From contig CALUEU010000002.1 in NCBI GenBank assembly GCA_944319735.1, positions 62,001 to 126,000 on the forward strand: DNA of 64,000 bases, given 5' to 3'. The notes beneath the pieces are model-generated. The model did not search any database and had not been told where the DNA came from. It saw only the letters and a program-made list of their open reading frames with translations. Below, one piece after another: positions 1 to 64,000 of this stretch (within the stretch, counting starts at the first letter, position 1; every line of letters starts with the position of its first letter). The translations under genes and the position numbers were made by a program. Origin of the DNA: an uncultured Methanomassiliicoccus sp. GTDB lineage: Archaea; Thermoplasmatota; Thermoplasmata; Methanomassiliicoccales; Methanomassiliicoccaceae.

Positions 1-1
1 T

Positions 2-274
2 TCTCCAGATGACTTTGAAATGTACTCTGAAGGAGATACAGATAGTGTAAATCTCAAGTTATCCAAAGATCAGCTCATCTCACTTGAGTGCCAGGAATCT
101 GTAAAAAGCATGTTCCCTCTTGACTATTTTTCAAACATGGTCAGATCAATACCTAGTGGAACGGCTGCAGACATCAATCTTGGAACAAATTATCCTGTCC
201 GTTTAGAGTTCGAAATCGCTGAAGGAAACGGAATAGTGAATTATCTGTTGGCACCCAGAATTGAAAATGAATGA
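2..274 (+). CDS. pcn: DNA sliding clamp PCNA, C-terminal part (cut by window start)
   Basis: The open frame runs in from the left edge (from base 2) and ends at a TGA. It carries the last ~90 residues of an archaeal PCNA: the acidic stretch EGDTDSVNLKL, the LDYFSNMVRSIP helix that packs the second clamp domain, and the C-terminal strands ending APRIENE. PCNA forms a trimeric ring around DNA and holds PolD/PolB, Fen1 and ligase at the fork. The start lies outside the window. The ATG at base 20 is internal and should not be used as a start. The family assignment is from recognised C-terminal features only. Confidence 0.85.
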   Translation, partial: SPDDFEMYSEGDTDSVNLKLSKDQLISLECQESVKSMFPLDYFSNMVRSIPSGTAADINLGTNYPVRLEFEIAEGNGIVNYLLAPRIENE

Positions 275-376
275 ATATTTAGCGCATTTTCATGAGCATA
301 TTCAGGAAGTTGCGCCAAAGATTTAATTTACTCACAGGCATTGCCTCTCTAAACTCTCTTCCCATGAGGTGCAATA

Positions 377-1213
377 ATGACGCTCTACGACGATCAGACT
401 ATTCAAGAATTGGAGGCAAAAGCCAAAATTATTAGGTGTCACGCGATCAAAATGATTTATGCAGCTAAGTCAGGACATCCTGGTGGATCTCTTTCTGCAG
501 CTGATCTGATCACTGCCCTATTTTTTAAAATAATGAAGCATGACTCCAGCAATCCTCACTGGGAAGAAAGAGATAAATTTGTTTTATCTAAAGGACACGC
601 TGCTCCATCATATTATGCAGCTTTGGCAGAATGCGGTTATTTTCCAACTGACGAATTGCTTACATTAAGAAAAGTTGATTCGAACCTTCAAGGACATCCA
701 TGCAGACAAAAAACTCGTGGAGTTGAAGTTTCAACAGGATCACTTGGACAAGGACTCAGCATGGCTAACGGACTTGCACTAGCTGCAAAGTTAGACAGAT
801 CTGGCTCCAGAATATATTGCATATGTGGAGACGGAGAGTTACAGGAAGGACAGAATTGGGAAGCAGCAATGCTGGCAGCTCAATACAAATTGGATAATCT
901 TACGCTCTTTATCGACCGCAACAAACTCCAGATAGATGGCCCTACTGAGCAGGTTATGTCGCTTGAACCTCTTGTGGACAAGTGGCTAGCTTTCGGATGG
1001 AATCTTATAGAGATCAACGGGCATGACATGAGACAAATTCTAGAAGCCTGCGACAAAGCTAAAGAGACTACAGGAAAACCAACTGTAATCATTGCCAATA
1101 CAATAAAAGGAAAGGGCGTATCATTCATGGAAGGTGCAATCGGATTCCACGGTAAAGCTCCGAACGAAGATGAGTATAAAATTGCCCTCAAAGAACTGGG
1201 GGACTGCGCATGA
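377..1213 (+). CDS. Transketolase, N-terminal (TPP-binding) subunit
   Basis: This is the 278-residue N-terminal half of a split transketolase, as in many archaea. It transfers two-carbon units in the non-oxidative pentose phosphate pathway, forming the active enzyme with the next gene's product. Visible features are the SGHPGGSLSAAD segment near residue 33, the FVLSKGHAAPSYYA active-site histidine region, and the TPP/Mg motif GDGELQEGQNWEA near residue 153. GAGGTG at 366-371 lies five bases before the ATG and supports this start. The stop overlaps the next start (ATGA), so the two subunits are probably translationally coupled, with transaldolase following in the same operon. Confidence 0.93.
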   Translation: MTLYDDQTIQELEAKAKIIRCHAIKMIYAAKSGHPGGSLSAADLITALFFKIMKHDSSNPHWEERDKFVLSKGHAAPSYYAALAECGYFPTDELLTLRKVDSNLQGHPCRQKTRGVEVSTGSLGQGLSMANGLALAAKLDRSGSRIYCICGDGELQEGQNWEAAMLAAQYKLDNLTLFIDRNKLQIDGPTEQVMSLEPLVDKWLAFGWNLIEINGHDMRQILEACDKAKETTGKPTVIIANTIKGKGVSFMEGAIGFHGKAPNEDEYKIALKELGDCA

Positions 1214-2154
1214 AGTGGATGTATACAAGTCAGAGAAAAGAATATGCAAATGCCTTGACTGAAGTAGGAAAAGAAAGAACAGATGTTGTTGTTCTTGATG
1301 CTGATTTATCATCATCCACCAGAACTTCAGAGTTTGCAAAAAGTTTTCCAGAGAGATTCTTTAACTGCGGTATTGCTGAACAGAATATGATCGGCACGGC
1401 AGCCGGTCTAGCCGCTGCTGGGAAAACTGTATTTGCTTCAACTTTCGCAGCATTTGCAACAGGCAGATGCTGGGATCAGATCAGGCAAGCTGTAGCCTAT
1501 TCAAATCTAGATGTAAAGATCGTAGCCACACACGCAGGAATAACTGTAGGACCAGACGGAGCTACACATCAGGCATTAGAAGATATTGCAATAATGAGAG
1601 TGCTGCCTAACATGACAGTTATTGTTCCAGCTGACGGAGCTGAAACATACAAGGCAATAAAAGCAATTGCAAAATACAAAGGACCATGCTATGTAAGACT
1701 GGGAAGATCAGATGTACCACTAGTAACAAGCATGGAAACTCCCTTCGAAGTAGGAAAAGCTTCCCTATTGAAAGAAGGATCAGACATCACGCTTGCAGCA
1801 TGCGGACAGATGGTAGCTGTTTGTTTAGAAGCTGCTGAAGAGCTGGAATCAAAAGGCATATCCGCAGAAGTTCTAAATGTTTCAACTATCAAACCACTGG
1901 ATAAGGAAGCAATAGCAAAGTCTGTCGAAAAAACTGGCTGCATTGTCACTGCCGAAGAACACTCAATAGAAGGAGGATTAGGCAGCGCCGTTTGTGAGTT
2001 TTTGTGTGAAACGTATCCAGTACCTCAGCAAAGGATCGGCACTCCTGCATGTTTTGGAGAGTCTGGAGAAAGCGATGCTTTGATGAAAAAATATGGACTG
2101 ACAAAAGAGCGTGTAATCGAAGCATCTGAAAAAGTGATCAGGAGGAAGAAATAA
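1210..2154 (+). CDS. Transketolase, C-terminal subunit
   Basis: This 314-residue protein is the pyrimidine-binding plus C-terminal half of transketolase. It contains the catalytic-glutamate segment [18 protein letters not shown], the aromatic pocket [14 protein letters not shown], the [15 protein letters not shown] loop and the C-terminal [15 protein letters not shown] segment shared with the DXS/PDH family. It starts inside the stop of the N-terminal subunit and ends one base into the transaldolase start (TAATG), so the three genes form one operon. Together they interconvert triose, tetrose, pentose and hexose phosphates, which is how such archaea make ribose phosphate without an oxidative pentose pathway. 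Confidence 0.93.
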
Positions 2155-2843
2155 TGAAGATTTTTATTGATACTGCTAACCTAGAAAAAATAAAGGAAGC
2201 AAACAGCTGGGGCATAGTTGACGGTGTAACCACAAATCCAAGTCTTGTCTCTAAAGAAAATACAGATTTTAAGACACTGGTCAAAGAAATTTGTAAGATT
2301 GTAGATGGTCCAATAAGCGCTGAAGTTATGGGCTGCACAGCAGAAGAAATGGTAAAAGAAGGCAGAGAGCTGTCAAAAATCCACAAAAATATCGTTATTA
2401 AAATTCCCATGACAAAAGAGGGAATGAAAGCTACAAAGGTTCTATCTACAGAAGGAATAAACGTAAATGTAACTCTAATATTTTCTGCATCACAGGCTCT
2501 TTTGGCATGCAAAGCCGGAGCACGTTATATATCACCATTTGTCGGCAGACTTGATGATGCTGGACAGGATGGAATGAAGTTAATTTCAGAAATCATGAAC
2601 ATACTAGATTGCTATGATTTTGAAACTGAAGTCATTGTTGCTTCAGTCCGTCATCCGATTCATGTGGTAGATGCTGCACAGATAGGTGCAGACATTGCAA
2701 CAATACCATTCGATGTATTAGACAAAATGTTTAATCATCCTTTGACTGACATTGGTATAAAAAAGTTCCAAGATGATTGGGAAAAATGCAGCCCTTCAAA
2801 GGCTCCTGCAAAATCAAAACCTAAAGCTAAATCAAAAAAATAA
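2154..2843 (+). CDS. tal: Transaldolase (small, fructose-6-phosphate aldolase-like type)
   Basis: This 229-residue TIM-barrel protein of the short transaldolase/FSA family opens with [16 protein letters not shown] and has [12 protein letters not shown] and the Schiff-base lysine segment [12 protein letters not shown], followed by [14 protein letters not shown] and [10 protein letters not shown]. In this family the lysine in VIKIP forms the enzyme-substrate Schiff base. It shares its start with the transketolase stop. The C-terminus is a lysine/serine/proline-rich tail (about 15 residues, [14 protein letters not shown]) that is not part of the barrel and looks like an added basic tail. Whether it acts as transaldolase or aldolase is not decided by sequence alone, but the operon with transketolase favours transaldolase. 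Confidence 0.9.
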
Positions 2844-2853
2844 ACATTGGTTG

Positions 2854-2871
2854 ATGATGGGCAACCATCAT
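2854..2871 (+). terminator. Hairpin after the transketolase/transaldolase operon
   Basis: A perfect 7-bp inverted repeat, ATGATGG and CCATCAT around a GCAA loop, lies ten bases after the transaldolase stop. It has no long T-run, so a role in 3'-end formation or mRNA protection is inferred from position and symmetry. Confidence 0.45.
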
Positions 2872-2912
2872 TATCCACACTTTATTATACCACTATATTC
2901 TACTAAGGCCAT

Positions 2913-4082
2913 ATGGATTCTCAGATTATAATCTCTGGTGGTGGGCCGATTGGCAATTATCTGGCATCTAACCTAACAGGATGCTCCGTACAGATAATGG
3001 AAGAACATTCAGAAATAGGAAAACCGGTCCAGTGCACAGGCCTTGTACATCCAAGAGTTATAGAATTGGCAAATGCTGAAGAATCCGTTCTGAATGCAAT
3101 CAAAGGTTTCAGATTATTCTTTCCAGACGGACGAATGGTGGAAGTTAAAACAGACGAAACCAAAGCCGTTGTGATTGATAGATGTCGTTTCGATAATATT
3201 TGTTGCGGTGGTGCTAAAAAAGCAGGTGCCACAATAAATACAGATTCAAAAATACTAAATTTCAAAAGAGAAAATAATGAGTTGATCGTAAATCACCTCA
3301 CAAATGGTAAAAAAAGTGAAATTAAAACAAATCTGCTTATCGGAGCAGATGGTTACAAATCACATGTAGGAAATTGTGCTGGTCTTGGCTGTGCAAAAGA
3401 GATAGTAAGAGGAATCCAGGCAGACCTTGAAATAACCATGCCAGACCAGAATATCGTTGAAGTCTATGTAGGGAAAGAAGTTGCTCCAGGATTTTTTGCA
3501 TGGATACTTCCTTGTGGAGAATTTACCAGAGTCGGTGTTGGAATCTCAAAGGGCAATGGCATTCCCAGTAAATATCTTGACAGACTGATCGAAAAAAGAG
3601 GATTCGGCGAAATTAATCGTTCACAAATATATTCTGGAGTAATACCTATTGGATATCCTAAATCAACGTATGCAGACAATATCATGATTGTTGGTGATGC
3701 AGCGGCCCAGACAAAACCACTCTCTGGAGGAGGTTTGTACACAGGGCTGCAGTGTGCTAAGTATGCCGCAGAAACCGCATTAGATGCTATAGACTCAAAT
3801 AATTACAGTGCAGCATTTTTGTCAGCTTATGAAGACAAATGGAGATCAGAGATTGGTAAAGAATTAGACAGAGGAATGATCGTCAGAAAGATATTCACAG
3901 GAATGAGCGATAAAAAACTAGATGAAGCTGGTAAATTACTTGATAAGCCAGAAGCAAAAGAGATTCTAGCTACTGGAGATATAGACTACCCGTCAAGACT
4001 CGCCAGACCAATGCTGAAGGCCGTTCCATCGCTTATGAAACTAGCTCCCGGAGCTTTGAAGACACTGTTGCTGGGAAGATGA
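2913..4082 (+). CDS. Geranylgeranyl reductase family FAD-dependent oxidoreductase
   Basis: This 389-residue flavoprotein is related to digeranylgeranylglycerophospholipid reductase, which saturates the isoprenoid chains of archaeal membrane lipids or of prenyl carriers. It shows an N-terminal dinucleotide-binding fold (IISGGGPIGNYLASNL), the family signature VQCTGLVHPRV, the middle GADGYKSHVG, and the second FAD motif IMIVGDAAAQTKPLSGGGLYTGL near residue 265. A TATTATA box at about 2883-2889 lies ~27 bases before the ATG, so the transcript is probably leaderless. The exact substrate (lipid or quinone-like carrier) is not shown by the sequence. Confidence 0.85.
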   Translation: MDSQIIISGGGPIGNYLASNLTGCSVQIMEEHSEIGKPVQCTGLVHPRVIELANAEESVLNAIKGFRLFFPDGRMVEVKTDETKAVVIDRCRFDNICCGGAKKAGATINTDSKILNFKRENNELIVNHLTNGKKSEIKTNLLIGADGYKSHVGNCAGLGCAKEIVRGIQADLEITMPDQNIVEVYVGKEVAPGFFAWILPCGEFTRVGVGISKGNGIPSKYLDRLIEKRGFGEINRSQIYSGVIPIGYPKSTYADNIMIVGDAAAQTKPLSGGGLYTGLQCAKYAAETALDAIDSNNYSAAFLSAYEDKWRSEIGKELDRGMIVRKIFTGMSDKKLDEAGKLLDKPEAKEILATGDIDYPSRLARPMLKAVPSLMKLAPGALKTLLLGR

Positions 4083-4095
4083 TATCTAAAAGCTG

Positions 4096-4115
4096 AAATA
4101 TGGCAACCCATATTT
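4096..4115 (+). terminator. 8-bp hairpin between the reductase and taw2
   Basis: AAATATGG and CCATATTT pair perfectly around a CAAC loop, followed by TTCC, in the 39-base gap between the genes. Its loop region (GGCAACC) resembles the hairpin at 2854-2871 (GGGCAACC). It may be a 3'-end processing or termination signal. It lies only a few bases before the taw2 start, so a role in translation of taw2 is also possible. Confidence 0.4.
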
Positions 4116-4121
4116 TCCGCT

Positions 4122-5144
4122 ATGCTTCTTGCAAAAATCCCCAAGGATGAAGGGGAATACATCCGCAAGAAATTATTCAAGATGGGATTAATCCGTAAAG
4201 ATTATAAAATATTTGATGAAGATAATTTTATTTATCTGCCATTAAAAGAGATGCCTGATTCAGAGATTATTACAACATATGGGTTTACTGTTGAAGATGG
4301 ATTGGCAGAAGGCAGATCGTATAGAAAAACCCCGCAGGAACTCATTGCTGAAAATGTTAATATTGATGATGATCTCAAAACATTTCTCCCACAGAAATGG
4401 GAAAGATTGGGAAGTGTTGTAATTATCAAGATTCCAGAAGAATTGGAAGATCTAAGGTTTAAAATTGCTGAGTCATATGCAAAAGTTCTGGATGTGGAAT
4501 GCGTCGTGAGAGAACGAAATCATATAAGTGGAATACAGCGCATCCCAGATATCGAAATACTATACGGATCAGATACTGAAACAATTCATTTTGAGAATGG
4601 AATTTATTATAAATTAGATGTATCAAAACTTATGTTCTCATCAGGAAATATTGATGAAAAATTAAGAATGTCTTCTCTTGACTGTACTGGTGAAACCATC
4701 ATTGATATGTTTGCAGGAATAGGATATTTTACCCTTCCGCTTGCCGTTCATACCAATGCACATGAGATAATTGCTTGTGAAATAAATCCAGTCTCATACA
4801 ATTATTTGAAGGAGAATATCGTCTTGAATAATGTACAAGACATTGTGCATCCTATTTTAGGAGATAATAATGATCTAGAAGGCTGTCGGATTGCTGACAG
4901 AATAATAATGGGTTATGTTCATACCACACATCAGCATCTGAAAAAAGCATTTGAACTCATAAAGACAGGTGGTGTGATACACTACCACGATACATATCCT
5001 CTTGAAATCTTTCCTGATGCTGCTCTGGAAAATATAAAGAAGGCTGCCGGTGACAGGAAATATTCCATATCTCTTATTAGAGAAGTGAAGTCATACTCAC
5101 CGGGGGTATCCCACATAGTGATGGATATCATTGTTGAACAGTGA
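4122..5144 (+). CDS. taw2: tRNA(Phe) 4-demethylwyosine aminocarboxypropyltransferase Taw2
   Basis: This 340-residue class I SAM-dependent enzyme of the Trm5/TYW2 family makes the wyosine base at position 37 of tRNA-Phe by transferring the aminocarboxypropyl group of SAM. It has the N-terminal D1-like region, the VECVVRERNHISG loop, the SAM motif DMFAGIGYFTLPLA near residue 199, and the acidic end of the next strand, ACEINPVSYNYLKENI. Where the methyltransferase Trm5 has an NLP motif, this protein has DRIIMGYVHTTHQ, the Taw2-like form; that is the basis for choosing Taw2 over Trm5. The stop overlaps the end of the convergent gene by 17 bases. Confidence 0.83.
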   Translation: MLLAKIPKDEGEYIRKKLFKMGLIRKDYKIFDEDNFIYLPLKEMPDSEIITTYGFTVEDGLAEGRSYRKTPQELIAENVNIDDDLKTFLPQKWERLGSVVIIKIPEELEDLRFKIAESYAKVLDVECVVRERNHISGIQRIPDIEILYGSDTETIHFENGIYYKLDVSKLMFSSGNIDEKLRMSSLDCTGETIIDMFAGIGYFTLPLAVHTNAHEIIACEINPVSYNYLKENIVLNNVQDIVHPILGDNNDLEGCRIADRIIMGYVHTTHQHLKKAFELIKTGGVIHYHDTYPLEIFPDAALENIKKAAGDRKYSISLIREVKSYSPGVSHIVMDIIVEQ

Positions 5145-6660
5145 CTTTTTCCATAGCTCCAGATGCTTCTAAAAGGAGATTGAGTGCATTTGTATACTCT
5201 TTACCTTCTGCTGACAATAGTTTTTCAGCAAATGGAACCAAATATGTGCCAAAATCCATTTCTTCTTTGGTGAATTGCCAAGCTTTTGATTGTCCTTCTC
5301 CAACAGCAGAAAGAAGTCCATATGTCAAAGACCTCATATTATGATTAGAACCCTTACTCTTTTCAAGTGCACGTACAGCAGCTATTTTTCCTTCTGTTTT
5401 GTATATTCGAGCAATATCATCACAGAATGAGGCCATTGGACCCAGGTTCGAAAGTGTAGGCAGCCTGCTTTTAATCTTCATGTAGCTCTCAAGTCTTGCC
5501 GCTTCTGCAACCATCTGAGACGGCGCTAGATCTGTACGGTCGTTCAATATGGTAGATACCGTTTCCTGAGATGCTATCCCAGAAAGCAACTCCTCGTCAT
5601 AATCTTTCCAAAGATCTGAAAGAAGATTTGGGATCTGATCGTTTCTGGAGATTATACAGCGTTTACCAGACGAAATAAATTTATTGATCGTTTCTTTTTC
5701 AGCTTCTGTACCCCTCAGAGCATTGAGGAATTTTTCTTTGTCTGATCCAAAGCATGAGCCGTTTACAATGTACAGCTCATTTCCTGTGGACTGCAGAGTT
5801 TTTGCCCAATCTATGCGATAGGCATCAAGAAGAGCACTATCTGAAATCTGCCCGTGCAGGTATTTTGCCACTAGATCTGAATTTAATTGTGTTTTTTCTT
5901 TAATGGGGCAAACTTCGCATTCTGAAAGACACTGAATACCGCGATCAATACTGACTGTAAAGTCATCTGCTGGATCTTTAGCGGCGATCCGACTTGCTAG
6001 GATGTGGACTGTGTTGTTATTATCTTTCAGGCATGAAGTACACACATTGATTGTTACATCTGCACTATTCCAATGAATGTTCAAATGTTCTCCGCCTTTA
6101 TGTGGGCAGTTAAAATTTTCATCAAGATCATATGGCAACAGTTCAACGATTTCGTCTACATATTCTTCAGGTGCAGCAGGACCGTCAGGACAACAGACTG
6201 CATTCTCTTCACATGAGTAAATGTGAAGCCCGTATTTTTCTGCAACTTTCCAAAATGCCATCAGTCTGAACTGGGGGTGATCATAATGCTGAAGTCCAAT
6301 GAGTAAATCTCTGTCAGCATTGCCCCTCATAGCGTATGATACTTCTCCAACTGGAGTCTTTGCAGTTGCTAAATATGGGATTTTGCCGTCCATTGCCAAG
6401 GAAATTGTAGCAGCATATGCACGTACAATGGGGTCGCCTCTGAGTGAAAAAGCCGCCAACTTTTTTTCGTTGTCTCTCTTATCTGAGACAACTTCCATTT
6501 TGCTTATTGCCTTTTTAATAACGCACTTTCTACAGTCCCTTGTACATTTGGGCATCATGATGTGCGGATTTTCAGCTAACGCCTTTGATTTCTCTAAAAG
6601 TCCCTTTTCTAAAGTTTTTGGTGTGGCTTTAGCACCCCTAAATCGAATTCGGCGTCCCAT
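5128..6660 (-). CDS. Cysteine-rich protein of unknown function (510 aa)
   Basis: I do not recognise a family. Cysteines come in clusters: CTRDCRKC near residue 39, CEENAVCC near 150, CPHKGGEH around 185 followed by CTSC near 208, and CLSECEVC near 244. These could hold zinc or Fe-S clusters. The C-terminal half has no cysteine clusters and is predicted by eye to be mostly helical. No membrane segment or signal peptide is visible. The N-terminus (MGRRIRFRGAK) is basic. It converges on taw2 and is followed upstream by an HTH_10 regulator on the same strand, but the 86-base gap and separate AT-rich leader suggest its own promoter. It may be a lineage-specific protein. Confidence 0.75.
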   Translation of the reverse strand: MGRRIRFRGAKATPKTLEKGLLEKSKALAENPHIMMPKCTRDCRKCVIKKAISKMEVVSDKRDNEKKLAAFSLRGDPIVRAYAATISLAMDGKIPYLATAKTPVGEVSYAMRGNADRDLLIGLQHYDHPQFRLMAFWKVAEKYGLHIYSCEENAVCCPDGPAAPEEYVDEIVELLPYDLDENFNCPHKGGEHLNIHWNSADVTINVCTSCLKDNNNTVHILASRIAAKDPADDFTVSIDRGIQCLSECEVCPIKEKTQLNSDLVAKYLHGQISDSALLDAYRIDWAKTLQSTGNELYIVNGSCFGSDKEKFLNALRGTEAEKETINKFISSGKRCIISRNDQIPNLLSDLWKDYDEELLSGIASQETVSTILNDRTDLAPSQMVAEAARLESYMKIKSRLPTLSNLGPMASFCDDIARIYKTEGKIAAVRALEKSKGSNHNMRSLTYGLLSAVGEGQSKAWQFTKEEMDFGTYLVPFAEKLLSAEGKEYTNALNLLLEASGAMEKVTVQQ

Positions 6661-6746
6661 GAACTCACCTAACGAAAAGAGAATGATTAATACTTTTTCC
6701 AGAGATTATGAAATTTCTTTAATGAGAAAGGATGAAAGAGCAGAGC

Positions 6747-7415
6747 TCAGTACTGCCTGTGCTCTGTAAAATATCCTGCCATTATCCTACGTTGTCCTTT
6801 TCTGAGGATCTCAGAAAGTGTAGATGTAGATATTCCAAATATTTCTGCTAGTTCTTTCAGATCTGTCTTGCGCGGGAAATCAAAATAACCTCTTTCAAAG
6901 GCCATACGGGTTATCTGTTCCTGCCTCATTGTGAGTTCATCTTCAGTCTTTATCTCAGTGATCTTTACCAGCTGTGGATCGGCTTTGCATGCAGTCAATT
7001 CAGAGATTAATTTCTGCAACGCTTCCCTTTCAGTAACTAATAATGTCCAGCGTGTACGGCCTTCCTTAGTTGTTGTGGAACCTGTTAAAAAGCAGTTTGA
7101 TCCTGCTAAGAGTCTACATACTACGCAGTGGCATGTAGAAAATGCAGCTAAAACTTTACTTTTATCTAATGCACTGATATCAACATTGAAGATATTTGGA
7201 TTATTGCGTATCTGATCAATTACTTTTGGAAGATCTTTTTCGTTTTCAACTTCGATCTGAACCAAATCTCTGATCTCTTGTTCTGACCCGGTTTTTGAGT
7301 TTATGACTCTTATTACAGAAGGATATTTTTCAACTACATCTGTAATCCAGTTTTCAGGCATCGCAATAGATACCACAGCTTCCATCATTTTCGGTTGCTC
7401 CTGAAGGGTTATCAA
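6747..7415 (-). CDS. HTH_10 (bacterioopsin-activator-type) transcription regulator
   Basis: The 222-residue protein ends in the HTH_10 domain typical of archaeal Bat-like regulators: RQEQITRMAFERGYFDFPRK, then a turn and STSTLSEILRKGQRRI. The N-terminal ~150 residues form an unassigned sensor-like part with a cysteine group CHCVVCRLL near residue 95 and CFL soon after, which could bind a metal or sense redox state. It is divergent from the R15P isomerase/RuBisCO operon that starts 70 bases away, so it is a plausible regulator of AMP salvage; that role is inferred from position only. Confidence 0.82.
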   Translation of the reverse strand: MITLQEQPKMMEAVVSIAMPENWITDVVEKYPSVIRVINSKTGSEQEIRDLVQIEVENEKDLPKVIDQIRNNPNIFNVDISALDKSKVLAAFSTCHCVVCRLLAGSNCFLTGSTTTKEGRTRWTLLVTEREALQKLISELTACKADPQLVKITEIKTEDELTMRQEQITRMAFERGYFDFPRKTDLKELAEIFGISTSTLSEILRKGQRRIMAGYFTEHRQY

Positions 7416-7484
7416 CTACTTACTAAAAATTGTTTGCTAAAATGTAGTTATTTGGGGGTATCTATTAAAAGTGAATGAGGCGAT

Positions 7485-8417
7485 ATGATATTTATGAAAC
7501 TCACTGAGACTGCCGATTCCATAAAGACAATGGAAATAAGGGGTGCAGGATTAATAGCTCGCAGTGCTGCTGAAGCTTTAAAAGATCTGGCTGAAGAATA
7601 TGATGGGGAATCGCTCACTGAGTTCATTGAAGTATTAAACAAAGGCAGAGAAACGTTGGTAAATTCCCGGCCAACTGCTGTCTCTCTGTGGAATGCCGTT
7701 CAGGCAACATTGAAAAATGTTAAAAATGCAGAAGACGTTGAGAGTTTAAAAGAGATAGTTTCCAGAGATGCTGACGCGTTCATATCTAGTTCTAAAAAAG
7801 CAGTTGAAACAATTGGCAGGATAGGAGCTAACAGAATAAAAGACGGGGATGTTGTTCTAACTCACTGCAACAGTAAAGCTGCACTAAGTGTCATAAAGAC
7901 AGCACATAAACAGGGAAAAAACATTTCGGTATATGCTACAGAATCTAGGCCATGGAAACAAGGTCTGCTGACAGTGAAAGATATGTCGGATGCAGGAATC
8001 CCAGTTACTCTGATTGTGGACAGTGCGGTCAGATGGATCATGAAAGAAATAGATATTGCTGTGGTCGGTGCTGATACCATCTGTTCCAATGGTGCGCTTA
8101 TAAACAAAATCGGTACATCACAAATAGGATTAGCAGCCCATGAAGCCAGAGTTCCGCTCATGGTCTGTGCTGAAAGCTATAAATTTTCACCTAAAACAAT
8201 GGAGGGAGAAATGGTAGAGATAGAAGAAAGAGATGTAACTGAAGTAGCTGCGAATCTGCCTCCCAACGTAAAAATCAGAAACCCTGTTTTTGATTCTACA
8301 CCTGCTGAATACATAGACTGTATCGCAACAGAAATTGGATTGATTTCTCCATATGCAGCTTACGAAGTCATAGTAAATAAACTAGGACACGAATGTCTTT
8401 TTGAGACGGAGGGTTAA
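7485..8417 (+). CDS. Ribose 1,5-bisphosphate isomerase (e2b2/eIF2B-like)
   Basis: This 310-residue member of the eIF2B-alpha/MtnA-like isomerase family converts ribose 1,5-bisphosphate to ribulose 1,5-bisphosphate, the RuBisCO substrate. Motifs seen are EIRGAGLIARSAAEAL at the N-terminus, TAVSLWNAVQ, VVLTHCNSKAAL with the active-site cysteine near residue 128, YATESRPWKQGLL, and the aspartate segment AVVGADTICSNGALINKIGTS. GAGG at 7476-7479 five bases before the ATG supports the start. It is followed two bases later by RuBisCO and then AMP phosphorylase, completing the archaeal AMP pathway in one operon; this context is what separates it from a translation-factor subunit. Confidence 0.92.
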   Translation: MIFMKLTETADSIKTMEIRGAGLIARSAAEALKDLAEEYDGESLTEFIEVLNKGRETLVNSRPTAVSLWNAVQATLKNVKNAEDVESLKEIVSRDADAFISSSKKAVETIGRIGANRIKDGDVVLTHCNSKAALSVIKTAHKQGKNISVYATESRPWKQGLLTVKDMSDAGIPVTLIVDSAVRWIMKEIDIAVVGADTICSNGALINKIGTSQIGLAAHEARVPLMVCAESYKFSPKTMEGEMVEIEERDVTEVAANLPPNVKIRNPVFDSTPAEYIDCIATEIGLISPYAAYEVIVNKLGHECLFETEG

Positions 8418-8419
8418 GA

Positions 8420-9664
8420 ATGGAGTATTCTAATAAATATCTGCATCTGGGAGATGAAATAGACCCAGATGATTATGTAATATGTAAATACAAAATTACC
8501 ACGAATCTTGAGATTAGCAATGCGGCTGCAGCTATTGCAGCTGAGCAGTCTACAGGTACATGGACTGGTATATCAACACTAAACGAAGAGATTTTTGAAT
8601 TATACAGCGGTAGAGTGACTGCAGTAGAAGGAGACATTGCTACAATAGCATACCCAAAGGAAGATTTCAGCTTAGATATCGGAGGAATACCTCAGGTTCT
8701 AAGCGTAATCTCAGGCAATCTCTTTGGATTAGATGCTTTGAATGGTGTACGCTTAGAAGACGTCTTTTTCCCAAAATCCATGCTCAATGATTTTCTTGGA
8801 CCAAGATTCGGTGCAGAAGGCTTAAGAGATATCCTCAAGAGGCCTGAAAAACCTCTGGTGGGAACCATTGTCAAACCTAAAATCGGCCTGTCTCCCAAAG
8901 AGACTGCGAATTACATATATGAAGCTGGAATGGGCGGCCTGACTAATGGAAAGGATGACGAAACTCTTTCAAATCAGAAATTCTGCCCAATTGAAGACAG
9001 AGTGGTAGCGGTTGCAGAGGCTATTGACCGTGTAAAGGATGAAAGTGGCCACATAATGGTTCATGCAATAAATGTGTCCACAAAGGGTCATGAAATTGTA
9101 GAAGTGGCAGAAAGAGTGCAGGAACTAGGAGCAAGCGAGATCATGGTTGATGTGATCACTTGTGGATTTGCTGCCGTTCAAGCACTCAGAGAAGATCCGT
9201 CCATAAAACTGCCGATCCATGTTCATCGTACAATGCATGGGGCCATCACTAAAAACAAAGACATGGGTGTATCCATGAATGTATTTGCGAAGCTTGTTAG
9301 GATGTGTGGTGGAGATGCACTTCACATTGGAACATTTGGCGTAGGAAAAATGACAGGATCTACAACAGAAGATATCGCCAACCAACAGGCATGTATTGGA
9401 AAAGATGTGCCATATAAAGAAGTGCTACCGGTATGCTCTGGAGGAATGCATCCAGGACTAGTTGAGAAATTAGTGGAAATTGCTGGAACAAACATTCAGA
9501 TCCAAGCTGGCGGAGGAGTTGCAGGACATCCGGGAGGTGTTAGGAAAGGGGCTATGGCACTTTCTCAGGCTGTTAATGCTGCATATGAAAAAATTCCGGC
9601 TAGCGAATACCGCAAAACTCACTTAGAATTAGATCAAGCATTAAGCAAATGGGGATCCGCATGA
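8420..9664 (+). CDS. rbcL: Ribulose-1,5-bisphosphate carboxylase large chain, type III
   Basis: This 414-residue archaeal form III RuBisCO carboxylates ribulose 1,5-bisphosphate made from AMP to give two 3-phosphoglycerates. Key parts are visible: GTIVKPKIGLSPKE with the catalytic lysine near residue 155, the carbamylated-lysine/metal site GGLTNGKDDETL near residue 180, HVHRTMHGA, the loop-6 region GTFGVGKMTG, and the C-terminal phosphate-binding IQAGGGVAGHPGG. No small subunit gene is nearby, as expected for form III. Its stop overlaps the start of AMP phosphorylase (ATGA). Confidence 0.96.
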   Translation: MEYSNKYLHLGDEIDPDDYVICKYKITTNLEISNAAAAIAAEQSTGTWTGISTLNEEIFELYSGRVTAVEGDIATIAYPKEDFSLDIGGIPQVLSVISGNLFGLDALNGVRLEDVFFPKSMLNDFLGPRFGAEGLRDILKRPEKPLVGTIVKPKIGLSPKETANYIYEAGMGGLTNGKDDETLSNQKFCPIEDRVVAVAEAIDRVKDESGHIMVHAINVSTKGHEIVEVAERVQELGASEIMVDVITCGFAAVQALREDPSIKLPIHVHRTMHGAITKNKDMGVSMNVFAKLVRMCGGDALHIGTFGVGKMTGSTTEDIANQQACIGKDVPYKEVLPVCSGGMHPGLVEKLVEIAGTNIQIQAGGGVAGHPGGVRKGAMALSQAVNAAYEKIPASEYRKTHLELDQALSKWGSA

Positions 9665-11220
9665 ATTTAAAAGCTAGATATATCGACATGGAGTCTGCTG
9701 AGTATACCTGTGTACTCCATGACAATGACGCAATGGAACTTGGTGTAAGAGAGCAGGACAGAATAAGAATAAAACATGAACGAAACTCGATTGTTGCCCT
9801 CTTACAGACAACTGACACCGTGGTAAACCAGGGAGAAGTTGGAATTTTAGGAAGAGCTTACGGAATACTTGGTCCAGAGCGTGACGAAATTGTAGAGGTT
9901 GTTCCGACATCTAAGCCAGAATCTGTAAAATACATCAAGAAAAAGATGAGAGGCGAAGAGCTAACTACAGAAGAGATAAGAACTATTGTAAATGATATTG
10001 TCCAGCACAATTTAAGCAACATTGAGCTGACAGCATATGTAGTAGCCTTAGAGATAAACGGAATGAATATCAGAGAGACTGCAGATCTCACCATGGCAAT
10101 GGTTGAAACTGGAGATGTTATCACATTCGACCGCGGCCCTGTATTTGATTTTCACTCAGTAGGCGGATGCCCAGGCAACAAGATAACTCTGATTGTAGTC
10201 CCCATCGTAGCAGCTGCAGGACTGATTATACCTAAGACTTCATCAAGAGCCATAAGTTCAGCTGCAGGGACGGCAGACATTGTCGAAGTTTTTGCAGATG
10301 TGTGTATGGATGCCCATAAGCTGAGAAATATAGCAGAAAAAGTTGGCGGTACACTAGCATGGGGAGGTTCCATGAGTCTGTCTCCTGCCGATGATACGAT
10401 AATTAAAGTCGAGTACCCTCTTGGAATTGATCCTCACCCACAGCTTCTGGCATCAGTGATGTCTAAAAAGAAGGCTGCCGGTGCAAACTGCCTTGTGATG
10501 GATATCCCAACTGGAGCAGGAACTAAGGTGCCGACTATTGAAAAGGCACAGGCGTTTGCCAGAGATTTCATGGACTTAGGAGAAAGGCTTGGAATCGAAG
10601 TAAGATGCGCCATAACTTATGGAGAACAGCCTGTCGGAAGATCCATAGGACCTGCATTAGAAGCTAAAGAAGCCATTGTGATTCTTGAAGGTTCAAAACA
10701 TCCCAGTAGCGTCTATGAAAAATCAATAGGAATGGCTGCAATGATACTGGAGATGGGCGGCATAAAAGACGGGGAAGCCAAAGCCAAAGAAATCCTCGAA
10801 TCCGGTCAGGCTCTGGCCAAATTCAGGGAGATTGTTGCTGCACAGGGAGGGAATCCCAATATATCTTCATCAGATATTGTCATTGGAAAGTATCAGTATG
10901 ATATTGTATCAGCAATGTCTGGATATGTTAACTCCATAAAAAATAAGCAGCTTGTGCAGATTGCTAGAGCAGCTGGATCTCCAAAAGATAAAGGTGCAGG
11001 TATTGTACTTAATAAAAAACGTGGAAACAGAGTGTTGGAAGGAGAGACTCTGTATACAATCTATGCAGACCATGAAGCTAAGCTTGAACAGGCAATAGGG
11101 CTGGCAAGAAAATTAGACCCAATGGTTGTAGAGAATATGATCATATCCAAACTGCCAAACTCAAGTAAATACGCAATAATTGAGGAGACTCAATGCAATA
11201 ATCCAGATGGATGCAACTAA
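9661..11220 (+). CDS. deoA: AMP phosphorylase
   Basis: This enzyme phosphorolyses AMP (and CMP/UMP) to ribose 1,5-bisphosphate and base. It is the archaeal form of the thymidine phosphorylase fold with an extra N-terminal domain of ~80 residues. The glycosyl-phosphorylase body shows IELTAYVVALEINGM, the phosphate-binding FDFHSVGGCPGNKITL, SSRAISSAAGTADIVE and the loop GAGTKVPTIEKA. I take the ATG at 9661 because it overlaps the RuBisCO stop as ATGA, like other coupled genes here; an upstream ATG at 9649 would add four residues. With the two upstream genes it routes nucleoside monophosphates into central carbon metabolism. Confidence 0.95.
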   Translation: MNLKARYIDMESAEYTCVLHDNDAMELGVREQDRIRIKHERNSIVALLQTTDTVVNQGEVGILGRAYGILGPERDEIVEVVPTSKPESVKYIKKKMRGEELTTEEIRTIVNDIVQHNLSNIELTAYVVALEINGMNIRETADLTMAMVETGDVITFDRGPVFDFHSVGGCPGNKITLIVVPIVAAAGLIIPKTSSRAISSAAGTADIVEVFADVCMDAHKLRNIAEKVGGTLAWGGSMSLSPADDTIIKVEYPLGIDPHPQLLASVMSKKKAAGANCLVMDIPTGAGTKVPTIEKAQAFARDFMDLGERLGIEVRCAITYGEQPVGRSIGPALEAKEAIVILEGSKHPSSVYEKSIGMAAMILEMGGIKDGEAKAKEILESGQALAKFREIVAAQGGNPNISSSDIVIGKYQYDIVSAMSGYVNSIKNKQLVQIARAAGSPKDKGAGIVLNKKRGNRVLEGETLYTIYADHEAKLEQAIGLARKLDPMVVENMIISKLPNSSKYAIIEETQCNNPDGCN

Positions 11221-12860
11221 GAATATTTAGACTCCTCATAAGCATCTACGACGTCTCCTGGAGATTCAAAAAATGAATCGGGATCCACTTCGTAAGTGAT
11301 TCCCAGCCTCAATAAATCCCGGGAGACGTCAGGATCAACGTCAGAAAACACCACTCTAACATTCTTTTCTTTAAGTGATTTAATTGAGTCTAAAAGAACA
11401 TCTCCTGCAGATATGTCAATGCTCGGCACAGCAGACATGTCCAGACACAGCCATTCTACATTTTTAGATAGAGCTTCTAGATCACTACGCAAAGTAGGAG
11501 CGTTTGCATAATACATTGAGAAATTGAATCGATATATCACTAAACCAGGGAGTGTATGCTTTCCTGAAGATACTGGAAATGTGGTTAATCTTCCATTTTT
11601 AAAAACTAAAATTCTGTTTTTGGGTTTGTACCCTGATTTTACATGGAACAGTAATGAAGCTACCATTGCAAACACTATGCCAATTTCTACGCCTAAAAAC
11701 ACAACAGCAAATATGCTAGCTATTCCAACAACTGCTTCTCCTTTGCTTTTTTTAATAATAGACTTTATTCCTTTGACATCTACCATCTCAAAGCCTATTA
11801 CAAAAACAATAGCTGATAGCGCAGCCAGAGGCATGCTTGAAAGCGGAGCAGTCAGGAATAAAAGAACAAGTATCACAATTAAAGCCATGACGATTTGAGT
11901 GAACTGTCCTTTTCCTCCCGCATAATATGTTACTTCTGTTCTACCAGATGTGCCACTAGAAATGAAGGCACCTGATATGCTTGCTCCAATGTTTGCTATG
12001 CCAAGAGATATTAGATCTCTGTTTTCATCAAAAGAATCGTGTGATTTTGAAGAGTATATTCGTGATAATGAAGCACTTTTGGCCACAGCCACTAAAAACA
12101 ACGAAGCAATTGTAAGTGACATCTGAGGAAGCATTGAAAAGGACTCTGTAGTGGGAAAAGTCAAAGAAGGAAGACCTTGTGTTACATTTCCAATTGTATC
12201 AACTGTTGATTCTAAATTAAATAAAATACTTACCAATATTGATCCTATGACAACAATAAGCATAGCGGGTATTTTTTGTGAAATTTTTCGTGATAAAAAT
12301 ATTATAGCCAACGACGCGGAGGCGATCAATATGGAGATTATAGAAATTAGATTCAGATGAGATAAAAGTGCAGTCGTTATGTCTATCACGCCATTTCCAA
12401 GATTAGAGATTCCTAACATTCCTGGAACTTGTTCTATCATGATCACTATCCCAACGCCTGTTAGAAAAGCTATCATGACTGTGTCTGAAAGAAAATCTGC
12501 AATAAACCCTAACTTAAGAATTCCTGATATGATCAGGAGAATGCCTACAATCAATGTTACCATTAAAGCCAATGAAATATAATCAGCTGAACCTCTAACT
12601 GCAACGACGGATAATCCACCTGCCAGAATGAGGGCTGTGGAAGAATCGGCTCCTATTGAGAGATGCCTTGAAGATGCAAACACCGCAAAAAGCAGGGAAG
12701 GAATTAGCAGAGTGTACAATCCTGCAGCTAAAGGCATTCCTGCAATGTTTGCATAACCAATCGCCTGAGGTATAGCTACAGTAGCAAGTGTTATTCCTGC
12801 TACTAAGTCCCCCTTGAGCTCTGCCTTTCCATTGGGCAATACAGATGTAAAGAGTTTCAT
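11217..12860 (-). CDS. SulP-family anion permease with STAS domain
   Basis: This 547-residue membrane protein has a 10-14-helix SulP transporter core (N-terminal GDLVAGITLATVAIPQAIGYA signature) followed from about residue 430 by a cytosolic STAS domain (WLCLDMSAVPSIDISAGDVL). Such proteins carry sulfate, bicarbonate or other anions; the substrate is not shown. It is the last gene of a minus-strand run with a K+ channel and a urea channel, each overlapping the next by 4 bases. It ends in TAG, the only protein gene in this window that I found to do so; reading through would add only nine residues. Confidence 0.9.
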   Translation of the reverse strand: MKLFTSVLPNGKAELKGDLVAGITLATVAIPQAIGYANIAGMPLAAGLYTLLIPSLLFAVFASSRHLSIGADSSTALILAGGLSVVAVRGSADYISLALMVTLIVGILLIISGILKLGFIADFLSDTVMIAFLTGVGIVIMIEQVPGMLGISNLGNGVIDITTALLSHLNLISIISILIASASLAIIFLSRKISQKIPAMLIVVIGSILVSILFNLESTVDTIGNVTQGLPSLTFPTTESFSMLPQMSLTIASLFLVAVAKSASLSRIYSSKSHDSFDENRDLISLGIANIGASISGAFISSGTSGRTEVTYYAGGKGQFTQIVMALIVILVLLFLTAPLSSMPLAALSAIVFVIGFEMVDVKGIKSIIKKSKGEAVVGIASIFAVVFLGVEIGIVFAMVASLLFHVKSGYKPKNRILVFKNGRLTTFPVSSGKHTLPGLVIYRFNFSMYYANAPTLRSDLEALSKNVEWLCLDMSAVPSIDISAGDVLLDSIKSLKEKNVRVVFSDVDPDVSRDLLRLGITYEVDPDSFFESPGDVVDAYEESKYS

Positions 12861-13645
12861 TTGCGATCTTCTGAATCAAATTTTCTTTCAATTCTTTCAA
12901 GACGTTCAGACAGATCTTTGTATGCTTTGTCAAATTCTTCTTTTGATTCTCCCTCTAATCTAGTTAAAATAGATACCTGTCCACCTTTTCCCACTATAGC
13001 TTTAGACGGACTTGGTACAAGATATCTGTTTGCTAAATAACCAGTCAATGTAGCAAATATCCCTATGCCTGCAACCATCATTACAGAAGCAGTCAATCGT
13101 CCACCAAGAGTAACTGGATAAAAGTCACCATATCCTACAGTTGCAATTGTAACAATAGCCCACCACAATGCATCGGTGGGAGTTTTTATGTTAGCGTTAG
13201 GATCTGCTGATTCAAAATTATAAGCAGCTATCGACCCGAATTCAATTATTAATATTATGATAAATACTCCTAAATACAATATAGCTTCTGCACCCTCATT
13301 TCTCAGATTATATTTTAATTTCTTCCAGCCCATATGCCAAAAGATCATTGAAGAACGTATTCCCCTGAACAGCCAGGATATGTGGTAAAATGGAATTATA
13401 CATAATGCATCAAGCCATCCGGATTCATGCAGAAAATATTGTTTGGGAGATGAAGATGTTAAAAATCTATAGATGAAATTAATAATAAAAAATATTACAA
13501 GAAGATAATTAATGATTTTTGCAATATCACCAGTATGAGTGCCATCATAAACGATAGCTAACACACTGTTCAACACTGAAAGCGCTCCGATGAGCGCAAT
13601 CACTGTTGCAAAATTCGGGTTTCTGTCTGCGAACCATTTATTCAT
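12857..13645 (-). CDS. Voltage-gated-type potassium channel
   Basis: This 262-residue protein has about six membrane segments and the K+ selectivity filter TIATVGYGDFYPVT near residue 168, preceded by the pore helix DALWWAIV. An arginine-containing segment (SWLFRGIRSSM) stands where an S4 helix would be. The C-terminus is a charged coiled-coil-like tail (KEEFDKAYKDLSERLERIERKF) of about 45 residues. It overlaps both neighbours by 4 bases (ATGA-type), so it belongs to one operon with the urea channel and SulP. It probably sets membrane potential or K+ flux; specificity beyond K+ cannot be said. Confidence 0.88.
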   Translation of the reverse strand: MNKWFADRNPNFATVIALIGALSVLNSVLAIVYDGTHTGDIAKIINYLLVIFFIINFIYRFLTSSSPKQYFLHESGWLDALCIIPFYHISWLFRGIRSSMIFWHMGWKKLKYNLRNEGAEAILYLGVFIIILIIEFGSIAAYNFESADPNANIKTPTDALWWAIVTIATVGYGDFYPVTLGGRLTASVMMVAGIGIFATLTGYLANRYLVPSPSKAIVGKGGQVSILTRLEGESKEEFDKAYKDLSERLERIERKFDSEDRK

Positions 13646-14781
13646 GGCCTACCCCATCCGAGCCCAAAGGCAATGTTGAGAATATATGGCGCCGCCCAGA
13701 TGAAAAAGAAAGCCGCAAAGTTAAATGGTCCTGTTAAACCTGGTAAACCCCAACGTCCAAAGAAATTCTTCACAGCTGGTACGATGATGATTGTACACAC
13801 AATTGTCGCAAAAAGTGCGTATAGGAATGTTGTGAGATTGAGCGGCAAAAATGCGGTTAGAGCTATCATCAACAATGCCTGGTTGAAACCATGAAGACCA
13901 GAACGTATTTCTGAGTCTGGAAACTTTACCAGTTTTGCAAAAATTGCCCCGACAAGAGATCCTAGGAATGCCATGGCGCCTGCAAGGAACAATGGAGACG
14001 TTGAATCCCAATTAGCTGTGTAAGCATTATTAAAGATACCTCCGCTCACCAGTGAAAATGAGAGTGTCAGACCGACTACCCAGAATACCCCTGTTTTCCA
14101 ATTATTTATGAATGTAATTTGTGCAACACCGGCGAAAGCTGCTTTAATAAATTCCCATACAGTCCAATGAAAATCTTCAGAATTATCAGGGTTACCGCTT
14201 CCAGGCAGTAATTTTATTACACCTGAAGCGACTCCATCATGGTAGCGTCCTTCAGCGCTGACAGCCCCTTCTGGAACAGAAGTCCTCGGGAATATATCAA
14301 TTCCAAAATACTTTGCTGCAAGCAAAGTCATCCAGGTTGCCACACAGAATCCTAATGTAAATGAGGGTACCCCGTATCCTCCTCCACCAACTTGGAACAT
14401 ATTCTCCAGAACGTTGTCCAAGGCAAGATAGATGATTACAGTCATTGCTGCATTAAAAAGTGAAAGTGCTAATGTTGCGCTGTTTGTTTTTGTAAAAGGA
14501 CCTGACCATAATGCCATAGCTGAAAGAACTGAGTTGTATCCAAGCAAACCAGCAGTTACAAGATGATATGGTACGCCAAGGAGCAAACCCATTCCGGCTC
14601 CGATCAAGCTACCAGCCACCATCATCGCAGCTGCCCGGCGAGATGCAATCAGTACTCCAACCAGAATCAATGCTCCGCTTACAACGGAAGATACCAGAGG
14701 AACCTCTGATATACCATTGAAGAGTATGAAAATAAACTCCACCAATGGATTCCCCGTTTCAAACGTTGGAGTGACATACAT
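13642..14781 (-). CDS. Urea transporter (UT family channel)
   Basis: This 379-residue multi-spanning protein shows the internal duplication of the urea-channel family. The first repeat has GLLGYNSVLSAMAL near residue 78 and the second GLHGFNQALLMIALTAF near residue 300, the counterparts of the family's paired pore motifs; each is preceded by a helix with small residues. It would allow passive urea (and perhaps ammonia) flow. It is the first gene of the operon with the K+ channel and SulP. No urease genes are in the window, so the use of urea is open. The promoter faces the divergent chaperonin gene. Confidence 0.82.
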   Translation of the reverse strand: MYVTPTFETGNPLVEFIFILFNGISEVPLVSSVVSGALILVGVLIASRRAAAMMVAGSLIGAGMGLLLGVPYHLVTAGLLGYNSVLSAMALWSGPFTKTNSATLALSLFNAAMTVIIYLALDNVLENMFQVGGGGYGVPSFTLGFCVATWMTLLAAKYFGIDIFPRTSVPEGAVSAEGRYHDGVASGVIKLLPGSGNPDNSEDFHWTVWEFIKAAFAGVAQITFINNWKTGVFWVVGLTLSFSLVSGGIFNNAYTANWDSTSPLFLAGAMAFLGSLVGAIFAKLVKFPDSEIRSGLHGFNQALLMIALTAFLPLNLTTFLYALFATIVCTIIIVPAVKNFFGRWGLPGLTGPFNFAAFFFIWAAPYILNIAFGLGWGRP

Positions 14782-14887
14782 TACCGTCCACCTATGTAAA
14801 ATAAAATTTCACAATGGTCGGTATTAGTAGTTATCGAGATTTTATAACGGCAATCTAGTTATTGTGGAAGCTGTAAAACTTAATAGC

Positions 14888-16390
14888 ATGGCTTCGGAGG
14901 AAACTAGGCAGACAAAACAGTTTTCAGGAGATCTGAATGCACTGGCGGGCAATGTTATGGCCGCAGTTGGAATGGCAGATGTTATTAGAACAACCATGGG
15001 GCCGAGAGGCTTGGATAAACTGCTTGTAGATCAAATGGGAAACAGGGTAATCACTAATGACGGATACACAGTACTTGTATCCTTGAAAACATCACATCCT
15101 GTTTCAAGATTATTAGTTGAAATCGCTGAAAGACAGGAGATGAATGTCGGTGATGGGACTACATCCACTGTGATAATGGCTGCTGAAATGCTTAAAGAAG
15201 GATATAGGATGACCTCTGAATGTGGAATACATCCTTCAAGGATATTATCTGAATTGGATGAAAGCGTAGATATTGTAGCTGAATATATGGACAGCATACA
15301 GATACAGATTGAATCCCTTAAAGATCCTAAAGTGAAAGATATTTTAAAAACAGCCACTGCATCCAAGCTAGACGGCAGACAGTTGTCAAACCACATCCTG
15401 CTGGCTGCAAATCATCTGGGACCTCAGAACAGAACTGATTTAAGACATGGGATACTTCTTTTAAGAAGATTAGGTGACGATGTGTTTGTAGATGGCATAG
15501 CCATAGAAGCTATGCCTCAAGAGATTTCTGTAATTAATTACATATCAAATCCAAAAATTTGTTTTATAAAAGGTTCTCTAGAATTTCCACTGCCTGGAAC
15601 ACAAATTGAAGACAATGAACGTCATGATACCGAAAGAAAAACATTATTGGATTCTTTAGTTAAAAACGGGATTAATATTGTGTTAACAAGTGCTCCCAAT
15701 ATAGATAACGCATTCAAAATGGAACTTTTAGCAAAAAACATAGCACTCATACGTTTATCTATGGAAGAATTAATTTTATTCTCAAGATCTCTAGAAACTC
15801 CTGCAGTTTACGGATCGCAGATAGTATCTGGAATCATGCCGCCATGCTTTGAAGCAGACAGCATAGAATTAGATGAAGATAAAAACCTGACAATTCTCAG
15901 GGCTCCCAACAGCGGTGTAGCCGCCACATTGATTATCGGAGGTGCAACTACTGAGACTTCAAAAGAAAGAATGCGCACATGTATAGATGGCATATGTGGA
16001 CTTCATTATGCATTGAAAGGAGGAGTGGTACCTGGTGGAGGAATTGCTGAACTTAACGCTGCTAAATACCTTGAAAAAAAGATGTTAGATGGAAATTCAC
16101 AGAATATCGGATGTGGGATTCTTGTAAAAGGGCTTGAATCGATTTCTCGACAAATATTAGACAATGCTGGGTACAATGGATATGAAATGATGGTGCGGCT
16201 TCGTTCTCAGCCCGATGGAGTTGGAATAGACGTTGCAACTGGTGATTTCATAAACATGGTTGACAATGGAATTATTGATTCAAGAATAACAAAAATGCAT
16301 GCAATACAGATTGCTGTACACATTGTAAAGACAATTCTAAAGATTGATCGAAATCTTCTAAAGGATGATCCTAAAGAAGGGATGAATTAA
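14888..16390 (+). CDS. Divergent thermosome (group II chaperonin) subunit
   Basis: This ~500-residue group II chaperonin paralogue has DVIRTTMGPRGLDKLLVD and NVGDGTTSTVIMAAEML for nucleotide binding, an apical domain, and GGVVPGGGIAELNAAKYL in the returning equatorial domain. The catalytic aspartate of the ERSLHDAL region appears kept (RTCIDGI). It differs from the main thermosome at 50321-51958: NDGYTVL replaces NDGVTIL, and it lacks the Gly/Met-rich C-terminal tail, ending KDDPKEGMN. It may be a minor or hetero-oligomer subunit. The start is uncertain: a GTG at 14864 in frame would add eight residues. A TTTATAA box lies at about 14841. Confidence 0.85.
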   Translation: MASEETRQTKQFSGDLNALAGNVMAAVGMADVIRTTMGPRGLDKLLVDQMGNRVITNDGYTVLVSLKTSHPVSRLLVEIAERQEMNVGDGTTSTVIMAAEMLKEGYRMTSECGIHPSRILSELDESVDIVAEYMDSIQIQIESLKDPKVKDILKTATASKLDGRQLSNHILLAANHLGPQNRTDLRHGILLLRRLGDDVFVDGIAIEAMPQEISVINYISNPKICFIKGSLEFPLPGTQIEDNERHDTERKTLLDSLVKNGINIVLTSAPNIDNAFKMELLAKNIALIRLSMEELILFSRSLETPAVYGSQIVSGIMPPCFEADSIELDEDKNLTILRAPNSGVAATLIIGGATTETSKERMRTCIDGICGLHYALKGGVVPGGGIAELNAAKYLEKKMLDGNSQNIGCGILVKGLESISRQILDNAGYNGYEMMVRLRSQPDGVGIDVATGDFINMVDNGIIDSRITKMHAIQIAVHIVKTILKIDRNLLKDDPKEGMN

Positions 16391-17250
16391 AGAATTAGTT
16401 TCGCAACGTTGTCATTCTTCAAAACCCCTGCAGCATTGGCGACTGGATTGCATTTGGCTCTGAAAAGATACAGAATAGGATTGATTGAAGAATCGGAGAG
16501 TGCTTCGAAATTTCCCATTCCCTTGGAGATTACAAGGTCTGCAGAGTCTATTTCCTCCACTAATTCTTTTTTCATTTTTTCGATTGAGACTCCTACGGCA
16601 AACATCTGAGTACTTATGGTTTTATCAAAAACTCCGCTTATCCCAGAACGGTCTGCATCACTCATCGTCACATCAGTAAGAATTGGTTCGCCTTTTACCA
16701 CACCGGTTACATGTGTCCCGGTTTTCTGCAGCTCTTTTACAAGCAGTATGTCCAACACATCTTCGCCGCAGTTGTCCAATAGGTATAGCACTTTTTTACC
16801 TTCTCCAATGAAGCTTTCTGCTTTCTTTACATCATTAACTGCCAGCGGCTGTGTTATTAGGTTACTAAAGTTTTTAGACAGATGGTATGGGTCTGTAAGT
16901 CCCTGAATGCCGAAGTCCATGACGTTTCCAGCAATTGCCACTTTTACAGCAGCCTCTAAGCTGTTTTCTGAAGAAGCTATGAATTCTTTTGCTTCGTCAA
17001 AAATGGTTAAAGCTACGTTGTAGGCCTGAATCTTTAATTCAAGATATGGATCATTCACCCCCATCTCATCATATGCAGCTCTGTGAACTTTTGTAGCAAT
17101 AGATGCAGAGTTTTTTCCAGCTGTAAATTCTGCAGACAGTACTTCCAATGCCTTTTTCATAGAATCATACGAGCTTTTGGGATTGCACAGATTAGCCTGA
17201 TAAAATACCCGTCCTAGAAGGCATGGAACACATTCAGGATCCATATTCAT
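16387..17250 (-). CDS. DUF89 (ARMT1-like) metal-dependent phosphatase
   Basis: This protein of the DUF89 family acts in known members on sugar phosphates and other damaged or overflow phosphometabolites. Motifs seen are the N-terminal DPECVPCLLGRVFYQA cysteine pair, VAIAGNVMDFGI near the middle, the metal-site VLYLLDNCGEDVLDILL, and VISKGMGNFEALSD near the C-terminus. I chose the ATG at 17250 because a TATA-like AGATATAAA lies about 27 bases upstream, giving a leaderless mRNA; the longer frame reaches 17319. Its end overlaps the end of the convergent chaperonin gene by 4 bases. Confidence 0.82.
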   Translation of the reverse strand: MNMDPECVPCLLGRVFYQANLCNPKSSYDSMKKALEVLSAEFTAGKNSASIATKVHRAAYDEMGVNDPYLELKIQAYNVALTIFDEAKEFIASSENSLEAAVKVAIAGNVMDFGIQGLTDPYHLSKNFSNLITQPLAVNDVKKAESFIGEGKKVLYLLDNCGEDVLDILLVKELQKTGTHVTGVVKGEPILTDVTMSDADRSGISGVFDKTISTQMFAVGVSIEKMKKELVEEIDSADLVISKGMGNFEALSDSSINPILYLFRAKCNPVANAAGVLKNDNVAKLIL

Positions 17251-17383
17251 GATAATGAGTGTATCTTGATGTTGTTTATATCTTTTCGGAAAGAGGGTTT
17301 TAAGTAGCAGATATACCAACTAATTTTGATAAGTAATTCAGATATTTGCATTAAATTAAAAAACAGTATATATGGTAAGTTGT

Positions 17384-18700
17384 ATGGCAGATGGGCATTT
17401 GATGAGAGGTAACTTTTTAAAAAAGTTAGATTCAGACAGTATCAGCGGTCCGGCATTCATATTGATAATTGCAACAGTCTTGGGTGGTGGATGCAATTTT
17501 CTATTCCAGATCGTGATGCAAAATACAATCTCAAATCAAATCTCCGAATTAAACACTTTATTATCTATATTATACATAATAGCTGTTCCCGCCAGTGCTG
17601 TCCAAAGTGTGGTTGTAAAATTTGTATCAAAGTATAAGGCAGAGAACAACGACGATGCAATTTCATACATAATGCGCAGAACGTTTATTCTTGTAGCTGG
17701 CTTGGGTGCAGCCATAGGTATCATAACGTCATTCATACTCTGTACTGACTCCGTAAGGGGCGCTCTGAAATTAACATCCACTACAGCAATAGCCCTTATT
17801 GGAGTAGCAATCTTCTTCTCACTTTTGCAGCCGGTCGGCTCTGGTGCATTGCAGGGATTTCAGAAATTTACCAAATACGGCACACAGAGCATGCTGAATT
17901 ATGTTTTAAAATTAGTAGTTGGTTTTGGAGCAGTAATTGCGGGATATGGCGTTGCTGGTGCAATAGGTGGAGTTATCGCAGGTATTGCCTTCGCCTCTGT
18001 CCTTTCTCTGTTTTTAGTCAGAGATTATATGTTAAACAAAGGCAGCCCTGTAAAAACTGATGAAATCTGGAAGAGCACCGTACCCTCCATGGTAGGGATG
18101 CTGTGTTATACAATCCTCACAAATGTAGACATCATATTCGGCGCAATATTATTTGATAAAGATCCGGCTAATTATTACACTTCAGCTTCAACACTGGCAA
18201 AGGTAGCACTTTTCCTTCCGACAGCCGTCGTAGGTGCTATGTATCCAAAAATTGCCAGAGCATATGAAGAAGGAAGAGATCCCAGCCCCATTCTAAAAAG
18301 ATCTCTGATGATGATGCTTGCACTATCTGTCACTGTATGTGCAGTATATGTGATAGCTCCAGAATTTATACTAAATGTACTGGTTCCAGGCGTATACCCA
18401 GTTAATGAAACTGCACCTCTGATGAGAACCCTTGCCATAGCAATGCTGTTTATTGGTCTGGCCAATATATTCATGTATTACGGTCTGGCAGTGAATGCAC
18501 ACTCACATATTGTGATAATGGGTCTGTCTGTCATGGTGCTTATCGGAGCAATAGCTTTCTTAAGTTTAGCAGGAATTGCAATTACACCTTATCTGCTGTC
18601 CATAATCATGATAGTGGTAGGCCTGTTAAATGCCTCCCTCTGTGCCATTGTGTTAAAATTATCTAAAAGAAAGCCACGTCTGATGATGACACTACGTTAA
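17384..18700 (+). CDS. MATE/polysaccharide-flippase superfamily membrane protein
   Basis: A protein of about 440 residues with around twelve hydrophobic segments, in the family of Wzx/MurJ/MATE-like flippases. It begins with a cytosolic stretch, then GPAFILIIATVLGGGCNFLFQ, and has characteristic small-residue helices (GVAGAIGGVIAGIAFA, VAIFFSLLQPVGSGALQG). Such proteins flip lipid-linked sugars for glycan or glycoprotein assembly, or export drugs; the Wzx-like grouping is by general resemblance. The start is uncertain (in-frame ATGs at 17384 and 17402). A TATATAT box at about 17362-17368 lies upstream. Confidence 0.78.
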   Translation: MADGHLMRGNFLKKLDSDSISGPAFILIIATVLGGGCNFLFQIVMQNTISNQISELNTLLSILYIIAVPASAVQSVVVKFVSKYKAENNDDAISYIMRRTFILVAGLGAAIGIITSFILCTDSVRGALKLTSTTAIALIGVAIFFSLLQPVGSGALQGFQKFTKYGTQSMLNYVLKLVVGFGAVIAGYGVAGAIGGVIAGIAFASVLSLFLVRDYMLNKGSPVKTDEIWKSTVPSMVGMLCYTILTNVDIIFGAILFDKDPANYYTSASTLAKVALFLPTAVVGAMYPKIARAYEEGRDPSPILKRSLMMMLALSVTVCAVYVIAPEFILNVLVPGVYPVNETAPLMRTLAIAMLFIGLANIFMYYGLAVNAHSHIVIMGLSVMVLIGAIAFLSLAGIAITPYLLSIIMIVVGLLNASLCAIVLKLSKRKPRLMMTLR

Positions 18701-18736
18701 TATTAGACATACCGTTTATCGGTGGGGCTCACAAAA

Positions 18737-20929
18737 ATGCCTGAAAGCATTACATTACGCGTTGAAAGTGCACAACACCAGTCGGAGGTAGGTTTAGGCA
18801 GAGCGAGAATAGACAGCGTCTCCAGAAACAAACTGGGCGTTGACATGGGTGACTTTATAGAAATCACCGGAAAAAGAAAAACTGCAGCCAAAGTATTCCG
18901 TGCATCCCCAGATGATGAGGGAAAGGGAACAATTTCGATAGACGGCATGGTAAGATCAAATGCAGGTGTATCGATAGGCGATAAGGTCGTGGTGTCTAAA
19001 GCAAATGTGCAGTTAGCAACAAAAATCACTGTGGCTCCAAAGATACCGGCTGGAAAGAGAGTTAAATTCGGCCAGGGAGTTGAAGAACTCTTCAAAAAAG
19101 GTCTGCTGAGCAGACCATTAGTTAAAGGAGATTCCATAGTTATTCCCAACATTGCACTGATGGGAGGGTTTCTTCCATTCATCATATTAAGTACGCAGCC
19201 AAGTGGGGTTGTGATTGTAGATAATAATACTGATATAATCGTTAAAACAGAATCTGTTGAAGTTGAAGACAATAATGGAATGTCCATAAACTATGATGAC
19301 ATAGGAGGATTGGAAGGAGAGTTAAAACGTGTCAGAGAGATTATTGAACTTCCTCTGAAACATCCTGAACTTTTTGACAGACTTGGTATTGATCCTCCAA
19401 AAGGAGTGTTATTATATGGTCCGCCTGGAACCGGTAAAACACTGATTGCTAAAGCGGTGGCTAATGAGTCTGGAGCCAGTTTTTATACCATAAACGGCCC
19501 GGAAATAATGTCCAAATTCTATGGTGAAAGTGAAGAGAAGCTAAGAGAAAAATTCGAAGAAGCTGAAAAGAACGCTCCTTCCATTATATTCATAGATGAA
19601 ATTGATTCGATCGCGCCTAAAAGAGAAGCTGTGTCTGGAGAAACTGAACACAGGATTGTTGCACAAATGCTAACATTGATGGACGGCCTGGGAGAAAGAG
19701 GGCAGGTAATTGTTATTGGAGCCACAAATAGAGAGACAGCTCTTGACCCAGCACTCAGGCGTCCTGGACGATTTGACAGGGAGATTGAGATTGGCATACC
19801 AACCTTGAAAGGCAGAAGAGAAATTTTACAAATTCATACAAGAGGCATGCCGCTGGCAGACGATGTTGATATTGACCACCTGTCTGCAATAACTCATGGA
19901 TATGTAGGTGCTGACATTGCTTCACTGGCAAGAGAAGCAGCAATGAAATGTTTAGGCAGATATCTTCCAGAGTTTGATTTGGACCGCCCTGTTTCTTCTG
20001 CCATTCTGGCAAGTATGAGGGTGACGAGTGATGATTTTAAAGAGGCCCTTAGAGACGTTGAACCTTCTGCAATGAGAGAAGTTTCAGTCGAGATACCAGA
20101 AGTGAGCTGGGAAGACATAGGCGGACTGGAAAATGTCAAAAAGACGCTTAAAGAATTGATAGAACTGCCTCTTCAGAATCCAGACTGCTACAGGAATGTA
20201 GGCATTACCCCTGCAAGAGGAGTTTTGTTATACGGTCCGCCTGGAACCGGTAAAACACTGATTGCCAAGGCGGTGGCTAATGAGTGTAAAGTTAATTTCA
20301 TTTCGATAAAGGGACCGGAGATCATGTCTAAGTGGATGGGTGATTCCGAGAAAGCAGTCCGTCAGATATTCAAAAAAGCAAAACAGATTGCTCCTTCCAT
20401 CATATTCTTGGATGAAATTGATGCTATAGCTCCAAAAAGGGGCCACCTCAATGATTCTGGAACAACTGAAAGAGTTGTTAATCAGCTGCTCACATCCATG
20501 GATGGATTTGAAGATATGGAAAGAGTAATGGTTGTAGGGGCCACTAACAGACCAGATATTATCGATCCGGCTCTTTTGCGCCCGGGACGATTTGATTCCT
20601 TGACACTGGTACCTCTCCCCGATGCTAAAGACCGGGAAGCAATATTGAGACTAAATACCAAAAACATGCATTTGGATAATGTAGATTTTAAAATTCTTGC
20701 ATCAAAAACAGAATGGTTCTCTGGAGCAGATATTACAGCATTGTGCCGCGAAAGCGGGCTTAATGCAATCAGAGATGGAAGATCCTCTGTATCTCAGTCT
20801 GATTTTGAAAAAGCCTTGAAAAATGTCTACCCATCGTGCGATAAAAATATGATAAAGTGGTATGAAGAATTCTCAAAAAAAGTAGAAAAGGTGACGCCTG
20901 AGTGGAAAGATGCTGGAGCATATAGATGA
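18737..20929 (+). CDS. cdc48: CDC48/p97 AAA ATPase
   Basis: About 730 residues: an N-terminal double-psi barrel/N domain ([15 protein letters not shown]), then two AAA modules. D1 has [23 protein letters not shown] and the arginine-finger region [13 protein letters not shown]2 has [23 protein letters not shown] and LRPGRFDSL. It unfolds or extracts proteins and feeds them to the proteasome. An in-frame GTG at 18722 would add five residues; the ATG at 18737 gives the usual N-terminus. The DNA around the two Walker A motifs is nearly identical, including silent positions. A PRC-barrel gene follows 68 bases later. Confidence 0.96.
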
Positions 20930-20997
20930 ACGATTGAATTAAATATGCACAAATTAATGAGGGTGCCAGCTAAAGCTCTATATGAGGGGAAATTGGG

Positions 20998-21237
20998 ATG
21001 AAAAAATTCATTAGCGAACTAAAAGGAAAAACAGTCATGACCAATGATGGTCAGATATTAGGAATGATTGAAAACTTCCTAGTAGACACTGTAAGCGGCG
21101 ATATCAAAAATGTACTTGTAGTGCCATCTGAAGACATAGATGCAAAGATCCACAAAACTGATGCCAAAGGACGTTTAATACTCCCATTCAGTGAAATGAG
21201 ATCTGCACGTGATGTTGTCGTAATGTCTACGATGTAA
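20998..21237 (+). CDS. PRC-barrel domain protein (79 aa)
   Basis: This small protein consists of a single PRC-barrel: FISELKGKTVMTNDGQILG, then GMIENFLVDTVSGDIKNVLVV and a C-terminal LPFSEMRSARDVVVM. PRC-barrels are small beta-barrels found in RNA-processing (RimM) and photosynthetic proteins and as stand-alone proteins in euryarchaea, where their role is not established. A purine-rich GAGGGG precedes the start. A paralogue lies at 30531-30794. Confidence 0.82.
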   Translation: MKKFISELKGKTVMTNDGQILGMIENFLVDTVSGDIKNVLVVPSEDIDAKIHKTDAKGRLILPFSEMRSARDVVVMSTM

Positions 21238-21259
21238 ATTTATAAAAAATTGCTGCGTT

Positions 21260-22816
21260 TCAGCGCAGCTGTTTTACCATATACATTTCTCTTTTTTCAT
21301 AGCCGAGAGATTCATAGTATTTTCTTACACCAACACCGGATGTTACACGTGTGAATGAACAACCTTCGAGTAAAGCTCTTTCTTCTGCTGCATGCATCAG
21401 TTCTTTACCAGCTCCACGGTGCTGCCATTTTCCAGAAGTTCCGATAGGTGCTAATTTTCCGAAAACTTTCAACTCGCGTATGCTTGCAATATCTCCGTCA
21501 CCAGTACGAAGACGTACATAGCCGGCAAGGGCGTCATTTTCAGGAATTTTCAGAGCAATGAAGTGTTCCATTCCTCCAGATGCCTCATAGGGGATAGTCG
21601 TGAGTTCCAGATTTTCATATTGATCTTCGGTTACTCCCACATGTCCCACTTCATGACATCTTATGCACTTGCAGGAAGTGCCGTTTTTCTTCATCTCTGC
21701 TTTTACTAATTCTCTAAGGTGTCCTTTCATAACTCCTGCTTCGATTAAAGGAACGGGAATATCTCTCTGTATCCTCTGGATTCTTACCCATGGTGGCACA
21801 AATTCCTTCATTTTAGCTATGACTTTTACAGCTTCTTCTGTGGAATAAGGAGCATATTCTCCGTTTATCCACATATCATAGAGTTTAGTACCTTTCACAA
21901 CTAATGTAGGGTAAATCTTCAGCATATCAGGACGGAAATCTGGATCTTCAAATATCTTACGGAAGCACTCTATGTCTTTTTCAGGAGAAGATCCGGGTAA
22001 GCCGGGCATTATGTGATAACATACTTTCAATCCACTGCGTTTCGCTGCCAGTGTTGCGTCAATTATTTCCTGAAGCCCGTGTCCGCGATTAACAGCTCTC
22101 AATATTCCGTCATCAAGAATCTGAATTCCCATTTCAACACGGGTCATTCCCAGAGCCATTGCATTTTCAATGTTAGAATAATTCATTGCGTCTGGACGTG
22201 TTTCAATTGTCAGACCGATGCAGCGATGCGGAGCAGTCTCATTGGCATTCTGTGCTTCGACTAAAGTATCTGAATCAAAACCGTTCATCGCATCAAAACA
22301 GCGCTTTATGAACCAGTCTTGATACTCCTGCGGCCTGGATGTGAATGTTCCCCCCATGATAATCAGATCTATTTTTTCAGTTGAGTGACCGATTACTTCC
22401 AGCTGCTCCATTCTTCCAATCACCTGGTCGAATGGATCAAAGCTGTAATATTCACCCCTTCTGGCTGCCGGCTCTTTACCTGTATAGGATTGCGGAGAGT
22501 TGTTTTCTACTCCGCCTGGACAGTATATGCATTTTCCATGTGGGCATGGGGCAGGCGATGTCATTACAGCAACGGCAACTACACCTGATAATGTTCTAAC
22601 AGGCTTTCTGATTAGTATTGCTTCCACAAGAGGGCGTTCTTCATCTGTCACTTCTGATAGTATTTCTGAGTTCCTAGGAACTCCGGGTAAATTGTATTTT
22701 TTACTAACTTTAATTTTATAGTTCTGCAACTGATCCTTATCTGTTATTTCACCATCTAAGATTTTCTGGACTATCTCTCTGCAGTATTCAACCAAATTAC
22801 ACACCGACTTACTCAT
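21260..22816 (-). CDS. elp3: Elp3: tRNA uridine(34) acetyl/carboxymethyl transferase
   Basis: This 518-residue archaeal Elongator Elp3 modifies the wobble uridine of tRNA. The radical SAM domain carries the CPHGKCIYCPGGVENNSP cluster site near residue 90, followed by EPAARRGEYYSF and GRMEQLEVIGHSTEKIDL; the zinc-binding CKCIRCHEVGH lies near residue 380; the C-terminal GNAT acetyltransferase domain has GTSGKWQHRGAGKELM for acetyl-CoA and the end GVRKYYESLGYEK. Its start overlaps the stop of the upstream regulator gene by 8 bases, so the two are likely co-transcribed. A GCTGCG/CGCAGC hairpin lies across its stop codon. Confidence 0.95.
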   Translation of the reverse strand: MSKSVCNLVEYCREIVQKILDGEITDKDQLQNYKIKVSKKYNLPGVPRNSEILSEVTDEERPLVEAILIRKPVRTLSGVVAVAVMTSPAPCPHGKCIYCPGGVENNSPQSYTGKEPAARRGEYYSFDPFDQVIGRMEQLEVIGHSTEKIDLIIMGGTFTSRPQEYQDWFIKRCFDAMNGFDSDTLVEAQNANETAPHRCIGLTIETRPDAMNYSNIENAMALGMTRVEMGIQILDDGILRAVNRGHGLQEIIDATLAAKRSGLKVCYHIMPGLPGSSPEKDIECFRKIFEDPDFRPDMLKIYPTLVVKGTKLYDMWINGEYAPYSTEEAVKVIAKMKEFVPPWVRIQRIQRDIPVPLIEAGVMKGHLRELVKAEMKKNGTSCKCIRCHEVGHVGVTEDQYENLELTTIPYEASGGMEHFIALKIPENDALAGYVRLRTGDGDIASIRELKVFGKLAPIGTSGKWQHRGAGKELMHAAEERALLEGCSFTRVTSGVGVRKYYESLGYEKREMYMVKQLR

Positions 22817-23270
22817 TATTGTCGTTCGCCATTAGATCACAGAAGTGTTCTACAGTTTTTCTGTAATTCTGCATAGCCATCTGAACGTTGGCTTCAACAA
22901 AGCTCCATGCTTTGCGTAAGTCCCCAAATCTAATCTTATATCCTTTCTTAATTTTACCATCCGACTGCTCTGCAGACGCTTCTTCTAAAAGATCTAAAGA
23001 CTTGAGTTTGTTGATGTGTCTGTACACAGTAGCTTTCGTGGTTTTTAACTCATATGCGAGTTCATCGGCCGTCCACGCTTTGTGGGGATATTTCATAAAA
23101 CAATCCATGAATAAAACATAAGGTATGCTGTCGCTTGTATCTTCAGCATCACTTCTGGGCGTGTAACCTTTTGAAAGATAACCTATGTGTGTTAAAAATT
23201 CTATGGCAATATCATCTACATTGTCCAATGGTGTAAGCGGAGTGTTGCTTTCTACAATGATTGAAAACAT
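22809..23270 (-). CDS. Winged-helix transcription regulator
   Basis: This 153-residue protein has a winged-helix/HTH core at about residues 55-110: PHKAWTADELAYELKTTKA, then TVYRHINKLKSLDLLEEAS, the usual two-helix reading head of ArsR/MarR-like archaeal regulators. The C-terminal part (VEANVQMAMQNYRKTVEHF) is a helix likely used for dimerisation. It is divergent from the ABC-importer binding-protein gene, with several palindromes in the shared 210-base upstream region, so it may regulate that importer and itself. It is also linked to elp3 downstream by an 8-base overlap. Confidence 0.8.
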   Translation of the reverse strand: MFSIIVESNTPLTPLDNVDDIAIEFLTHIGYLSKGYTPRSDAEDTSDSIPYVLFMDCFMKYPHKAWTADELAYELKTTKATVYRHINKLKSLDLLEEASAEQSDGKIKKGYKIRFGDLRKAWSFVEANVQMAMQNYRKTVEHFCDLMANDNNE

Positions 23271-23316
23271 TCGGATCGATTGCTAAAAAGGCATTAAAGA
23301 TATTAGCTTTTCTTAT

Positions 23317-23393
23317 AATGTTACATTGTTTAATTTTAAACAGTATTCTTCTTACAATATGTAGAACATATTCAATAATGCTATACATATGTA
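23317..23393. promoter_or_regulatory. Cluster of palindromes between regulator and ABC importer
   Basis: Three palindromes with an ACAT/ATGT core lie in the divergent region: AATGT-T-ACATT at 23317-23327, AATATGT-AGA-ACATATT at 23356-23372, and TACATATGTA at 23384-23393. They sit upstream of the TATA box (TATATATT near 23453-23460) of the binding-protein gene and close to the start of the winged-helix regulator. The grouping suggests operator sites for that regulator; this is inferred, and such motifs arise more easily in AT-rich DNA. Confidence 0.4.
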
Positions 23394-23480
23394 AAATGTA
23401 CCCAATTATTTTATACAATCAGGAAACAGATTTCACAAATAGAGTAAAAAGGTATATATTATTCATTAGATCAAACAACC

Positions 23481-24623
23481 ATGGACAAAAGAGCAGTTCT
23501 TGCTGTGATAGTAGTTATCGCAGTTGTAGTTGTTGGAGTTGCTGGATATGTCTTCACCAGAGGAGACAGTTCTGATGCAATACAATACACAAAAATGGAT
23601 CCAAGCAAACAATTAGACGCTATCAGAGAAGGCGCAATAGATGGTGGTGTTTTGTGGGAACCTTATGCTACTGCAGCAGAAATGAGCGGGGATGCAGAAG
23701 TCGTTACATGGTCCGATGAATTTTGGAATGGTCATCCATGTTGTGTAGTTGCTGTGGATAATAAATTTGCACAAAAAAATCAAGATGCAATTATAGCATT
23801 TTTAGCAGCTCAGATCAAAGCATGGAGTTGGATAAGTGAAGCCATTGATGCTAATAGCCCTAACCATCAAACTTTAATAGATATTACAAAAAAGCATACT
23901 GGCCTAACAAATGATGAGGAAATAGTGGCGTCGTTAGAGCATATGGAGTTAACATATAAAATGAACAATGATGTCACAGATGGTGAAAGAGGTTTTGATG
24001 CATGGTTAGAGTATTATGTTGATGAGTTTATAAATCTAGATCTAATCAAAGAAAAAGACCTCAACGCAAAAGGATGTAACAATTCCAAAGAATTCATAGA
24101 TAAGATAGTTAATGGTGAATATTTGGCAAAGGCTGAAGCACTTGGCGATAACTATTCTGGATTAACTGAACCAGTCACCATGAGAATTGGACAGCTCGGT
24201 GGAGATGTACATCAATTAGCATTAGTGGTGTCTATGAGTTCAGCTGCGGGAGAAAATGGGAAAAGCATGCTAGAACAAATGAATATCAATGCAGTGAGTA
24301 ATAAAGTATACGCAGCTGGTGTAGATATAATGAATGCATTTGCTGGTGGAGAATTAGATATTGCATATGTAGGATCTCCACCTGTTATTCAATTCTCAGC
24401 TAAGCAAAGTGAATTGGATGTATCAATAATCGCATGCGCAAATACAAATGGTTCTGCTTTAATCGTGAAGAAAGGAATGTTTGATGAAAACATGTCATTA
24501 GAAGAGAAAATCAAAGGACTTAAAGGCAAAGTAATTGGCGAACCTGCTACAGGATCAATACAGCATCTAATGCTTCTATATCTTGGAGACAAATATGGAG
24601 TAGATGTATCAGCTTGGAATTAA
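23481..24623 (+). CDS. ABC importer substrate-binding protein, circularly permuted (TauA/SsuA/NrtA type)
   Basis: The 380-residue protein starts with a membrane anchor/signal (AVLAVIVVIAVVVVGVAGY). Residues ~34-225 match what is normally the SECOND half of this family (KMDPSKQLDAIREGAIDGG, then VLWEPY, DEFWNGHPCCVV and the C-terminal helices ending KIVNGEYL). Residues ~230-380 match the normal FIRST half (VTMRIGQLGGDVHQLAL, VDIMNAFAGGELDIAYVG, GSALIVKKG, LKGKVIGEPATGSIQHLM), and the frame ends exactly where the second half would normally begin (DVSAWN). So the lobes are in swapped order behind one signal. All expected segments are present once. The ligand is probably a small oxyanion, sulfonate or similar. 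The permease and ATPase genes are 2.4 kb downstream, beyond a secreted-protein gene and an IS remnant. A TATA box 27 bases upstream suggests a leaderless mRNA. Confidence 0.85.
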   Translation: MDKRAVLAVIVVIAVVVVGVAGYVFTRGDSSDAIQYTKMDPSKQLDAIREGAIDGGVLWEPYATAAEMSGDAEVVTWSDEFWNGHPCCVVAVDNKFAQKNQDAIIAFLAAQIKAWSWISEAIDANSPNHQTLIDITKKHTGLTNDEEIVASLEHMELTYKMNNDVTDGERGFDAWLEYYVDEFINLDLIKEKDLNAKGCNNSKEFIDKIVNGEYLAKAEALGDNYSGLTEPVTMRIGQLGGDVHQLALVVSMSSAAGENGKSMLEQMNINAVSNKVYAAGVDIMNAFAGGELDIAYVGSPPVIQFSAKQSELDVSIIACANTNGSALIVKKGMFDENMSLEEKIKGLKGKVIGEPATGSIQHLMLLYLGDKYGVDVSAWN

Positions 24624-24640
24624 AACACTAAACAATTAGG

Positions 24641-24658
24641 AGCTGCGTTCTAGCAGCT
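24641..24658 (+). terminator. Hairpin after the binding-protein gene
   Basis: AGCTGC and GCAGCT pair perfectly around GTTCTA, 18 bases after the stop, followed by AT-rich sequence with short T-runs. It would separate this gene from the secreted-protein gene. Confidence 0.5.
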
Positions 24659-24821
24659 TCTAGATTATTTTAATATTATAGATTTTTTTAATAAAAAAAT
24701 ATAATAATAATATTAATTAATAATAAGTATATATACTTGATCTAATATATAGGATAATATAACGCGTTGTAGTAATGTCACCACATATTTATTCAAAACT
24801 ACAGCGTTAGGGGGTTAGTAA

Positions 24822-26039
24822 ATGAAATGTGGCAAGATATTTGCGTTGGTAACTGCAATATTGATAGTTTCTGTTATGGCGCCTCTTGCATCTGCAGAGT
24901 TAACTGACAGTAATTCAATATTGAAAGATGAGAATGCTTCAGAAATTAACATCCAAAAAGATATTCAGACAAGCATATTTACAAATAATTACACAGAATC
25001 AATCAGTTCATCTTTGAACAAATATACTACAAAGATAAATAATTCAGAAAATCTTTCAGATCTTGAGTCGATATCATCCACAGAAACAATTGTTGTTATC
25101 GATGAATCTTGGACAATTGATAAAAATCAGACGACAATAGAAAAAAACATTGATAGATTAGTCAAACGTGGGAATCCAGTGGTAATCGTTGGTGATAGTC
25201 CTGAACTACTAATGAAATCTGGACAGGATCTAGGCTTTACTGGATTTTCTGAAGGAGCACAAATTTACTCCATGATTCACTCTCTAGATACAGGTGCAGT
25301 AACTTGTATAAGCGTTAGTGGTGATGAGACAATGAGCACTTCTGAGTTATTAGCTAGAGCCTATCAGATGGTTAGTGAATCGTTGGATGATGATATTGGA
25401 GCACCAGTAGGCAATCTAAGTGAACCATACAAAACATACTTTGAGAAGACCACCTCAAAAGGAATTATGGCATCAAAAACCACATATCATAAGCTATTAG
25501 GTGATAACGATCCAAATAATGATTATTATTTAGCACACTATAGATTCTCAGCAACACCCTTGGATGGTCATTCTAAAAGTAAAATGCATATCTCAAACAA
25601 TGTATCTATGACTTCTGATGGATATCCAAGTGAGCGGACTTTGTATGAGTATAAGCCTACAACTACCTCTGGTACCACAACGGTTGGAGCGGATCTTGGC
25701 GCAGCTCTAGAATGGTCAGGTAAATTTAGTGCTGGTGTTAACATTGGTATAAATTGGTCACACTCATACTCTGATGTCACTGTGATTGATAAATCACTAC
25801 CTGGAAGCGAATATTTTAGACTAAATTATGACATAGATGAGTGTACAAACGCTGGCTATAATACACTTACTGTTGAACCAGGAATAATTATTTGTTCACC
25901 AGTAAACAGTAACGGGAGTAGTTCGTGCGATGTAACTGACTTATACTTAGCAGAATTTTGCGATGTTGTATGGCATGGAAAGTGGCACAATAATTTTACG
26001 GAAGAGACTGCTCTTCAAGTAGTATTGTTTTACCCGTGA
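24822..26039 (+). CDS. Secreted protein of unknown function (405 aa)
   Basis: I do not recognise the family. The first ~25 residues are a typical signal peptide (FALVTAILIVSVMAPLASA). The N-terminal half is rich in Asn/Ser/Thr with several N-x-S/T sites; residues ~85-185 look like an alpha/beta unit (TIVVIDESW, NPVVIVGDSPELLMKS). The C-terminal ~180 residues look all-beta with alternating polar and aromatic strands (VGADLGAALEWSGKFSAGV, INWSHSYSDVTV), reminiscent of secreted beta-sandwich or pore-forming folds, but this is an impression only. GGGGGT about seven bases before the ATG supports the start. It lies between the parts of an ABC importer and ends in a strong terminator, so it is its own unit and possibly acquired. 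Confidence 0.72.
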   Translation: MKCGKIFALVTAILIVSVMAPLASAELTDSNSILKDENASEINIQKDIQTSIFTNNYTESISSSLNKYTTKINNSENLSDLESISSTETIVVIDESWTIDKNQTTIEKNIDRLVKRGNPVVIVGDSPELLMKSGQDLGFTGFSEGAQIYSMIHSLDTGAVTCISVSGDETMSTSELLARAYQMVSESLDDDIGAPVGNLSEPYKTYFEKTTSKGIMASKTTYHKLLGDNDPNNDYYLAHYRFSATPLDGHSKSKMHISNNVSMTSDGYPSERTLYEYKPTTTSGTTTVGADLGAALEWSGKFSAGVNIGINWSHSYSDVTVIDKSLPGSEYFRLNYDIDECTNAGYNTLTVEPGIIICSPVNSNGSSSCDVTDLYLAEFCDVVWHGKWHNNFTEETALQVVLFYP

Positions 26040-26060
26040 GCTTTTCGCTCACATTTTTTT
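26036..26060 (+). terminator. Strong hairpin plus T-run terminator
   Basis: GTGAGC and GCTCAC pair around TTTTC, followed by ATTTTTTT. The TGA stop of the secreted-protein gene is inside the 5' arm. This is the clearest terminator in the accessory stretch. Confidence 0.75.
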
Positions 26061-26091
26061 ATATATTATTTCTTAGCTACATATTATTAAG

Positions 26092-26731
26092 TGTCTTATC
26101 AGGAGTCTTCGTGACGCCGATCATAATACTGCCTCAATTGGTTTAAAATCTGCTAAGTAAACATCACTGGGAATCTTCATATTCAGAGTGGAATGTGGTC
26201 TCTTAGAGTTGTAGAACTCTATGTACTCCAAAAAGCCTTTTTTAGGAATCATCAGTTCATGTTTGACACACGTCTCATAAACATACTGATGAGATACATT
26301 TGTTCCGTCAGAACGAAGCATCACCGCTAACTTCTGAGATCCCATGCATGAATATGCTTTCTTAATATCCAATACGTCCTGAATGAAGTGATTCTTATCA
26401 TGAATCTTGTGGGGTCTTCGAGACTCAGAAGCAAGAGCTTTCTTTATTCCTCTCAGAAGCAGCTTTTTCTTCATCGGTATGATGAATTCTGACAGCCTGT
26501 GACACCATTTGCATACAAACCCTACGCTGACGTCAAGAACATCAGCGATTGTCTGCATGCTTCTGCCTTCAGACCGTAGCATTACAACGCTGTATCGCTT
26601 GTTCCGCCACTTGTTCTCATCAAAGCTACCTTTATGTACAGCTGAAGCTGTACTCCTCATGGAGTTTCTTTTCGACATTCTTATCACTTGGCGAAAAGAC
26701 TCCACTTCTTTTAACACATCATGTCAAGACA
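26092..26731. mobile_element. Internally deleted insertion sequence (about 640 bp)
   Basis: The element is bounded by imperfect inverted ends that both begin TGTCTT: TGTCTTATCAGGA at the left and, on the other strand, TGTCTTGACATGA at the right. It encloses a minus-strand transposase reading frame that lacks the DDE core. No clear target duplication was found at the two flanks. It sits between the secreted-protein gene and the ABC permease, so it interrupts what is usually a compact importer operon. Confidence 0.6.
26121..26717 (-). pseudogene. IS3/IS481-type transposase with catalytic core deleted
   Basis: The 198-residue frame has the N-terminal helix-turn-helix region (RYSVVMLRSEGRSMQTIAD, then VLDVSVGFVCKWCHRL) and the second DNA-binding segment MGSQKLAVMLRSDGTNVSH, QYVYETCVKHELMIPKK. 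It then jumps straight to the extreme C-terminus of the integrase fold (EYIEFYNSKRPHSTLNMKIP). The ~130-residue DDE catalytic domain that should lie between is missing, yet the frame is intact. It cannot catalyse transposition but could still bind ends, or be moved in trans. Confidence 0.72.
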
Positions 26732-27001
26732 TACTCGTAATCTCAACATTTTTTCACGATGTGAATTTATGAGATGCTCCACATTATTAAGGAATGTCCA
26801 TTTAAAAATCTACATAGCGTAGTAGAGACTCAACGGGTACATTCATATACTCCACAATAAAGATCTGACAATAATAAATTAATATATAGATCGTCAGTAC
26901 ATATTGATAAATATTCATAGATAATCTGTTAAGCAGTTATAAATAGTGTTAATTAAATCGTAACTCGATAGATTTGATATCAATGCATTAATGGTGTAGA
27001 T

Positions 27002-27823
27002 ATGGCTCAAGAATATTTGACTACTCCGATCAATAAAATACAGAGAGATAAATGGAAAGAGCATATCATAAAACTCGGATATATCGCTATATCTATAATT
27101 GCACTCATAGTGACATGGTGGGCAATTGCAGTGATTGTTGATAAAACATATTTCCCAACTCCACCAGAAGTATTTGAGGCTTTGATTCAATCATTTGACA
27201 ACGTTCCAGGAATTGGGTTGTCAATGTCTACCCAGCTATTTTCAAGTCTTGAAAGGTTTGTATTTGGCTTCTTACTTGCATTAATCACCGCAGTGCCACT
27301 TGGATTACTGTTGGGTCACTCAAAGCGTGCAGAGATGCTATTTACACCAGCAATAGAGATCATAAGGCCAATCCCACCAATGGCTTGGGTACCTCTATTC
27401 TTTCTAGCTTTTGGAGTGTTTTTTGGACCAATACTGACTATATTTATCGGAGCGTTTTTCCCAATATTGTCCAATGTAGTATTTGGAGTTAAGAGTGTTG
27501 ATCAAAATTTAATTGATGCTTCTAAAACATTTGGAGCCAGCAGATTGCAAACATTTTCAAAAGTAATTTTTCCATCAACAATACCGCATATGATGACTGG
27601 AATATCTGTAGGTCTTGGAATCGGATGGATGTGTATTGTTTCTGCGGAAATGATCGGCGCTAAAGGTGGTGGATTAGGATTTATAATTCAGTCATGCTAT
27701 AGCTTAAGTCTCTACGATTATATGTTCGCAGGAATGGTAATGGTAGGAATATTAGGAATTCTTACGGCACTATTTGGAAAATTCATAGAGAATGAGGTGG
27801 CAAAATGGATGGGGATGAAGTAA
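27002..27823 (+). CDS. ABC importer permease (TauC/SsuC type)
   Basis: This 273-residue inner-membrane permease has about six helices and the cytoplasmic EAA loop that contacts the ATPase ([20 protein letters not shown], then [19 protein letters not shown]). [12 protein letters not shown] near residue 57 and [19 protein letters not shown] are typical of the taurine/sulfonate/nitrate group. It overlaps the ATPase gene by 19 bases. The matching binding protein is the permuted one at 23481-24623, now separated by an IS remnant and another gene. Confidence 0.92.
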
Positions 27824-28578
27824 TCCTGAGTATGAAGGATATTTACAAAGAATATCCTAAGGATGATGAAATCCTGCAAGTTTTGGATGATATAAGTTTC
27901 GATGTAAAAGAGGGAGAACTTGTATGCGTCCTAGGCCCATCCGGGTGTGGAAAAACCACCTTACTCAGAATTATAGCTGGTCTGGTAGACAAAACATCAG
28001 GCAGTATTATCGTAGACGGAGAAGAAGTCACTGGACCAGGACCAAACCGCGGAATGGTATTCCAAGACTTTGCATTGTTTCCCTGGAGAACTGTACAGAG
28101 AAATGTAGAATTCGGATTAGAAATCAAAAAAATCCCTGCAGAAGAAAGAGCGAAAATTGCCACTGAATACATACATTTAGTTGGTCTAGGTGGGTTTGAA
28201 AAGTCTCATCCTTCTGAATTATCAGGTGGAATGAAACAAAGAGTTGGAATTGCCAGAGCTCTTGCAAACAATCCGCACATACTGTTGATGGATGAACCGT
28301 TTGGAGCACTAGATTCTCAGACTAGGAATCAGATGCAGACTGAGCTGCTTAGGATTCAAGATGAGACTAAGAAAACAATTATTTTCATCACTCACTCAGT
28401 AGATGAGTCGGTATTCCTTGCAGACCGCATTTTGATCTTGAGTGCAAGACCTGGCCGCATAGTAAAAGAATATAAGATTGATTTACCAAGGCCGAGAGAC
28501 AGGGGCGATTCAGACTTCATTACAATTAGAAAATCAATCTTGTCTGATCTAGAACAGCAACGGAAAGACCTTCTTTAA
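27805..28578 (+). CDS. ABC importer ATP-binding protein (TauB/SsuB type)
   Basis: This 257-residue ATPase powers the permease above. It has Walker [18 protein letters not shown] near residue 43, Q-loop [11 protein letters not shown], signature [15 protein letters not shown] and Walker [13 protein letters not shown], then the H-loop [14 protein letters not shown]. The C-terminal [20 protein letters not shown] is typical of the nitrate/sulfonate/taurine group. Its stop overlaps the end of the convergent HTH gene by 4 bases. Confidence 0.95.
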
Positions 28579-29096
28579 AAGGTCTCATCTGCTGCCCTGC
28601 CAATTGCTTTTAAGATACTTTCTCTTGGAATTACAATAGAAACTGGTATCGTAAGAATTTTTTCGATGGTAGGGGCCACGATAGGAGCGCAGACAATTGC
28701 AAGGGCCCCGTCACGCTCGGCCATGACTGCAGCGATGATTGCATCTTCCATGCTGTTTGCAGGATACTCCTTAACCAAAATTTCACGGCCATCTATCTTG
28801 ATTATTCTCTCTTCTATTTTATTCAAAACAGGTCGTGCAGCAATGACTGCTATAAAGTTTCCATAGGGCTTGGTTTCAATCCTGCGTATTGCCCGTATAA
28901 TCTCCCTGACTGTACGAAGATTTGGCTCTCTGGATTCACTCATTAATTTATAGATGGTAGATGTGGATAAGCCAGTTTTAGAACAGAATTCATTGACACT
29001 CATCTGAAGGTCTTCTTCCAGAATCTTCTTCAGGGAATTTCTGAAACCCCCTTCTTCCCTCACAATTCCTGCCATAAGCTCGCTTTCAAGAGACAT
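28575..29096 (-). CDS. HTH (XRE-like) regulator with C-terminal ligand-type domain
   Basis: About 173 residues. The N-terminal half carries an [43 protein letters not shown]. The C-terminal half ([18 protein letters not shown], then [33 protein letters not shown] in two parts) looks like a small alpha/beta sensing domain found in archaeal regulators of unknown ligand. I use the ATG at 29096, five bases before the thioredoxin reductase stop; a longer frame to 29138 would overlap that gene. It may be co-transcribed with trxB. Confidence 0.78.
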
Positions 29097-29100
29097 TGTA

Positions 29101-29985
29101 TCACTTCGTTGCAAATTTAGCAGCATTGTCGCCGGCAATACAGCCCTGTCCTACTGCCCTAGCTACTTGATAGGGTTTACCTGTCACATCACCACAGGCG
29201 TAAACTCCGTCCAATGAGGTTTTACAGTCTGCATCAACGGGTATCCTTCCGTCAATATCAGGCATAATGTCGAGATCAAGGGCCAATTCCATTGATCCTT
29301 TGGCACCGAGTGCGATAAAAACTCCATCCAAGATCAGGTTGCTACCATCTTCGAATTTAATTCCTGTAACTCTATTATTCCCGGTAATTTCCACCACTTT
29401 CTTATCAATTAACTTAATTGAAGTTTGACTTACTTTATCCAACATATGTTGAGACACTGATCTGGAAGGAGAGATCCAATAGACTTCTGAAGCATATTTA
29501 GACAATAGTATTGCAGATTCTCCAGCTTCGCTTCCGTCTCCCACTACACCAACTATTTTATTTTTATAAAAACCAGCGTCGCATGAAGCACAATAAGAAA
29601 CACCTTTGCCAAAGAACTCCTTTTCTCCTGGGGCACCCAGTTTTTTACGAGATACTCCCACTGCTAAGACCACCGATTTAGAAAGGATGGATTTTCCATT
29701 GTCGGTGTTTACTACAAAACCATCTTCCTTTTTCTCAAGAGATGTAACTTCTTCTTCAAGAAATACGGTGCCGAAAGTCTTCGCCTGTTCTAAACCTGTG
29801 TTTAAAATATCTTGTCCAGTTGCAGATTGTATACCAAAATAATTTTCAACGTCTGCTTTCCAAAGTGCAGATTCTGTTAACTTCCCGATGAGGGTAACTT
29901 TTGCTTTTCTGCGTGAAGCATGGATGGCTGCTTGAAGTCCAGCCGGGCCTGCTCCAATGATCGTTACATCTGCTATGGAGTCCAT
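29101..29985 (-). CDS. trxB: Thioredoxin reductase
   Basis: This ~294-residue flavoprotein has an N-terminal FAD motif (VTIIGAGPAGLQAAIHASR), the redox-active SYCASCDAGFYKN near residue 130, the NAD(P)-site VGVVGDGSEAGESAILL and the C-terminal GVYACGDVTGKPYQVARAVGQG. It transfers electrons to the thioredoxin encoded next to it. The start at 29985 is preferred: a TATATTATA box at about 30006-30014 gives a leaderless transcript, while the longer frame to 30018 runs through the promoter. The nucleotide site lacks the usual NADPH-type arginines in an obvious form, so donor specificity is open. Confidence 0.92.
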   Translation of the reverse strand: MDSIADVTIIGAGPAGLQAAIHASRRKAKVTLIGKLTESALWKADVENYFGIQSATGQDILNTGLEQAKTFGTVFLEEEVTSLEKKEDGFVVNTDNGKSILSKSVVLAVGVSRKKLGAPGEKEFFGKGVSYCASCDAGFYKNKIVGVVGDGSEAGESAILLSKYASEVYWISPSRSVSQHMLDKVSQTSIKLIDKKVVEITGNNRVTGIKFEDGSNLILDGVFIALGAKGSMELALDLDIMPDIDGRIPVDADCKTSLDGVYACGDVTGKPYQVARAVGQGCIAGDNAAKFATK

Positions 29986-30043
29986 CAAAATATGAAAAGA
30001 TAAGTGTATATTATACACTTGTCCTTGATTTTTTACAAATAGG

Positions 30044-30436
30044 TTAATTTTTCTCGATTAATGGACGCAGGTATGCAAGAATCTCATCTTTTGGTCTGAG
30101 ACCAATAAGTCTGTTGACCAATCTGCCGCCTTTGTAAACAAGAAGTGTAGGGATAGATTCTATTTCGAATCTCATAGCCGTCTGCTGGTTCTGGTCTGTA
30201 TCTAACTTACCAAATGCAACTTTCCCTTTCAAAATTGTAGCCAATTCATCAATTACAGGGCCCATTGCCCTGCATGGTTTACACCAAGGTGCCCAGCAGT
30301 CAATAACTACCACATCATATCTGTTTATAATTTCTAGAAAATTAGCATCGGTTGTCTTGATAGGAGCTGTTGGCCATTCTGCCTCTTTCATTAGCTCTTT
30401 GAGTTTCTTTTCACGGATAGCCTCTAACTCATCCAT
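30044..30436 (-). CDS. trx: Thioredoxin
   Basis: This 130-residue protein has the thioredoxin fold with active site DCWAPWCKPCRAMGPVIDEL near residue 52, FEIESIPTLLVYKGGRLV with the cis-proline, and a C-terminal helix. An N-terminal extension of about 25 charged residues precedes the domain (EAIREKKLKELMKEAEWP), longer than in minimal archaeal thioredoxins. It lies 59 bases upstream of trxB on the same strand but each has its own TATA-like element. It is the expected partner of the reductase. Confidence 0.92.
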   Translation of the reverse strand: MDELEAIREKKLKELMKEAEWPTAPIKTTDANFLEIINRYDVVVIDCWAPWCKPCRAMGPVIDELATILKGKVAFGKLDTDQNQQTAMRFEIESIPTLLVYKGGRLVNRLIGLRPKDEILAYLRPLIEKN

Positions 30437-30530
30437 GTTTTTCAGATATGGTCTCTTGTAATAAATGGTTTTTTTATAGACCAGGGCGATAGTTTAAGAT
30501 AGTGAAAGCAATATTCTGCTGGGATGGCAC

Positions 30531-30794
30531 ATGCTTGAGGAAGCCTCAGAATTAATGGGATTGCAGGTTTATACATCTGCAGGAATCTATCTAGGAAATG
30601 TCACAAACCTGGTCGTAGATATCGATAAGAAGAAAGTAGAAGGATTATTCATAAATGAGACTAATCCACTCCTTGTCGAAGAGTCTAAAGCAGTGAGCGT
30701 TCCTTTCAGATGGATACAGTCTATTGGAGATATTATTATCCTTAGATACTTCCCAAAGAGAGTTAGCAGCAAAAAACCAGCAGCTAAAATCTAA
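30531..30794 (+). CDS. PRC-barrel domain protein (87 aa)
   Basis: This single PRC-barrel protein has SELMGLQVYTSAGIYLGNVT, LVVDIDKKKVEGLFINE, then VSVPFRWIQSIGDIIILRYF and a short basic tail. It is a paralogue of the protein at 20998-21237. The cellular role of stand-alone archaeal PRC-barrels is not settled. It is convergent with the HD-domain gene. Confidence 0.8.
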   Translation: MLEEASELMGLQVYTSAGIYLGNVTNLVVDIDKKKVEGLFINETNPLLVEESKAVSVPFRWIQSIGDIIILRYFPKRVSSKKPAAKI

Positions 30795-30796
30795 AA

Positions 30797-31330
30797 TTAA
30801 TCACTTAGCAACAAATCGAGATCTATTCCACATAGACTCGATAATTCATTATGCATAGCTTGTATGCGATCTGCAGTGCTTTCGTGTCCTTTTGACCGCT
30901 CTTTATCGATTTTATTTTTTGATTTGACAAGAATAGTGCCTGAAACTAAATTATCTGCATGGCATACAATTTTTTCTTCCAGAGTTGAGGGCATGTAATC
31001 TGCCTGTGGAAGATTGAGTTTTTGCACTTCATCTGGTGTAAATCCTGCACCAGTATGTTTGCGTACAATGTTTATCACAGAATCTGAAATACCTTGGTTA
31101 TTCAGCAGATCTGCGCCGTATGAAGCATGTAGCAGCCCGTGAGTTTTTGAGCGCCCGATATCATGCAGCAATGCCCCTGCTGTTATAAGTGATGAGTCAG
31201 CATTACATCGCTCTGCAATTTTAATTGCTACAGCCATTACCTTGAATGAGTGGTCAATGACATTCTGAGGAACGTGGTAAAAGCGTAAAAGTTGTACACA
31301 ATCTTCCTCACTGGGAATCTTTGATGACAA
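30797..31330 (-). CDS. HD-domain phosphohydrolase (TIGR00295 type)
   Basis: About 177 residues with the HD metal site: DHSFKVMAVAIKIAE, LITAGALLHDIGRSKTHGLL, then HASYGADLL and IVRKHTGAGFT. Such proteins hydrolyse phosphate esters or nucleotides; the substrate is unknown. I place the start at a TTG at 31330: GAGGG at 31338-31342 lies seven bases upstream, and family members begin close to this point (IPSEEDCVQLLRFY). An ATG at 31375 would add 15 residues and overlap trm56 more deeply. The TTG start still overlaps the trm56 stop by 23 bases. Confidence 0.78.
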   Translation of the reverse strand: MSSKIPSEEDCVQLLRFYHVPQNVIDHSFKVMAVAIKIAERCNADSSLITAGALLHDIGRSKTHGLLHASYGADLLNNQGISDSVINIVRKHTGAGFTPDEVQKLNLPQADYMPSTLEEKIVCHADNLVSGTILVKSKNKIDKERSKGHESTADRIQAMHNELSSLCGIDLDLLLSD

Positions 31331-31835
31331 CGTTCTTCCCTCTTTCGCATGGAATGACTGTTGTTTTGCCTTCAAAATCTTTCTGAAGCGATTGCCGGTC
31401 TTGATATCTGTCTAAAAATACGGCAAGAGCTGCAACTTCAGAATGTGGCTGATTTCCTACACCAATATTGTAGTCTGCCCATTGATAAACTTCTGGAGGC
31501 ACTTTTTCAGCACCAACTACAATTAACATTTTATTCCGGACGTCAGCCTTTACTTTTGGAATACCCTCGTCGATGTGTGTGCCATACATCGTCAGATGCA
31601 CTTTTATACCATCGAATTTACGCATAAAGTCTCTCCACTTTGTGCCGGTTTCAATGGTAAAATCTCCGCCAAAACGATCAACTACGGAGCGAATGCTATT
31701 TTCTAAAACTTCATCCTTTGTAGATACAAAAATGCCTTTGGCACCAAAGGCTCTAGCAGTAAGCGCAACGTGTGTTGTGATTCTTTTATCGCGCTCGGGA
31801 CGATGCCCAAGACGCAGGATGTAAATCTCCTGCAT
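31308..31835 (-). CDS. trm56: tRNA (cytidine(56)-2'-O)-methyltransferase Trm56
   Basis: This 175-residue archaeal SPOUT-family enzyme 2'-O-methylates C56 in the T-loop of tRNA using SAM. The start IYILRLGHRPERDKRITTHV is the family signature, followed by ALTARAFGAKGIFVS and the knot region MLIVVGAEKVPPEVYQWADYN with IGVGNQPHSEVAALAVFLDR. The downstream HD gene overlaps its end, and a regulator gene lies eight bases upstream on the same strand, forming a three-gene run. Confidence 0.94.
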   Translation of the reverse strand: MQEIYILRLGHRPERDKRITTHVALTARAFGAKGIFVSTKDEVLENSIRSVVDRFGGDFTIETGTKWRDFMRKFDGIKVHLTMYGTHIDEGIPKVKADVRNKMLIVVGAEKVPPEVYQWADYNIGVGNQPHSEVAALAVFLDRYQDRQSLQKDFEGKTTVIPCERGKNVVIKDSQ

Positions 31836-31842
31836 CTTAAGA

Positions 31843-32340
31843 TTACTCCTTTAAACGTTCAATTCTGTGTCCGCGATAATCAAGACGTACCGAACGCTTA
31901 ACTAAGCTTCTCAGCATTGTTGAGGTTATGCCCATTTTTTCAGCAATGTCTCCAGCAAATCGTCCCTCTGGTCCGACCTCATCATAGAGTTCTTTTTCAA
32001 GTTTCTCAAAATCCGCTTCAGACATCATTGCTACAGCCAGTACATCAGATATTTCATATACTGGCCATGATGCATTGATGTGGAAAGAAGTATAGTATGT
32101 ATGATAAGCTTTTTCAGGGAACGATCCGCTTGTCGATTGCCACCGCGTTTCCACTAGCTTCATTTTTTCAAAGAACTTGAGAGCTTCGGCACCATCTTCA
32201 CCGAATTTTTCCTCAATGTCTTTAACAGTACGCCATTCAAGGGTTACCTCTTTCAACACGTCCCGTTTTATGCTAGTATCTACGGCCCGCAACATGGGAA
32301 CAAGCTCCGAGGGCTCGTTGATTACCTTAATTCTATTCAT
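31843..32340 (-). CDS. Archaeal winged-helix (ArsR-like) regulator
   Basis: About 165 residues with a winged helix at the N-terminus (AVDTSIKRDVLKEVTLEWRT, VKDIEEKFGEDGAEALKFFE) and a second possible DNA-binding or helical module at the C-terminus (FAGDIAEKMGITSTMLRSLV, then KRSVRLDYRGHRIERL). GGTGG five bases before the ATG at 32340 decides the start; in-frame ATGs at 32352 and 32412 are less likely. It is linked to trm56. I recognise it as a conserved euryarchaeal regulator type but not its targets. Confidence 0.78.
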   Translation of the reverse strand: MNRIKVINEPSELVPMLRAVDTSIKRDVLKEVTLEWRTVKDIEEKFGEDGAEALKFFEKMKLVETRWQSTSGSFPEKAYHTYYTSFHINASWPVYEISDVLAVAMMSEADFEKLEKELYDEVGPEGRFAGDIAEKMGITSTMLRSLVKRSVRLDYRGHRIERLKE

Positions 32341-32571
32341 AGCCGCCACCATTATGCTATCTGAATATATATTGTTGACGTCAGTTATTGGATGTTGAAA
32401 CAAAAATAACAAATAAAAAAGAATGGGAGAAATTAACGATAATTGATATCATTTTTAATAAAATATGAAAAAGTCATAAATCATATTATGACATATGTAA
32501 ACAGACTTTTATGTCATTGCAATAAAGTGTCATCGCTAATCTTATATCTTACTTTACATTATCCTCACATA

Positions 32572-32766
32572 ATGAAGAAAGCCAAACCAAAGAAGATAAA
32601 ATATCAGTGCATATGGGATGGTAGACTCTTTAACTCTGAAGAAGAAGCCTTGAACAAAAGTTTTGGTCCGATGCAGCCTTTCCAAGAGGGTCATGATAAG
32701 TATCCACCAAAAGGATTCTTTGGGACAATCGCATGGCGCAAAGGGGACCGTAACGTCCACAAATAA
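32572..32766 (+). CDS. Small basic protein of unknown function (64 aa)
   Basis: This short protein begins MKKAKPKKIKYQCIWDGRLF, has NSEEEALNKSFGPM, and ends FFGTIAWRKGDRNVHK. A TATATCT box at about 32543-32549 lies ~26 bases before the ATG, consistent with a leaderless mRNA; the longer frame from 32443 runs through this promoter. The pattern of aromatic and charged residues looks like a folded small domain. Function unknown. Confidence 0.6.
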   Translation: MKKAKPKKIKYQCIWDGRLFNSEEEALNKSFGPMQPFQEGHDKYPPKGFFGTIAWRKGDRNVHK

Positions 32767-32934
32767 ACCCATATTTACACGCATTTGTAAATTAGATTTC
32801 TATCCATTCTAATCGTAGATTTAATCCTACGTTTAGAATCATCATTAAAGTAATCTAGATGAGGGCATATCAGGAAAATATGCACCAAATCTAATATATT
32901 GCCAAGATATTCTAGTATTGCCAGGTAAGAGCTC

Positions 32935-33249
32935 ATGACAGGTAACAACGCAATCACAAAAAGGTTGGAAAATGAAGTCAATCTTCTAGAACGTCATGTT
33001 AAAATGCTGAAAACAATAAAAGAGAATGAACCAATTGGAATTATCCGGCTAGCAGAGTTGATGGGTCACCCTCAACATAAAGTAAGATACTCATTGAGAA
33101 TTCTAGAACAGGAAGGACTCATTTTACCATCCCCTGACGGGGCAATCACCACTGAGAAATTCGATGAATTCATGAATGATCTTGATAATTTGTTGGATGA
33201 TATGGAAAAGGCGGTCAACAGGCTGAAGATTGAACTCAAATCCCCTTGA
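32935..33249 (+). CDS. Small winged-helix regulator (104 aa)
   Basis: This 104-residue protein has an N-terminal coiled segment (ENEVNLLERHVKMLKTI), a winged helix (PIGIIRLAELMGHPQHKVRY, SLRILEQEGLILPS) and a C-terminal helix for dimerisation (LDNLLDDMEKAVNRLKIEL). It resembles small euryarchaeal regulators of unknown targets. A hairpin plus T-run follows at 33273-33300. Confidence 0.78.
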   Translation: MTGNNAITKRLENEVNLLERHVKMLKTIKENEPIGIIRLAELMGHPQHKVRYSLRILEQEGLILPSPDGAITTEKFDEFMNDLDNLLDDMEKAVNRLKIELKSP

Positions 33250-33272
33250 TTTTTACTGACAATAATTATCAA

Positions 33273-33300
33273 CTGCACAAAATGCAGTAATCGTTTTTTT
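33273..33300 (+). terminator. Hairpin and T-run after the winged-helix gene
   Basis: CTGCA and TGCAG pair around CAAAA, then AATCG and seven T residues. A second inverted repeat, ACGAGA/TCTCGT, follows at 33302-33320, before the tRNA promoter. Confidence 0.65.
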
Positions 33301-33371
33301 AACGAGAGTGTTGATCTCGTGGTTTCGAATATAAAATATTAAATACCTGATGATTATTTGAGAGGCTACAG

Positions 33372-33466
33372 GCCGTCGTAGCTCAGCTGGTAGAGCGTAT
33401 GACTGTTAATCCTCTCAAAGAGGAACAGTCATCATAAGGTCAACGGTTCGAACCCGTTCGACGGCG
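33372..33466 (+). tRNA. tRNA-Asn (GTT) with a 22-base intron
   Basis: Acceptor GCCGTCG pairs with CGACGGC (33459-33465), D-arm GCTC/GAGC, anticodon stem TATGA with TCATA, loop CTGTTA plus A with anticodon GTT, T-arm AACGG-TTCGAAC-CCGTT. The anticodon arm is interrupted after position 37 by 33409-33430. The intron 3' part AACAGTC pairs with GACTGTT of the exon, and an inner CCTC/GAGG hairpin completes a bulge-helix-bulge shape for the archaeal splicing endonuclease. The CCA end is not encoded. A TATA-like AATATTAAATA region lies upstream. Confidence 0.93.
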
Positions 33467-33469
33467 CAT

Positions 33470-34543
33470 TCATTTTTTATTCTTTCTTTGAACTGATGTG
33501 AATTCTGCAGCATGTATGAGCAGATCATATGTTTTTTCAAGTTCATTTATTTCTACAAATTCATCTACTACGTGAGCTAGCTGGGGGTCTCCAGGGCCAC
33601 AGATGAAGACGTGAGGGTTTATTTTTGCAAAATACGGAGCCTCTGTAACATAAGGCATATCCACTGCATCAGAATTAAGAAACTTGATGATCTCTTTTGC
33701 AAGAGGATCGTTCATGTCTGACTCAAAGGCATCCAGAATAAGTTCGCTTGTCATTTCATATGATTCTCCGCGCAGCCTGTTGATTATTAAATCCTGTACA
33801 TCATGATAGGTTGCTGGAGGCTCATATCTTGCATCTATCTCCACTGTGCAAGTGTCAGTAACTACATTGTTTTTATCTCCACCGTGTATGGTAGTGATGC
33901 ACATTGTCATGCCGGTCTTTTTTTGAGAAGATGTTTCCACTAGATCAAGCATCCTGTCTATGCAATAATGCATTTTTAAGATGGCATCTCTACCCAGCCA
34001 AGGCTGGGATGCGTGTGCAGATGTACCTTTGGTAACAAGATTGAATCTGAAAAATCCTTTTTCTGTATGAACCAGCTTGACAGAAGTTGGTTCGCATATG
34101 ATGATTGCAGGAGCATTTTTCACCATTTCCGACTTTGCCAGTAGTTCTGCGCCATACATCTGCTCCTCTTCATCCGTTGTAAAGCATATTGAAAATGGGA
34201 TTTTTTCAGCAATTAGATGTTCAGCACATTCAATTATAGCTGCACATCCGCTTTTCATATCTGCAGAACCGCGACCGTATATTCTGTTATCAACTACATC
34301 TGCCTGAGCTACACTCCATCCCGACCCTATTGGTACTGTGTCAAGATGTCCTGAAAATAATATTCCCCCTGTGCCATATGAAGCGGTCAGTACAGGAAAT
34401 GTGTCTGAGTTTAAGACTGAAACATCCATTCCGATTGAAGATAAACGGTCTGCAGCATATCCAATAATTTTTTGCAGATCTGAATGAAGATCACTCTCGA
34501 TGGATATGAGCTCTTGAAGAGTTTTTACCAAGCCATCTTTCAA
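33470..34543 (-). CDS. M20-family peptidase/deacylase (ArgE/DapE type)
   Basis: This 357-residue metallohydrolase removes acyl groups or cleaves small peptides. Metal-site motifs are in order: FSGHLDTVPIGSGW near residue 79, GRGSADMKSGCAAII, TDEEEQMYGAELLA with the catalytic glutamate, and the C-terminal ICGPGDPQLAHVVDEFVEI. The dimerisation lid (GTSAHASQPWLGRDAILK) is present. Whether it is succinyl-diaminopimelate desuccinylase, acetylornithine deacetylase or a related enzyme cannot be settled from sequence alone. It converges on the tRNA-Asn gene, ending four bases after it. Confidence 0.88.
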   Translation of the reverse strand: MKDGLVKTLQELISIESDLHSDLQKIIGYAADRLSSIGMDVSVLNSDTFPVLTASYGTGGILFSGHLDTVPIGSGWSVAQADVVDNRIYGRGSADMKSGCAAIIECAEHLIAEKIPFSICFTTDEEEQMYGAELLAKSEMVKNAPAIIICEPTSVKLVHTEKGFFRFNLVTKGTSAHASQPWLGRDAILKMHYCIDRMLDLVETSSQKKTGMTMCITTIHGGDKNNVVTDTCTVEIDARYEPPATYHDVQDLIINRLRGESYEMTSELILDAFESDMNDPLAKEIIKFLNSDAVDMPYVTEAPYFAKINPHVFICGPGDPQLAHVVDEFVEINELEKTYDLLIHAAEFTSVQRKNKK

Positions 34544-34723
34544 AAAATCTCCCCCGGCAGATTGTAATTAAACATAATCGCACCGTTCGAACAAGGTAAC
34601 CTGATCAGTATGGCATTGTCATGACCTACACATGAATTCAAAACGTTGATGAAGGTGCAATATTTGGTCATTAAAGAATACACCAGCTTTTAGGCTATAT
34701 ACCTTCTCACAGATATTTCAAAG

Positions 34724-34783
34724 ATGAATAAATTCGCAAGACAATTCTTTAAAAAATTGAACAAATCTGGAATTATCAGATAG
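34724..34783 (+). CDS. Possible leaderless 19-residue ORF ending in TAG
   Basis: ATG at 34724 lies ~27 bases after the centre of a CTATATAC box (about 34694-34701), the spacing seen at other leaderless genes here. It encodes a basic, amphipathic peptide MNKFARQFFKKLNKSGIIR, then TAG and seven T residues. The frame stays open after the TAG into the next gene (34856). It could be a real micro-protein, a leader peptide, or the start of an amber-readthrough form of the next protein. Expression is not shown. The rest of the 313-base gap 34544-34855 holds nothing else I can support. Confidence 0.3.
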   Translation: MNKFARQFFKKLNKSGIIR

Positions 34784-34855
34784 TTTTTTTACGAAATGAT
34801 ACCAAAATCTTTACATCATTATACGTCTATTTCTAACATCGGAGGGTTATACAAA

Positions 34856-35110
34856 ATGACCGATGAACGTGCAGAACGCAACGTCGAGTTTGAGACAGTT
34901 AGATCAGAGAAGATCCCCTTTGGAAAAAGCAACTTCATAGAAGTGGCTCGTAAAAAGGCGATCTCGAAAGACGGAGAAGAATCAGAGTTCATCTCTATAT
35001 CCCGTGGCTACACTCTCCGCGATGGAACCGAGAGATATAAGAAGTCTGTAACTATCCCTGATGAGACTGAAATAAAAGAATTCATCGCAAACCAGGTTAG
35101 TTCGATCTGA
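34856..35110 (+). CDS. Small conserved-looking protein of unknown function (84 aa)
   Basis: The protein begins MTDERAERNVEFETVRSEKI, continues with FIEVARKKAI and EFISISRGYTL, and ends DETEIKEFIANQVSSI. The pattern of alternating strands suggests a small beta-rich domain. GGAGGG at 34841-34846 lies nine bases before the ATG and decides the start. Its 3' end overlaps the convergent CYTH gene by 14 bases. I do not recognise the family. Confidence 0.68.
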   Translation: MTDERAERNVEFETVRSEKIPFGKSNFIEVARKKAISKDGEESEFISISRGYTLRDGTERYKKSVTIPDETEIKEFIANQVSSI

Positions 35111-35624
35111 ATCCTTTTTCAAGGAGTTCCAGATACGAACTCCTAATTGTTTTTCTTAATTTTAATTGATCCATTAGCGCAAACAGTCTGGCTTTTGCTT
35201 CATCAAGGTCTTCATCCTGAATTTCAAGTTCTACAAAGGTGCCTAAGTCTGTTACATTGTCAATTGCAACTTCTATATTGTCCAAATCATATGTTTTTCT
35301 ATTCTTTTCAACAACAGCGGCCTGTTTGAAACCAAGGTTGCTCAGAATTTTCAGAAGTATTTCCGGTTCAGATATTGGAACTCCAAGCTCTTCTCTGGTC
35401 TTAGTATCCTTGTCAAGTTTAGGACCTTTGTAATGAAGCGTGAAAACTCCATTTTCATCCCTGAGTCTCAAAGCTTCATCTGTTTCTGCAAAGTTTCTGG
35501 AGGGATGTGCAAAGTAAATATCTTTTTGAAAGAGCGTATCTTTGAATCTGGCACCTAAACTGCCAAGAATTTTTTCTACTTCTGATGGATCGTCACAGGC
35601 AGATTTTATTTCAATTTCTAACAT
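35097..35624 (-). CDS. CYTH-domain protein (class IV adenylate cyclase/ThTPase-like)
   Basis: This 175-residue triphosphate-tunnel protein starts with the ExExK motif (LEIEIKSA) and has FQKDIYFAHPSRNFAETDEA, LRLRDENGVFTLHYKGP and EKNRKTYDL, whose charged residues line the tunnel that binds triphosphate. Archaeal members have been described as adenylate cyclase class IV (CyaB-like) or inorganic/thiamine triphosphatases; the sequence does not decide. It is a single gene, convergent with the small protein upstream. Confidence 0.86.
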   Translation of the reverse strand: MLEIEIKSACDDPSEVEKILGSLGARFKDTLFQKDIYFAHPSRNFAETDEALRLRDENGVFTLHYKGPKLDKDTKTREELGVPISEPEILLKILSNLGFKQAAVVEKNRKTYDLDNIEVAIDNVTDLGTFVELEIQDEDLDEAKARLFALMDQLKLRKTIRSSYLELLEKGFRSN

Positions 35625-35726
35625 ATGAATATAGATGTGTTAGGAAGTTAATGAAGTTTCCAATAACTTTAACTGCCTCTTTCGATATAGTGGAGTATTG
35701 CAATAAGTACATTGTTTGTGAGGGCC

Positions 35727-36953
35727 ATGAGATTTTGTATTCATTGTGGAAAGGAGATACCTGATGAGTCTAACTTCTGTGTATATTGTGGAAGTCCACA
35801 AAGCAGCATACCTCCTCACCCGGCTCCTCAGCGGCCAAGTACTGCACAATCTGTAAGATTGTTTGGAAGTACATTAGGAACTTTTGTATCCCTGGCAATG
35901 TTTATTATTGCAGCTATTGTTTTGATTGATTTGTATATTGGAATCCCCACCATGGCCGAGGTATGGGATTATCCGGTTCAGATATTCATTATTTTAAACG
36001 GAGTTGTAGACCTGTTCGTACTGGACAACTCAATGCTGATCTTTTACCTGTTTTTCATAATAGTGCTGCTGGCAAGCTTTACAGTTCTGATAATGAGAAG
36101 CAAGGATACGTTTGCCAGAGAGTTGACTATGAAGCCTGTCAAAGAGCACAGCCCGCTGTATACTGTGTGCACTTTGATTATGGTCACCACCTTAATCTCA
36201 ATAATTATTCAAGTTGTAATCCCAGCACTGACAGGGCAAAGTTCACACACCCCGCCGATGGATGGTGAAAGATGGGCAGAATTATACAGTGCAGCACAAG
36301 CTCCTGTATGGGAAGAGCTTATCTCAAGAGTTCTCCTGCTTGGAATACCGCTGCTGATAGTTGATCTGGTGCTGAATGCAGTTGATAAGAAGTATGAAAG
36401 AAAACCTTTGAGAAGATACGTTCTCGGAGGAGATTTTAGCTTTGGAGCGAAAGAGATCATATTTTTACTTATTTCATCGTTCCTCTTCGGCTATGCCCAC
36501 TTAGGAGGATGGGATGTATACAAGATACTTCCAGCTGCAATAGGGGGACTGGCGATGGGTTACGTATTCCTGAAATACGGACTCTATGCATCTATATCCC
36601 TTCATGCAATCAACAATCTGATTGGTTTCTCATCAGTCTTGTTTGACGGAATAGGATTCATTACAATAGTAGGAATAGTCTCTCTGCTGATGCTTCTGTT
36701 TGGAATTCCATATCTGGTCAATTATGCCTACAAATTAACAAAGTGGATTTCAGCCACCATAGAGAAACCTGCAAGAGCTGTACCGCAGCCTTCACCGGCT
36801 GAATATACTCCGCCTGAAGAAGAAATCAGACAGGAAATGCAGAATGCACCTACGTCGGGAACAATAGGCTTCAGATGTAAAAACTGCGGGAATGACTCTG
36901 CCGTATTCGAAAACGGGGAGCTCGTGTGCACCAAGTGCAGATTTAAGAACTGA
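35727..36953 (+). CDS. CPBP intramembrane protease flanked by zinc ribbons
   Basis: The ~408-residue membrane protein starts with a zinc ribbon (RFCIHCGKEIPDESNFCVYC), followed by a Pro-rich linker, several membrane helices and the CPBP (Abi/Rce1-like) motifs: PVWEELISRVLLLG (EExxxR), FLFGYAHLGGWD and SLHAINN. The end has a second zinc ribbon (FRCKNCGNDSAVFENGELVC, TKCRF). Known relatives cleave prenylated proteins or act in bacteriocin immunity. The ATG at 35727 starts the zinc ribbon; upstream in-frame TTG/GTG codons at 35712 and 35718 are less likely. Confidence 0.86.
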   Translation: MRFCIHCGKEIPDESNFCVYCGSPQSSIPPHPAPQRPSTAQSVRLFGSTLGTFVSLAMFIIAAIVLIDLYIGIPTMAEVWDYPVQIFIILNGVVDLFVLDNSMLIFYLFFIIVLLASFTVLIMRSKDTFARELTMKPVKEHSPLYTVCTLIMVTTLISIIIQVVIPALTGQSSHTPPMDGERWAELYSAAQAPVWEELISRVLLLGIPLLIVDLVLNAVDKKYERKPLRRYVLGGDFSFGAKEIIFLLISSFLFGYAHLGGWDVYKILPAAIGGLAMGYVFLKYGLYASISLHAINNLIGFSSVLFDGIGFITIVGIVSLLMLLFGIPYLVNYAYKLTKWISATIEKPARAVPQPSPAEYTPPEEEIRQEMQNAPTSGTIGFRCKNCGNDSAVFENGELVCTKCRFKN

Positions 36954-37695
36954 GCATTTTCTGCAGTGTGTTCCTGGATTCCAGTGCGTCATCCCATTCA
37001 CGGGACTCAATTACATACCGTCTAGGTCCAAGCGCATTGATTACTGCCGGAAAGTCAACAGTTCCTTTTCCAATGGGAAGATGCTCATCAGAAACCCCCA
37101 TATTGTCATGTATGTGCACATTGACAAATCTGTCTTTCAGACTCAGGAATTCTTGTACAGTATTTGTCGTATTGGCATGACCGATGTCAAAACATATCCC
37201 CAGCTCCGTACCTTCCAGTAAAGTTAGAAGGTCTTCGGGAGTTGTCCCCATGCACATTGGACAGGCAGGCATGTTTTCAAAAGCTATCTTCACTCCCAAT
37301 TCAGCAGCTTCTGCTTCCAGCCTGAAGAGAGATGCTTTCGTCATATCGATGACTTTGCTTTTGTCAACCATCCCTAGAGGCGACATGAATCCTGGATGAA
37401 CAGTAGCAATCTCTATTCCAAGCCTATTACAAGACTTCATACAGGTTATCAGTTCATTCAAGGAAGCCTCCAACATGTTTCTGTTAAGAGATCCTATGTT
37501 GATGTCACTCATAGGCGTATGTACAGAGAAAGACAGATCGTATGATGGCGCATACTCCAAGAAATCGCTTTCCAGATCCTGAAGACTGTGTTTTCCCTCC
37601 GCCACGATCTCCCATGAAGAGAATTCTGAAGATATCTTCTCCAGCATGCTGCGGAATGAAAAATGAGAAAAGTAAGGTGAAGATACAGCAATCAT
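36943..37695 (-). CDS. Sugar phosphate isomerase/epimerase (xylose isomerase-like TIM barrel)
   Basis: This 250-residue TIM barrel of the AP endonuclease 2/xylose isomerase-like family has metal-site features IEIATVHPGFMSPLG near residue 93, VKIAFENMPACPMCMGTTPE with the glutamate, LGICFDIGHANTTNTVQEF and FVNVHIHDNMGVSDEHLPIG. These fit a sugar or small-molecule isomerase or an endonuclease-IV-like enzyme; the substrate is unknown. It starts inside the stop of the upstream UPF0201 gene and converges on the protease gene with 11 bases of overlap. Confidence 0.84.
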   Translation of the reverse strand: MIAVSSPYFSHFSFRSMLEKISSEFSSWEIVAEGKHSLQDLESDFLEYAPSYDLSFSVHTPMSDINIGSLNRNMLEASLNELITCMKSCNRLGIEIATVHPGFMSPLGMVDKSKVIDMTKASLFRLEAEAAELGVKIAFENMPACPMCMGTTPEDLLTLLEGTELGICFDIGHANTTNTVQEFLSLKDRFVNVHIHDNMGVSDEHLPIGKGTVDFPAVINALGPRRYVIESREWDDALESRNTLQKMLSS

Positions 37696-38069
37696 TCATC
37701 TTCCTCCTTGATTGTACTCTCAGCCAGATAATCAATTACTTCGTCGATGTTGTCATCCCTGATTACAACTGAAATGCTGCCTAATGCAGTACGCTCGTCC
37801 TGAAAAGATATTTTTCCCATCATGGCCGCCTGCTTATTGAGAGTAAAACGAGTTGAGTCGGTTGATCTTCCCCTGAGAAGTACTGACCTTGCTGAATCTC
37901 TGATCTGTGTATCCCAGATAAGCTCACGGAGCTTTTCTCCAGACTCACACACCAGTGTAAGATGTTCATCACCGGTTATCTCTCCCTCTGGAAAGATGTT
38001 ATGCATTGCCTGACACACTTTTTCTTTTTCTTCAGTGGGGTAGCATTCACATTTAGCGGTAATAATCAT
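37692..38069 (-). CDS. UPF0201 (DUF54) family protein
   Basis: About 125 residues of the archaeal UPF0201 family: MIITAKCECYPTEEKEKVCQ, AMHNIFPEG, DTQIRDSARSVLLRGRST, FTLNKQAAMMGKISFQDE. Structures of relatives resemble ribosomal-protein-L5-like RNA-binding folds and a link to RNA has been suggested, but the function is not established. The ATG at 38069 is preferred over the frame start at 38093 because an AT-rich TATA-like element (CTTATATGCC on the plus strand's complement) lies ~25 bases upstream. It overlaps the sugar isomerase gene by 4 bases. Confidence 0.82.
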   Translation of the reverse strand: MIITAKCECYPTEEKEKVCQAMHNIFPEGEITGDEHLTLVCESGEKLRELIWDTQIRDSARSVLLRGRSTDSTRFTLNKQAAMMGKISFQDERTALGSISVVIRDDNIDEVIDYLAESTIKEEDE

Positions 38070-38122
38070 AATACACTCTAACTGCCGAGGCATATAAGTA
38101 TTTAGAGAAGAATGCGGAGGAT

Positions 38123-39574
38123 ATGAGAGACCGTGTGCTGGATGAACTTCTTAATGAAGGCATTCTCTTGGATCCCGAGGCCGCAGAATTGGTATTGGCC
38201 CAGGCTGATCCCGCTACATATGTACGGTCCATATTAGCATCAATGACCCAGCATCCTCTGGTCCTTACAGCAGACCATGTCAGGGCATATTCCAGCCTCA
38301 ATATATCTGTACCAAAGGTGCAGGTCAATCCGGTCTTAGAAGAGCTGAGAAAGTCGCCTTCGGTTATGGCAAGACCAACTAGCAGCGACATAGAGATCAT
38401 ACATGACATTACAGGCAATTCCACCTGTGAAGGCACGGTCAATGATTTTGCGCGATGTTTCAATGACCGCTTCAAGAAACTCAAGAAAATTCTCTCCCGC
38501 AGGCATGAGCTGGCAGGAAGCCTGCCTGTTGCCAAGGCAGTAAAGTATGACAGGGAAGTGAGAACCATCGGAATGGTTTCTGACTGGCACAATACAAAAA
38601 ACGGTCACAAAATCATTGAGCTTGAGGATGACGAGGGAAAGTGCACGGTTCTTATCCACAAAGACTCTGATTACATCAATGAAAGCATAGTCAATGATGA
38701 AGTAATAGGAGTTGTTGGAAAAGCAACAAGCAAGGGAGATCTTCTGGTATTGAAAGAACTGATCAGACCTGATGTTCCCATCTCCAACGCCATGGAACCC
38801 AGTGATTCCACTTCCTCAGTTGCATTCATGTCTGATGTGCATGTCGGGTCCAACACATTTCTGGATGCAGAATGGAACAGAATGATGCACTGGCTGAAGA
38901 CTGAGGGGAAAGACGAAATTCAGTATCTTGTGCTTCCAGGTGACGTGGTAGACGGCATAGGGGTGTTCCCGGGCCAGGAAGAAGAGCTTAGGATCGAGGA
39001 TGTTTTTGAACAATACAGGGCTCTAGCTGAGCTTCTAAAAGAAGTTCCTGACAACATTCAGATCCTTATTCAGCCTGGAAACCACGATGCGGTCAGGCCT
39101 GCCGAGCCTCAGCCTACTTTTCCTAAAATGATCTCAGAGATTTTTGACTCGTCCTGCATGCTTATCGGCAATCCCTGCTCTATAAGGCTGGAAGGCCGCA
39201 AGATTCTGACATACCACGGTCGCAGCCTGGATGACTGGATAAGTTCTGTGCAGGGATTAAATTACGAAAATCCTCTGGACACAATGAAAGAAATGCTTAA
39301 GCGCAGGCATCTGGCTCCGCTGTACGGCGGAAAAACACCTCTTGCTCCGGAAAAAGAGGACCATCTAGTGATTGATGAGATTCCTGACATCTTTGTAACC
39401 GGACACATTCACGGTGCCGGAATAGACATGTATAAGGGAATTACTACAATCTGCGCATCAACCTGGCAGTCTCAGACAGCATTCCAGAAAATGCATAATT
39501 TCAGTCCTGATCCAGCTCTACTGCCCATAGTTCACTTAGGAACAGGCAAAGCTAAAATGATGGACTTTAACTGA
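38123..39574 (+). CDS. polB: DNA polymerase D small subunit (DP1)
   Basis: This 483-residue exonuclease subunit of archaeal PolD has an N-terminal helical region, an OB fold (VRTIGMVSDWHNTKNGHKII) and the Mre11-like phosphoesterase domain with all metal motifs: SDVHVGSNTFLDAEW, LPGDVVDGIGVFPGQ, QPGNHDAVRPAEPQ and FVTGHIHGAGID. It provides 3'-5' proofreading for the large subunit DP2, which is not in this window. It is divergent from the UPF0201 gene, sharing a 53-base promoter region. Confidence 0.95.
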   Translation: MRDRVLDELLNEGILLDPEAAELVLAQADPATYVRSILASMTQHPLVLTADHVRAYSSLNISVPKVQVNPVLEELRKSPSVMARPTSSDIEIIHDITGNSTCEGTVNDFARCFNDRFKKLKKILSRRHELAGSLPVAKAVKYDREVRTIGMVSDWHNTKNGHKIIELEDDEGKCTVLIHKDSDYINESIVNDEVIGVVGKATSKGDLLVLKELIRPDVPISNAMEPSDSTSSVAFMSDVHVGSNTFLDAEWNRMMHWLKTEGKDEIQYLVLPGDVVDGIGVFPGQEEELRIEDVFEQYRALAELLKEVPDNIQILIQPGNHDAVRPAEPQPTFPKMISEIFDSSCMLIGNPCSIRLEGRKILTYHGRSLDDWISSVQGLNYENPLDTMKEMLKRRHLAPLYGGKTPLAPEKEDHLVIDEIPDIFVTGHIHGAGIDMYKGITTICASTWQSQTAFQKMHNFSPDPALLPIVHLGTGKAKMMDFN

Positions 39575-39679
39575 AAATATGTGCTGCAGTAGAATATTGC
39601 TGCTCTTTTATTACAAGCAGGAAGATTTTATCAAGTCCTAATAAAACTAATATAAACTAAATGTTGAAATCTAGCACAT

Positions 39680-40891
39680 ATGGGGAAATATACCCTCACG
39701 AATGAGAATAACGGACTACCTCGTACAGTATACGAGAAGGCTCAAATTGACATTACTTCATATCCCGGCATCTGGAAGTTCATAGACTGGCTGCCTGTAG
39801 ATAATGTTTTAAATGGATTTGACGGAGGCTGCGTAACATATAAAAGCAGCGGTTTGTCCAGAGAGCTGGGGCTGAATAATTTATACATAGCGTTTAATGG
39901 GTACTGGCCGGAAATAAATGCAAATCTGAATACCTGCAGTTTTAAAGATTTGGAAGCCGGACCCACGATAGAAATGCTTCATGAGAAAAAAGAGAAGAGA
40001 ATTCTGACTGTTGCCTCTGCAGGAAACACAGCCCGGGCTTTTGCCAATGCCTGCCACTTATCAGATATTCCTCTTCTGCTTGTCGTGCCGAAGAGTTCAC
40101 TCTCTAAACTCTGGATTCCAGAGGAGACTCCTGACGACAGAGTATTCCTTCTGTGCGTGGATGGTGATTACAGTGAAGCAATAGAGGTTAGCAACCAAAT
40201 TTGCGAACTTAAAGAATTTATTCCAGAAGGCGGGGCTAAAAATATTGCCAGAAGAGATGGGATGGGCACCGTCATGCTGGATGCAGCATTTAAAATGAAG
40301 AAAATTCCAGATTACTATTTTCAGGCTGTCGGAAGCGGAACCGGCGGCATATCTGCCTGGGAGGCTTCAATGAGGCTGATCAATGACGGCCATTTTGGAA
40401 ACAAACTTCCAGTCCTCAAGTTGGCGCAAAATGTTCCCTGTGCTCCACTGTTCAATTCCGTTCACGGCGGAGTTTACAGCAAAGACTGTCCTAAGGGAAT
40501 GTATGACGGTGTTTTGTTTAACAGAAAGCCTCCATATGGCATTCCAGGCGGGGTTGCTGAAGCTCTGGATGCTACCAACGGCACAATCGACGGTATGACA
40601 AATGAACAGGCCGAAAAAGCATCAGAGATATTTTACAGGACTGAAGGCGTGGATATTATGAACGCGGCCGCCATAGCCGTAGCAGCATTAATATATAATT
40701 GTGAAACAGGAAATATAAAAGAAAATGATACTGTGTTGCTCAACATCACAGGCGGCGGAGAAGCATTGTATAAAAAAGAGAAAACAATAAAATATCTCAA
40801 GCCAGACATGACCTTAAAACCAGAAGATGCAGACATCAACGAGATTTCTAAGAAAATTATAAACAAACTGGGGGCCAGCATATATGCATGA
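39680..40891 (+). CDS. Cysteate synthase
   Basis: This 403-residue PLP enzyme of the threonine-synthase fold replaces the phosphate of phosphoserine with sulfite to give L-cysteate, the first step of coenzyme M synthesis in the Methanosarcina-type route. It shows [18 protein letters not shown] where the PLP lysine and loop lie, [14 protein letters not shown] for the PLP phosphate, [15 protein letters not shown], and the C-terminal [13 protein letters not shown]. Family choice over threonine synthase rests on overall resemblance and on the adjacent comDE genes. A transaminase to sulfopyruvate is not in the window. Its end overlaps the ABC ATPase gene by 8 bases. Confidence 0.9.
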
Positions 40892-41648
40892 GATAAACTC
40901 TCTCACCATACTCGGTGGAAATGACAAAGACGACAACTGCGATTTTGTAGATAGCATAAAAATCCTGAAAGGAGAAATAATCGGAGTGGTGGGGCCTACA
41001 GGATCGGGAAAAAGCACACTGATAGGTGATATTGAACAGCTTGCTCAGAGAGACACTCAGTCTAAAAGACAGATACTGATAGATGACGCTGTGCCAGATA
41101 ATGATTTACGTTCAGATCCGCGGAAGAAACTGGTTGCACAGCTGTCTCAGAATATGCATTTTCTCGCAGATATGAAGGTTGATGAGTTTCTAAGAATGCA
41201 TGCCAAAAGCCGCGGGAAGCCGGAGACTTTGTCAGGAGAGGTTATTGAAATTGCAAATACGCTGTGCGGTGAACCGCTGGGACCGGAAAACCACCTGACA
41301 GCTCTGAGCGGCGGACAGTCAAGAGCGCTGATGACTGCGGACATAGCCAGGATCAGTGATTCTCCCATCGTTCTGATTGATGAGATAGAAAATGCAGGCA
41401 TAAGGAAACAGGAGGCACTCAAGCTGCTGTCTGGAGAAGGAAAGATTGTGATTGTTGTGACCCACGATCCAGTTTTGGCTCTTCTCACGGAAAAACGCAT
41501 TGTCATGGAAAACGGCGGAATGGTAAAAATTATCGAACGGTCCGGCAAAGAACGTGAGGTGTGCAGCAAGCTGGCTGAACTGGATGAAAGAATAATTATG
41601 CTCAGAGAGACGATACGCCGCGGAGAGACAGTGGAGGAATTAATCTGA
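40884..41648 (+). CDS. Stand-alone ABC-type ATPase of the CoM cluster
   Basis: This 254-residue ABC ATPase has Walker [19 protein letters not shown] near residue 38, signature [15 protein letters not shown], Walker [14 protein letters not shown] and an H-loop [11 protein letters not shown]. No permease gene is nearby, and the protein has no membrane segment, so it is probably a soluble ATPase, comparable in kind to the AtwA-type ATPase needed to activate methyl-CoM reductase. It overlaps both neighbours (8 bases with cysteate synthase; CTGA with the P-loop gene), which ties it to coenzyme M synthesis. The role is inferred from context. Confidence 0.85.
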
Positions 41649-42343
41649 AGTTTACAGTCATAGCCGGTACACCAGGATCAGGCAAGACCTCGGTGCTGTC
41701 TTCACTTACACGTGCCCTGATCGACTCGGGAATGAATCCTTCGATTGTAAAAGTAGACTGTCTGTGGACTGAAGACGACAAGAGGCTGGGCAGGCTTGGG
41801 GTTCCTGTCAAAGCTGCACTTTCCAAAGACATGTGTCCGGATCATTTTGCAATATACAATACTGAAGATATGCTTGCATGGGCTGAAGACAACGGATCAG
41901 ATATTCTCCTCAATGAAACTGCGGGACTTTGCTTAAGATGTGCTCCATATCCAAACGACTGTCTGGCTGTATGTGTGATAGATATTACGTCAGGTCCCAA
42001 TAATCCTTTGAAAGTAGGTCCGCTGATGACCTCTGCCGACGTAGTGATGATGACCAAGGGAGACATGGTTTCACAGGCAGAAAGGGAAGTTTTCAGAGAA
42101 AGAGTTCTGGAAGCCAATCCTACATGCACACCGATTGAAGCCAACGGTCTTACCAGCAAAGGATCTGTAGAGCTGGCAGAAATAGTCTTGCGATCAAAGG
42201 ATGTCTCTTCTGATATGAGATTAAGAAACAATCCTCCCTTTTCCATATGCACACTATGTGCTGGAGAAACAAGAATAGGAAAAGAGTATCAAAGAGGAGT
42301 GCTGCGGAGAATGGATGGATTCACAGATTACCGCGGTGAATAA
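41645..42343 (+). CDS. HypB/UreG-like P-loop NTPase of the CoM cluster (probable CTG start)
   Basis: About 232 residues of a SIMIBI-class NTPase: P-loop [20 protein letters not shown] at the very N-terminus, [17 protein letters not shown], the switch-like [30 protein letters not shown] near residue 140 in the place of NKxD, and a C-terminal [17 protein letters not shown]. Relatives insert nickel or handle cobalamin/metal sites. No ATG/GTG/TTG allows the P-loop to be included; the only good candidate is CTG at 41645, overlapping the previous stop as CTGA, seven bases after GGAGG (41633-41637). A GTG at 41693 would delete the P-loop. Confidence 0.8.
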
Positions 42344-42344
42344 G

Positions 42345-42968
42345 ATGTTAGAAGAATTTCTTCCAGGCTATAACTGCGGAAAATGCGGCTGCAGAACTTG
42401 CAGTGATTTTGCAGATAATTTGAAATTAAATCAAGATGTTGAAAAATGTCCATTCCTTCTTCAAGAACGATTTAAAGAAAATATGGAAAAAATCATTAAT
42501 TGTCTTGAAAACGACAAGAAAGATGAAGAAATATACGGTGTTGTCGATGGAGTCAGAGCTTCATTCACCATACTGCCGCTGCCTGGTGAGCCTTCCTGCA
42601 GAGAAGACCTGTTTCCTATGGATAGGGAGATTGAGATCTCTGAAAATGATGTTATACGCTACCGTCCTCTGGGATGCCCAATTACCCATTTTGCAAGAGT
42701 TTTGAAGGTATCTCACGGAGTTATAACTGTCCATATGATAGGGCCAAGAAATCTCATCGGAGATGATGGTTTTGAACCGCTTGATATCGGAATATGCATG
42801 GTTGCCGCTTTTGAAGGCATAATCGGAAAAGGCACTGTGCCGAAAGTGTGTGAAACTGTGAGATTTCTGCCTGACCACTGCATGATGGGAAAGGTGCACT
42901 CCGGAATCGTAGTCAGCATAGAAGGCAGAAAAATAAGGATTGAAGGCATTGACCTTAAGGTGTGGTAA
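42345..42968 (+). CDS. Fe-S protein of the CoM cluster (CODH-gamma-type 4Fe-4S domain)
   Basis: About 207 residues. The N-terminus holds a four-cysteine Fe-S motif like that of corrinoid/CODH proteins: YNCGKCGCRTCSDFADNL, then EKCPFLL. The rest is an alpha/beta domain with LGCPITHFARVLKVSHG, IGICMVAAFEGIIGKG, VRFLPDHCMMGKVHSGIV. The ATG at 42345 (GGTGA six bases upstream) follows the previous stop by one base; an ATG at 42315 would overlap by 29. Its stop overlaps the comD start (TAATG). Context suggests electron delivery or cluster supply for coenzyme M synthesis. Confidence 0.82.
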   Translation: MLEEFLPGYNCGKCGCRTCSDFADNLKLNQDVEKCPFLLQERFKENMEKIINCLENDKKDEEIYGVVDGVRASFTILPLPGEPSCREDLFPMDREIEISENDVIRYRPLGCPITHFARVLKVSHGVITVHMIGPRNLIGDDGFEPLDIGICMVAAFEGIIGKGTVPKVCETVRFLPDHCMMGKVHSGIVVSIEGRKIRIEGIDLKVW

Positions 42969-43471
42969 TGAAGAAAGCTGCAGAGATCTTAGAAGGCCTG
43001 AAGGCATGTAATATCGGGCTTGCTGCAAGCGTTCCGTGTGTTAATCTTTCATCTCTCCTGAAATGTATCGATGACTCGGAAATAAAACATGTTGCGGTAT
43101 CAAGGGAAGAAGAAGGTGTGGGAATATGTGCTGGAGCCCACCTGGGCGGAATGAATGCCGTGCTTATTATGCAGAATTCAGGACTTGGAAATTCTATCAA
43201 TGCCCTTGCTTCACTTGATCTTCTGTACAATATTCCGCTGCTGATGATCATGAGCCATCGAGGGGTAGAAAATGAGTCTGTATGCGCTCAGGTTCCCATG
43301 GGAGAACTGACAATTCCTCTTCTAAATGATCTCGGCATCCCGTATCTGGAAATAAAGGGAGGAGACGATGGGAAGAATGCCGTATTAAAGGCATGGGAAT
43401 GCGCTGAATCACAGCAGAAACCCAGTGCCGTTCTGGTAAAACCATCTTACTGGAAGAAGGTGTCTGAATGA
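42968..43471 (+). CDS. comD: Sulfopyruvate decarboxylase, alpha subunit (ComD)
   Basis: This ~168-residue pyrimidine-binding half of a TPP decarboxylase turns sulfopyruvate into sulfoacetaldehyde in coenzyme M synthesis. It has AASVPCVNLSSLLKCIDD, the catalytic-glutamate segment VAVSREEEGVGICAGAHLGG and VLIMQNSGLGNSINALASL. The ATG at 42968 overlaps the preceding stop by one base (TAATG), preferred over a GTG at 42962. The beta subunit follows with an ATGA overlap, as expected for the two-gene form of the enzyme (they are fused in some methanogens). Confidence 0.92.
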   Translation: MKKAAEILEGLKACNIGLAASVPCVNLSSLLKCIDDSEIKHVAVSREEEGVGICAGAHLGGMNAVLIMQNSGLGNSINALASLDLLYNIPLLMIMSHRGVENESVCAQVPMGELTIPLLNDLGIPYLEIKGGDDGKNAVLKAWECAESQQKPSAVLVKPSYWKKVSE

Positions 43472-44025
43472 AAAGAATAGACGCTTTGGAGATCATTGCC
43501 TCTAACTGCAAGGATTCCCTGATAATCTGCAACATCGGATTTCCATGCAGGGAGCTTTGCAGCGTAGGTGACAGGCCTGAAACTTTCTACATGCTGGGTT
43601 CAATGGGCATGTCCTCATCTATAGGTTTAGGTGTGGCTCTTGCAGCGCCACATAAAAAAGTTATATCCATTGACGGCGACGGAGCTGTGCTGATGAATCT
43701 CGGCTCTCTGGTTACAATCGCCTCCTTGGATCTCGATAATTATGTTTTGATAATATTGGATAACGGTGCATACGGTTCTACAGGATCACAACCTACTTCA
43801 CTCAGCAAAAAAGGAAGCCTCTGCCAGATAGCCTCTGGAGCAGGAGTTTCATACGTAGAGGAAGTTAAAGAAAAAGAAGAACTGGAAGTGGCATTAAATA
43901 ATATCAAAAAAGGAGTAATTGTTGTAAAAATAGAAGTGGGAAACTCTCAAGTTCCCCTGGTGCCGTACAGTCCTGAAGAGATTAAGAAAAATTTCATGGC
44001 TGCAGTTTCTCAACAGGTTCAGTAA
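43468..44025 (+). CDS. comE: Sulfopyruvate decarboxylase, beta subunit (ComE)
   Basis: This 185-residue TPP/Mg-binding half has FYMLGSMGMSSSIGLGVALA, the Mg/TPP motif SIDGDGAVLMNLGSLVTI near residue 70, and LIILDNGAYGSTGSQP. With ComD it decarboxylates sulfopyruvate. It is the last plus-strand gene of the coenzyme M run; its 3' end overlaps the end of the convergent DUF39 gene by 32 bases, so both halves of the pathway meet tail to tail. Confidence 0.92.
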   Translation: MKRIDALEIIASNCKDSLIICNIGFPCRELCSVGDRPETFYMLGSMGMSSSIGLGVALAAPHKKVISIDGDGAVLMNLGSLVTIASLDLDNYVLIILDNGAYGSTGSQPTSLSKKGSLCQIASGAGVSYVEEVKEKEELEVALNNIKKGVIVVKIEVGNSQVPLVPYSPEEIKKNFMAAVSQQVQ

Positions 44026-45244
44026 GCAGAAAGGTTCTGTCCAAAAGCTTTGACTTAAGCTCTCTGGAAATCTTCAGGGCCCTGGCACGGTCGGACTGCC
44101 TGCATGCCACAGGAATTTCTCTTGTGGTTCCGTCTATGCATACCTGTACTTTCCCTAAGTCGGCATGGAATACATCAGGACAGATTGTAGAACACAGCCC
44201 GCAGTTGAAGCATCTGTACCTGTTGATCTCCAGCATATCTGAAATAGCAGACATGGGACAGGATTTCACAGCTTTGCAGACTTCACAGTGCTTACACTTG
44301 TCAGAGTCAGCTTTCACAGAAAGAGATGTTCCATTCCAGAGTTTTCCATAATCTATGTATGTCATAGGTTTTCTTATTGAAACGTCTGAGAGTGGAAGCT
44401 GGATCTGTTCATTCTGTATCCTGACATTTTTAAGCAGAGTTTCATCAAGTACCGGTATCGGCACTGCCCATGAAACTATGCATTCAGGACCCTCAGAAGT
44501 CATGAATCCTCCCATATAATCAGGATTCATTTCTTTCATGTCTGCAACGGCAGTAAGGTTCGGCGACTGTTGTGTGGATCTTGTTCCTGTTCCCGTAACA
44601 AAACCTTCTGCTCCATTCACCAGAACTTTTGTTCCTATGCCAATAGTTCTCAGGGAAGGATCATTTTGAACTGGATTTATAGAACCGCAGCCTGAAAATG
44701 TTAATTCTTTATAATTTGGAGAAAACTCTAATGCATGAAAGATTGTAGTAATTGGATGATCGTGAGGATTAGTCATTGCAGAATAATTTCTGAATGCATT
44801 TCTCGTGGACATAAGCTTCGCGTAAGGCATATCTTCAAAGAATACATCCTCCGATATCTGTGTCCCGTCTTTGGCAACTGCTTCCACATGAATCGGCTTG
44901 TTTTCCAACATATCTCTGAAAAGCATTCCAGCTCCATAGTTTCCAGCTGACGCAGTGCCAAACACTACTGCTTCAATAAGATTGAGATTTTCATTCGGAC
45001 AGGGACCTGGATGAGCACATATTCCATTGAGAAAAAGAGACTTTGCCTTTGAAAATTTTAAACTTTTGATAGGAATAGAGAATACTCCATATGTACCACT
45101 CATCACTCCCCTAGTACCGGTAGTTACTACATCAACCTCTGCAGCTTCTTTTTCAGTACATTCTTTTATTTCCTGAGCAGTCATTACTACAGCTTCTCCA
45201 GCTGAGAGTTTTCTTTTAATTTCATTAAATGTACGAATAGTCAT
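43994..45244 (-). CDS. DUF39/ferredoxin protein, candidate sulfoacetaldehyde-to-CoM enzyme (ComF; methanogenesis marker 16 type)
   Basis: About 416 residues: a DUF39 (homocysteine-biosynthesis-like) body with VDVVTTGTRGVMSGTYGVFS, GICAHPGPCPNENLNLI, FSGCGSINPVQNDPSLRTIG and VLVNGAEGFVTGTGTRS, then a two-cluster ferredoxin (KCKHCEVCKAVKSCPMSAI and YRCFNCGLCSTICP). The DUF39 relative MJ0100 makes homocysteine from aspartate semialdehyde and sulfide. A paralogue has, to my memory, been reported to make coenzyme M from sulfoacetaldehyde by the same chemistry, and the position beside comDE fits that. The ATG at 45244, six bases after the ALDH stop, is preferred over 45262. Confidence 0.82.
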   Translation of the reverse strand: MTIRTFNEIKRKLSAGEAVVMTAQEIKECTEKEAAEVDVVTTGTRGVMSGTYGVFSIPIKSLKFSKAKSLFLNGICAHPGPCPNENLNLIEAVVFGTASAGNYGAGMLFRDMLENKPIHVEAVAKDGTQISEDVFFEDMPYAKLMSTRNAFRNYSAMTNPHDHPITTIFHALEFSPNYKELTFSGCGSINPVQNDPSLRTIGIGTKVLVNGAEGFVTGTGTRSTQQSPNLTAVADMKEMNPDYMGGFMTSEGPECIVSWAVPIPVLDETLLKNVRIQNEQIQLPLSDVSIRKPMTYIDYGKLWNGTSLSVKADSDKCKHCEVCKAVKSCPMSAISDMLEINRYRCFNCGLCSTICPDVFHADLGKVQVCIDGTTREIPVACRQSDRARALKISRELKSKLLDRTFLLTEPVEKLQP

Positions 45245-45249
45245 CTGAA

Positions 45250-46623
45250 TCACGAATACCATTTAGGCCTGCAGTTATCAGAACTATGACAGATCACAGT
45301 TTTCTTTTTTAAAAACAATCCCAGGCGGGACATGGATGAGGGTATGCCGCTGCTTTTCCATCCCTGGAAGTACTCTCCTCCCGGCAGAGTAGCTCCACAG
45401 TCATTTATCCAGATGTTTCCAGCTTCAAGGAGGTCTGCCATCTTTTTCATCTTGTCACTGTCCTGTGTCCAGATTGAAGCACCTAAGCCGTAAATTGAAT
45501 CATTTGCCAGCTTTACAGCCTCATTTTCTGAATGCACTATCCTTAGAGGGCATACAGGACCAAATGTTTCTTCTTTGACTGCAAGAAGATTGTCATTGGA
45601 ATGAGTGAAAATAGTGGGTTCATAGAAATAACCCGGTGAGACTGAATTTCCACCGTGTAGAAGCTCTGCTCCCTGTTTGACCGCATCGTCTACAGCTGAA
45701 GATACTTTTGATCTTGCTTCGCTGCAGATTAAAGGTCCGATATCTTCAGAGAGATCCAGATGGGATGCTATTTCAGTCAATCTTTCAGTAAATTCTTCAG
45801 CTATGTCTTCATGAACATACACACGCTTTACACGGATGCATACCTGCCCTCCTCTGGAAAAAGTTCCGGTGGCGATTCCCCGTGAAGCCTGCTCCACATT
45901 GGCATCTGCACATACTATCGCAGCATCATTTCCTGAAAGTTCAAGAATTAATGGTTTCACACCAGCATTTCTGATTATGCTCTGACCGGTTGTTATTCCT
46001 CCCGTGAAGACGATTGCATCGCAAGGCGATGTAACCATGGCCTCACCTACATTTTTACCGCCGATTAATGGAATATAAAGATCCTTATTGAATCCAGAAG
46101 AGCGTATTAAGTCTGCCACCGCCAGACCTGTTGCTGTGCAGAACTCTGATGGTTTATAAACGATAGAGTTTCCTGCAAGAAGCGCAGGTATAGCTGAAAT
46201 CATAGTCTGCCAAAAAGGAAAATTCCAGATGCCTATGTGGGCGATAGTCCCATGAGGCTCGAAGTTCACAGAAGCTGAAGTGTCTGACCATTTTTCAGGT
46301 ACAGGAATATTTTCAGAATTAATGCCTAAATATCTATTTATATAATAATCTGTGCCGGAAAGAGCCGCTTCGTATGCGGCTGAAAGAGATTTCTTAGGAA
46401 TCCCAGTTTCCAAATACATTATGTCTACAATCTCTGATTTTCTGTCTTGTGCATTTTTAATCAAGTTTAGGACTAAATCAATCCTGTCTTCCTTAGTAGT
46501 TTTTTCATAGCACTCCTTCTGTGCTTTATGAGCTCTTCTGAATGCATCTGAAATGTCTGCCTGAGATGATTCGTTGAACTCATAGAGTTTCTCTTCCGTG
46601 CGTGGATTAACTGAGAAGATCAT
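45250..46623 (-). CDS. NAD(P)-dependent aldehyde dehydrogenase
   Basis: This 457-residue member of the ALDH superfamily has the cofactor/loop region IGIWNFPFWQTMISAIPALL, the catalytic glutamate in LILELSGNDAAIVC, the catalytic cysteine in FSRGGQVCIRVKRVYVH near residue 258, and KEETFGPVCPLRIV. It resembles succinate-semialdehyde or similar dehydrogenases, but the substrate cannot be told from sequence. It lies five bases upstream of the ComF candidate on the same strand, so the two are likely co-transcribed; sulfoacetaldehyde or another small aldehyde is a possible substrate (inference). Confidence 0.88.
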   Translation of the reverse strand: MIFSVNPRTEEKLYEFNESSQADISDAFRRAHKAQKECYEKTTKEDRIDLVLNLIKNAQDRKSEIVDIMYLETGIPKKSLSAAYEAALSGTDYYINRYLGINSENIPVPEKWSDTSASVNFEPHGTIAHIGIWNFPFWQTMISAIPALLAGNSIVYKPSEFCTATGLAVADLIRSSGFNKDLYIPLIGGKNVGEAMVTSPCDAIVFTGGITTGQSIIRNAGVKPLILELSGNDAAIVCADANVEQASRGIATGTFSRGGQVCIRVKRVYVHEDIAEEFTERLTEIASHLDLSEDIGPLICSEARSKVSSAVDDAVKQGAELLHGGNSVSPGYFYEPTIFTHSNDNLLAVKEETFGPVCPLRIVHSENEAVKLANDSIYGLGASIWTQDSDKMKKMADLLEAGNIWINDCGATLPGGEYFQGWKSSGIPSSMSRLGLFLKKKTVICHSSDNCRPKWYS

Positions 46624-46679
46624 GCAATGACATATTGAGCAGTATCGTTTAAAGAATTATGTAAAAAAAGAAGAGACAG

Positions 46680-47825
46680 TTAACGTTTGCGTTTTCTGTC
46701 TTTTTTAGGGAATTTTAAAAATGAAGATTTGTCGCCTTCGAGTTCGGCGAACTTCAACAGAAGATCTTTCTGTTCTGCAGAGAGCTTCTGAGGAACTTTC
46801 AGCTTTACTCTGACGTACAAATCTCCTTTGCCATTATAGTTCATAATGGGCATACCAGAACCTCTCAGGCGGAATGTCTGATCAGGCTGTGTCCCGGCAG
46901 GTATGCTCATGCTTACCTTACCTCCGCCGAGAGTGGGAATCTCGATTTCTGAGCCTAAGGCAGCTTCTACAAATGAGATTGTTACATCTTTGTATAGGTC
47001 TGCCCCGTTTCTGCCCCACTCTGGATCGTCGCGGACATGCACTATGACGTAGAGATCACCGTTGCGTGCTCCTGAATGACCCATTTCACCGGCTCCGGGA
47101 ACTCTCAGTCTGGTACCTGTATCGGCACCAGGTGCAATTTCGATTTCAATATGTGCAGTGTGCTGCGTCCTTCCGTTGCCGTCGCATTCCTCGCATTCAG
47201 AGCCTGGGGCTCGTCCGGTTCCGCGGCATTTCCGGCATGGGACTACAGATACAAATTGTCCAAAACCGCTGTTCTGAACAACTCTTGCCTGTCCCGTACC
47301 TTTACAGTCTGGACAGTTTACCTGTTTTCCGCCTTTGGAGCCGGTACCATTGCAACTGGCACAGGCTTCAAATTTGGGTACTGAAATCTTGCGTTTTACT
47401 CCTGAATATGCTTCTTCAAGAGAGATTTCAACATCCATGCGCATATCACGGCCGGCCTGCGACTGCTGCCGTCTGGAAGAACCTCCTCCGCCGAATATTG
47501 CATCGAATATGCTTCCGAAGTCCCCAAAGATGTCACGTATGTCTCCGTAATGACTGAAGTCATTCCAGGTGAAGTTTCCATTTTGGAACTGAGAATCTAC
47601 GCCGGCATGACCGTATTGATCATACAATTGCCTCTTTTTTTCGTCGGCTAATACCTCGTAGGCTTCGGAGACTTCTTTGAATTTCTCCTCTGCCACCTTT
47701 GGATCTTCCTGTGTTACATCAGGATGGTACTGCCTGGCAAGTTTACGGTAGGCCTTCTTGATCTCATCGGGTGTGGCGGTCTTGGTTACACCCAAGACCT
47801 CATAGTAGTCTCGTTTTGAGGACAT
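46680..47825 (-). CDS. dnaJ: DnaJ (Hsp40) co-chaperone
   Basis: About 381 residues: J domain ([20 protein letters not shown], with HPD in ARQYHPDV), a Gly/Phe-rich linker, and the zinc domain with four CxxCxGxG-type repeats ([32 protein letters not shown]). A C-terminal substrate domain and a basic end (KKDRKRKR) follow. It stimulates DnaK ATPase and delivers clients. The ATG at 47825 is used; a GTG at 47834 would add three residues. Gene order grpE-dnaK-dnaJ on the minus strand is that of bacterial operons, consistent with ancient transfer of Hsp70 to this lineage. Confidence 0.96.
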
Positions 47826-47839
47826 GCAGGACACTCAGT

Positions 47840-49723
47840 TTATTCGTCATCAACTATGCGATAGTTTGCGTCTGTGAAACCGTCATCCTTGCCGCTGCTG
47901 CCTGCACCGGAGTTGTTAGGAGGAGCCTGCTGCTGATTTCCGGGCTGAGCCTGCTGAGCGGCCTGGGCAGCTGCAGCTGCTTCTTGGTAGATACGGGTTG
48001 TAATAGGCTCCATCTCTTTGATGAGGGCGTCCATTTTAGTCTTGACGTTGTCAACGTTGTCCTCTTTGACTGCGGCTTTGAGATCATCAACAGCAGCTGA
48101 AATTTTAGCGCGTTCCTCAGAGGTCACTTTCTCTCCCAGATCGTTTAAGCTCTTCTCAGTTGTATAAATGAGGGTGTCCGCCTGGTTGAGAATTTCAATC
48201 TTCTCCTTACGCTTCTTATCCTCCTCTGAGAACTTTTCTGCCTGCGCAACCATGTCGTCAATCTCATCTTTTGACAGTTTATTGGATGCACTTATGGTAA
48301 TCTTAGCTTCCTTTCCTGTACCCAGGTCCTTTGCAGAGACGCTGAGGATACCATTCGCATCGATATCATATGTAACTTCGATCTGAGGGATTCCCCTTGG
48401 TGCCGGCGGAATGCCTGACAGCTGGAATCTTCCCAGAGATACGTTGTCAGCAGCCATTTCACGCTCTCCCTGCACAATGTGGACTTCCACGCTTGTCTGG
48501 TTGTCGGCTGCAGTAGAAAACACCTGTGACTTTTTTGTCGGGATGGTTGTGTTCCTGTCAATAAGTTTTGTAGCCACTCCTCCAAGCGTTTCAACGCTGA
48601 GGGACAGAGGCGTAACATCGAGAAGCAGGATATCTTTCACTTCCCCGGCTAAAACGGCACCCTGAATTGCAGCACCCATGGAAACACATTCCATCGGGTC
48701 GATACCGCGCTGGATCTTCTTTCCTACCACGCTTTCCACAAAGTTCTGCACAATGGGCATTCTGGTAGGTCCTCCGACAAGAATCACGCTGTTGATGTCA
48801 TTTGTAGTGAGTTTGGCATCTTTGATAGCGTTCATTATCGGGTTCCTGCATCTTTCGACAATTGAGGTCACCAGCTCTTCGAGCTTTGCTCTCGTAACAG
48901 TCATTGTAAGGTGCTTAGGACCGGTCTGGTCTGCACTAATAAATGGAAGGTTAATCTCGGTGGACATTGTAGATGACAGCTCGATCTTTGCCTTTTCACA
49001 GGCTTCGCGTACTCTCCACATCGCCATTTTGTCAGAGGTAAGGTCTATGCCTGTTTCTTTCTGGAACTGTTTAACGGCAAAATCCACAAATGCCTGGTCC
49101 ATATCTGTTCCGCCAAGCTGTGTGTCTCCCGAGGTAGACAGAACTTCAAACACACCGTCACTGAATTCCATGATAGTTACATCAAGAGTTCCGCCTCCAA
49201 GATCGAAGACTAATATCCTCTGCGAGTCTTTGGAGTTATCAAGTCCGAATGCCAGCGCTGCTGCGGTAGGTTCATTGATAATCCTGACTACATCCAGTCC
49301 GGCGATTGCTCCGGCATCTTTTGTAGCCTGCCTTTGATTATCATTGAAGTAAGCAGGAACAGTAATCACTGCTTTTACTACTTCTTCACCCAGAAACGCT
49401 TCTGCATCCCTCTTGATCTTCTGGAGAATGAAGGCAGAAATCTGCTGCGGAGTGTATTCCTTTCCATAAATATTAAATTTGTAATCAGTACCCATCTTAC
49501 GCTTAGCAGCGACAATGGTTCCCTCCGGATTTGTAATTGCTTGCCTCCTTGCAGGCTCTCCCACAAGAAGCTCGCCTTCTTTAGTAAATGCTACGTATGA
49601 AGGAAATGCCTTTCCGCCTAGGCTTGTTCCTTCGGCGCTGGGGATCATTGTAGGTCTCCCGCCTTCCATGACGGATGCTGCCGAATTACTAGTTCCCAAA
49701 TCTATGCCGATGATTTTAGCCAT
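47840..49723 (-). CDS. dnaK: DnaK (Hsp70) chaperone
   Basis: About 627 residues: ATPase domain ([56 protein letters not shown]), linker and substrate domain ([17 protein letters not shown]), and a C-terminal tail rich in Ala/Gln/Pro/Gly ending [12 protein letters not shown]. It folds and protects proteins with DnaJ and GrpE. The ATG at 49723 overlaps the grpE stop and follows GGTGA; the frame start at 49732 adds three residues. It has the short, bacterial-type form without the long Hsp70 insertion of Gram-negatives near residue 80 (inferred by eye). Confidence 0.97.
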
Positions 49724-50258
49724 TATTCTCACCTGTTTCTTTAGCTACTTTTACTTTAGAGCATCTCAGAACTTTTGTTCCGAGCGAATAGCCCTTTTGA
49801 TACACTTCTAATATCTTTCCATCTTCGCCTTCCCCCACAGAAAACGCTTCGTGATATGTAGGATCGAACGTTTCTGTCGGAATCTCTTTCAAACCATAGT
49901 CCTCGAAGATTGCCAGCATATTTTGGTGTATCTTTGAAATTCCTTCTTTAAACTCCTCTAAAGAACACTGCGCGGAAAGCGCACGTTCTAAATCGTCAAG
50001 CAGCGGGAGCATATCAGAGACTACTTTCCCACTCGCATAAAGCGTCGTCTCTTCCTTTTCTCTCGCGGTCCGTTTCTGATAATTTTCAAATTCTGCTTTG
50101 ATGCGGCGGGCTGAGTCCAGATAACCGTCTGCCAGCTCCATTAATTTTTTATTTTCTAATTTTTCCAATTCTAGTTCAGATTTGAGCTTTTCGAGCTCTG
50201 TCTGTTCTCCTTTCTCGGGAGAAGCTTCATTTTCTGCAGAATCTGGACTATCCATCAT
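49716..50258 (-). CDS. grpE: GrpE nucleotide exchange factor
   Basis: This 180-residue protein has an acidic N-terminus, a long coiled-coil ([20 protein letters not shown]), [20 protein letters not shown], and the beta-domain end [40 protein letters not shown]. It releases ADP from DnaK. First gene of the grpE-dnaK-dnaJ run; its stop overlaps the dnaK start by 8 bases. A strong hairpin terminator for the thermosome gene lies just upstream (50291-50310). Confidence 0.94.
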
Positions 50259-50290
50259 ATCACCATTATTCAGAAACGTTAAATAAGTTA

Positions 50291-50310
50291 GAAAGGGGCC
50301 AGATGGCCCC
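50291..50310 (-). terminator. GC-rich hairpin plus TTTT after the thermosome gene
   Basis: On the minus strand, GGGGCC-ATCT-GGCCCC is followed by TTTTCT, eleven bases past the thermosome stop. It insulates the downstream grpE operon. It resembles an intrinsic terminator. Confidence 0.75.
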
Positions 50311-50320
50311 GGTTTTGTGT

Positions 50321-51958
50321 TTAATCATCCATTCCCATATCAGGAGCGCCGCCGGGACCCATGCCCATGCCTCCGCCAGGTCCGCCTCTTGATGCGATAA
50401 CATCATCAATCCTCAGAATGAGAATTGCGGCGTCTGTTGCAGAGTTGATGGCCTGACGTCCTACCCTGATGGGCTCAATGACTTTTTCGTTGGTCATATC
50501 AACGATTTTGCCGGTGTACACATTCAGACCAGCGTGGATCTTCTTATCCTTGTGTGCCTTCCTAAGGTTAATAAGGATATCGATCGGGTCAAGACCTGCA
50601 TTCTCAGCAAGTGCGGTTGGAATGACTTCCAGGGCGCTTGCATATGCATCAATTGCGATTTGTTCCCTGCCACCGATTGAAGCTGCGTATTCACGGAGTT
50701 TCATAGCTATTTCAACAGCTGTGCTTCCTCCACCGGTAACCATCTTGCCGTCTTCAACTGCTACAGCAACAACGCTCATTGCATCGTCGAGAGATCTTTC
50801 TACTTCGTCGATAACGTGGTTGGTACCGCCTCTAAGCAGCATTGAAACAGCTTTGGGGTTCTTGCAGCCTGTTACAAAGGTCATGTCGTCTTCCTGGATC
50901 TTTTTTACTTCAACCATTGCTGCAGTTCCAAGTTCGTCAGAGCTGAGCTCGTCAATCTTGGTTACAACGTTAGCACCAGTTGCCTTGGCAAGTTTTTCCA
51001 TATCAGACTTCTTTACCCTGCGGACAGCAAAGATTGCTTCTTTGGACAGGAAGTGCTGTGCGAGGTCGTCAATACCTTTCTGGCAGAATACAACGTTTGC
51101 TCCAGAGTCTTTGATGGTTTTGACCATCTTGCGGAGCATGTTTTCTTCCTCATCGAGGAATGCCTGCATCTGGGATGGGTCTGTGATCTCGATCTTTGCA
51201 TCAATTTCTGTCTTCTGGACTTCAATTGCTGCATCGAGAAGTGCGATTTTTGCTTTAGCGATCTTGGTAGGCATACCGGGGTGAACGGGCTCTTTGTCGA
51301 TGATTACACCCTGAATGAGCTCGCTGTCATCCATTGATCCGCCGGTCTTCTTTACAACCTGGATGTTGTCCATGTCAACTGTCCATTTGTTATCGATTTT
51401 CTCGGCGATGTCGCTGATAGCTGAAACACAAAGATCTGCCAGGTAATCCCTGGATCCACTGACGGATTTGGAGATCATGGAAGTCTCTGCAATGAGCTTG
51501 AGGGTTTTCTTGTCTTTTGGATCGATTGGCTTAGCGCACTTGTCAAGAATCTCTTGTGCTTTGCTGCATGCGAGTCTGTATCCTCCGGCAATAATTGTCG
51601 GGTGGATGTTTGACTCAATCAGATCTACTGCTTTCTTCAACAGTTCACCTGCAAGAACTACAGCAGTTGTTGTACCGTCTCCGGCCTCTTCATCCTGTGT
51701 TTTTGCAACTTCCACAAGCATCTTGGCTGCAGGATGGTCTACATCGATTTCTTTCAGAATAGTAACGCCATCGTTAGTGATGACAACGTCACCTAAGCTG
51801 TCCACAAGCATCTTGTCCATGCCGCGGGGGCCCATTGTGCTGCGCACTGCATCTGCAATTGCTCTTGCAGCTGCAATGTTGTTGTATTGAGCGTCTTTTC
51901 CCTTATCTCTCTTGGTGCCTTCTTTTAGGATCAATATCGGTGTGTTACCCATTCCCAT
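50321..51958 (-). CDS. Thermosome subunit (main group II chaperonin)
   Basis: This ~545-residue ATP-driven folding chaperonin carries [51 protein letters not shown], the catalytic aspartate region [36 protein letters not shown], and a C-terminal Gly/Met-rich tail ([13 protein letters not shown]). The ATG at 51958 follows GGAGG by nine bases; the frame start at 51982 is less likely. An 18-base palindrome over its TATA region suggests regulation. A divergent paralogue lies at 14888-16390, so hetero-oligomers are possible. Confidence 0.96.
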
Positions 51959-51987
51959 GATTTTTTGCCTCCAGTTGGTCAATGTTA

Positions 51988-52005
51988 TAGTCTTAATATA
52001 GACTA
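51988..52005. promoter_or_regulatory. Palindrome over the thermosome promoter
   Basis: TAGTCT-TAATAT-AGACTA is a perfect inverted repeat centred on the likely TATA box (TATATTAAGA on the minus strand), about 40 bases before the thermosome start. A repressor bound here would block TBP. The role in stress control is inferred from position. Confidence 0.45.
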
Positions 52006-52195
52006 GGAATCAAAGGAATGTTTAATCTTCTATATAACCTTATTGGTAAATGGCCTTAAAAAATTGACAAAAAGAACAAGAGCCAGTATCACGCAGAGTA
52101 CTCGTTTTCTAAAATCACAACATGGAGTAGAATAAAAAGTCTAATCTTTTTCTGTCAGGGATAATTTGATACTTTGAATATACTATGACGATGCG

Positions 52196-52666
52196 ATGGA
52201 TGACCTCGAAACCTGTGTGGCAGCAGTATTTAAACGAAAAGGCAAAAATGTGGTTACTGAGACCGAGTTCATATTTGCAGTTTCTTTAGACTACAGATGG
52301 TTTACACCGAAGGAAGCCCAGGAACTTCTTGATTTAGCCATCAAGAAAGGTTTGATCACCAGATCTGAAGATTTTCTCAAACCTGCCTTTGATCCAAAGG
52401 ATCAGGACATTCCCATGTCATTCCGTCCCAGCAAAGATCTTCTGAGTGCAACCGCAGAGGAAGAGATTTCTGTTTTCAGCAAGCTTCTGAAAGACATTTC
52501 AAACTCAAGCGGAATGAAAAAAAGAGATGTTGTGGCAAGAATCAACAAAATACAAGAAAAAGTAGGAGTGGATGTCGAAGTCGCCGCCCTCTTGCTGGCA
52601 AGAGATGTTGGCTTGGATCCAAACCACTATTTTGAAGATGTTTGGAAAGAAGTTTGCGCAAAGTAA
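52196..52666 (+). CDS. DUF2240 archaeal protein
   Basis: This 156-residue protein of the archaeal DUF2240 family has VAAVFKRKGKNVVTETEFIF, LDYRWFTPKEAQELLDLAIK, KGLITRSEDFLKPAFDP, and a C-terminal helical part with VVARINKIQEKVGVDVEVAA. The first half looks like a winged helix; the function has not been established to my knowledge. It converges on the mbf1 gene with a two-base gap. Confidence 0.82.
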   Translation: MDDLETCVAAVFKRKGKNVVTETEFIFAVSLDYRWFTPKEAQELLDLAIKKGLITRSEDFLKPAFDPKDQDIPMSFRPSKDLLSATAEEEISVFSKLLKDISNSSGMKKRDVVARINKIQEKVGVDVEVAALLLARDVGLDPNHYFEDVWKEVCAK

Positions 52667-52668
52667 GC

Positions 52669-53181
52669 TTATGCTTTCTTGATCAGATCGCCAAGAGTCA
52701 GAGTTTTACCACCTGATCCAGATGAAGATGAGGCTACTGAAGACACTTTCTCGGTCAGCTTTATGCCCAGCTCTTTTTCGAGCTTTTTAACCAGACTGTC
52801 GCTTGGTAGCATGTCACCGTTTTCAACTTTGGCGATAATAGTTACCTTTTCGTTGATTTTAGCTGCTAGATCTTCCTGTTTCATATTGTGTGCCCTGCGG
52901 GCGTCTTTGATTACTGAAGCATAATCGGAGATCAGATCTTCTGAAGTATCCATATCTCTATAGACATCCCTGGTGCGCATGCGCCTCTCTCTTGCTTCAA
53001 GACGTTCATTGACTACTGCACGGCTCACGGGAGCACTTGTAGAATTCTTTTTGGGGCGGGCACCTGTTCCGTCAGCACTTTCTCCAAATTTAGAACACTC
53101 TTTGCATACTTTCAGCTCTGTACCTTCTATGAATACAGTTTTAATCCATTCGGACTTTTTGCCGCACATTTCACAGATCAT
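52669..53181 (-). CDS. mbf1: Multiprotein bridging factor 1 (MBF1)
   Basis: This 170-residue archaeal MBF1 has an N-terminal zinc ribbon (CEMCGKKSEWIKTVFIEGTE, then CKECSKF), a basic linker, and a XRE-type HTH (YASVIKDARRAHNMKQEDLA, then KVENGDMLPSDSLVKKLEK). In eukaryotes MBF1 joins TBP to activators; in archaea it associates with ribosomes and the stress response. Its position opposite DUF2240 and PAN is common in euryarchaea (from memory). Confidence 0.92.
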   Translation of the reverse strand: MICEMCGKKSEWIKTVFIEGTELKVCKECSKFGESADGTGARPKKNSTSAPVSRAVVNERLEARERRMRTRDVYRDMDTSEDLISDYASVIKDARRAHNMKQEDLAAKINEKVTIIAKVENGDMLPSDSLVKKLEKELGIKLTEKVSSVASSSSGSGGKTLTLGDLIKKA

Positions 53182-53395
53182 TTCAGGTCACTTCTTTATT
53201 AAATAACATTGATTTGAAGCTTCCCCCTGCAACGTCATTATAAACTTCTAATAATATGTAAAAGTTAGATGTATTACAGATATACAACTGCATAATTATG
53301 AATTAACAAAATTTGGCTGAAAGCTATATATCTAACACTATGCTTAATTATAGTGAAAGTTCGATTAGAGATATCCAGTTCAGAAAGGTGGAAAC

Positions 53396-54604
53396 ATGAA
53401 TGATGAGCAATTAGAAGAAGTTGTCAAGGAGCTGAATGACAAGATAGAGGTCCTTGAAACAAAAAATAACGAGATGATCAACGACCTTCAGAAAGTGGAG
53501 AGTGAACGCCGCTACATTGAGAGCGAGCTGTTCAGAACACAGAAAGAGCTCAAGCGTATGAAAAGTGAACTGGAACGAATGAAGTCTCCGCCGCTCATTA
53601 TAGGATCTATAAAGGATGTCCTTGTTGACGGGAGAGTCATCGTAAAAAGTTCCACTGGTCCTGATTTTATAGTTACTACTTCAGAATATGTGCCTCCAGA
53701 AGACCTTGTTGTAGGTTCAAGAGTTGCATTGAATAAACAGACATTGGCAGTAATGAATGTTCTTCCACCCTCGTTGGACCCTCTGGTCACAGGTGCGGAG
53801 ATCATTGAAAAGCCTGAACTTTCATATTCTGAGATAGGCGGTCTTGAAGAACAGATAATGGAGGTAAGAGAAGCCGTTGAAGACCCTCTGCTGCGTCCTG
53901 AACTTTATAAAAAGGTAGGAATCGATCCTCCCAAAGGAGTGCTGCTCGTAGGGCCGCCGGGAACAGGAAAAACCCTGCTCGCCAAGGCTGTTGCACACCA
54001 GACGAATGCTACATTCATCAGGTTTGTAGGCTCAGAGCTTGTGCAGAAATACATAGGAGAAGGAGCCAGGCTTGTCAGGGAATTGTTTGAACTGGCAAAG
54101 GAAAAAGCTCCCAGCATTGTATTCATAGATGAGCTTGACTCAATAGGTGCAAAACGTCTGGAAGTATCAACTTCCGGAGACAGGGAAGTCCAGAGGACCC
54201 TTATGCAGCTGCTCTCCGAACTTGATGGATTTAACCCCATTGGAGAAGTAAAGATCATCGGTGCAACAAACAGGCCGGACATCTTGGATGATGCTCTGCT
54301 CAGACCTGGAAGGTTTGACCGTATAATCGAGGTTCCAGTACCCAACTACGACGGCAGACTGGAGATCCTTAAGATCCACACCAGGAAAATGAACATGGAC
54401 GAAAACATATCTCTTCTTGAGATTGCTATGAAAGCCGACGGTGCTACAGGTGCTGAGTTAAAAGCCATCTGCACAGAGGCCGGTATGTTTGCAATCAGAG
54501 AAGGAAGGGACTGTGTGATCTCCACAGACTTCGATCATGCAATCTCCAAGATCCTTGACACCGAAACTGCAAAAATAGTTGAATCAGGCGTAATGTTCGC
54601 CTAA
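53396..54604 (+). CDS. pan: Proteasome-activating nucleotidase PAN
   Basis: This 402-residue AAA ATPase unfolds proteins for the 20S proteasome. It has an N-terminal coiled coil ([20 protein letters not shown]), an OB domain ([15 protein letters not shown]), and an AAA module with [32 protein letters not shown] and [17 protein letters not shown]. The C-terminus ends VMFA, with Met-Phe-Ala in the HbYX position that opens the proteasome gate. AAGGTGG at about 53385-53391 precedes the ATG, and a TATATAT box lies further upstream. Confidence 0.95.
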
Positions 54605-54622
54605 ACCCTTTTTCTTAATTTT

Positions 54623-54979
54623 TTAATCAAAATCCAAATGACTGTTGCTTTTGAATCTTATCACGGGTATGTTGTTTTCCCTTAATTTTTTGATAAGATA
54701 TGCATCGTTTGTAACAACATATGCACTCAAGCGGGATGCAAGTTCAATAACTGCATAATCTCCTGCTTCTTCAGTTTTTTCAACATTATAATTTGAAGCC
54801 AGCTTCAGTGCTGCTGAGGCAAACTTGTTCTTTGAACGTTTCAGCTCACCTAAAATCGGGAGCGGCACATAGACTTCACAGTTTCCTAAAAGTGATTTAA
54901 TCTGGAAATCCAGATTAATCGAACGTTCAAAAGGAAGAAGAAGAGCGTTGGTGTCCAACACTACTTTCTGCATAGCCAT
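54623..54979 (-). CDS. PIN-domain protein (Fcf1/VapC9-like)
   Basis: The 118-residue PIN fold has acidic active-site residues in KVVLDTNALLLPFE, PILGELKRSK, ASRLSAYVVTNDAYLIKKL. The relation to translation genes (the gene follows aIF2-gamma by one base on the same strand) suggests an rRNA-processing PIN protein of the archaeal Fcf1-like group rather than a toxin; no antitoxin gene is adjacent. It was probably co-transcribed with S6e and aIF2-gamma. Confidence 0.85.
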   Translation of the reverse strand: MAMQKVVLDTNALLLPFERSINLDFQIKSLLGNCEVYVPLPILGELKRSKNKFASAALKLASNYNVEKTEEAGDYAVIELASRLSAYVVTNDAYLIKKLRENNIPVIRFKSNSHLDFD

Positions 54980-54980
54980 C

Positions 54981-56207
54981 TCAGTGAATTATACCGTATC
55001 CGATCAGACGCCATTTGCCTGAAATACGCCTGGAGATAGCTACACGCTGGTCTTTCTGCGCACATACTGGGATTTTAAGAGTTACCTCTGACTCATCTCC
55101 GCGTGCGCTGGTGACAACTCCCACAGTGGTGGCTGTACCGATGCTGAGCATAAGCGGTTCGTTGGTTTTGATGTTTTCAACAACCAAATCATCCGCAGTA
55201 CCGACTACCCTCTCAAGAAGATGGGTGGTCATTGTAAACTTATGCAGCACTGGAGGCAGAGTCCCTGGTTTGCCGACTACTCTTCCGGTAAGACCGTCAG
55301 ATTTTGTCAGAGAAGGATCTAATTTTGTCCCAATGGCAATAAGACCGCCTTGAGTAGCAGTTTCTACTTCTGAATTTCCTGTGTGAAGGGTTTCGACTGT
55401 AGTAGTGATACTCTCCCAGACAGACTTTCCACCGCCTTGTTCTACTTTTCTACCAGGTGCTACTTCAATATCATCGCCTATTGACAGGCTTCCCTGAATC
55501 AATGAGCCTCCGATGACGCCGCCTTTCAGCGTTTCCGGCGGAGAACCTGGGGTGTTGATATCAAAAGACCTTGCCACATACATCAATGGAGGTTTCTCCA
55601 TATCCATCTGAGGCGTTGGAATATATGTTTCGATGGTCTCTATGAGCTTATCAATGTTAACATCGTGATGTGCAGATACAGGAATTATCGGTGCACCTTC
55701 AGCGATGGTGCCCTTTACAAAATTCTTGATCTCCATATAGTTCTCTAAAGCTTCTTCTTTAGTCACTATGTCGATCTTGTTTTGCACGATGATGATCTTA
55801 TCAACACCGATGATTGATAAAGCCATTAAATGTTCTTTTGTCTGAGGCTGCGGACAGTGTTCATTTGCAGCAACCAGCAAAAGAGCTCCCTGCATCATAG
55901 CTGCACCTGATAACATGGTAGCCATGAGAGTTTCATGGCCAGGTGCATCGACTAATGAAATAGATCTTAAAAATTTGGCTTTCCCTCCGCATCCAGAGCA
56001 TTTCTCAGATGCAGAATACTTGCCACATTCTTCACAGTAATAGAAGTCTGCGTCAGCGTATCCTAAACGTATAGAAATTCCACGTTTAATCTCCTCAGAG
56101 TGGCGGTCTGTCCACTGCCCGCTGAGAGCTTTTGTTAACGTGGTCTTACCGTGGTCTACGTGACCAATCATCCCGATGTTGATTTCAGGATGATGCGGAC
56201 TCTTCAT
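54981..56207 (-). CDS. eif2g: Translation initiation factor aIF2, gamma subunit
   Basis: This 408-residue GTPase carries initiator tRNA to the ribosome. It has G1 [14 protein letters not shown] near residue 14, G3 [14 protein letters not shown]4 [13 protein letters not shown], a zinc knuckle [17 protein letters not shown] inserted after the first strand, and C-terminal beta-barrel domains. It overlaps the S6e stop by 4 bases. The start matches the family ([15 protein letters not shown]). Confidence 0.97.
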
Positions 56208-56599
56208 TGCTTCTCCTCTTTCTGATTCAGCAGCTCTTCGACGGGTTTGGAGCCAATTCCACTGATGATCATGTTGATCTGGATAGTGTCTGGTGAAATT
56301 GTATTTCCCCTTACCATCTTACGGCGCCTCATTCCCTTATCTGGGGAGTTGAAACCGCTACTGTCTGATAAAAGGATGGCTTTTCTCTTTCCGCCTGGAA
56401 GATCGCTTCTCATTGGTACTCCGTCTTTGTCACTTCCTCCGGAAATTGTCAATTTATATCCTGGAAGACTAACGAAGATCCCATCTACAACATCTCCAAT
56501 TTTCTTACCGATTAGAGAGTTTGCATGATGACCAGATACATCCATCTGATAGGACTTTCCAGTCTTTACATCGTTAATGACAGCTTTAAACTCAACCAT
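56204..56599 (-). CDS. rps6e: Ribosomal protein S6e
   Basis: This 131-residue archaeal S6e has [20 protein letters not shown], the family signature [40 protein letters not shown] and the basic stretch [19 protein letters not shown]. It is the first gene of the run S6e, aIF2-gamma, PIN on the minus strand, an order frequent in euryarchaea. Confidence 0.94.
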
Positions 56600-56738
56600 C
56601 TAAACACCTTATGAATGGAGGACTTAATGACAACAGAGATATAAAGCTTATTACAGTGGAAACTTCAAAACAGTATCGCTGTCAGAGATACAGAAGAGAA
56701 AAGATTTACAAGCTTAAGAGTATGTGGTTGCAGATTGG

Positions 56739-57551
56739 ATGCCTTTGAATCAAGAGCCGTTTACATTCGAAGATCTCACCGAAATTTGTAGGAGAGAGCA
56801 GAAGTCGAAGTATCCTGTAGAGGTACGTCCAGACTTTTATCTGGCGGTCAGGGAATGCAGGGACAGGCTCAAAAGGGAGATTGAGAGGGAGTTTTCCATT
56901 GATCAATATTCATTGAAAGCAAAGCTAGCATCCAACCAATTGATTAAATTCCAGGAGAAGTCGCAGCAGGTCTTTGAGTTTAGGTTTGCCAAGATTCAGT
57001 CTATGGGGCTGAGAGCAGCTTTAGGAAACAGAGTTGACCTGAGAAAGCTTACTCCTGAAGAGCTTGAATTCTTTAATCTGATAGTTGAGATCATAAGCAG
57101 CAAGAAATCAATGCTTATTGGAGGAGAGTTCATTTCAAACAGGACTATTGACACATATACTGCTCCTGTGAAAAAAGAACCTCTTGTTCAGGAAGCTCCT
57201 AAACCTGAAGTGGTTGCCACTCCGGAAATCATTCCTGATGAAGAAGATGAGGAAACTCTTGAATCAGAAGAAGAAGTGCTTCCTGAGGACAGTGAACCTG
57301 AAGAATTTGTTCCTGTAGAAGAGGGCTCGAATCCCTCCGAGCCCGCACTCGAAAGTACAGAGGACGAAATTCCTGAGGTACAGGCTTCATCAGAACACAT
57401 GTTAGTAAGAATCTTAGCAGATATTCCTGAAATCGCAGGCAGCGACCGCAATTTTAGACTTAAAAAAGAAGATATCGTAACGCTGCCGTCACCGATGGCA
57501 AACATATTAGTAAAACAGAATGTGGCTAAACGCATTGATGTAAACTTATAA
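56739..57551 (+). CDS. gins51: GINS complex subunit (Gins51 type)
   Basis: About 270 residues: an N-terminal helical A domain (FTFEDLTEICRREQKSKYPV, VRECRDRLKREIEREFSID), a long acidic Pro/Glu-rich linker (about residues 145-215), and a C-terminal B domain (VRILADIPEIAGSDRNFRLK, KEDIVTLPSPMANILVKQNV). GINS joins MCM and GAN/Cdc45 at the archaeal fork. A GTG at 56724 would add five residues. The linker contains a 26-base copy of the 3' end of tRNA-Lys, translated as EGSNPSEPA. The linker's length is variable in the family. Confidence 0.85.
   Translation: MPLNQEPFTFEDLTEICRREQKSKYPVEVRPDFYLAVRECRDRLKREIEREFSIDQYSLKAKLASNQLIKFQEKSQQVFEFRFAKIQSMGLRAALGNRVDLRKLTPEELEFFNLIVEIISSKKSMLIGGEFISNRTIDTYTAPVKKEPLVQEAPKPEVVATPEIIPDEEDEETLESEEEVLPEDSEPEEFVPVEEGSNPSEPALESTEDEIPEVQASSEHMLVRILADIPEIAGSDRNFRLKKEDIVTLPSPMANILVKQNVAKRIDVNL
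57321..57346 (+). repeat. Copy of the tRNA-Lys 3' end inside the GINS gene
   Basis: The stretch starting GAGGGCTCGAATCCC and ending GAGCCCGC matches 58510-58535 at 25 of 26 positions (C for T in the T-loop). It covers the T-arm and 3' acceptor strand of the nearby tRNA-Lys plus one flanking base, in the same orientation, 1,189 bases upstream. The reading frame of GINS stays open through it. Confidence 0.85.
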
Positions 57552-58307
57552 TGTGATTGTTCTGGTATCTCCCGGTGTACGCAGGCAGTCTACTTTGTCA
57601 TCACAGCAGCCGAGTAGGCTTGATACTGTGTGAATAGCCAGGTCTGGAATGTTGTTGTTTTTGCTCAGGTGGGCGAGAAATACTTTTTTGTCTCCGTATC
57701 CAGAAGCCCAGAGGGCATGGGCGCAGTCAATGTTTGAAAGATGTCCTCTCTCAGATCTTATGAGTCTTTTCAGCATTATCGGATAAGGACCGTTATCCAG
57801 CATCCTTAAGTCATGATTTGCCTCGATTACTGCAAAGTCCGCTTCTCCCAGAGATTCAAACACGTCATTGTTGACTTTTCCCAGGTCTGTTGCCAGCAGG
57901 AACTTGTTTTTTTCAGTAGAGATGAAAAATGCGTTGGGATCTGCGGCATGATGAGTTATGGGAAGCGGCTTTATTTTCAGATGACCGATGCTGAACTCTT
58001 CAAGCGTATTGAAAAGAATTTTACTTTCCACTTCTCCAATATCTGAAGCAGCCATGGTGGAAGGATTGCAGCATATTGGAATGTTGTATCTCCGGGAAAG
58101 CACTCCAGCACCTCGGACATGATCTACATGCTCATGAGTCAGCAGAATGGCGTTGATCTGTTTCGGATCTATCCCAGCTGATTTTATTAAACCAGTCAGC
58201 TGTTTACCAGATAATCCTGCATCAATCAGGATGGTAATGTCTTCTGAACATACTGCCGTGCAGTTACCATCACTGCCACTAGCCAAAACATGCACTTCAA
58301 AACTCAC
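57546..58307 (-). CDS. Metallo-beta-lactamase-fold hydrolase (WalJ/YycJ-like)
   Basis: This ~253-residue MBL-fold protein has VHVLASGSDGNCTAVCSEDI, LIDAGLSGKQL, the metal motif LLTHEHVDHVRGAGVLSRRY, LATDLGKVNND and a C-terminal AHLSKNNN. Relatives are nucleases or processing enzymes. The GTG at 58307 is chosen: GTGAGG lies six bases upstream, and longer frames to 58451 would run into the tRNA-Lys promoter region. Its end overlaps the GINS end by 6 bases. It lies between the two copies of the tRNA-Lys 3' sequence. Confidence 0.86.
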   Translation of the reverse strand: MSFEVHVLASGSDGNCTAVCSEDITILIDAGLSGKQLTGLIKSAGIDPKQINAILLTHEHVDHVRGAGVLSRRYNIPICCNPSTMAASDIGEVESKILFNTLEEFSIGHLKIKPLPITHHAADPNAFFISTEKNKFLLATDLGKVNNDVFESLGEADFAVIEANHDLRMLDNGPYPIMLKRLIRSERGHLSNIDCAHALWASGYGDKKVFLAHLSKNNNIPDLAIHTVSSLLGCCDDKVDCLRTPGDTRTITL

Positions 58308-58460
58308 GCCTAACCTCACGCCTTCAGAGTGAAGTTTATAGAAAAAACTAACGGTCATTATATACGATCTGTTAATCAATAATGCTGATGCAATCAGCCA
58401 TAATCTGCTGCCTTGTTCGAAAGACTTATGTATGCCTATCTTATTCGCCACTCTTACACG

Positions 58461-58534
58461 GGGCTCGTAGCTCAGCTAGGTAGAGCAATCGGCTCTTAAC
58501 CGATGGGCCGAGGGTTCGAATCCCTCCGAGCCCG
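58461..58534 (+). tRNA. tRNA-Lys (CTT)
   Basis: Acceptor GGGCTCG pairs with CGAGCCC (58527-58533), discriminator G; D-arm GCTC/GAGC; anticodon stem ATCGG/CCGAT with loop CTCTTAA, anticodon CTT; T-arm GAGGG-TTCGAAT-CCCTC. No intron; CCA not encoded. Its 3' 25 bases plus one flanking base are repeated in the GINS gene. An island of small DNA-binding proteins follows downstream. Confidence 0.96.
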
Positions 58535-58735
58535 CCTCGCTTTTTTATTATATTATGGAATTAATCCCATTTGATACATTTAAGATGTCATCTGATTTTT
58601 TTTAATGCTGTTTTACATATTGAATATTTTATGAATGACATAGCGTTTATGCTGCCAGTAATGTTAGAATTTCATACGCGGGACAGCGGACAAAAAACAA
58701 TTTAATAAAAACCGACCGCCTATTCCGTACGCTAT

Positions 58736-59035
58736 ATGAGAAGTCGGCAGCGCGACATTCTTTCAATGCGTTACTCAACCGATGTGCTAGTGACTGTGCT
58801 AGAATCGGAAAAGCGCTGCAAATTTAGTGATCTGAATAAGTTTGTGACAAACCATTCCACATTAAATTCTCTCCTAGCTGCTTTTGAGAAAGAAGGTCTG
58901 ATCTTGATTGAAGAAGTGATGAGACCTCATTACACAAGATATATAGATCTTACAGACAAAGGCAGAGAGATAGCTGAACATCTGAAGCTAGCAAAAGAAC
59001 TTTTGAATGAATCGGGGAATGATAATGAGTATTAA
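58736..59035 (+). CDS. Winged-helix regulator (99 aa)
   Basis: The small winged-helix protein has DVLVTVLESEKRCKFSDLNK, TLNSLLAAFEKEGLILIEEV, RYIDLTDKGREIAEHLKLAK. The ATG at 58736 lies ~28 bases after a TTTAATAAAA box (58702-58711), so a leaderless start is likely; an internal ATG at 58766 is the alternative. It is a paralogue of the protein at 59364-59642. First gene of the small-regulator island after tRNA-Lys. The stretch 58536-58735 holds only this promoter. Confidence 0.75.
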   Translation: MRSRQRDILSMRYSTDVLVTVLESEKRCKFSDLNKFVTNHSTLNSLLAAFEKEGLILIEEVMRPHYTRYIDLTDKGREIAEHLKLAKELLNESGNDNEY

Positions 59036-59309
59036 TTCAGTTGAATTACAGATTGTATTTTACAGAAATGTTCTGCATCAGGATATCCAGATGATCGCAT
59101 GTAAAACGGGTCTGTCAGAGCAGAGAATTGGCAATATTTTAAGGAGAATTAGAACACGCTCCATGAAAAAGATACTACCTCCATATTACTATCTTACATA
59201 CAATACTGGGGTGCGTAAAAAGGTATACCGCTGGAGCAGCAAATATGAACTCTGCAGAAATATGTTCAATGAAGAAATTGAAAAATTTTTACATTCACTG
59301 AATGAGTGA
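59025..59309 (+). CDS. Small HTH-like protein of unknown function
   Basis: About 94 residues. The N-terminal part looks like an HTH (ELQIVFYRNVLHQDIQMIAC, KTGLSEQRIGNILRRIRTR), followed by an aromatic-rich segment (PPYYYLTYNTGVRKKVYRWS). GGGGA seven bases upstream supports the ATG at 59025, which overlaps the previous stop by 11 bases, so the two are co-transcribed. Family not recognised; the recombinase-like HTH and aromatic C-terminus would suit a plasmid or virus-derived regulator. Confidence 0.62.
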   Translation: MSINSVELQIVFYRNVLHQDIQMIACKTGLSEQRIGNILRRIRTRSMKKILPPYYYLTYNTGVRKKVYRWSSKYELCRNMFNEEIEKFLHSLNE

Positions 59310-59363
59310 GTTTTTCAATCATAAACTAGAATTCTGATTATTGTGTATTATTTTATGATTGAC

Positions 59364-59642
59364 TTAAATTTTAGTATTGATAAGTTCTTCGGCCTGCTTA
59401 AGCAATTCTGCTACACGTTTTCCTTTTTCAGTTAATGAAACTTTACGACTTCGTCTTACGGGATCTTTATCTGATAATTCAACAAGACCTACGTCTTCTA
59501 AAGAGTTCAATAGCTCTTTGAGCCTGTTTTGATTGCTTACAACATCCAATAGTTTGGAGATATATACAGGCTCATTCAGATCAAGAAGCTTAAACAGAAT
59601 TTTAACAACATTTGGTGTAGTCAAGATAGAATTGTTTATCAT
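59364..59642 (-). CDS. Winged-helix regulator, probably autoregulated (92 aa)
   Basis: This 92-residue winged-helix protein has VVKILFKLLDLNEPVYISKL, LKELLNSLEDVGLVELSDKD, VSLTEKGKRVAELLKQAEEL. It is a paralogue of 58736-59035. The start at 59642 is set by a CTATATATC box near 59672-59679 and removes a 43-codon hydrophobic extension that would cover the promoter. Three copies of GCATATGCGAAA lie at and upstream of that promoter, one between the TATA box and the start, as expected for autorepression. Confidence 0.75.
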   Translation of the reverse strand: MINNSILTTPNVVKILFKLLDLNEPVYISKLLDVVSNQNRLKELLNSLEDVGLVELSDKDPVRRSRKVSLTEKGKRVAELLKQAEELINTKI

Positions 59643-59654
59643 CTTTACAATTAG

Positions 59655-59745
59655 GCATATGCGAAAGTGTCTATATATCTTGATAAATATGTTAAAACGC
59701 ATATGCGAAAATACATATACAATAATACTATGTGCATATGCGAAA
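59655..59745. promoter_or_regulatory. Three GCATATGCGAAA repeats in a divergent promoter region
   Basis: Exact 12-base copies lie at 59655-59666, 59699-59710 and 59734-59745, in the same orientation, 44 and 35 bases apart. Each contains the palindrome GCATATGC. The first is between the TATA box and start of the minus-strand winged-helix gene; the others are upstream, toward the C2H2 gene at 59865. This is a likely operator array. Confidence 0.65.
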
Positions 59746-59864
59746 TAACATATGAGATGCTGATGAAACATATCGCCCTAAGAGTTAGAAGGGTGAGTTG
59801 GTGAAAAATTACAGAAATCTCAATGTGAACGTTTCAAAGCAAAACTTCAGAAGGAGATGCATAA

Positions 59865-60281
59865 ATGGAATGTGACTGCAACTCATGCAGATTCAATAGA
59901 ACACTTTCAGCACTTATCTTGAAAATTTACAATGAATATGAGAATGTTACATTCTCAAAGATAGAGTTTAGAAAAGTTCTCAGCAGTTTGATACATACGC
60001 GTGTAGATTGTCACATGGCAGAAAGATACTGGAAAGCTGCACAGAAAAACAACTACATATCTATTACAAGTGGAAATGCAGCAACACTTTCTGAACATAT
60101 ATTAATCTCTCAAGGTAATATAACAATAAGAGAAACGCACAAGCGCCTATCACATCGCTGTCCCATATGCAATGGGGACTTTTCTTCAGATGGCATTGTC
60201 AAAAAGCATCTGATAAATGTACATAATTTCAGCGAGTATCATGCACGATATTTGCTGAATATGGTTGAAAGAGATTTGTAA
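59865..60281 (+). CDS. C2H2 zinc-finger protein (138 aa)
   Basis: The N-terminal cysteine pair (ECDCNSCRFNRTL) is followed by a helical region (FRKVLSSLIHTRVDCHMAER) and a classical C2H2 finger at the C-terminus (HRCPICNGDFSSDGIVKKHL, INVHNFSEYHARYLL). C2H2 proteins of this size are typical of archaeal viruses, plasmids and their relics. AAGGAGATG begins at 59850 and supports the ATG. It shares the promoter region with the three-repeat operator array. Confidence 0.75.
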   Translation: MECDCNSCRFNRTLSALILKIYNEYENVTFSKIEFRKVLSSLIHTRVDCHMAERYWKAAQKNNYISITSGNAATLSEHILISQGNITIRETHKRLSHRCPICNGDFSSDGIVKKHLINVHNFSEYHARYLLNMVERDL

Positions 60282-60304
60282 TCATCTGCATTCAGTTAAT
60301 GTGT

Positions 60305-60392
60305 GAAGAAATGGCATGCGTTTATTGTGAGTGATTTTAAGTGAAGGTGGATCGACATCATTCGATAAATACTATCCAGTTGCCATTTCTTC
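60305..60392 (+). repeat. 12-base inverted repeat with inner hairpin (possible structured RNA)
   Basis: GAAGAAATGGCA at 60305-60316 pairs perfectly with TGCCATTTCTTC at 60381-60392. Inside, ATCGA/TCGAT form a small hairpin. It lies in the 302-base gene-free stretch 60282-60583, which otherwise shows only a 10-base palindrome ACTTCGAAGT at 60430-60439. It could be an RNA with a closed stem, a 3'-end structure of the C2H2 gene, or the ends of a small element. Confidence 0.4.
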
Positions 60393-60583
60393 ATGCCTTT
60401 AACACCATGTAGAATTTACCATCTTTGTTACTTCGAAGTTACAAAAACATATATGAAAGCAAACAGAAGCTAACAAAATGTTAAAGTCTACACAGCAAGG
60501 GCATACTGAAAGTACTACGAATTTGAGTGTAGATGAGATGTTCGACCATAACCTCTTATCTGCACTCGGGCTTAAATTGTGCC

Positions 60584-60796
60584 TTATTCTTTTTGTTTTT
60601 TAGCGTTTAACAGAGCCAGTTCATTGTTTACGCTTTCATAGTGGTCCTGATCTGCAAAGTAGTATCTCATGCAGTAGTTTGCAAAATCTCCGCGACCATT
60701 AAAACCTTTTTTAATTACTTCTCTGTCGATCTGGTCCAAAAACTCTTTGGAAACACTTGACTTTACTGGGTATTTTTTAGATACGTAGCGTGTCAT
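60584..60796 (-). CDS. Ribbon-helix-helix protein (70 aa)
   Basis: This RHH/CopG-like protein has KSSVSKEFLDQIDREVIKKG, FNGRGDFANYCMRYYFADQD and a short charged tail. A TATATTT box ~27 bases upstream of the ATG gives a leaderless mRNA, and an inverted repeat AGTTACC-CACA-GGTAACT stands just upstream of the box, as is typical for RHH autoregulators. A paralogue lies at 60914-61072. Confidence 0.68.
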   Translation of the reverse strand: MTRYVSKKYPVKSSVSKEFLDQIDREVIKKGFNGRGDFANYCMRYYFADQDHYESVNNELALLNAKKQKE

Positions 60797-60832
60797 AGGC
60801 GTGTAGATAAGGCTTTAAAAATATATTGAATG

Positions 60833-60850
60833 AGTTACCCACAGGTAACT
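60833..60850. promoter_or_regulatory. Inverted repeat upstream of the RHH gene
   Basis: AGTTACC and GGTAACT form a perfect 7-base inverted repeat around CACA, next to the TATA box (about 60820-60826) of the 70-residue RHH gene. Operator role is inferred. Confidence 0.45.
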
Positions 60851-60913
60851 TGTATGGTATGAAATATTTAAAGAAACACATATCAGAAGCTTTGGCTCTA
60901 GACAAATAGGCTA

Positions 60914-61072
60914 TCACACAGTATTCGTGGTCTTGCTCATCTTGTCAAAGTGGTAGCGAAGGATGAACAATACAGCCTCTTCCCTTGAACTGTAGCCATT
61001 TTCTTTTACATTTTCGTCGATTTTAGAAATCAACTGATCTGGGACATTTAGGATTATCTTAGTTTTGTTCAT
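60914..61072 (-). CDS. Short ribbon-helix-helix protein (52 aa)
   Basis: The 52-residue protein begins MNKTKIILNVPDQLISKIDE, continues with NVKENGYSSREEAVLFILRY and ends HFDKMSKTTNTV. It has the RHH pattern (beta strand TKIILNVPD, then two helices) and aligns with the protein at 60584-60796. It is short but has full RHH length. Its position beside the other RHH gene and a small-regulator island suggests a mobile-element or toxin-antitoxin origin; no toxin gene is seen. The 61073-61205 gap shows nothing clear. Confidence 0.68.
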   Translation of the reverse strand: MNKTKIILNVPDQLISKIDENVKENGYSSREEAVLFILRYHFDKMSKTTNTV

Positions 61073-61205
61073 AAGCATACTATGATACCTCGCTATTAAA
61101 AATTCTATTGAAGTTTTGTCATTAGAATATATTTTAATTGATGTGCTGGCATAATGATATTGTAGAAAGATATTTGATCTTAAGACATTATTAGCTGCTC
61201 TACTT

Positions 61206-61964
61206 ATGAATTATTTATACTTCACAGGGACAGCTGGCAGTGGAAAAAGTTCACTGGTGCATGCATACCAGGAATGGTTAGACAATATCGGCTTGGAGTC
61301 GATCATTGTCAATTTGGACCCGGGTGCTGATTATCTGCCGTACGATGCTGATGTAGATATAAGGGACTGGGTAAATCTCAGCGAGGTAATGGAAGATTAC
61401 TCTTTGGGCCCAAATGGAGCCCAGATTGCCGCAGCAGACCTGATGGCCGTCAATATCAAAGAATGGGGTCCGACTGTGAAAGAAATGGGAGCAAGGTTTG
61501 CTCTTGTTGATACTCCCGGTCAGATGGAATTGTTTGCTTTCCGACAATCATCTACCGCCATAATCGATGAACTCGGCCGTGATTCAGGATTTTTATTGTT
61601 CCTTTCAGACCCTATGCTGGCCAAAAGCCCCAACGGATTTGTGTCGGATATGATGCTTTGTGCCATCACCCAGTTTAGATTTTCCATTCCAATATTGAAC
61701 ATACTCTCAAAATCAGATATTCTCAGCGAAGAGGTATTGGCAGAGATGGAAATGTGGGCAAAGGATCCGTATGCACTCTATAATGCCCTTACGGATGGAA
61801 ACATTGATTCTCAATCCATCATGAACCTTGAGTTCCTCAAAGCCATGGAATCTGTAGGCATGTACCGCGAACTCACTCCTGTGTCGTCAGAGGACGGTAC
61901 AGGAATGGAAGATATCTATAACGCGGTTCAGCAGTACTTTGAAGGCGGCGAAGACGCGGAATGA
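61206..61964 (+). CDS. GPN-loop GTPase
   Basis: This 252-residue GTPase of the GPN family has P-loop YFTGTAGSGKSSLVHAYQEW, VNLDPGADYLPYDADVDIRD, the diagnostic GPN loop YSLGPNGAQIAAADL, G3 VDTPGQMELFAF and G4 LSKSDIL. Eukaryotic relatives help RNA polymerase II assembly; the archaeal role is not settled. It lies upstream of ribK on the same strand with two small hairpins between. Confidence 0.92.
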   Translation: MNYLYFTGTAGSGKSSLVHAYQEWLDNIGLESIIVNLDPGADYLPYDADVDIRDWVNLSEVMEDYSLGPNGAQIAAADLMAVNIKEWGPTVKEMGARFALVDTPGQMELFAFRQSSTAIIDELGRDSGFLLFLSDPMLAKSPNGFVSDMMLCAITQFRFSIPILNILSKSDILSEEVLAEMEMWAKDPYALYNALTDGNIDSQSIMNLEFLKAMESVGMYRELTPVSSEDGTGMEDIYNAVQQYFEGGEDAE

Positions 61965-61973
61965 TTTTTTTAA

Positions 61974-62034
61974 GTTGGATGCCGACGTGTCCAACACATC
62001 TTTTAAAGCCAGGGACTTTCAGTCCCGGCGGGCT
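61974..62034 (+). other. Two hairpins between the GPN GTPase and ribK (possible leader structure)
   Basis: GTTGGA (61974-61979) pairs with TCCAAC (61990-61995). Then GGGACT-TTC-AGTCCC (62012-62026) forms a perfect hairpin enclosed by AGCC (62007-62010) and GGCT (62031-62034). The pair of stems fills most of the gap before ribK. Either a 3' end for the upstream gene or a structured leader of ribK is possible; no known riboswitch is recognised. Confidence 0.4.
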
Positions 62035-62088
62035 GAATCTATAAATAATCTATAGCGAATGTTACTGCAAATCTTTCAGAGGTTCTTT

Positions 62089-62748
62089 ATGAATGAGAAA
62101 TTCTCGATTGCTCTTAGGCGCATAGCTGTGATGGGCGGTATGACTGATTATGTTTCCATGTCCTCCAGGGAGTTTGGAAAAGATCTTGGCATAAGTCAGC
62201 AGTCTGCTTCAAAGAGGATTTTGGAGCTGCTTGAGGAAAACCTCATTGAAAGGGATCTTGGGGCTAGAAAGCAGAGGATCAAAATTACTCCGCTGGGAAT
62301 AGAAGCCTTAAGACAGGAATACTCTGAGTATCAGATGATCTTTGATTCTAAGAACAGTATCACAATTACCGGAACTCTTGTAACCGGCATGGGGGAAGGC
62401 CAGTATTATGTCAATCAGCCTGGATACCGCAGCCAGTTTGAAGAAAAATTAGGTTATGTGCCTTTTGATGGAACCCTGAACTTAAAGATAGGACAGAAAG
62501 ATCTTCCCAAAATAGAAATAATGCGCAGAAGCAGGAGCGTCGTTGTTGAGGGATTCCAGCATGAAGGCAGGACATTTGGAGATGTAAAGTGCTACCCTGC
62601 AACCATCAGGAACCTTGAATGTGCTGTTACGATTCCATCACGTTCTCATTATACAGATACGCTGGAAATCTTATGCAAATATAATCTGAGACATACGCTG
62701 GGGATATCCGACGGAGATCAAGTGGATATCCACATCAGCGTAGAATGA
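62089..62748 (+). CDS. ribK: CTP-dependent riboflavin kinase with N-terminal HTH
   Basis: About 219 residues: an N-terminal winged helix (YVSMSSREFGKDLGISQQSA, SKRILELLEENLIERDLGAR) joined to the archaeal RibK domain (GTLVTGMGEGQYYVNQPGYR, LGYVPFDGTLNLKIG, CYPATIRNLECAVTIP). It makes FMN using CTP. The fused HTH suggests that it also regulates riboflavin genes. AGAGG lies six bases before the ATG at 62089; a frame start at 62059 is less likely. Confidence 0.92.
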   Translation: MNEKFSIALRRIAVMGGMTDYVSMSSREFGKDLGISQQSASKRILELLEENLIERDLGARKQRIKITPLGIEALRQEYSEYQMIFDSKNSITITGTLVTGMGEGQYYVNQPGYRSQFEEKLGYVPFDGTLNLKIGQKDLPKIEIMRRSRSVVVEGFQHEGRTFGDVKCYPATIRNLECAVTIPSRSHYTDTLEILCKYNLRHTLGISDGDQVDIHISVE

Positions 62749-62753
62749 AAAGT

Positions 62754-63590
62754 TTAGAAGGATTTTTTCACATTGTCTAGGACAGACTGGAAGATTGCTC
62801 TGCCGTCTCCTGCTCCATCTGGACATTCTTTTGATCTTGTCCAGTCAGGATGCTGGAGCCTGAACATTACCCGCTCAGGATGAGGCATCAGGCCGAGCAC
62901 GTTTCCTCCCTCGTTGCATATGCCTGCAATCTGTGAGATTGAACCGTTCGGACACCAGGGGTATGAGATTTCATCTTCATTTGGATTGACGTATCTGAAC
63001 ACAATCTGATCGTTTTCTTCCAGCTTCTCCAGGTATTTATTCTGCAGATCTGACGGGAACTTCAGATTGCCTTCTGCGTGTGCAGAGGGAATCATCAGCA
63101 CCTTTCCAAAGGGAACCTGAGAAGTGAAGAGACATTTTCCTTTGTTGTCATGTCTCAGAAATGTTGGACGGCACTCAAATCTGGCAGAATCATTGGTGTA
63201 TAGCGCAGATTGCGGAAACTCGCTCATTGTCTGCCCCATAGCCGGCAGAAGCCCCAGTTCAACTAAAATCTGGAATCCGTTGCAGATTCCCAATACAGGT
63301 TTTCCGGCTTCCACGAACTTTTTAAGATCTCCTGCCAACGCAGACTTCATCCTTGCTGCAAAGATCGCTCCGGCTCTGACATAATCTCCGGCAGAGAAGC
63401 CTCCTGGAAACGCCAAGACATGATAGTCTTCAAGCTTGCGCCTCATCGCCGGCGAGACGTCTGATGTGAGCTGCTTGAGATGGATCGTTTCTGCAGATGC
63501 GCCCAGCATTCTGAAGGCCTCATTGGTTTCATCTTCGCAGTTGGTGCCTTCTATTCTCAGTACGCAGACTTTGATGTCTTTTGTATCCAT
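62754..63590 (-). CDS. purQ: Phosphoribosylformylglycinamidine synthase subunit PurQ
   Basis: The ~278-residue glutaminase subunit of FGAM synthase, in purine synthesis, has VCVLRIEGTNCEDETNEAFR, AFPGGFSAGDYVRAGAIFAA, the nucleophilic cysteine in VLGICNGFQILVELGLLP near residue 110 and the His/Glu end GLMPHPERVM. It is longer than bacterial small PurQ (about 220-230) but lacks the PurL fusion. The ATG at 63590 lies five bases after the PurL stop and after GGTGA; the frame start at 63614 overlaps PurL. Confidence 0.93.
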   Translation of the reverse strand: MDTKDIKVCVLRIEGTNCEDETNEAFRMLGASAETIHLKQLTSDVSPAMRRKLEDYHVLAFPGGFSAGDYVRAGAIFAARMKSALAGDLKKFVEAGKPVLGICNGFQILVELGLLPAMGQTMSEFPQSALYTNDSARFECRPTFLRHDNKGKCLFTSQVPFGKVLMIPSAHAEGNLKFPSDLQNKYLEKLEENDQIVFRYVNPNEDEISYPWCPNGSISQIAGICNEGGNVLGLMPHPERVMFRLQHPDWTRSKECPDGAGDGRAIFQSVLDNVKKSF

Positions 63591-63595
63591 CTTAA

Positions 63596-64000
63596 TCACC
63601 CCATTATGTCCCATAAAGGTTTAGACCAGGCATCCCTGGCACTTTCCACAGAGATACTGATTTCCTTACCGAATGTGATCTTATCACCTTTGAGCTCTCC
63701 TATTTTTTGTGCTCTGCTTCCGGCAAGCTCTTTCCACTTTGATTCCTGATTCGCATCTATTTCAAGAATGAACCTTGAGTTTGATTCAGAGAATAAGGAA
63801 ACTTCAGCAGGCAGATTCTCAGGCAGTGTTCCTTCAAATCCCACATTGCCGCCGATGCACATTTCTGACACAGCCACTGCAACTCCTCCGTCTGAGCAGT
63901 CGTGGCAGCTCTTTACGATTCCTTCACTGATTGCTTTCAGCACAATGTCTGAATTCGCCGACAGCTCTTGCGGGTCAGAGTCAGGAACATCGCCGCCTTC
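63596..64000 (-). CDS. purL: Phosphoribosylformylglycinamidine synthase subunit PurL, C-terminal part (cut by window end)
   Basis: The frame runs in from the right edge of the window on the minus strand and ends at a TGA just before purQ. It holds the last ~134 residues, with the AIR-synthase-type motif SCHDCSDGGVAVAVSEMCIG and SRFILEIDANQESKWKEL. PurL makes FGAM from FGAR using ammonia from PurQ. The gene start is outside the window; only the second ATP-grasp-like/AIRS C-terminal domain is seen here. Confidence 0.9.
   Translation of the reverse strand, partial: EGGDVPDSDPQELSANSDIVLKAISEGIVKSCHDCSDGGVAVAVSEMCIGGNVGFEGTLPENLPAEVSLFSESNSRFILEIDANQESKWKELAGSRAQKIGELKGDKITFGKEISISVESARDAWSKPLWDIMG

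What the first reader, a model, noticed from the sequence alone, without database searches (positions are those of the whole stretch)
23481..24623. A circularly permuted ABC substrate-binding protein
The protein has the two halves of a TauA/SsuA/NrtA-type binding protein in swapped order behind a single signal anchor. Residues ~34-225 are the usual C-terminal part (GAIDGGVLWEPY, HPCCVV), residues ~230-380 the usual N-terminal part (VTMRIGQLGGDVHQLAL, VIGEPATGSIQH), and the stop falls exactly where the C-terminal part would normally begin. All parts appear once, so it reads as a permutation by tandem duplication and trimming, not a truncation. Natural permutation in this family is unusual; an IS remnant lies 1.5 kb away and could be linked to the rearrangement.
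Basis: partly seen in the sequence, partly recalled or inferred. Interest (0 to 1): 0.82.

Follow-up and report, generated by a model that had tools for sequence, protein, structure and literature searches.

The report
Circularly permuted archaeal transporter-binding protein family
This methanogen gene encodes a nutrient-binding protein whose two halves are in swapped order; the swap is not an error but an old feature shared by a large protein family, and in relatives the same gene slot also holds other rotations and fused double copies, which shows how proteins become 'rotated' in evolution.

Summary
Window 23481-24623 (+) encodes an intact 380-residue SsuA/TauA/NrtA-type substrate-binding protein in the order anchor, C-part (residues 33-218), N-part (233-374). 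Pfam, NCBIfam and PDB sequences align as two stretches in swapped order. AlphaFold gives one confident domain (pLDDT 93, pTM 0.89).

The interpretation needs changing. This is neither a local accident nor an assembly error. The same order occurs in over 100 distinct proteins from Methanomassiliicoccales and other Thermoplasmata, Archaeoglobales, Methanoperedens and Bacillota. Nothing links it to the nearby IS remnant.

The surprise lies in the relatives. In Methanomassiliicoccales one conserved slot (Elp3, HTH, binding protein, permease, ATPase) holds three rotations: C-N in most genomes, canonical N-C in three, N2-C-N1 in Methanomethylophilaceae. It also holds a fused C-N-C-N; fused N2-C-N-C-N1 doubles occur in Methanomethylophilaceae. 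Such doubles are the intermediates predicted by 'permutation by duplication'.

Whether the three N-C cases are reversals or retained ancestors is unresolved (AU p 0.43-0.52). The ligand is unknown; a small organosulfonate is my best guess. A permuted binding protein of another class (TpMglB-2) is known; I found no report for this family.

The parts
23481..24623 (+). Circularly permuted substrate-binding protein gene (380 aa, order anchor - C-module - N-module)
23481..23564 (+). N-terminal hydrophobic anchor (residues 1-28)
   Evidence: Sequence; predicted helix 3-24
23577..24134 (+). C-module (residues 33-218), the usual C-terminal part; WEPY and HPCC lie here
   Evidence: Module HMM; NMT1_2 profile 152-240
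23733..23744 (+). HPCC motif (residues 85-88), invariant in 55 C-N proteins
24135..24176 (+). Linker joining the ancestral C- and N-termini (residues 219-232)
   Evidence: Between the module matches; inference
24177..24602 (+). N-module (residues 233-374), the usual N-terminal part
   Evidence: Module HMM; taurine_ABC_bnd profile 27-124 at 270-374
24636..24663 (+). Terminator-like hairpin after the binding-protein gene
   Evidence: Consensus scan only
27002..27823 (+). ABC permease (TauC/SaoP-like)
   Evidence: syntenic cluster 1
27805..28578 (+). ABC ATPase (SaoA/TauB-like)
   Evidence: syntenic cluster 2
21260..22816 (-). Elp3-like protein, conserved upstream neighbour of the slot
   Evidence: Cluster 4; Elp3 name from reading the sequence, not scanned
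22809..23270 (-). HTH regulator, conserved upstream neighbour
   Evidence: Pfam HTH_20; cluster 5
28575..29138 (-). HTH regulator, conserved downstream neighbour
   Evidence: Pfam HTH_3; cluster 3
29101..30018 (-). Thioredoxin-reductase-like protein, conserved downstream neighbour
   Evidence: Cluster 7; name from reading the sequence, not scanned
24822..26039 (+). Inserted ORF (405 aa) with paralogues in this genome, not part of the conserved slot
26121..26717 (-). Transposase remnant inside the operon
   Evidence: HTH_23 below cut-off; partial DNA copies elsewhere in the genome

Best explanation
The gene encodes a membrane-anchored, two-lobed (type II, SsuA/TauA/NrtA-like) substrate-binding protein of an ABC importer, in circularly permuted form. 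The ancestral N- and C-termini are joined by a linker (about residues 219-232), and the new termini lie between the helix at 360-371 and the strand at 34-38 (order shown by sequence; positions from the predicted structure). It most likely binds a small anion, perhaps an organosulfonate, and hands it to the permease and ATPase encoded at 27002-28578 (inferred; ligand unknown). The permutation is old and shared by a large subfamily (shown). It most likely arose by in-frame tandem duplication and trimming (inferred; fused doubles exist in relatives). In Methanomassiliicoccales the same gene slot carries more than one rotation: C-N and N2-C-N1 are separate rotations, and whether the N-C cases are reversals is open.
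For: Swapped two-stretch matches to Pfam, NCBIfam and PDB sequences. Confident single-domain models for C-N and N2-C-N1, the latter matching 3un6, NrtA, SsuA and TauA. The same order in 118 distinct proteins, with an HMM-independent motif order. Conserved slot with different rotations. Precise break points. Fused doubles. Neighbouring permease and ATPase.
Against: No experimental structure or binding data. No non-sequential structural alignment could be run. The observed doubles repeat already permuted units, so they are not proven ancestors. The ligand evidence is indirect and varies between lineages. The window's gene is separated from its permease by an insertion and is on a long branch.
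Confidence: 0.9

Rival explanations
1. Assembly or binning error that swapped the two halves.
For: The genome is a 21-contig draft.
Against: The same order occurs in over 100 distinct proteins, including long contigs and chromosome-level records such as CP070748 and CP070751. The gene is mid-contig (contig 316,909 bases) with conserved neighbours on both sides.
Confidence: 0.01
2. The three N-C proteins of Methanomassiliicoccales keep the ancestral order, and C-N arose once inside or near this order and then spread to Archaeoglobi, Methanoperedens and Bacillota. There was no reversal.
For: AU tests do not reject N-C grouping with the canonical outgroup (p 0.517; p 0.432). Fewer permutation events are needed.
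Against: Free trees place the three inside the C-N group. The permease and ATPase tree puts them with C-N congeners. It requires transfer of C-N to several phyla and slot replacement in most genomes.
Confidence: 0.4
3. The window copy is a decaying or repurposed gene that no longer serves the transporter.
For: Longest branch in the order (1.44). An inserted ORF, IS remnant and terminator-like hairpin lie between it and the permease. Relatives L036 and L038 show that such proteins can be repurposed as long surface-type proteins.
Against: Intact frame; all residues invariant in 55 relatives are kept; permease and ATPase open frames match their families.
Confidence: 0.12

Closest known systems
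SsuA / TauA / NrtA substrate-binding proteins (Pfam NMT1_2 PF13379; NCBIfam TIGR01728; PDB 6ssy, 2x26, 2g29, 3un6)
   Same: Both halves are homologous; cognate TauC/TauB-like permease and ATPase; exported and anchored.
   Different: Halves in swapped order; scores below the NCBIfam cut-offs; CC of an HPCC motif invariant; ligand unknown.
TpMglB-2 (Tp0684) of Treponema pallidum, proposed 'Type Ic' circularly permuted binding proteins (PMC4990184)
   Same: Natural circular permutation of an ABC binding protein, tethered to the membrane.
   Different: TpMglB-2 is a type I sugar-binding protein; the present family is SsuA-like (type II), permuted at another place, and exists in several rotations and fused doubles.
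Protein families explained by permutation by duplication, such as DNA methyltransferases and saposin/swaposin (PMC3320104)
   Same: Several rotations of one fold, with fused tandem intermediates.
   Different: Here different rotations occupy positional orthologues within one archaeal order.

Membership tests
SsuA/TauA/NrtA-type (NMT1_2) substrate-binding proteins | Sequence match to the family profile above the curated cut-off | tested here: met
   Pfam NMT1_2 75.2 bits against cut-off 24.7; NCBIfam SsuA_fam 94.6 bits is below its cut-off 163.5
SsuA/TauA/NrtA-type (NMT1_2) substrate-binding proteins | Canonical N-to-C order of the two halves | tested here: not met
   Swapped; hence a permuted variant, not an ordinary member
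SsuA/TauA/NrtA-type (NMT1_2) substrate-binding proteins | Cognate ABC permease and ATPase | tested here: met
   27002-28578 and conserved in the slot
SsuA/TauA/NrtA-type (NMT1_2) substrate-binding proteins | Two-lobed type II fold | tested here: inconclusive
   Confident model but only sequential Foldseek available, which fails on this order; the N2-C-N1 relative matches the fold
SsuA/TauA/NrtA-type (NMT1_2) substrate-binding proteins | Binds a sulfonate or related anion | not testable with these tools
   No binding data
TauA (taurine-specific equivalog) | Score above the equivalog cut-off | tested here: not met
   51.8 bits against 304.25
TpMglB-2-like 'Type Ic' permuted binding proteins | Type I (sugar-binding) ancestry | tested here: not met
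   The family matches are NMT1_2, NMT1 and SsuA_fam; the fold matches of the relative are SsuA/NrtA
TpMglB-2-like 'Type Ic' permuted binding proteins | Natural circular permutation | tested here: met
Permutation by duplication | Fused tandem copies among relatives | tested here: met
   C-N-C-N, units 52% identical; N2-C-N-C-N1, units 60-84% identical
Permutation by duplication | The double is the actual ancestor of a single rotated form | tested here: inconclusive
   Known doubles repeat already permuted units; trees do not place them as ancestors

The most novel reading that the evidence does not exclude
One positional gene slot in Methanomassiliicoccales has repeatedly re-permuted its binding protein: ancestral N-C became C-N, then N2-C-N1 in Methanomethylophilaceae and back to N-C in at least one lineage, through fused doubles. 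This would be a natural series of circular permutations, with a reversal, in one orthologous protein.
Probability: 0.5. Interest if true: 0.78.

Novelty: new variant of a known kind. Interest (0 to 1): 0.62.

Why it matters
Natural circular permutation of a binding protein is described for a type I protein (TpMglB-2) but, as far as I could find, not for the SsuA/TauA/NrtA class. Three rotations and two fused forms within one archaeal order, largely at one conserved gene slot, give a test bed for how proteins become permuted: which break points are allowed, whether doubles work, whether order can revert, and whether binding or docking changes. Profile-based annotation scores these proteins as fragments or below cut-off because of the swap.

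Tried and rejected
A genome-contig scan with the single protein found nothing; an alignment query did. Foldseek with the P0001 model gave only poor global matches (TM to the query about 0.2-0.35), as expected for a permuted chain, so it is not counted against the fold. An alignment of module fragments to the canonical L129 failed, because the C fragments were laid on the N region, and was not folded. AU tests of the ancestral order were inconclusive. A link to the IS remnant, misassembly and a taurine-specific function were considered and rejected. Coenzyme M import was considered: cysteate synthase and sulfopyruvate decarboxylase lie next to the operon in L144, but not in the conserved Methanomassiliicoccales slot, so it stays a guess. 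A permutation precedent for OpuAC-type proteins was looked for and not found in the library.

Full report
OBSERVATION. The ORF at 23481-24623 (+) is intact, 380 aa, and is the only relative found in its genome of 1.77 Mb in 21 contigs. Three independent sources place its parts in swapped order. Pfam NMT1_2 puts profile 152-240 at residues 32-122 and has a second stretch. NCBIfam SsuA_fam puts profile 125-239 at 27-149 and has a second stretch, and taurine_ABC_bnd puts its N-part (27-124) at 270-374. E. coli TauA in the PDB aligns as query 275-334 to chain 35-94 and query 34-114 to chain 130-210. With a profile of the family, the two best PDB matches are again swapped and no solved structure covers the permuted order. 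Own module profiles give C 33-218 and N 233-374.

STRUCTURE. AlphaFold with 55 natural C-N sequences gives mean pLDDT 93 and pTM 0.89. The predicted elements read as a type II binding protein opened between the helix at 360-371 and the strand at 34-38, with the old termini joined at about 219-232 (inference from the element list and the module boundaries). A sequential Foldseek search cannot follow such a chain and returned only poor matches. The model of an N2-C-N1 relative (L099; pLDDT 93, pTM 0.88), which keeps a longer run in canonical order, matches 3un6, NrtA, CmpA, SsuA and TauA, with target TM up to 0.63.

DISTRIBUTION. In the order of the window's genome (147 genomes) 132 have relatives; several dozen outside family f5 align nearly full length in the same C-N order, at about 31-40% identity. 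Record titles of the same loci show that the order is Methanomassiliicoccales and that f5 corresponds to Methanomethylophilaceae. C-N proteins also occur in other Thermoplasmata, Methanoperedens, Archaeoglobus, Ferroglobus, Methanohalarchaeum and Thermincola, in about 15 of 398 sampled Bacillota genomes and about 24 of 295 genomes of the Archaeoglobus phylum. In all fetched loci there are 118 distinct C-N proteins, 25 N-C, 10 N2-C-N1, 4 N2-C-N-C-N1 and 1 C-N-C-N. A motif-order count that does not use the HMMs gives W-H-D-S for 72 C-N records, D-S-W-H for 4 N-C and S-W-H-D for 5 N2-C-N1, i.e. three of the four possible rotations of one cycle (records of one protein can repeat in this count). 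Residues W59 E60 P61 H85 P86 C87 C88 G280 M284 G298 P301 N321 G324 S325 P355 Q361 are invariant in 55 C-N proteins.

ONE SLOT, SEVERAL ROTATIONS. Across Methanomassiliicoccales the gene lies in a conserved slot: Elp3-like, HTH, binding protein, permease, ATPase, HTH, thioredoxin-reductase-like. The window's neighbours belong to the same clusters. The slot holds C-N in most genomes; canonical N-C in L031, L032 and L033 (genomes G136, G135, G013); the double C-N-C-N in L035; and N2-C-N1 in L044 and L045, which keep part of the slot at contig ends. Other Methanomethylophilaceae keep permease and ATPase but lack the Elp3 neighbour, and several have a RamA-type corrinoid activase beside the operon. 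The breaks are clean: N2-C-N1 proteins begin with a fresh hydrophobic anchor followed by 'ITIVAQVNSEGSAIF' and end at 'GYLGSPPAILRTVNGAL'; N-C proteins begin with an anchor followed by 'VRVGYLAGDLHQ'.

HISTORY. A tree of joined modules separates canonical N-C proteins from a group of C-N, N2-C-N1 and the three Methanomassiliicoccales N-C proteins (two diverged C-N proteins, L206 and L208, fall outside). N2-C-N1 has one origin inside C-N, next to the C-N protein of G008 (100/97); the permease and ATPase tree agrees. In the free trees the three N-C proteins sit inside the C-N group, which would mean reversal. But AU tests do not reject their grouping with the canonical outgroup (p 0.517; p 0.432). 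The permease and ATPase tree places G135/G136 with their C-N congener G134 (97) and G013 inside f1 (89), although one N-C clade is not rejected there (p 0.42). The binding-protein tree rejects G135/G136/G134 as a group (p 0.0004). Either replacement at the slot or a strong change of rate is involved. Reversal against retention is left open.

MECHANISM OF PERMUTATION. Permutation by duplication predicts fused doubles (PMC3320104). They exist: C-N-C-N in L035 with units 52% identical, the first unit having lost the WEP and HPCC motifs; and N2-C-N-C-N1 in four genomes with units 60-84% identical. These doubles repeat an already permuted unit, so they show that duplication and fusion happen in this family and that one unit can decay, not that these copies were ancestors of the single forms.

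FUNCTION. The downstream permease and ATPase resemble TauC/SaoP and SaoA/TauB, so import of a small anion is the default. Hints at the ligand are weak: cysteate synthase and sulfopyruvate decarboxylase (coenzyme M synthesis) precede the operon in Mnemosynella L144, and RACo, MtaA/CmuA-like and MtrH-like proteins precede it in Thermincola L150. One rumen Methanomassiliicoccales isolate lacks coenzyme M synthesis genes (PMC4824259), which makes import of coenzyme M a need in some members. I put a small organosulfonate at about 0.4. The invariant HPCC motif, and the zinc named in the title of 3un6, the nearest structural match of the relative, leave metal or thiol binding open.

THE WINDOW COPY. 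It has the longest branch among its relatives (1.44). An ORF (24822-26039, paralogues elsewhere in the genome) and a transposase remnant (26121-26717; partial DNA copies elsewhere) separate it from its permease, with a terminator-like hairpin right after the stop. It may be drifting, but the frame and all invariant residues are kept.

NOVELTY. A permuted type I binding protein, TpMglB-2, is known (PMC4990184). Searches of the open literature found nothing on permuted SsuA/TauA-class proteins, and the NCBIfam matches are all canonical families scoring below cut-off. I class it as a new variant of a known kind. The library holds open-access papers only, so a report elsewhere cannot be excluded.

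Noticed in passing
window 24822-26717: A 405-aa ORF with paralogues in this genome and a transposase remnant are inserted between the binding protein and its permease, splitting an otherwise conserved operon.
   Followed up: partly
L036:1-2676 (-), L038:2669-5380 (-): C-N binding proteins extended to about 900 aa by repeat-rich regions (they read like fibronectin-type, PKD or beta-helix repeats; not scanned), with HPCC changed to HPSD and YPSE and no permease or ATPase beside them: probably repurposed as surface proteins.
   Followed up: partly
L206, L207, L208 (about 1483-2754, -): Diverged C-N proteins of the Archaeoglobus phylum that group with canonical N-C proteins in one tree: possibly an independent permutation, or a long-branch effect.
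   Followed up: no
L144:1711-4924 (+): Cysteate synthase, sulfopyruvate decarboxylase and a canonical-order SsuA-like protein without a signal lie directly upstream of a C-N binding-protein operon.
   Followed up: partly
L035:4297-6426 (+): Fused C-N-C-N whose first unit has lost the ligand-site motifs while the second keeps them: a double with one decaying half, in a single MAG.
   Followed up: yes
L034:2587-3682 (-), same as L141: The copy in genome G010 is split into two overlapping frames inside the N-module: a frameshift or a sequencing error.
   Followed up: no
L046, L047, L048, L050: In Methanomethylophilaceae a RamA-type corrinoid activase gene (cluster 14; one scanned) lies beside the binding-protein operon.
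   Followed up: partly
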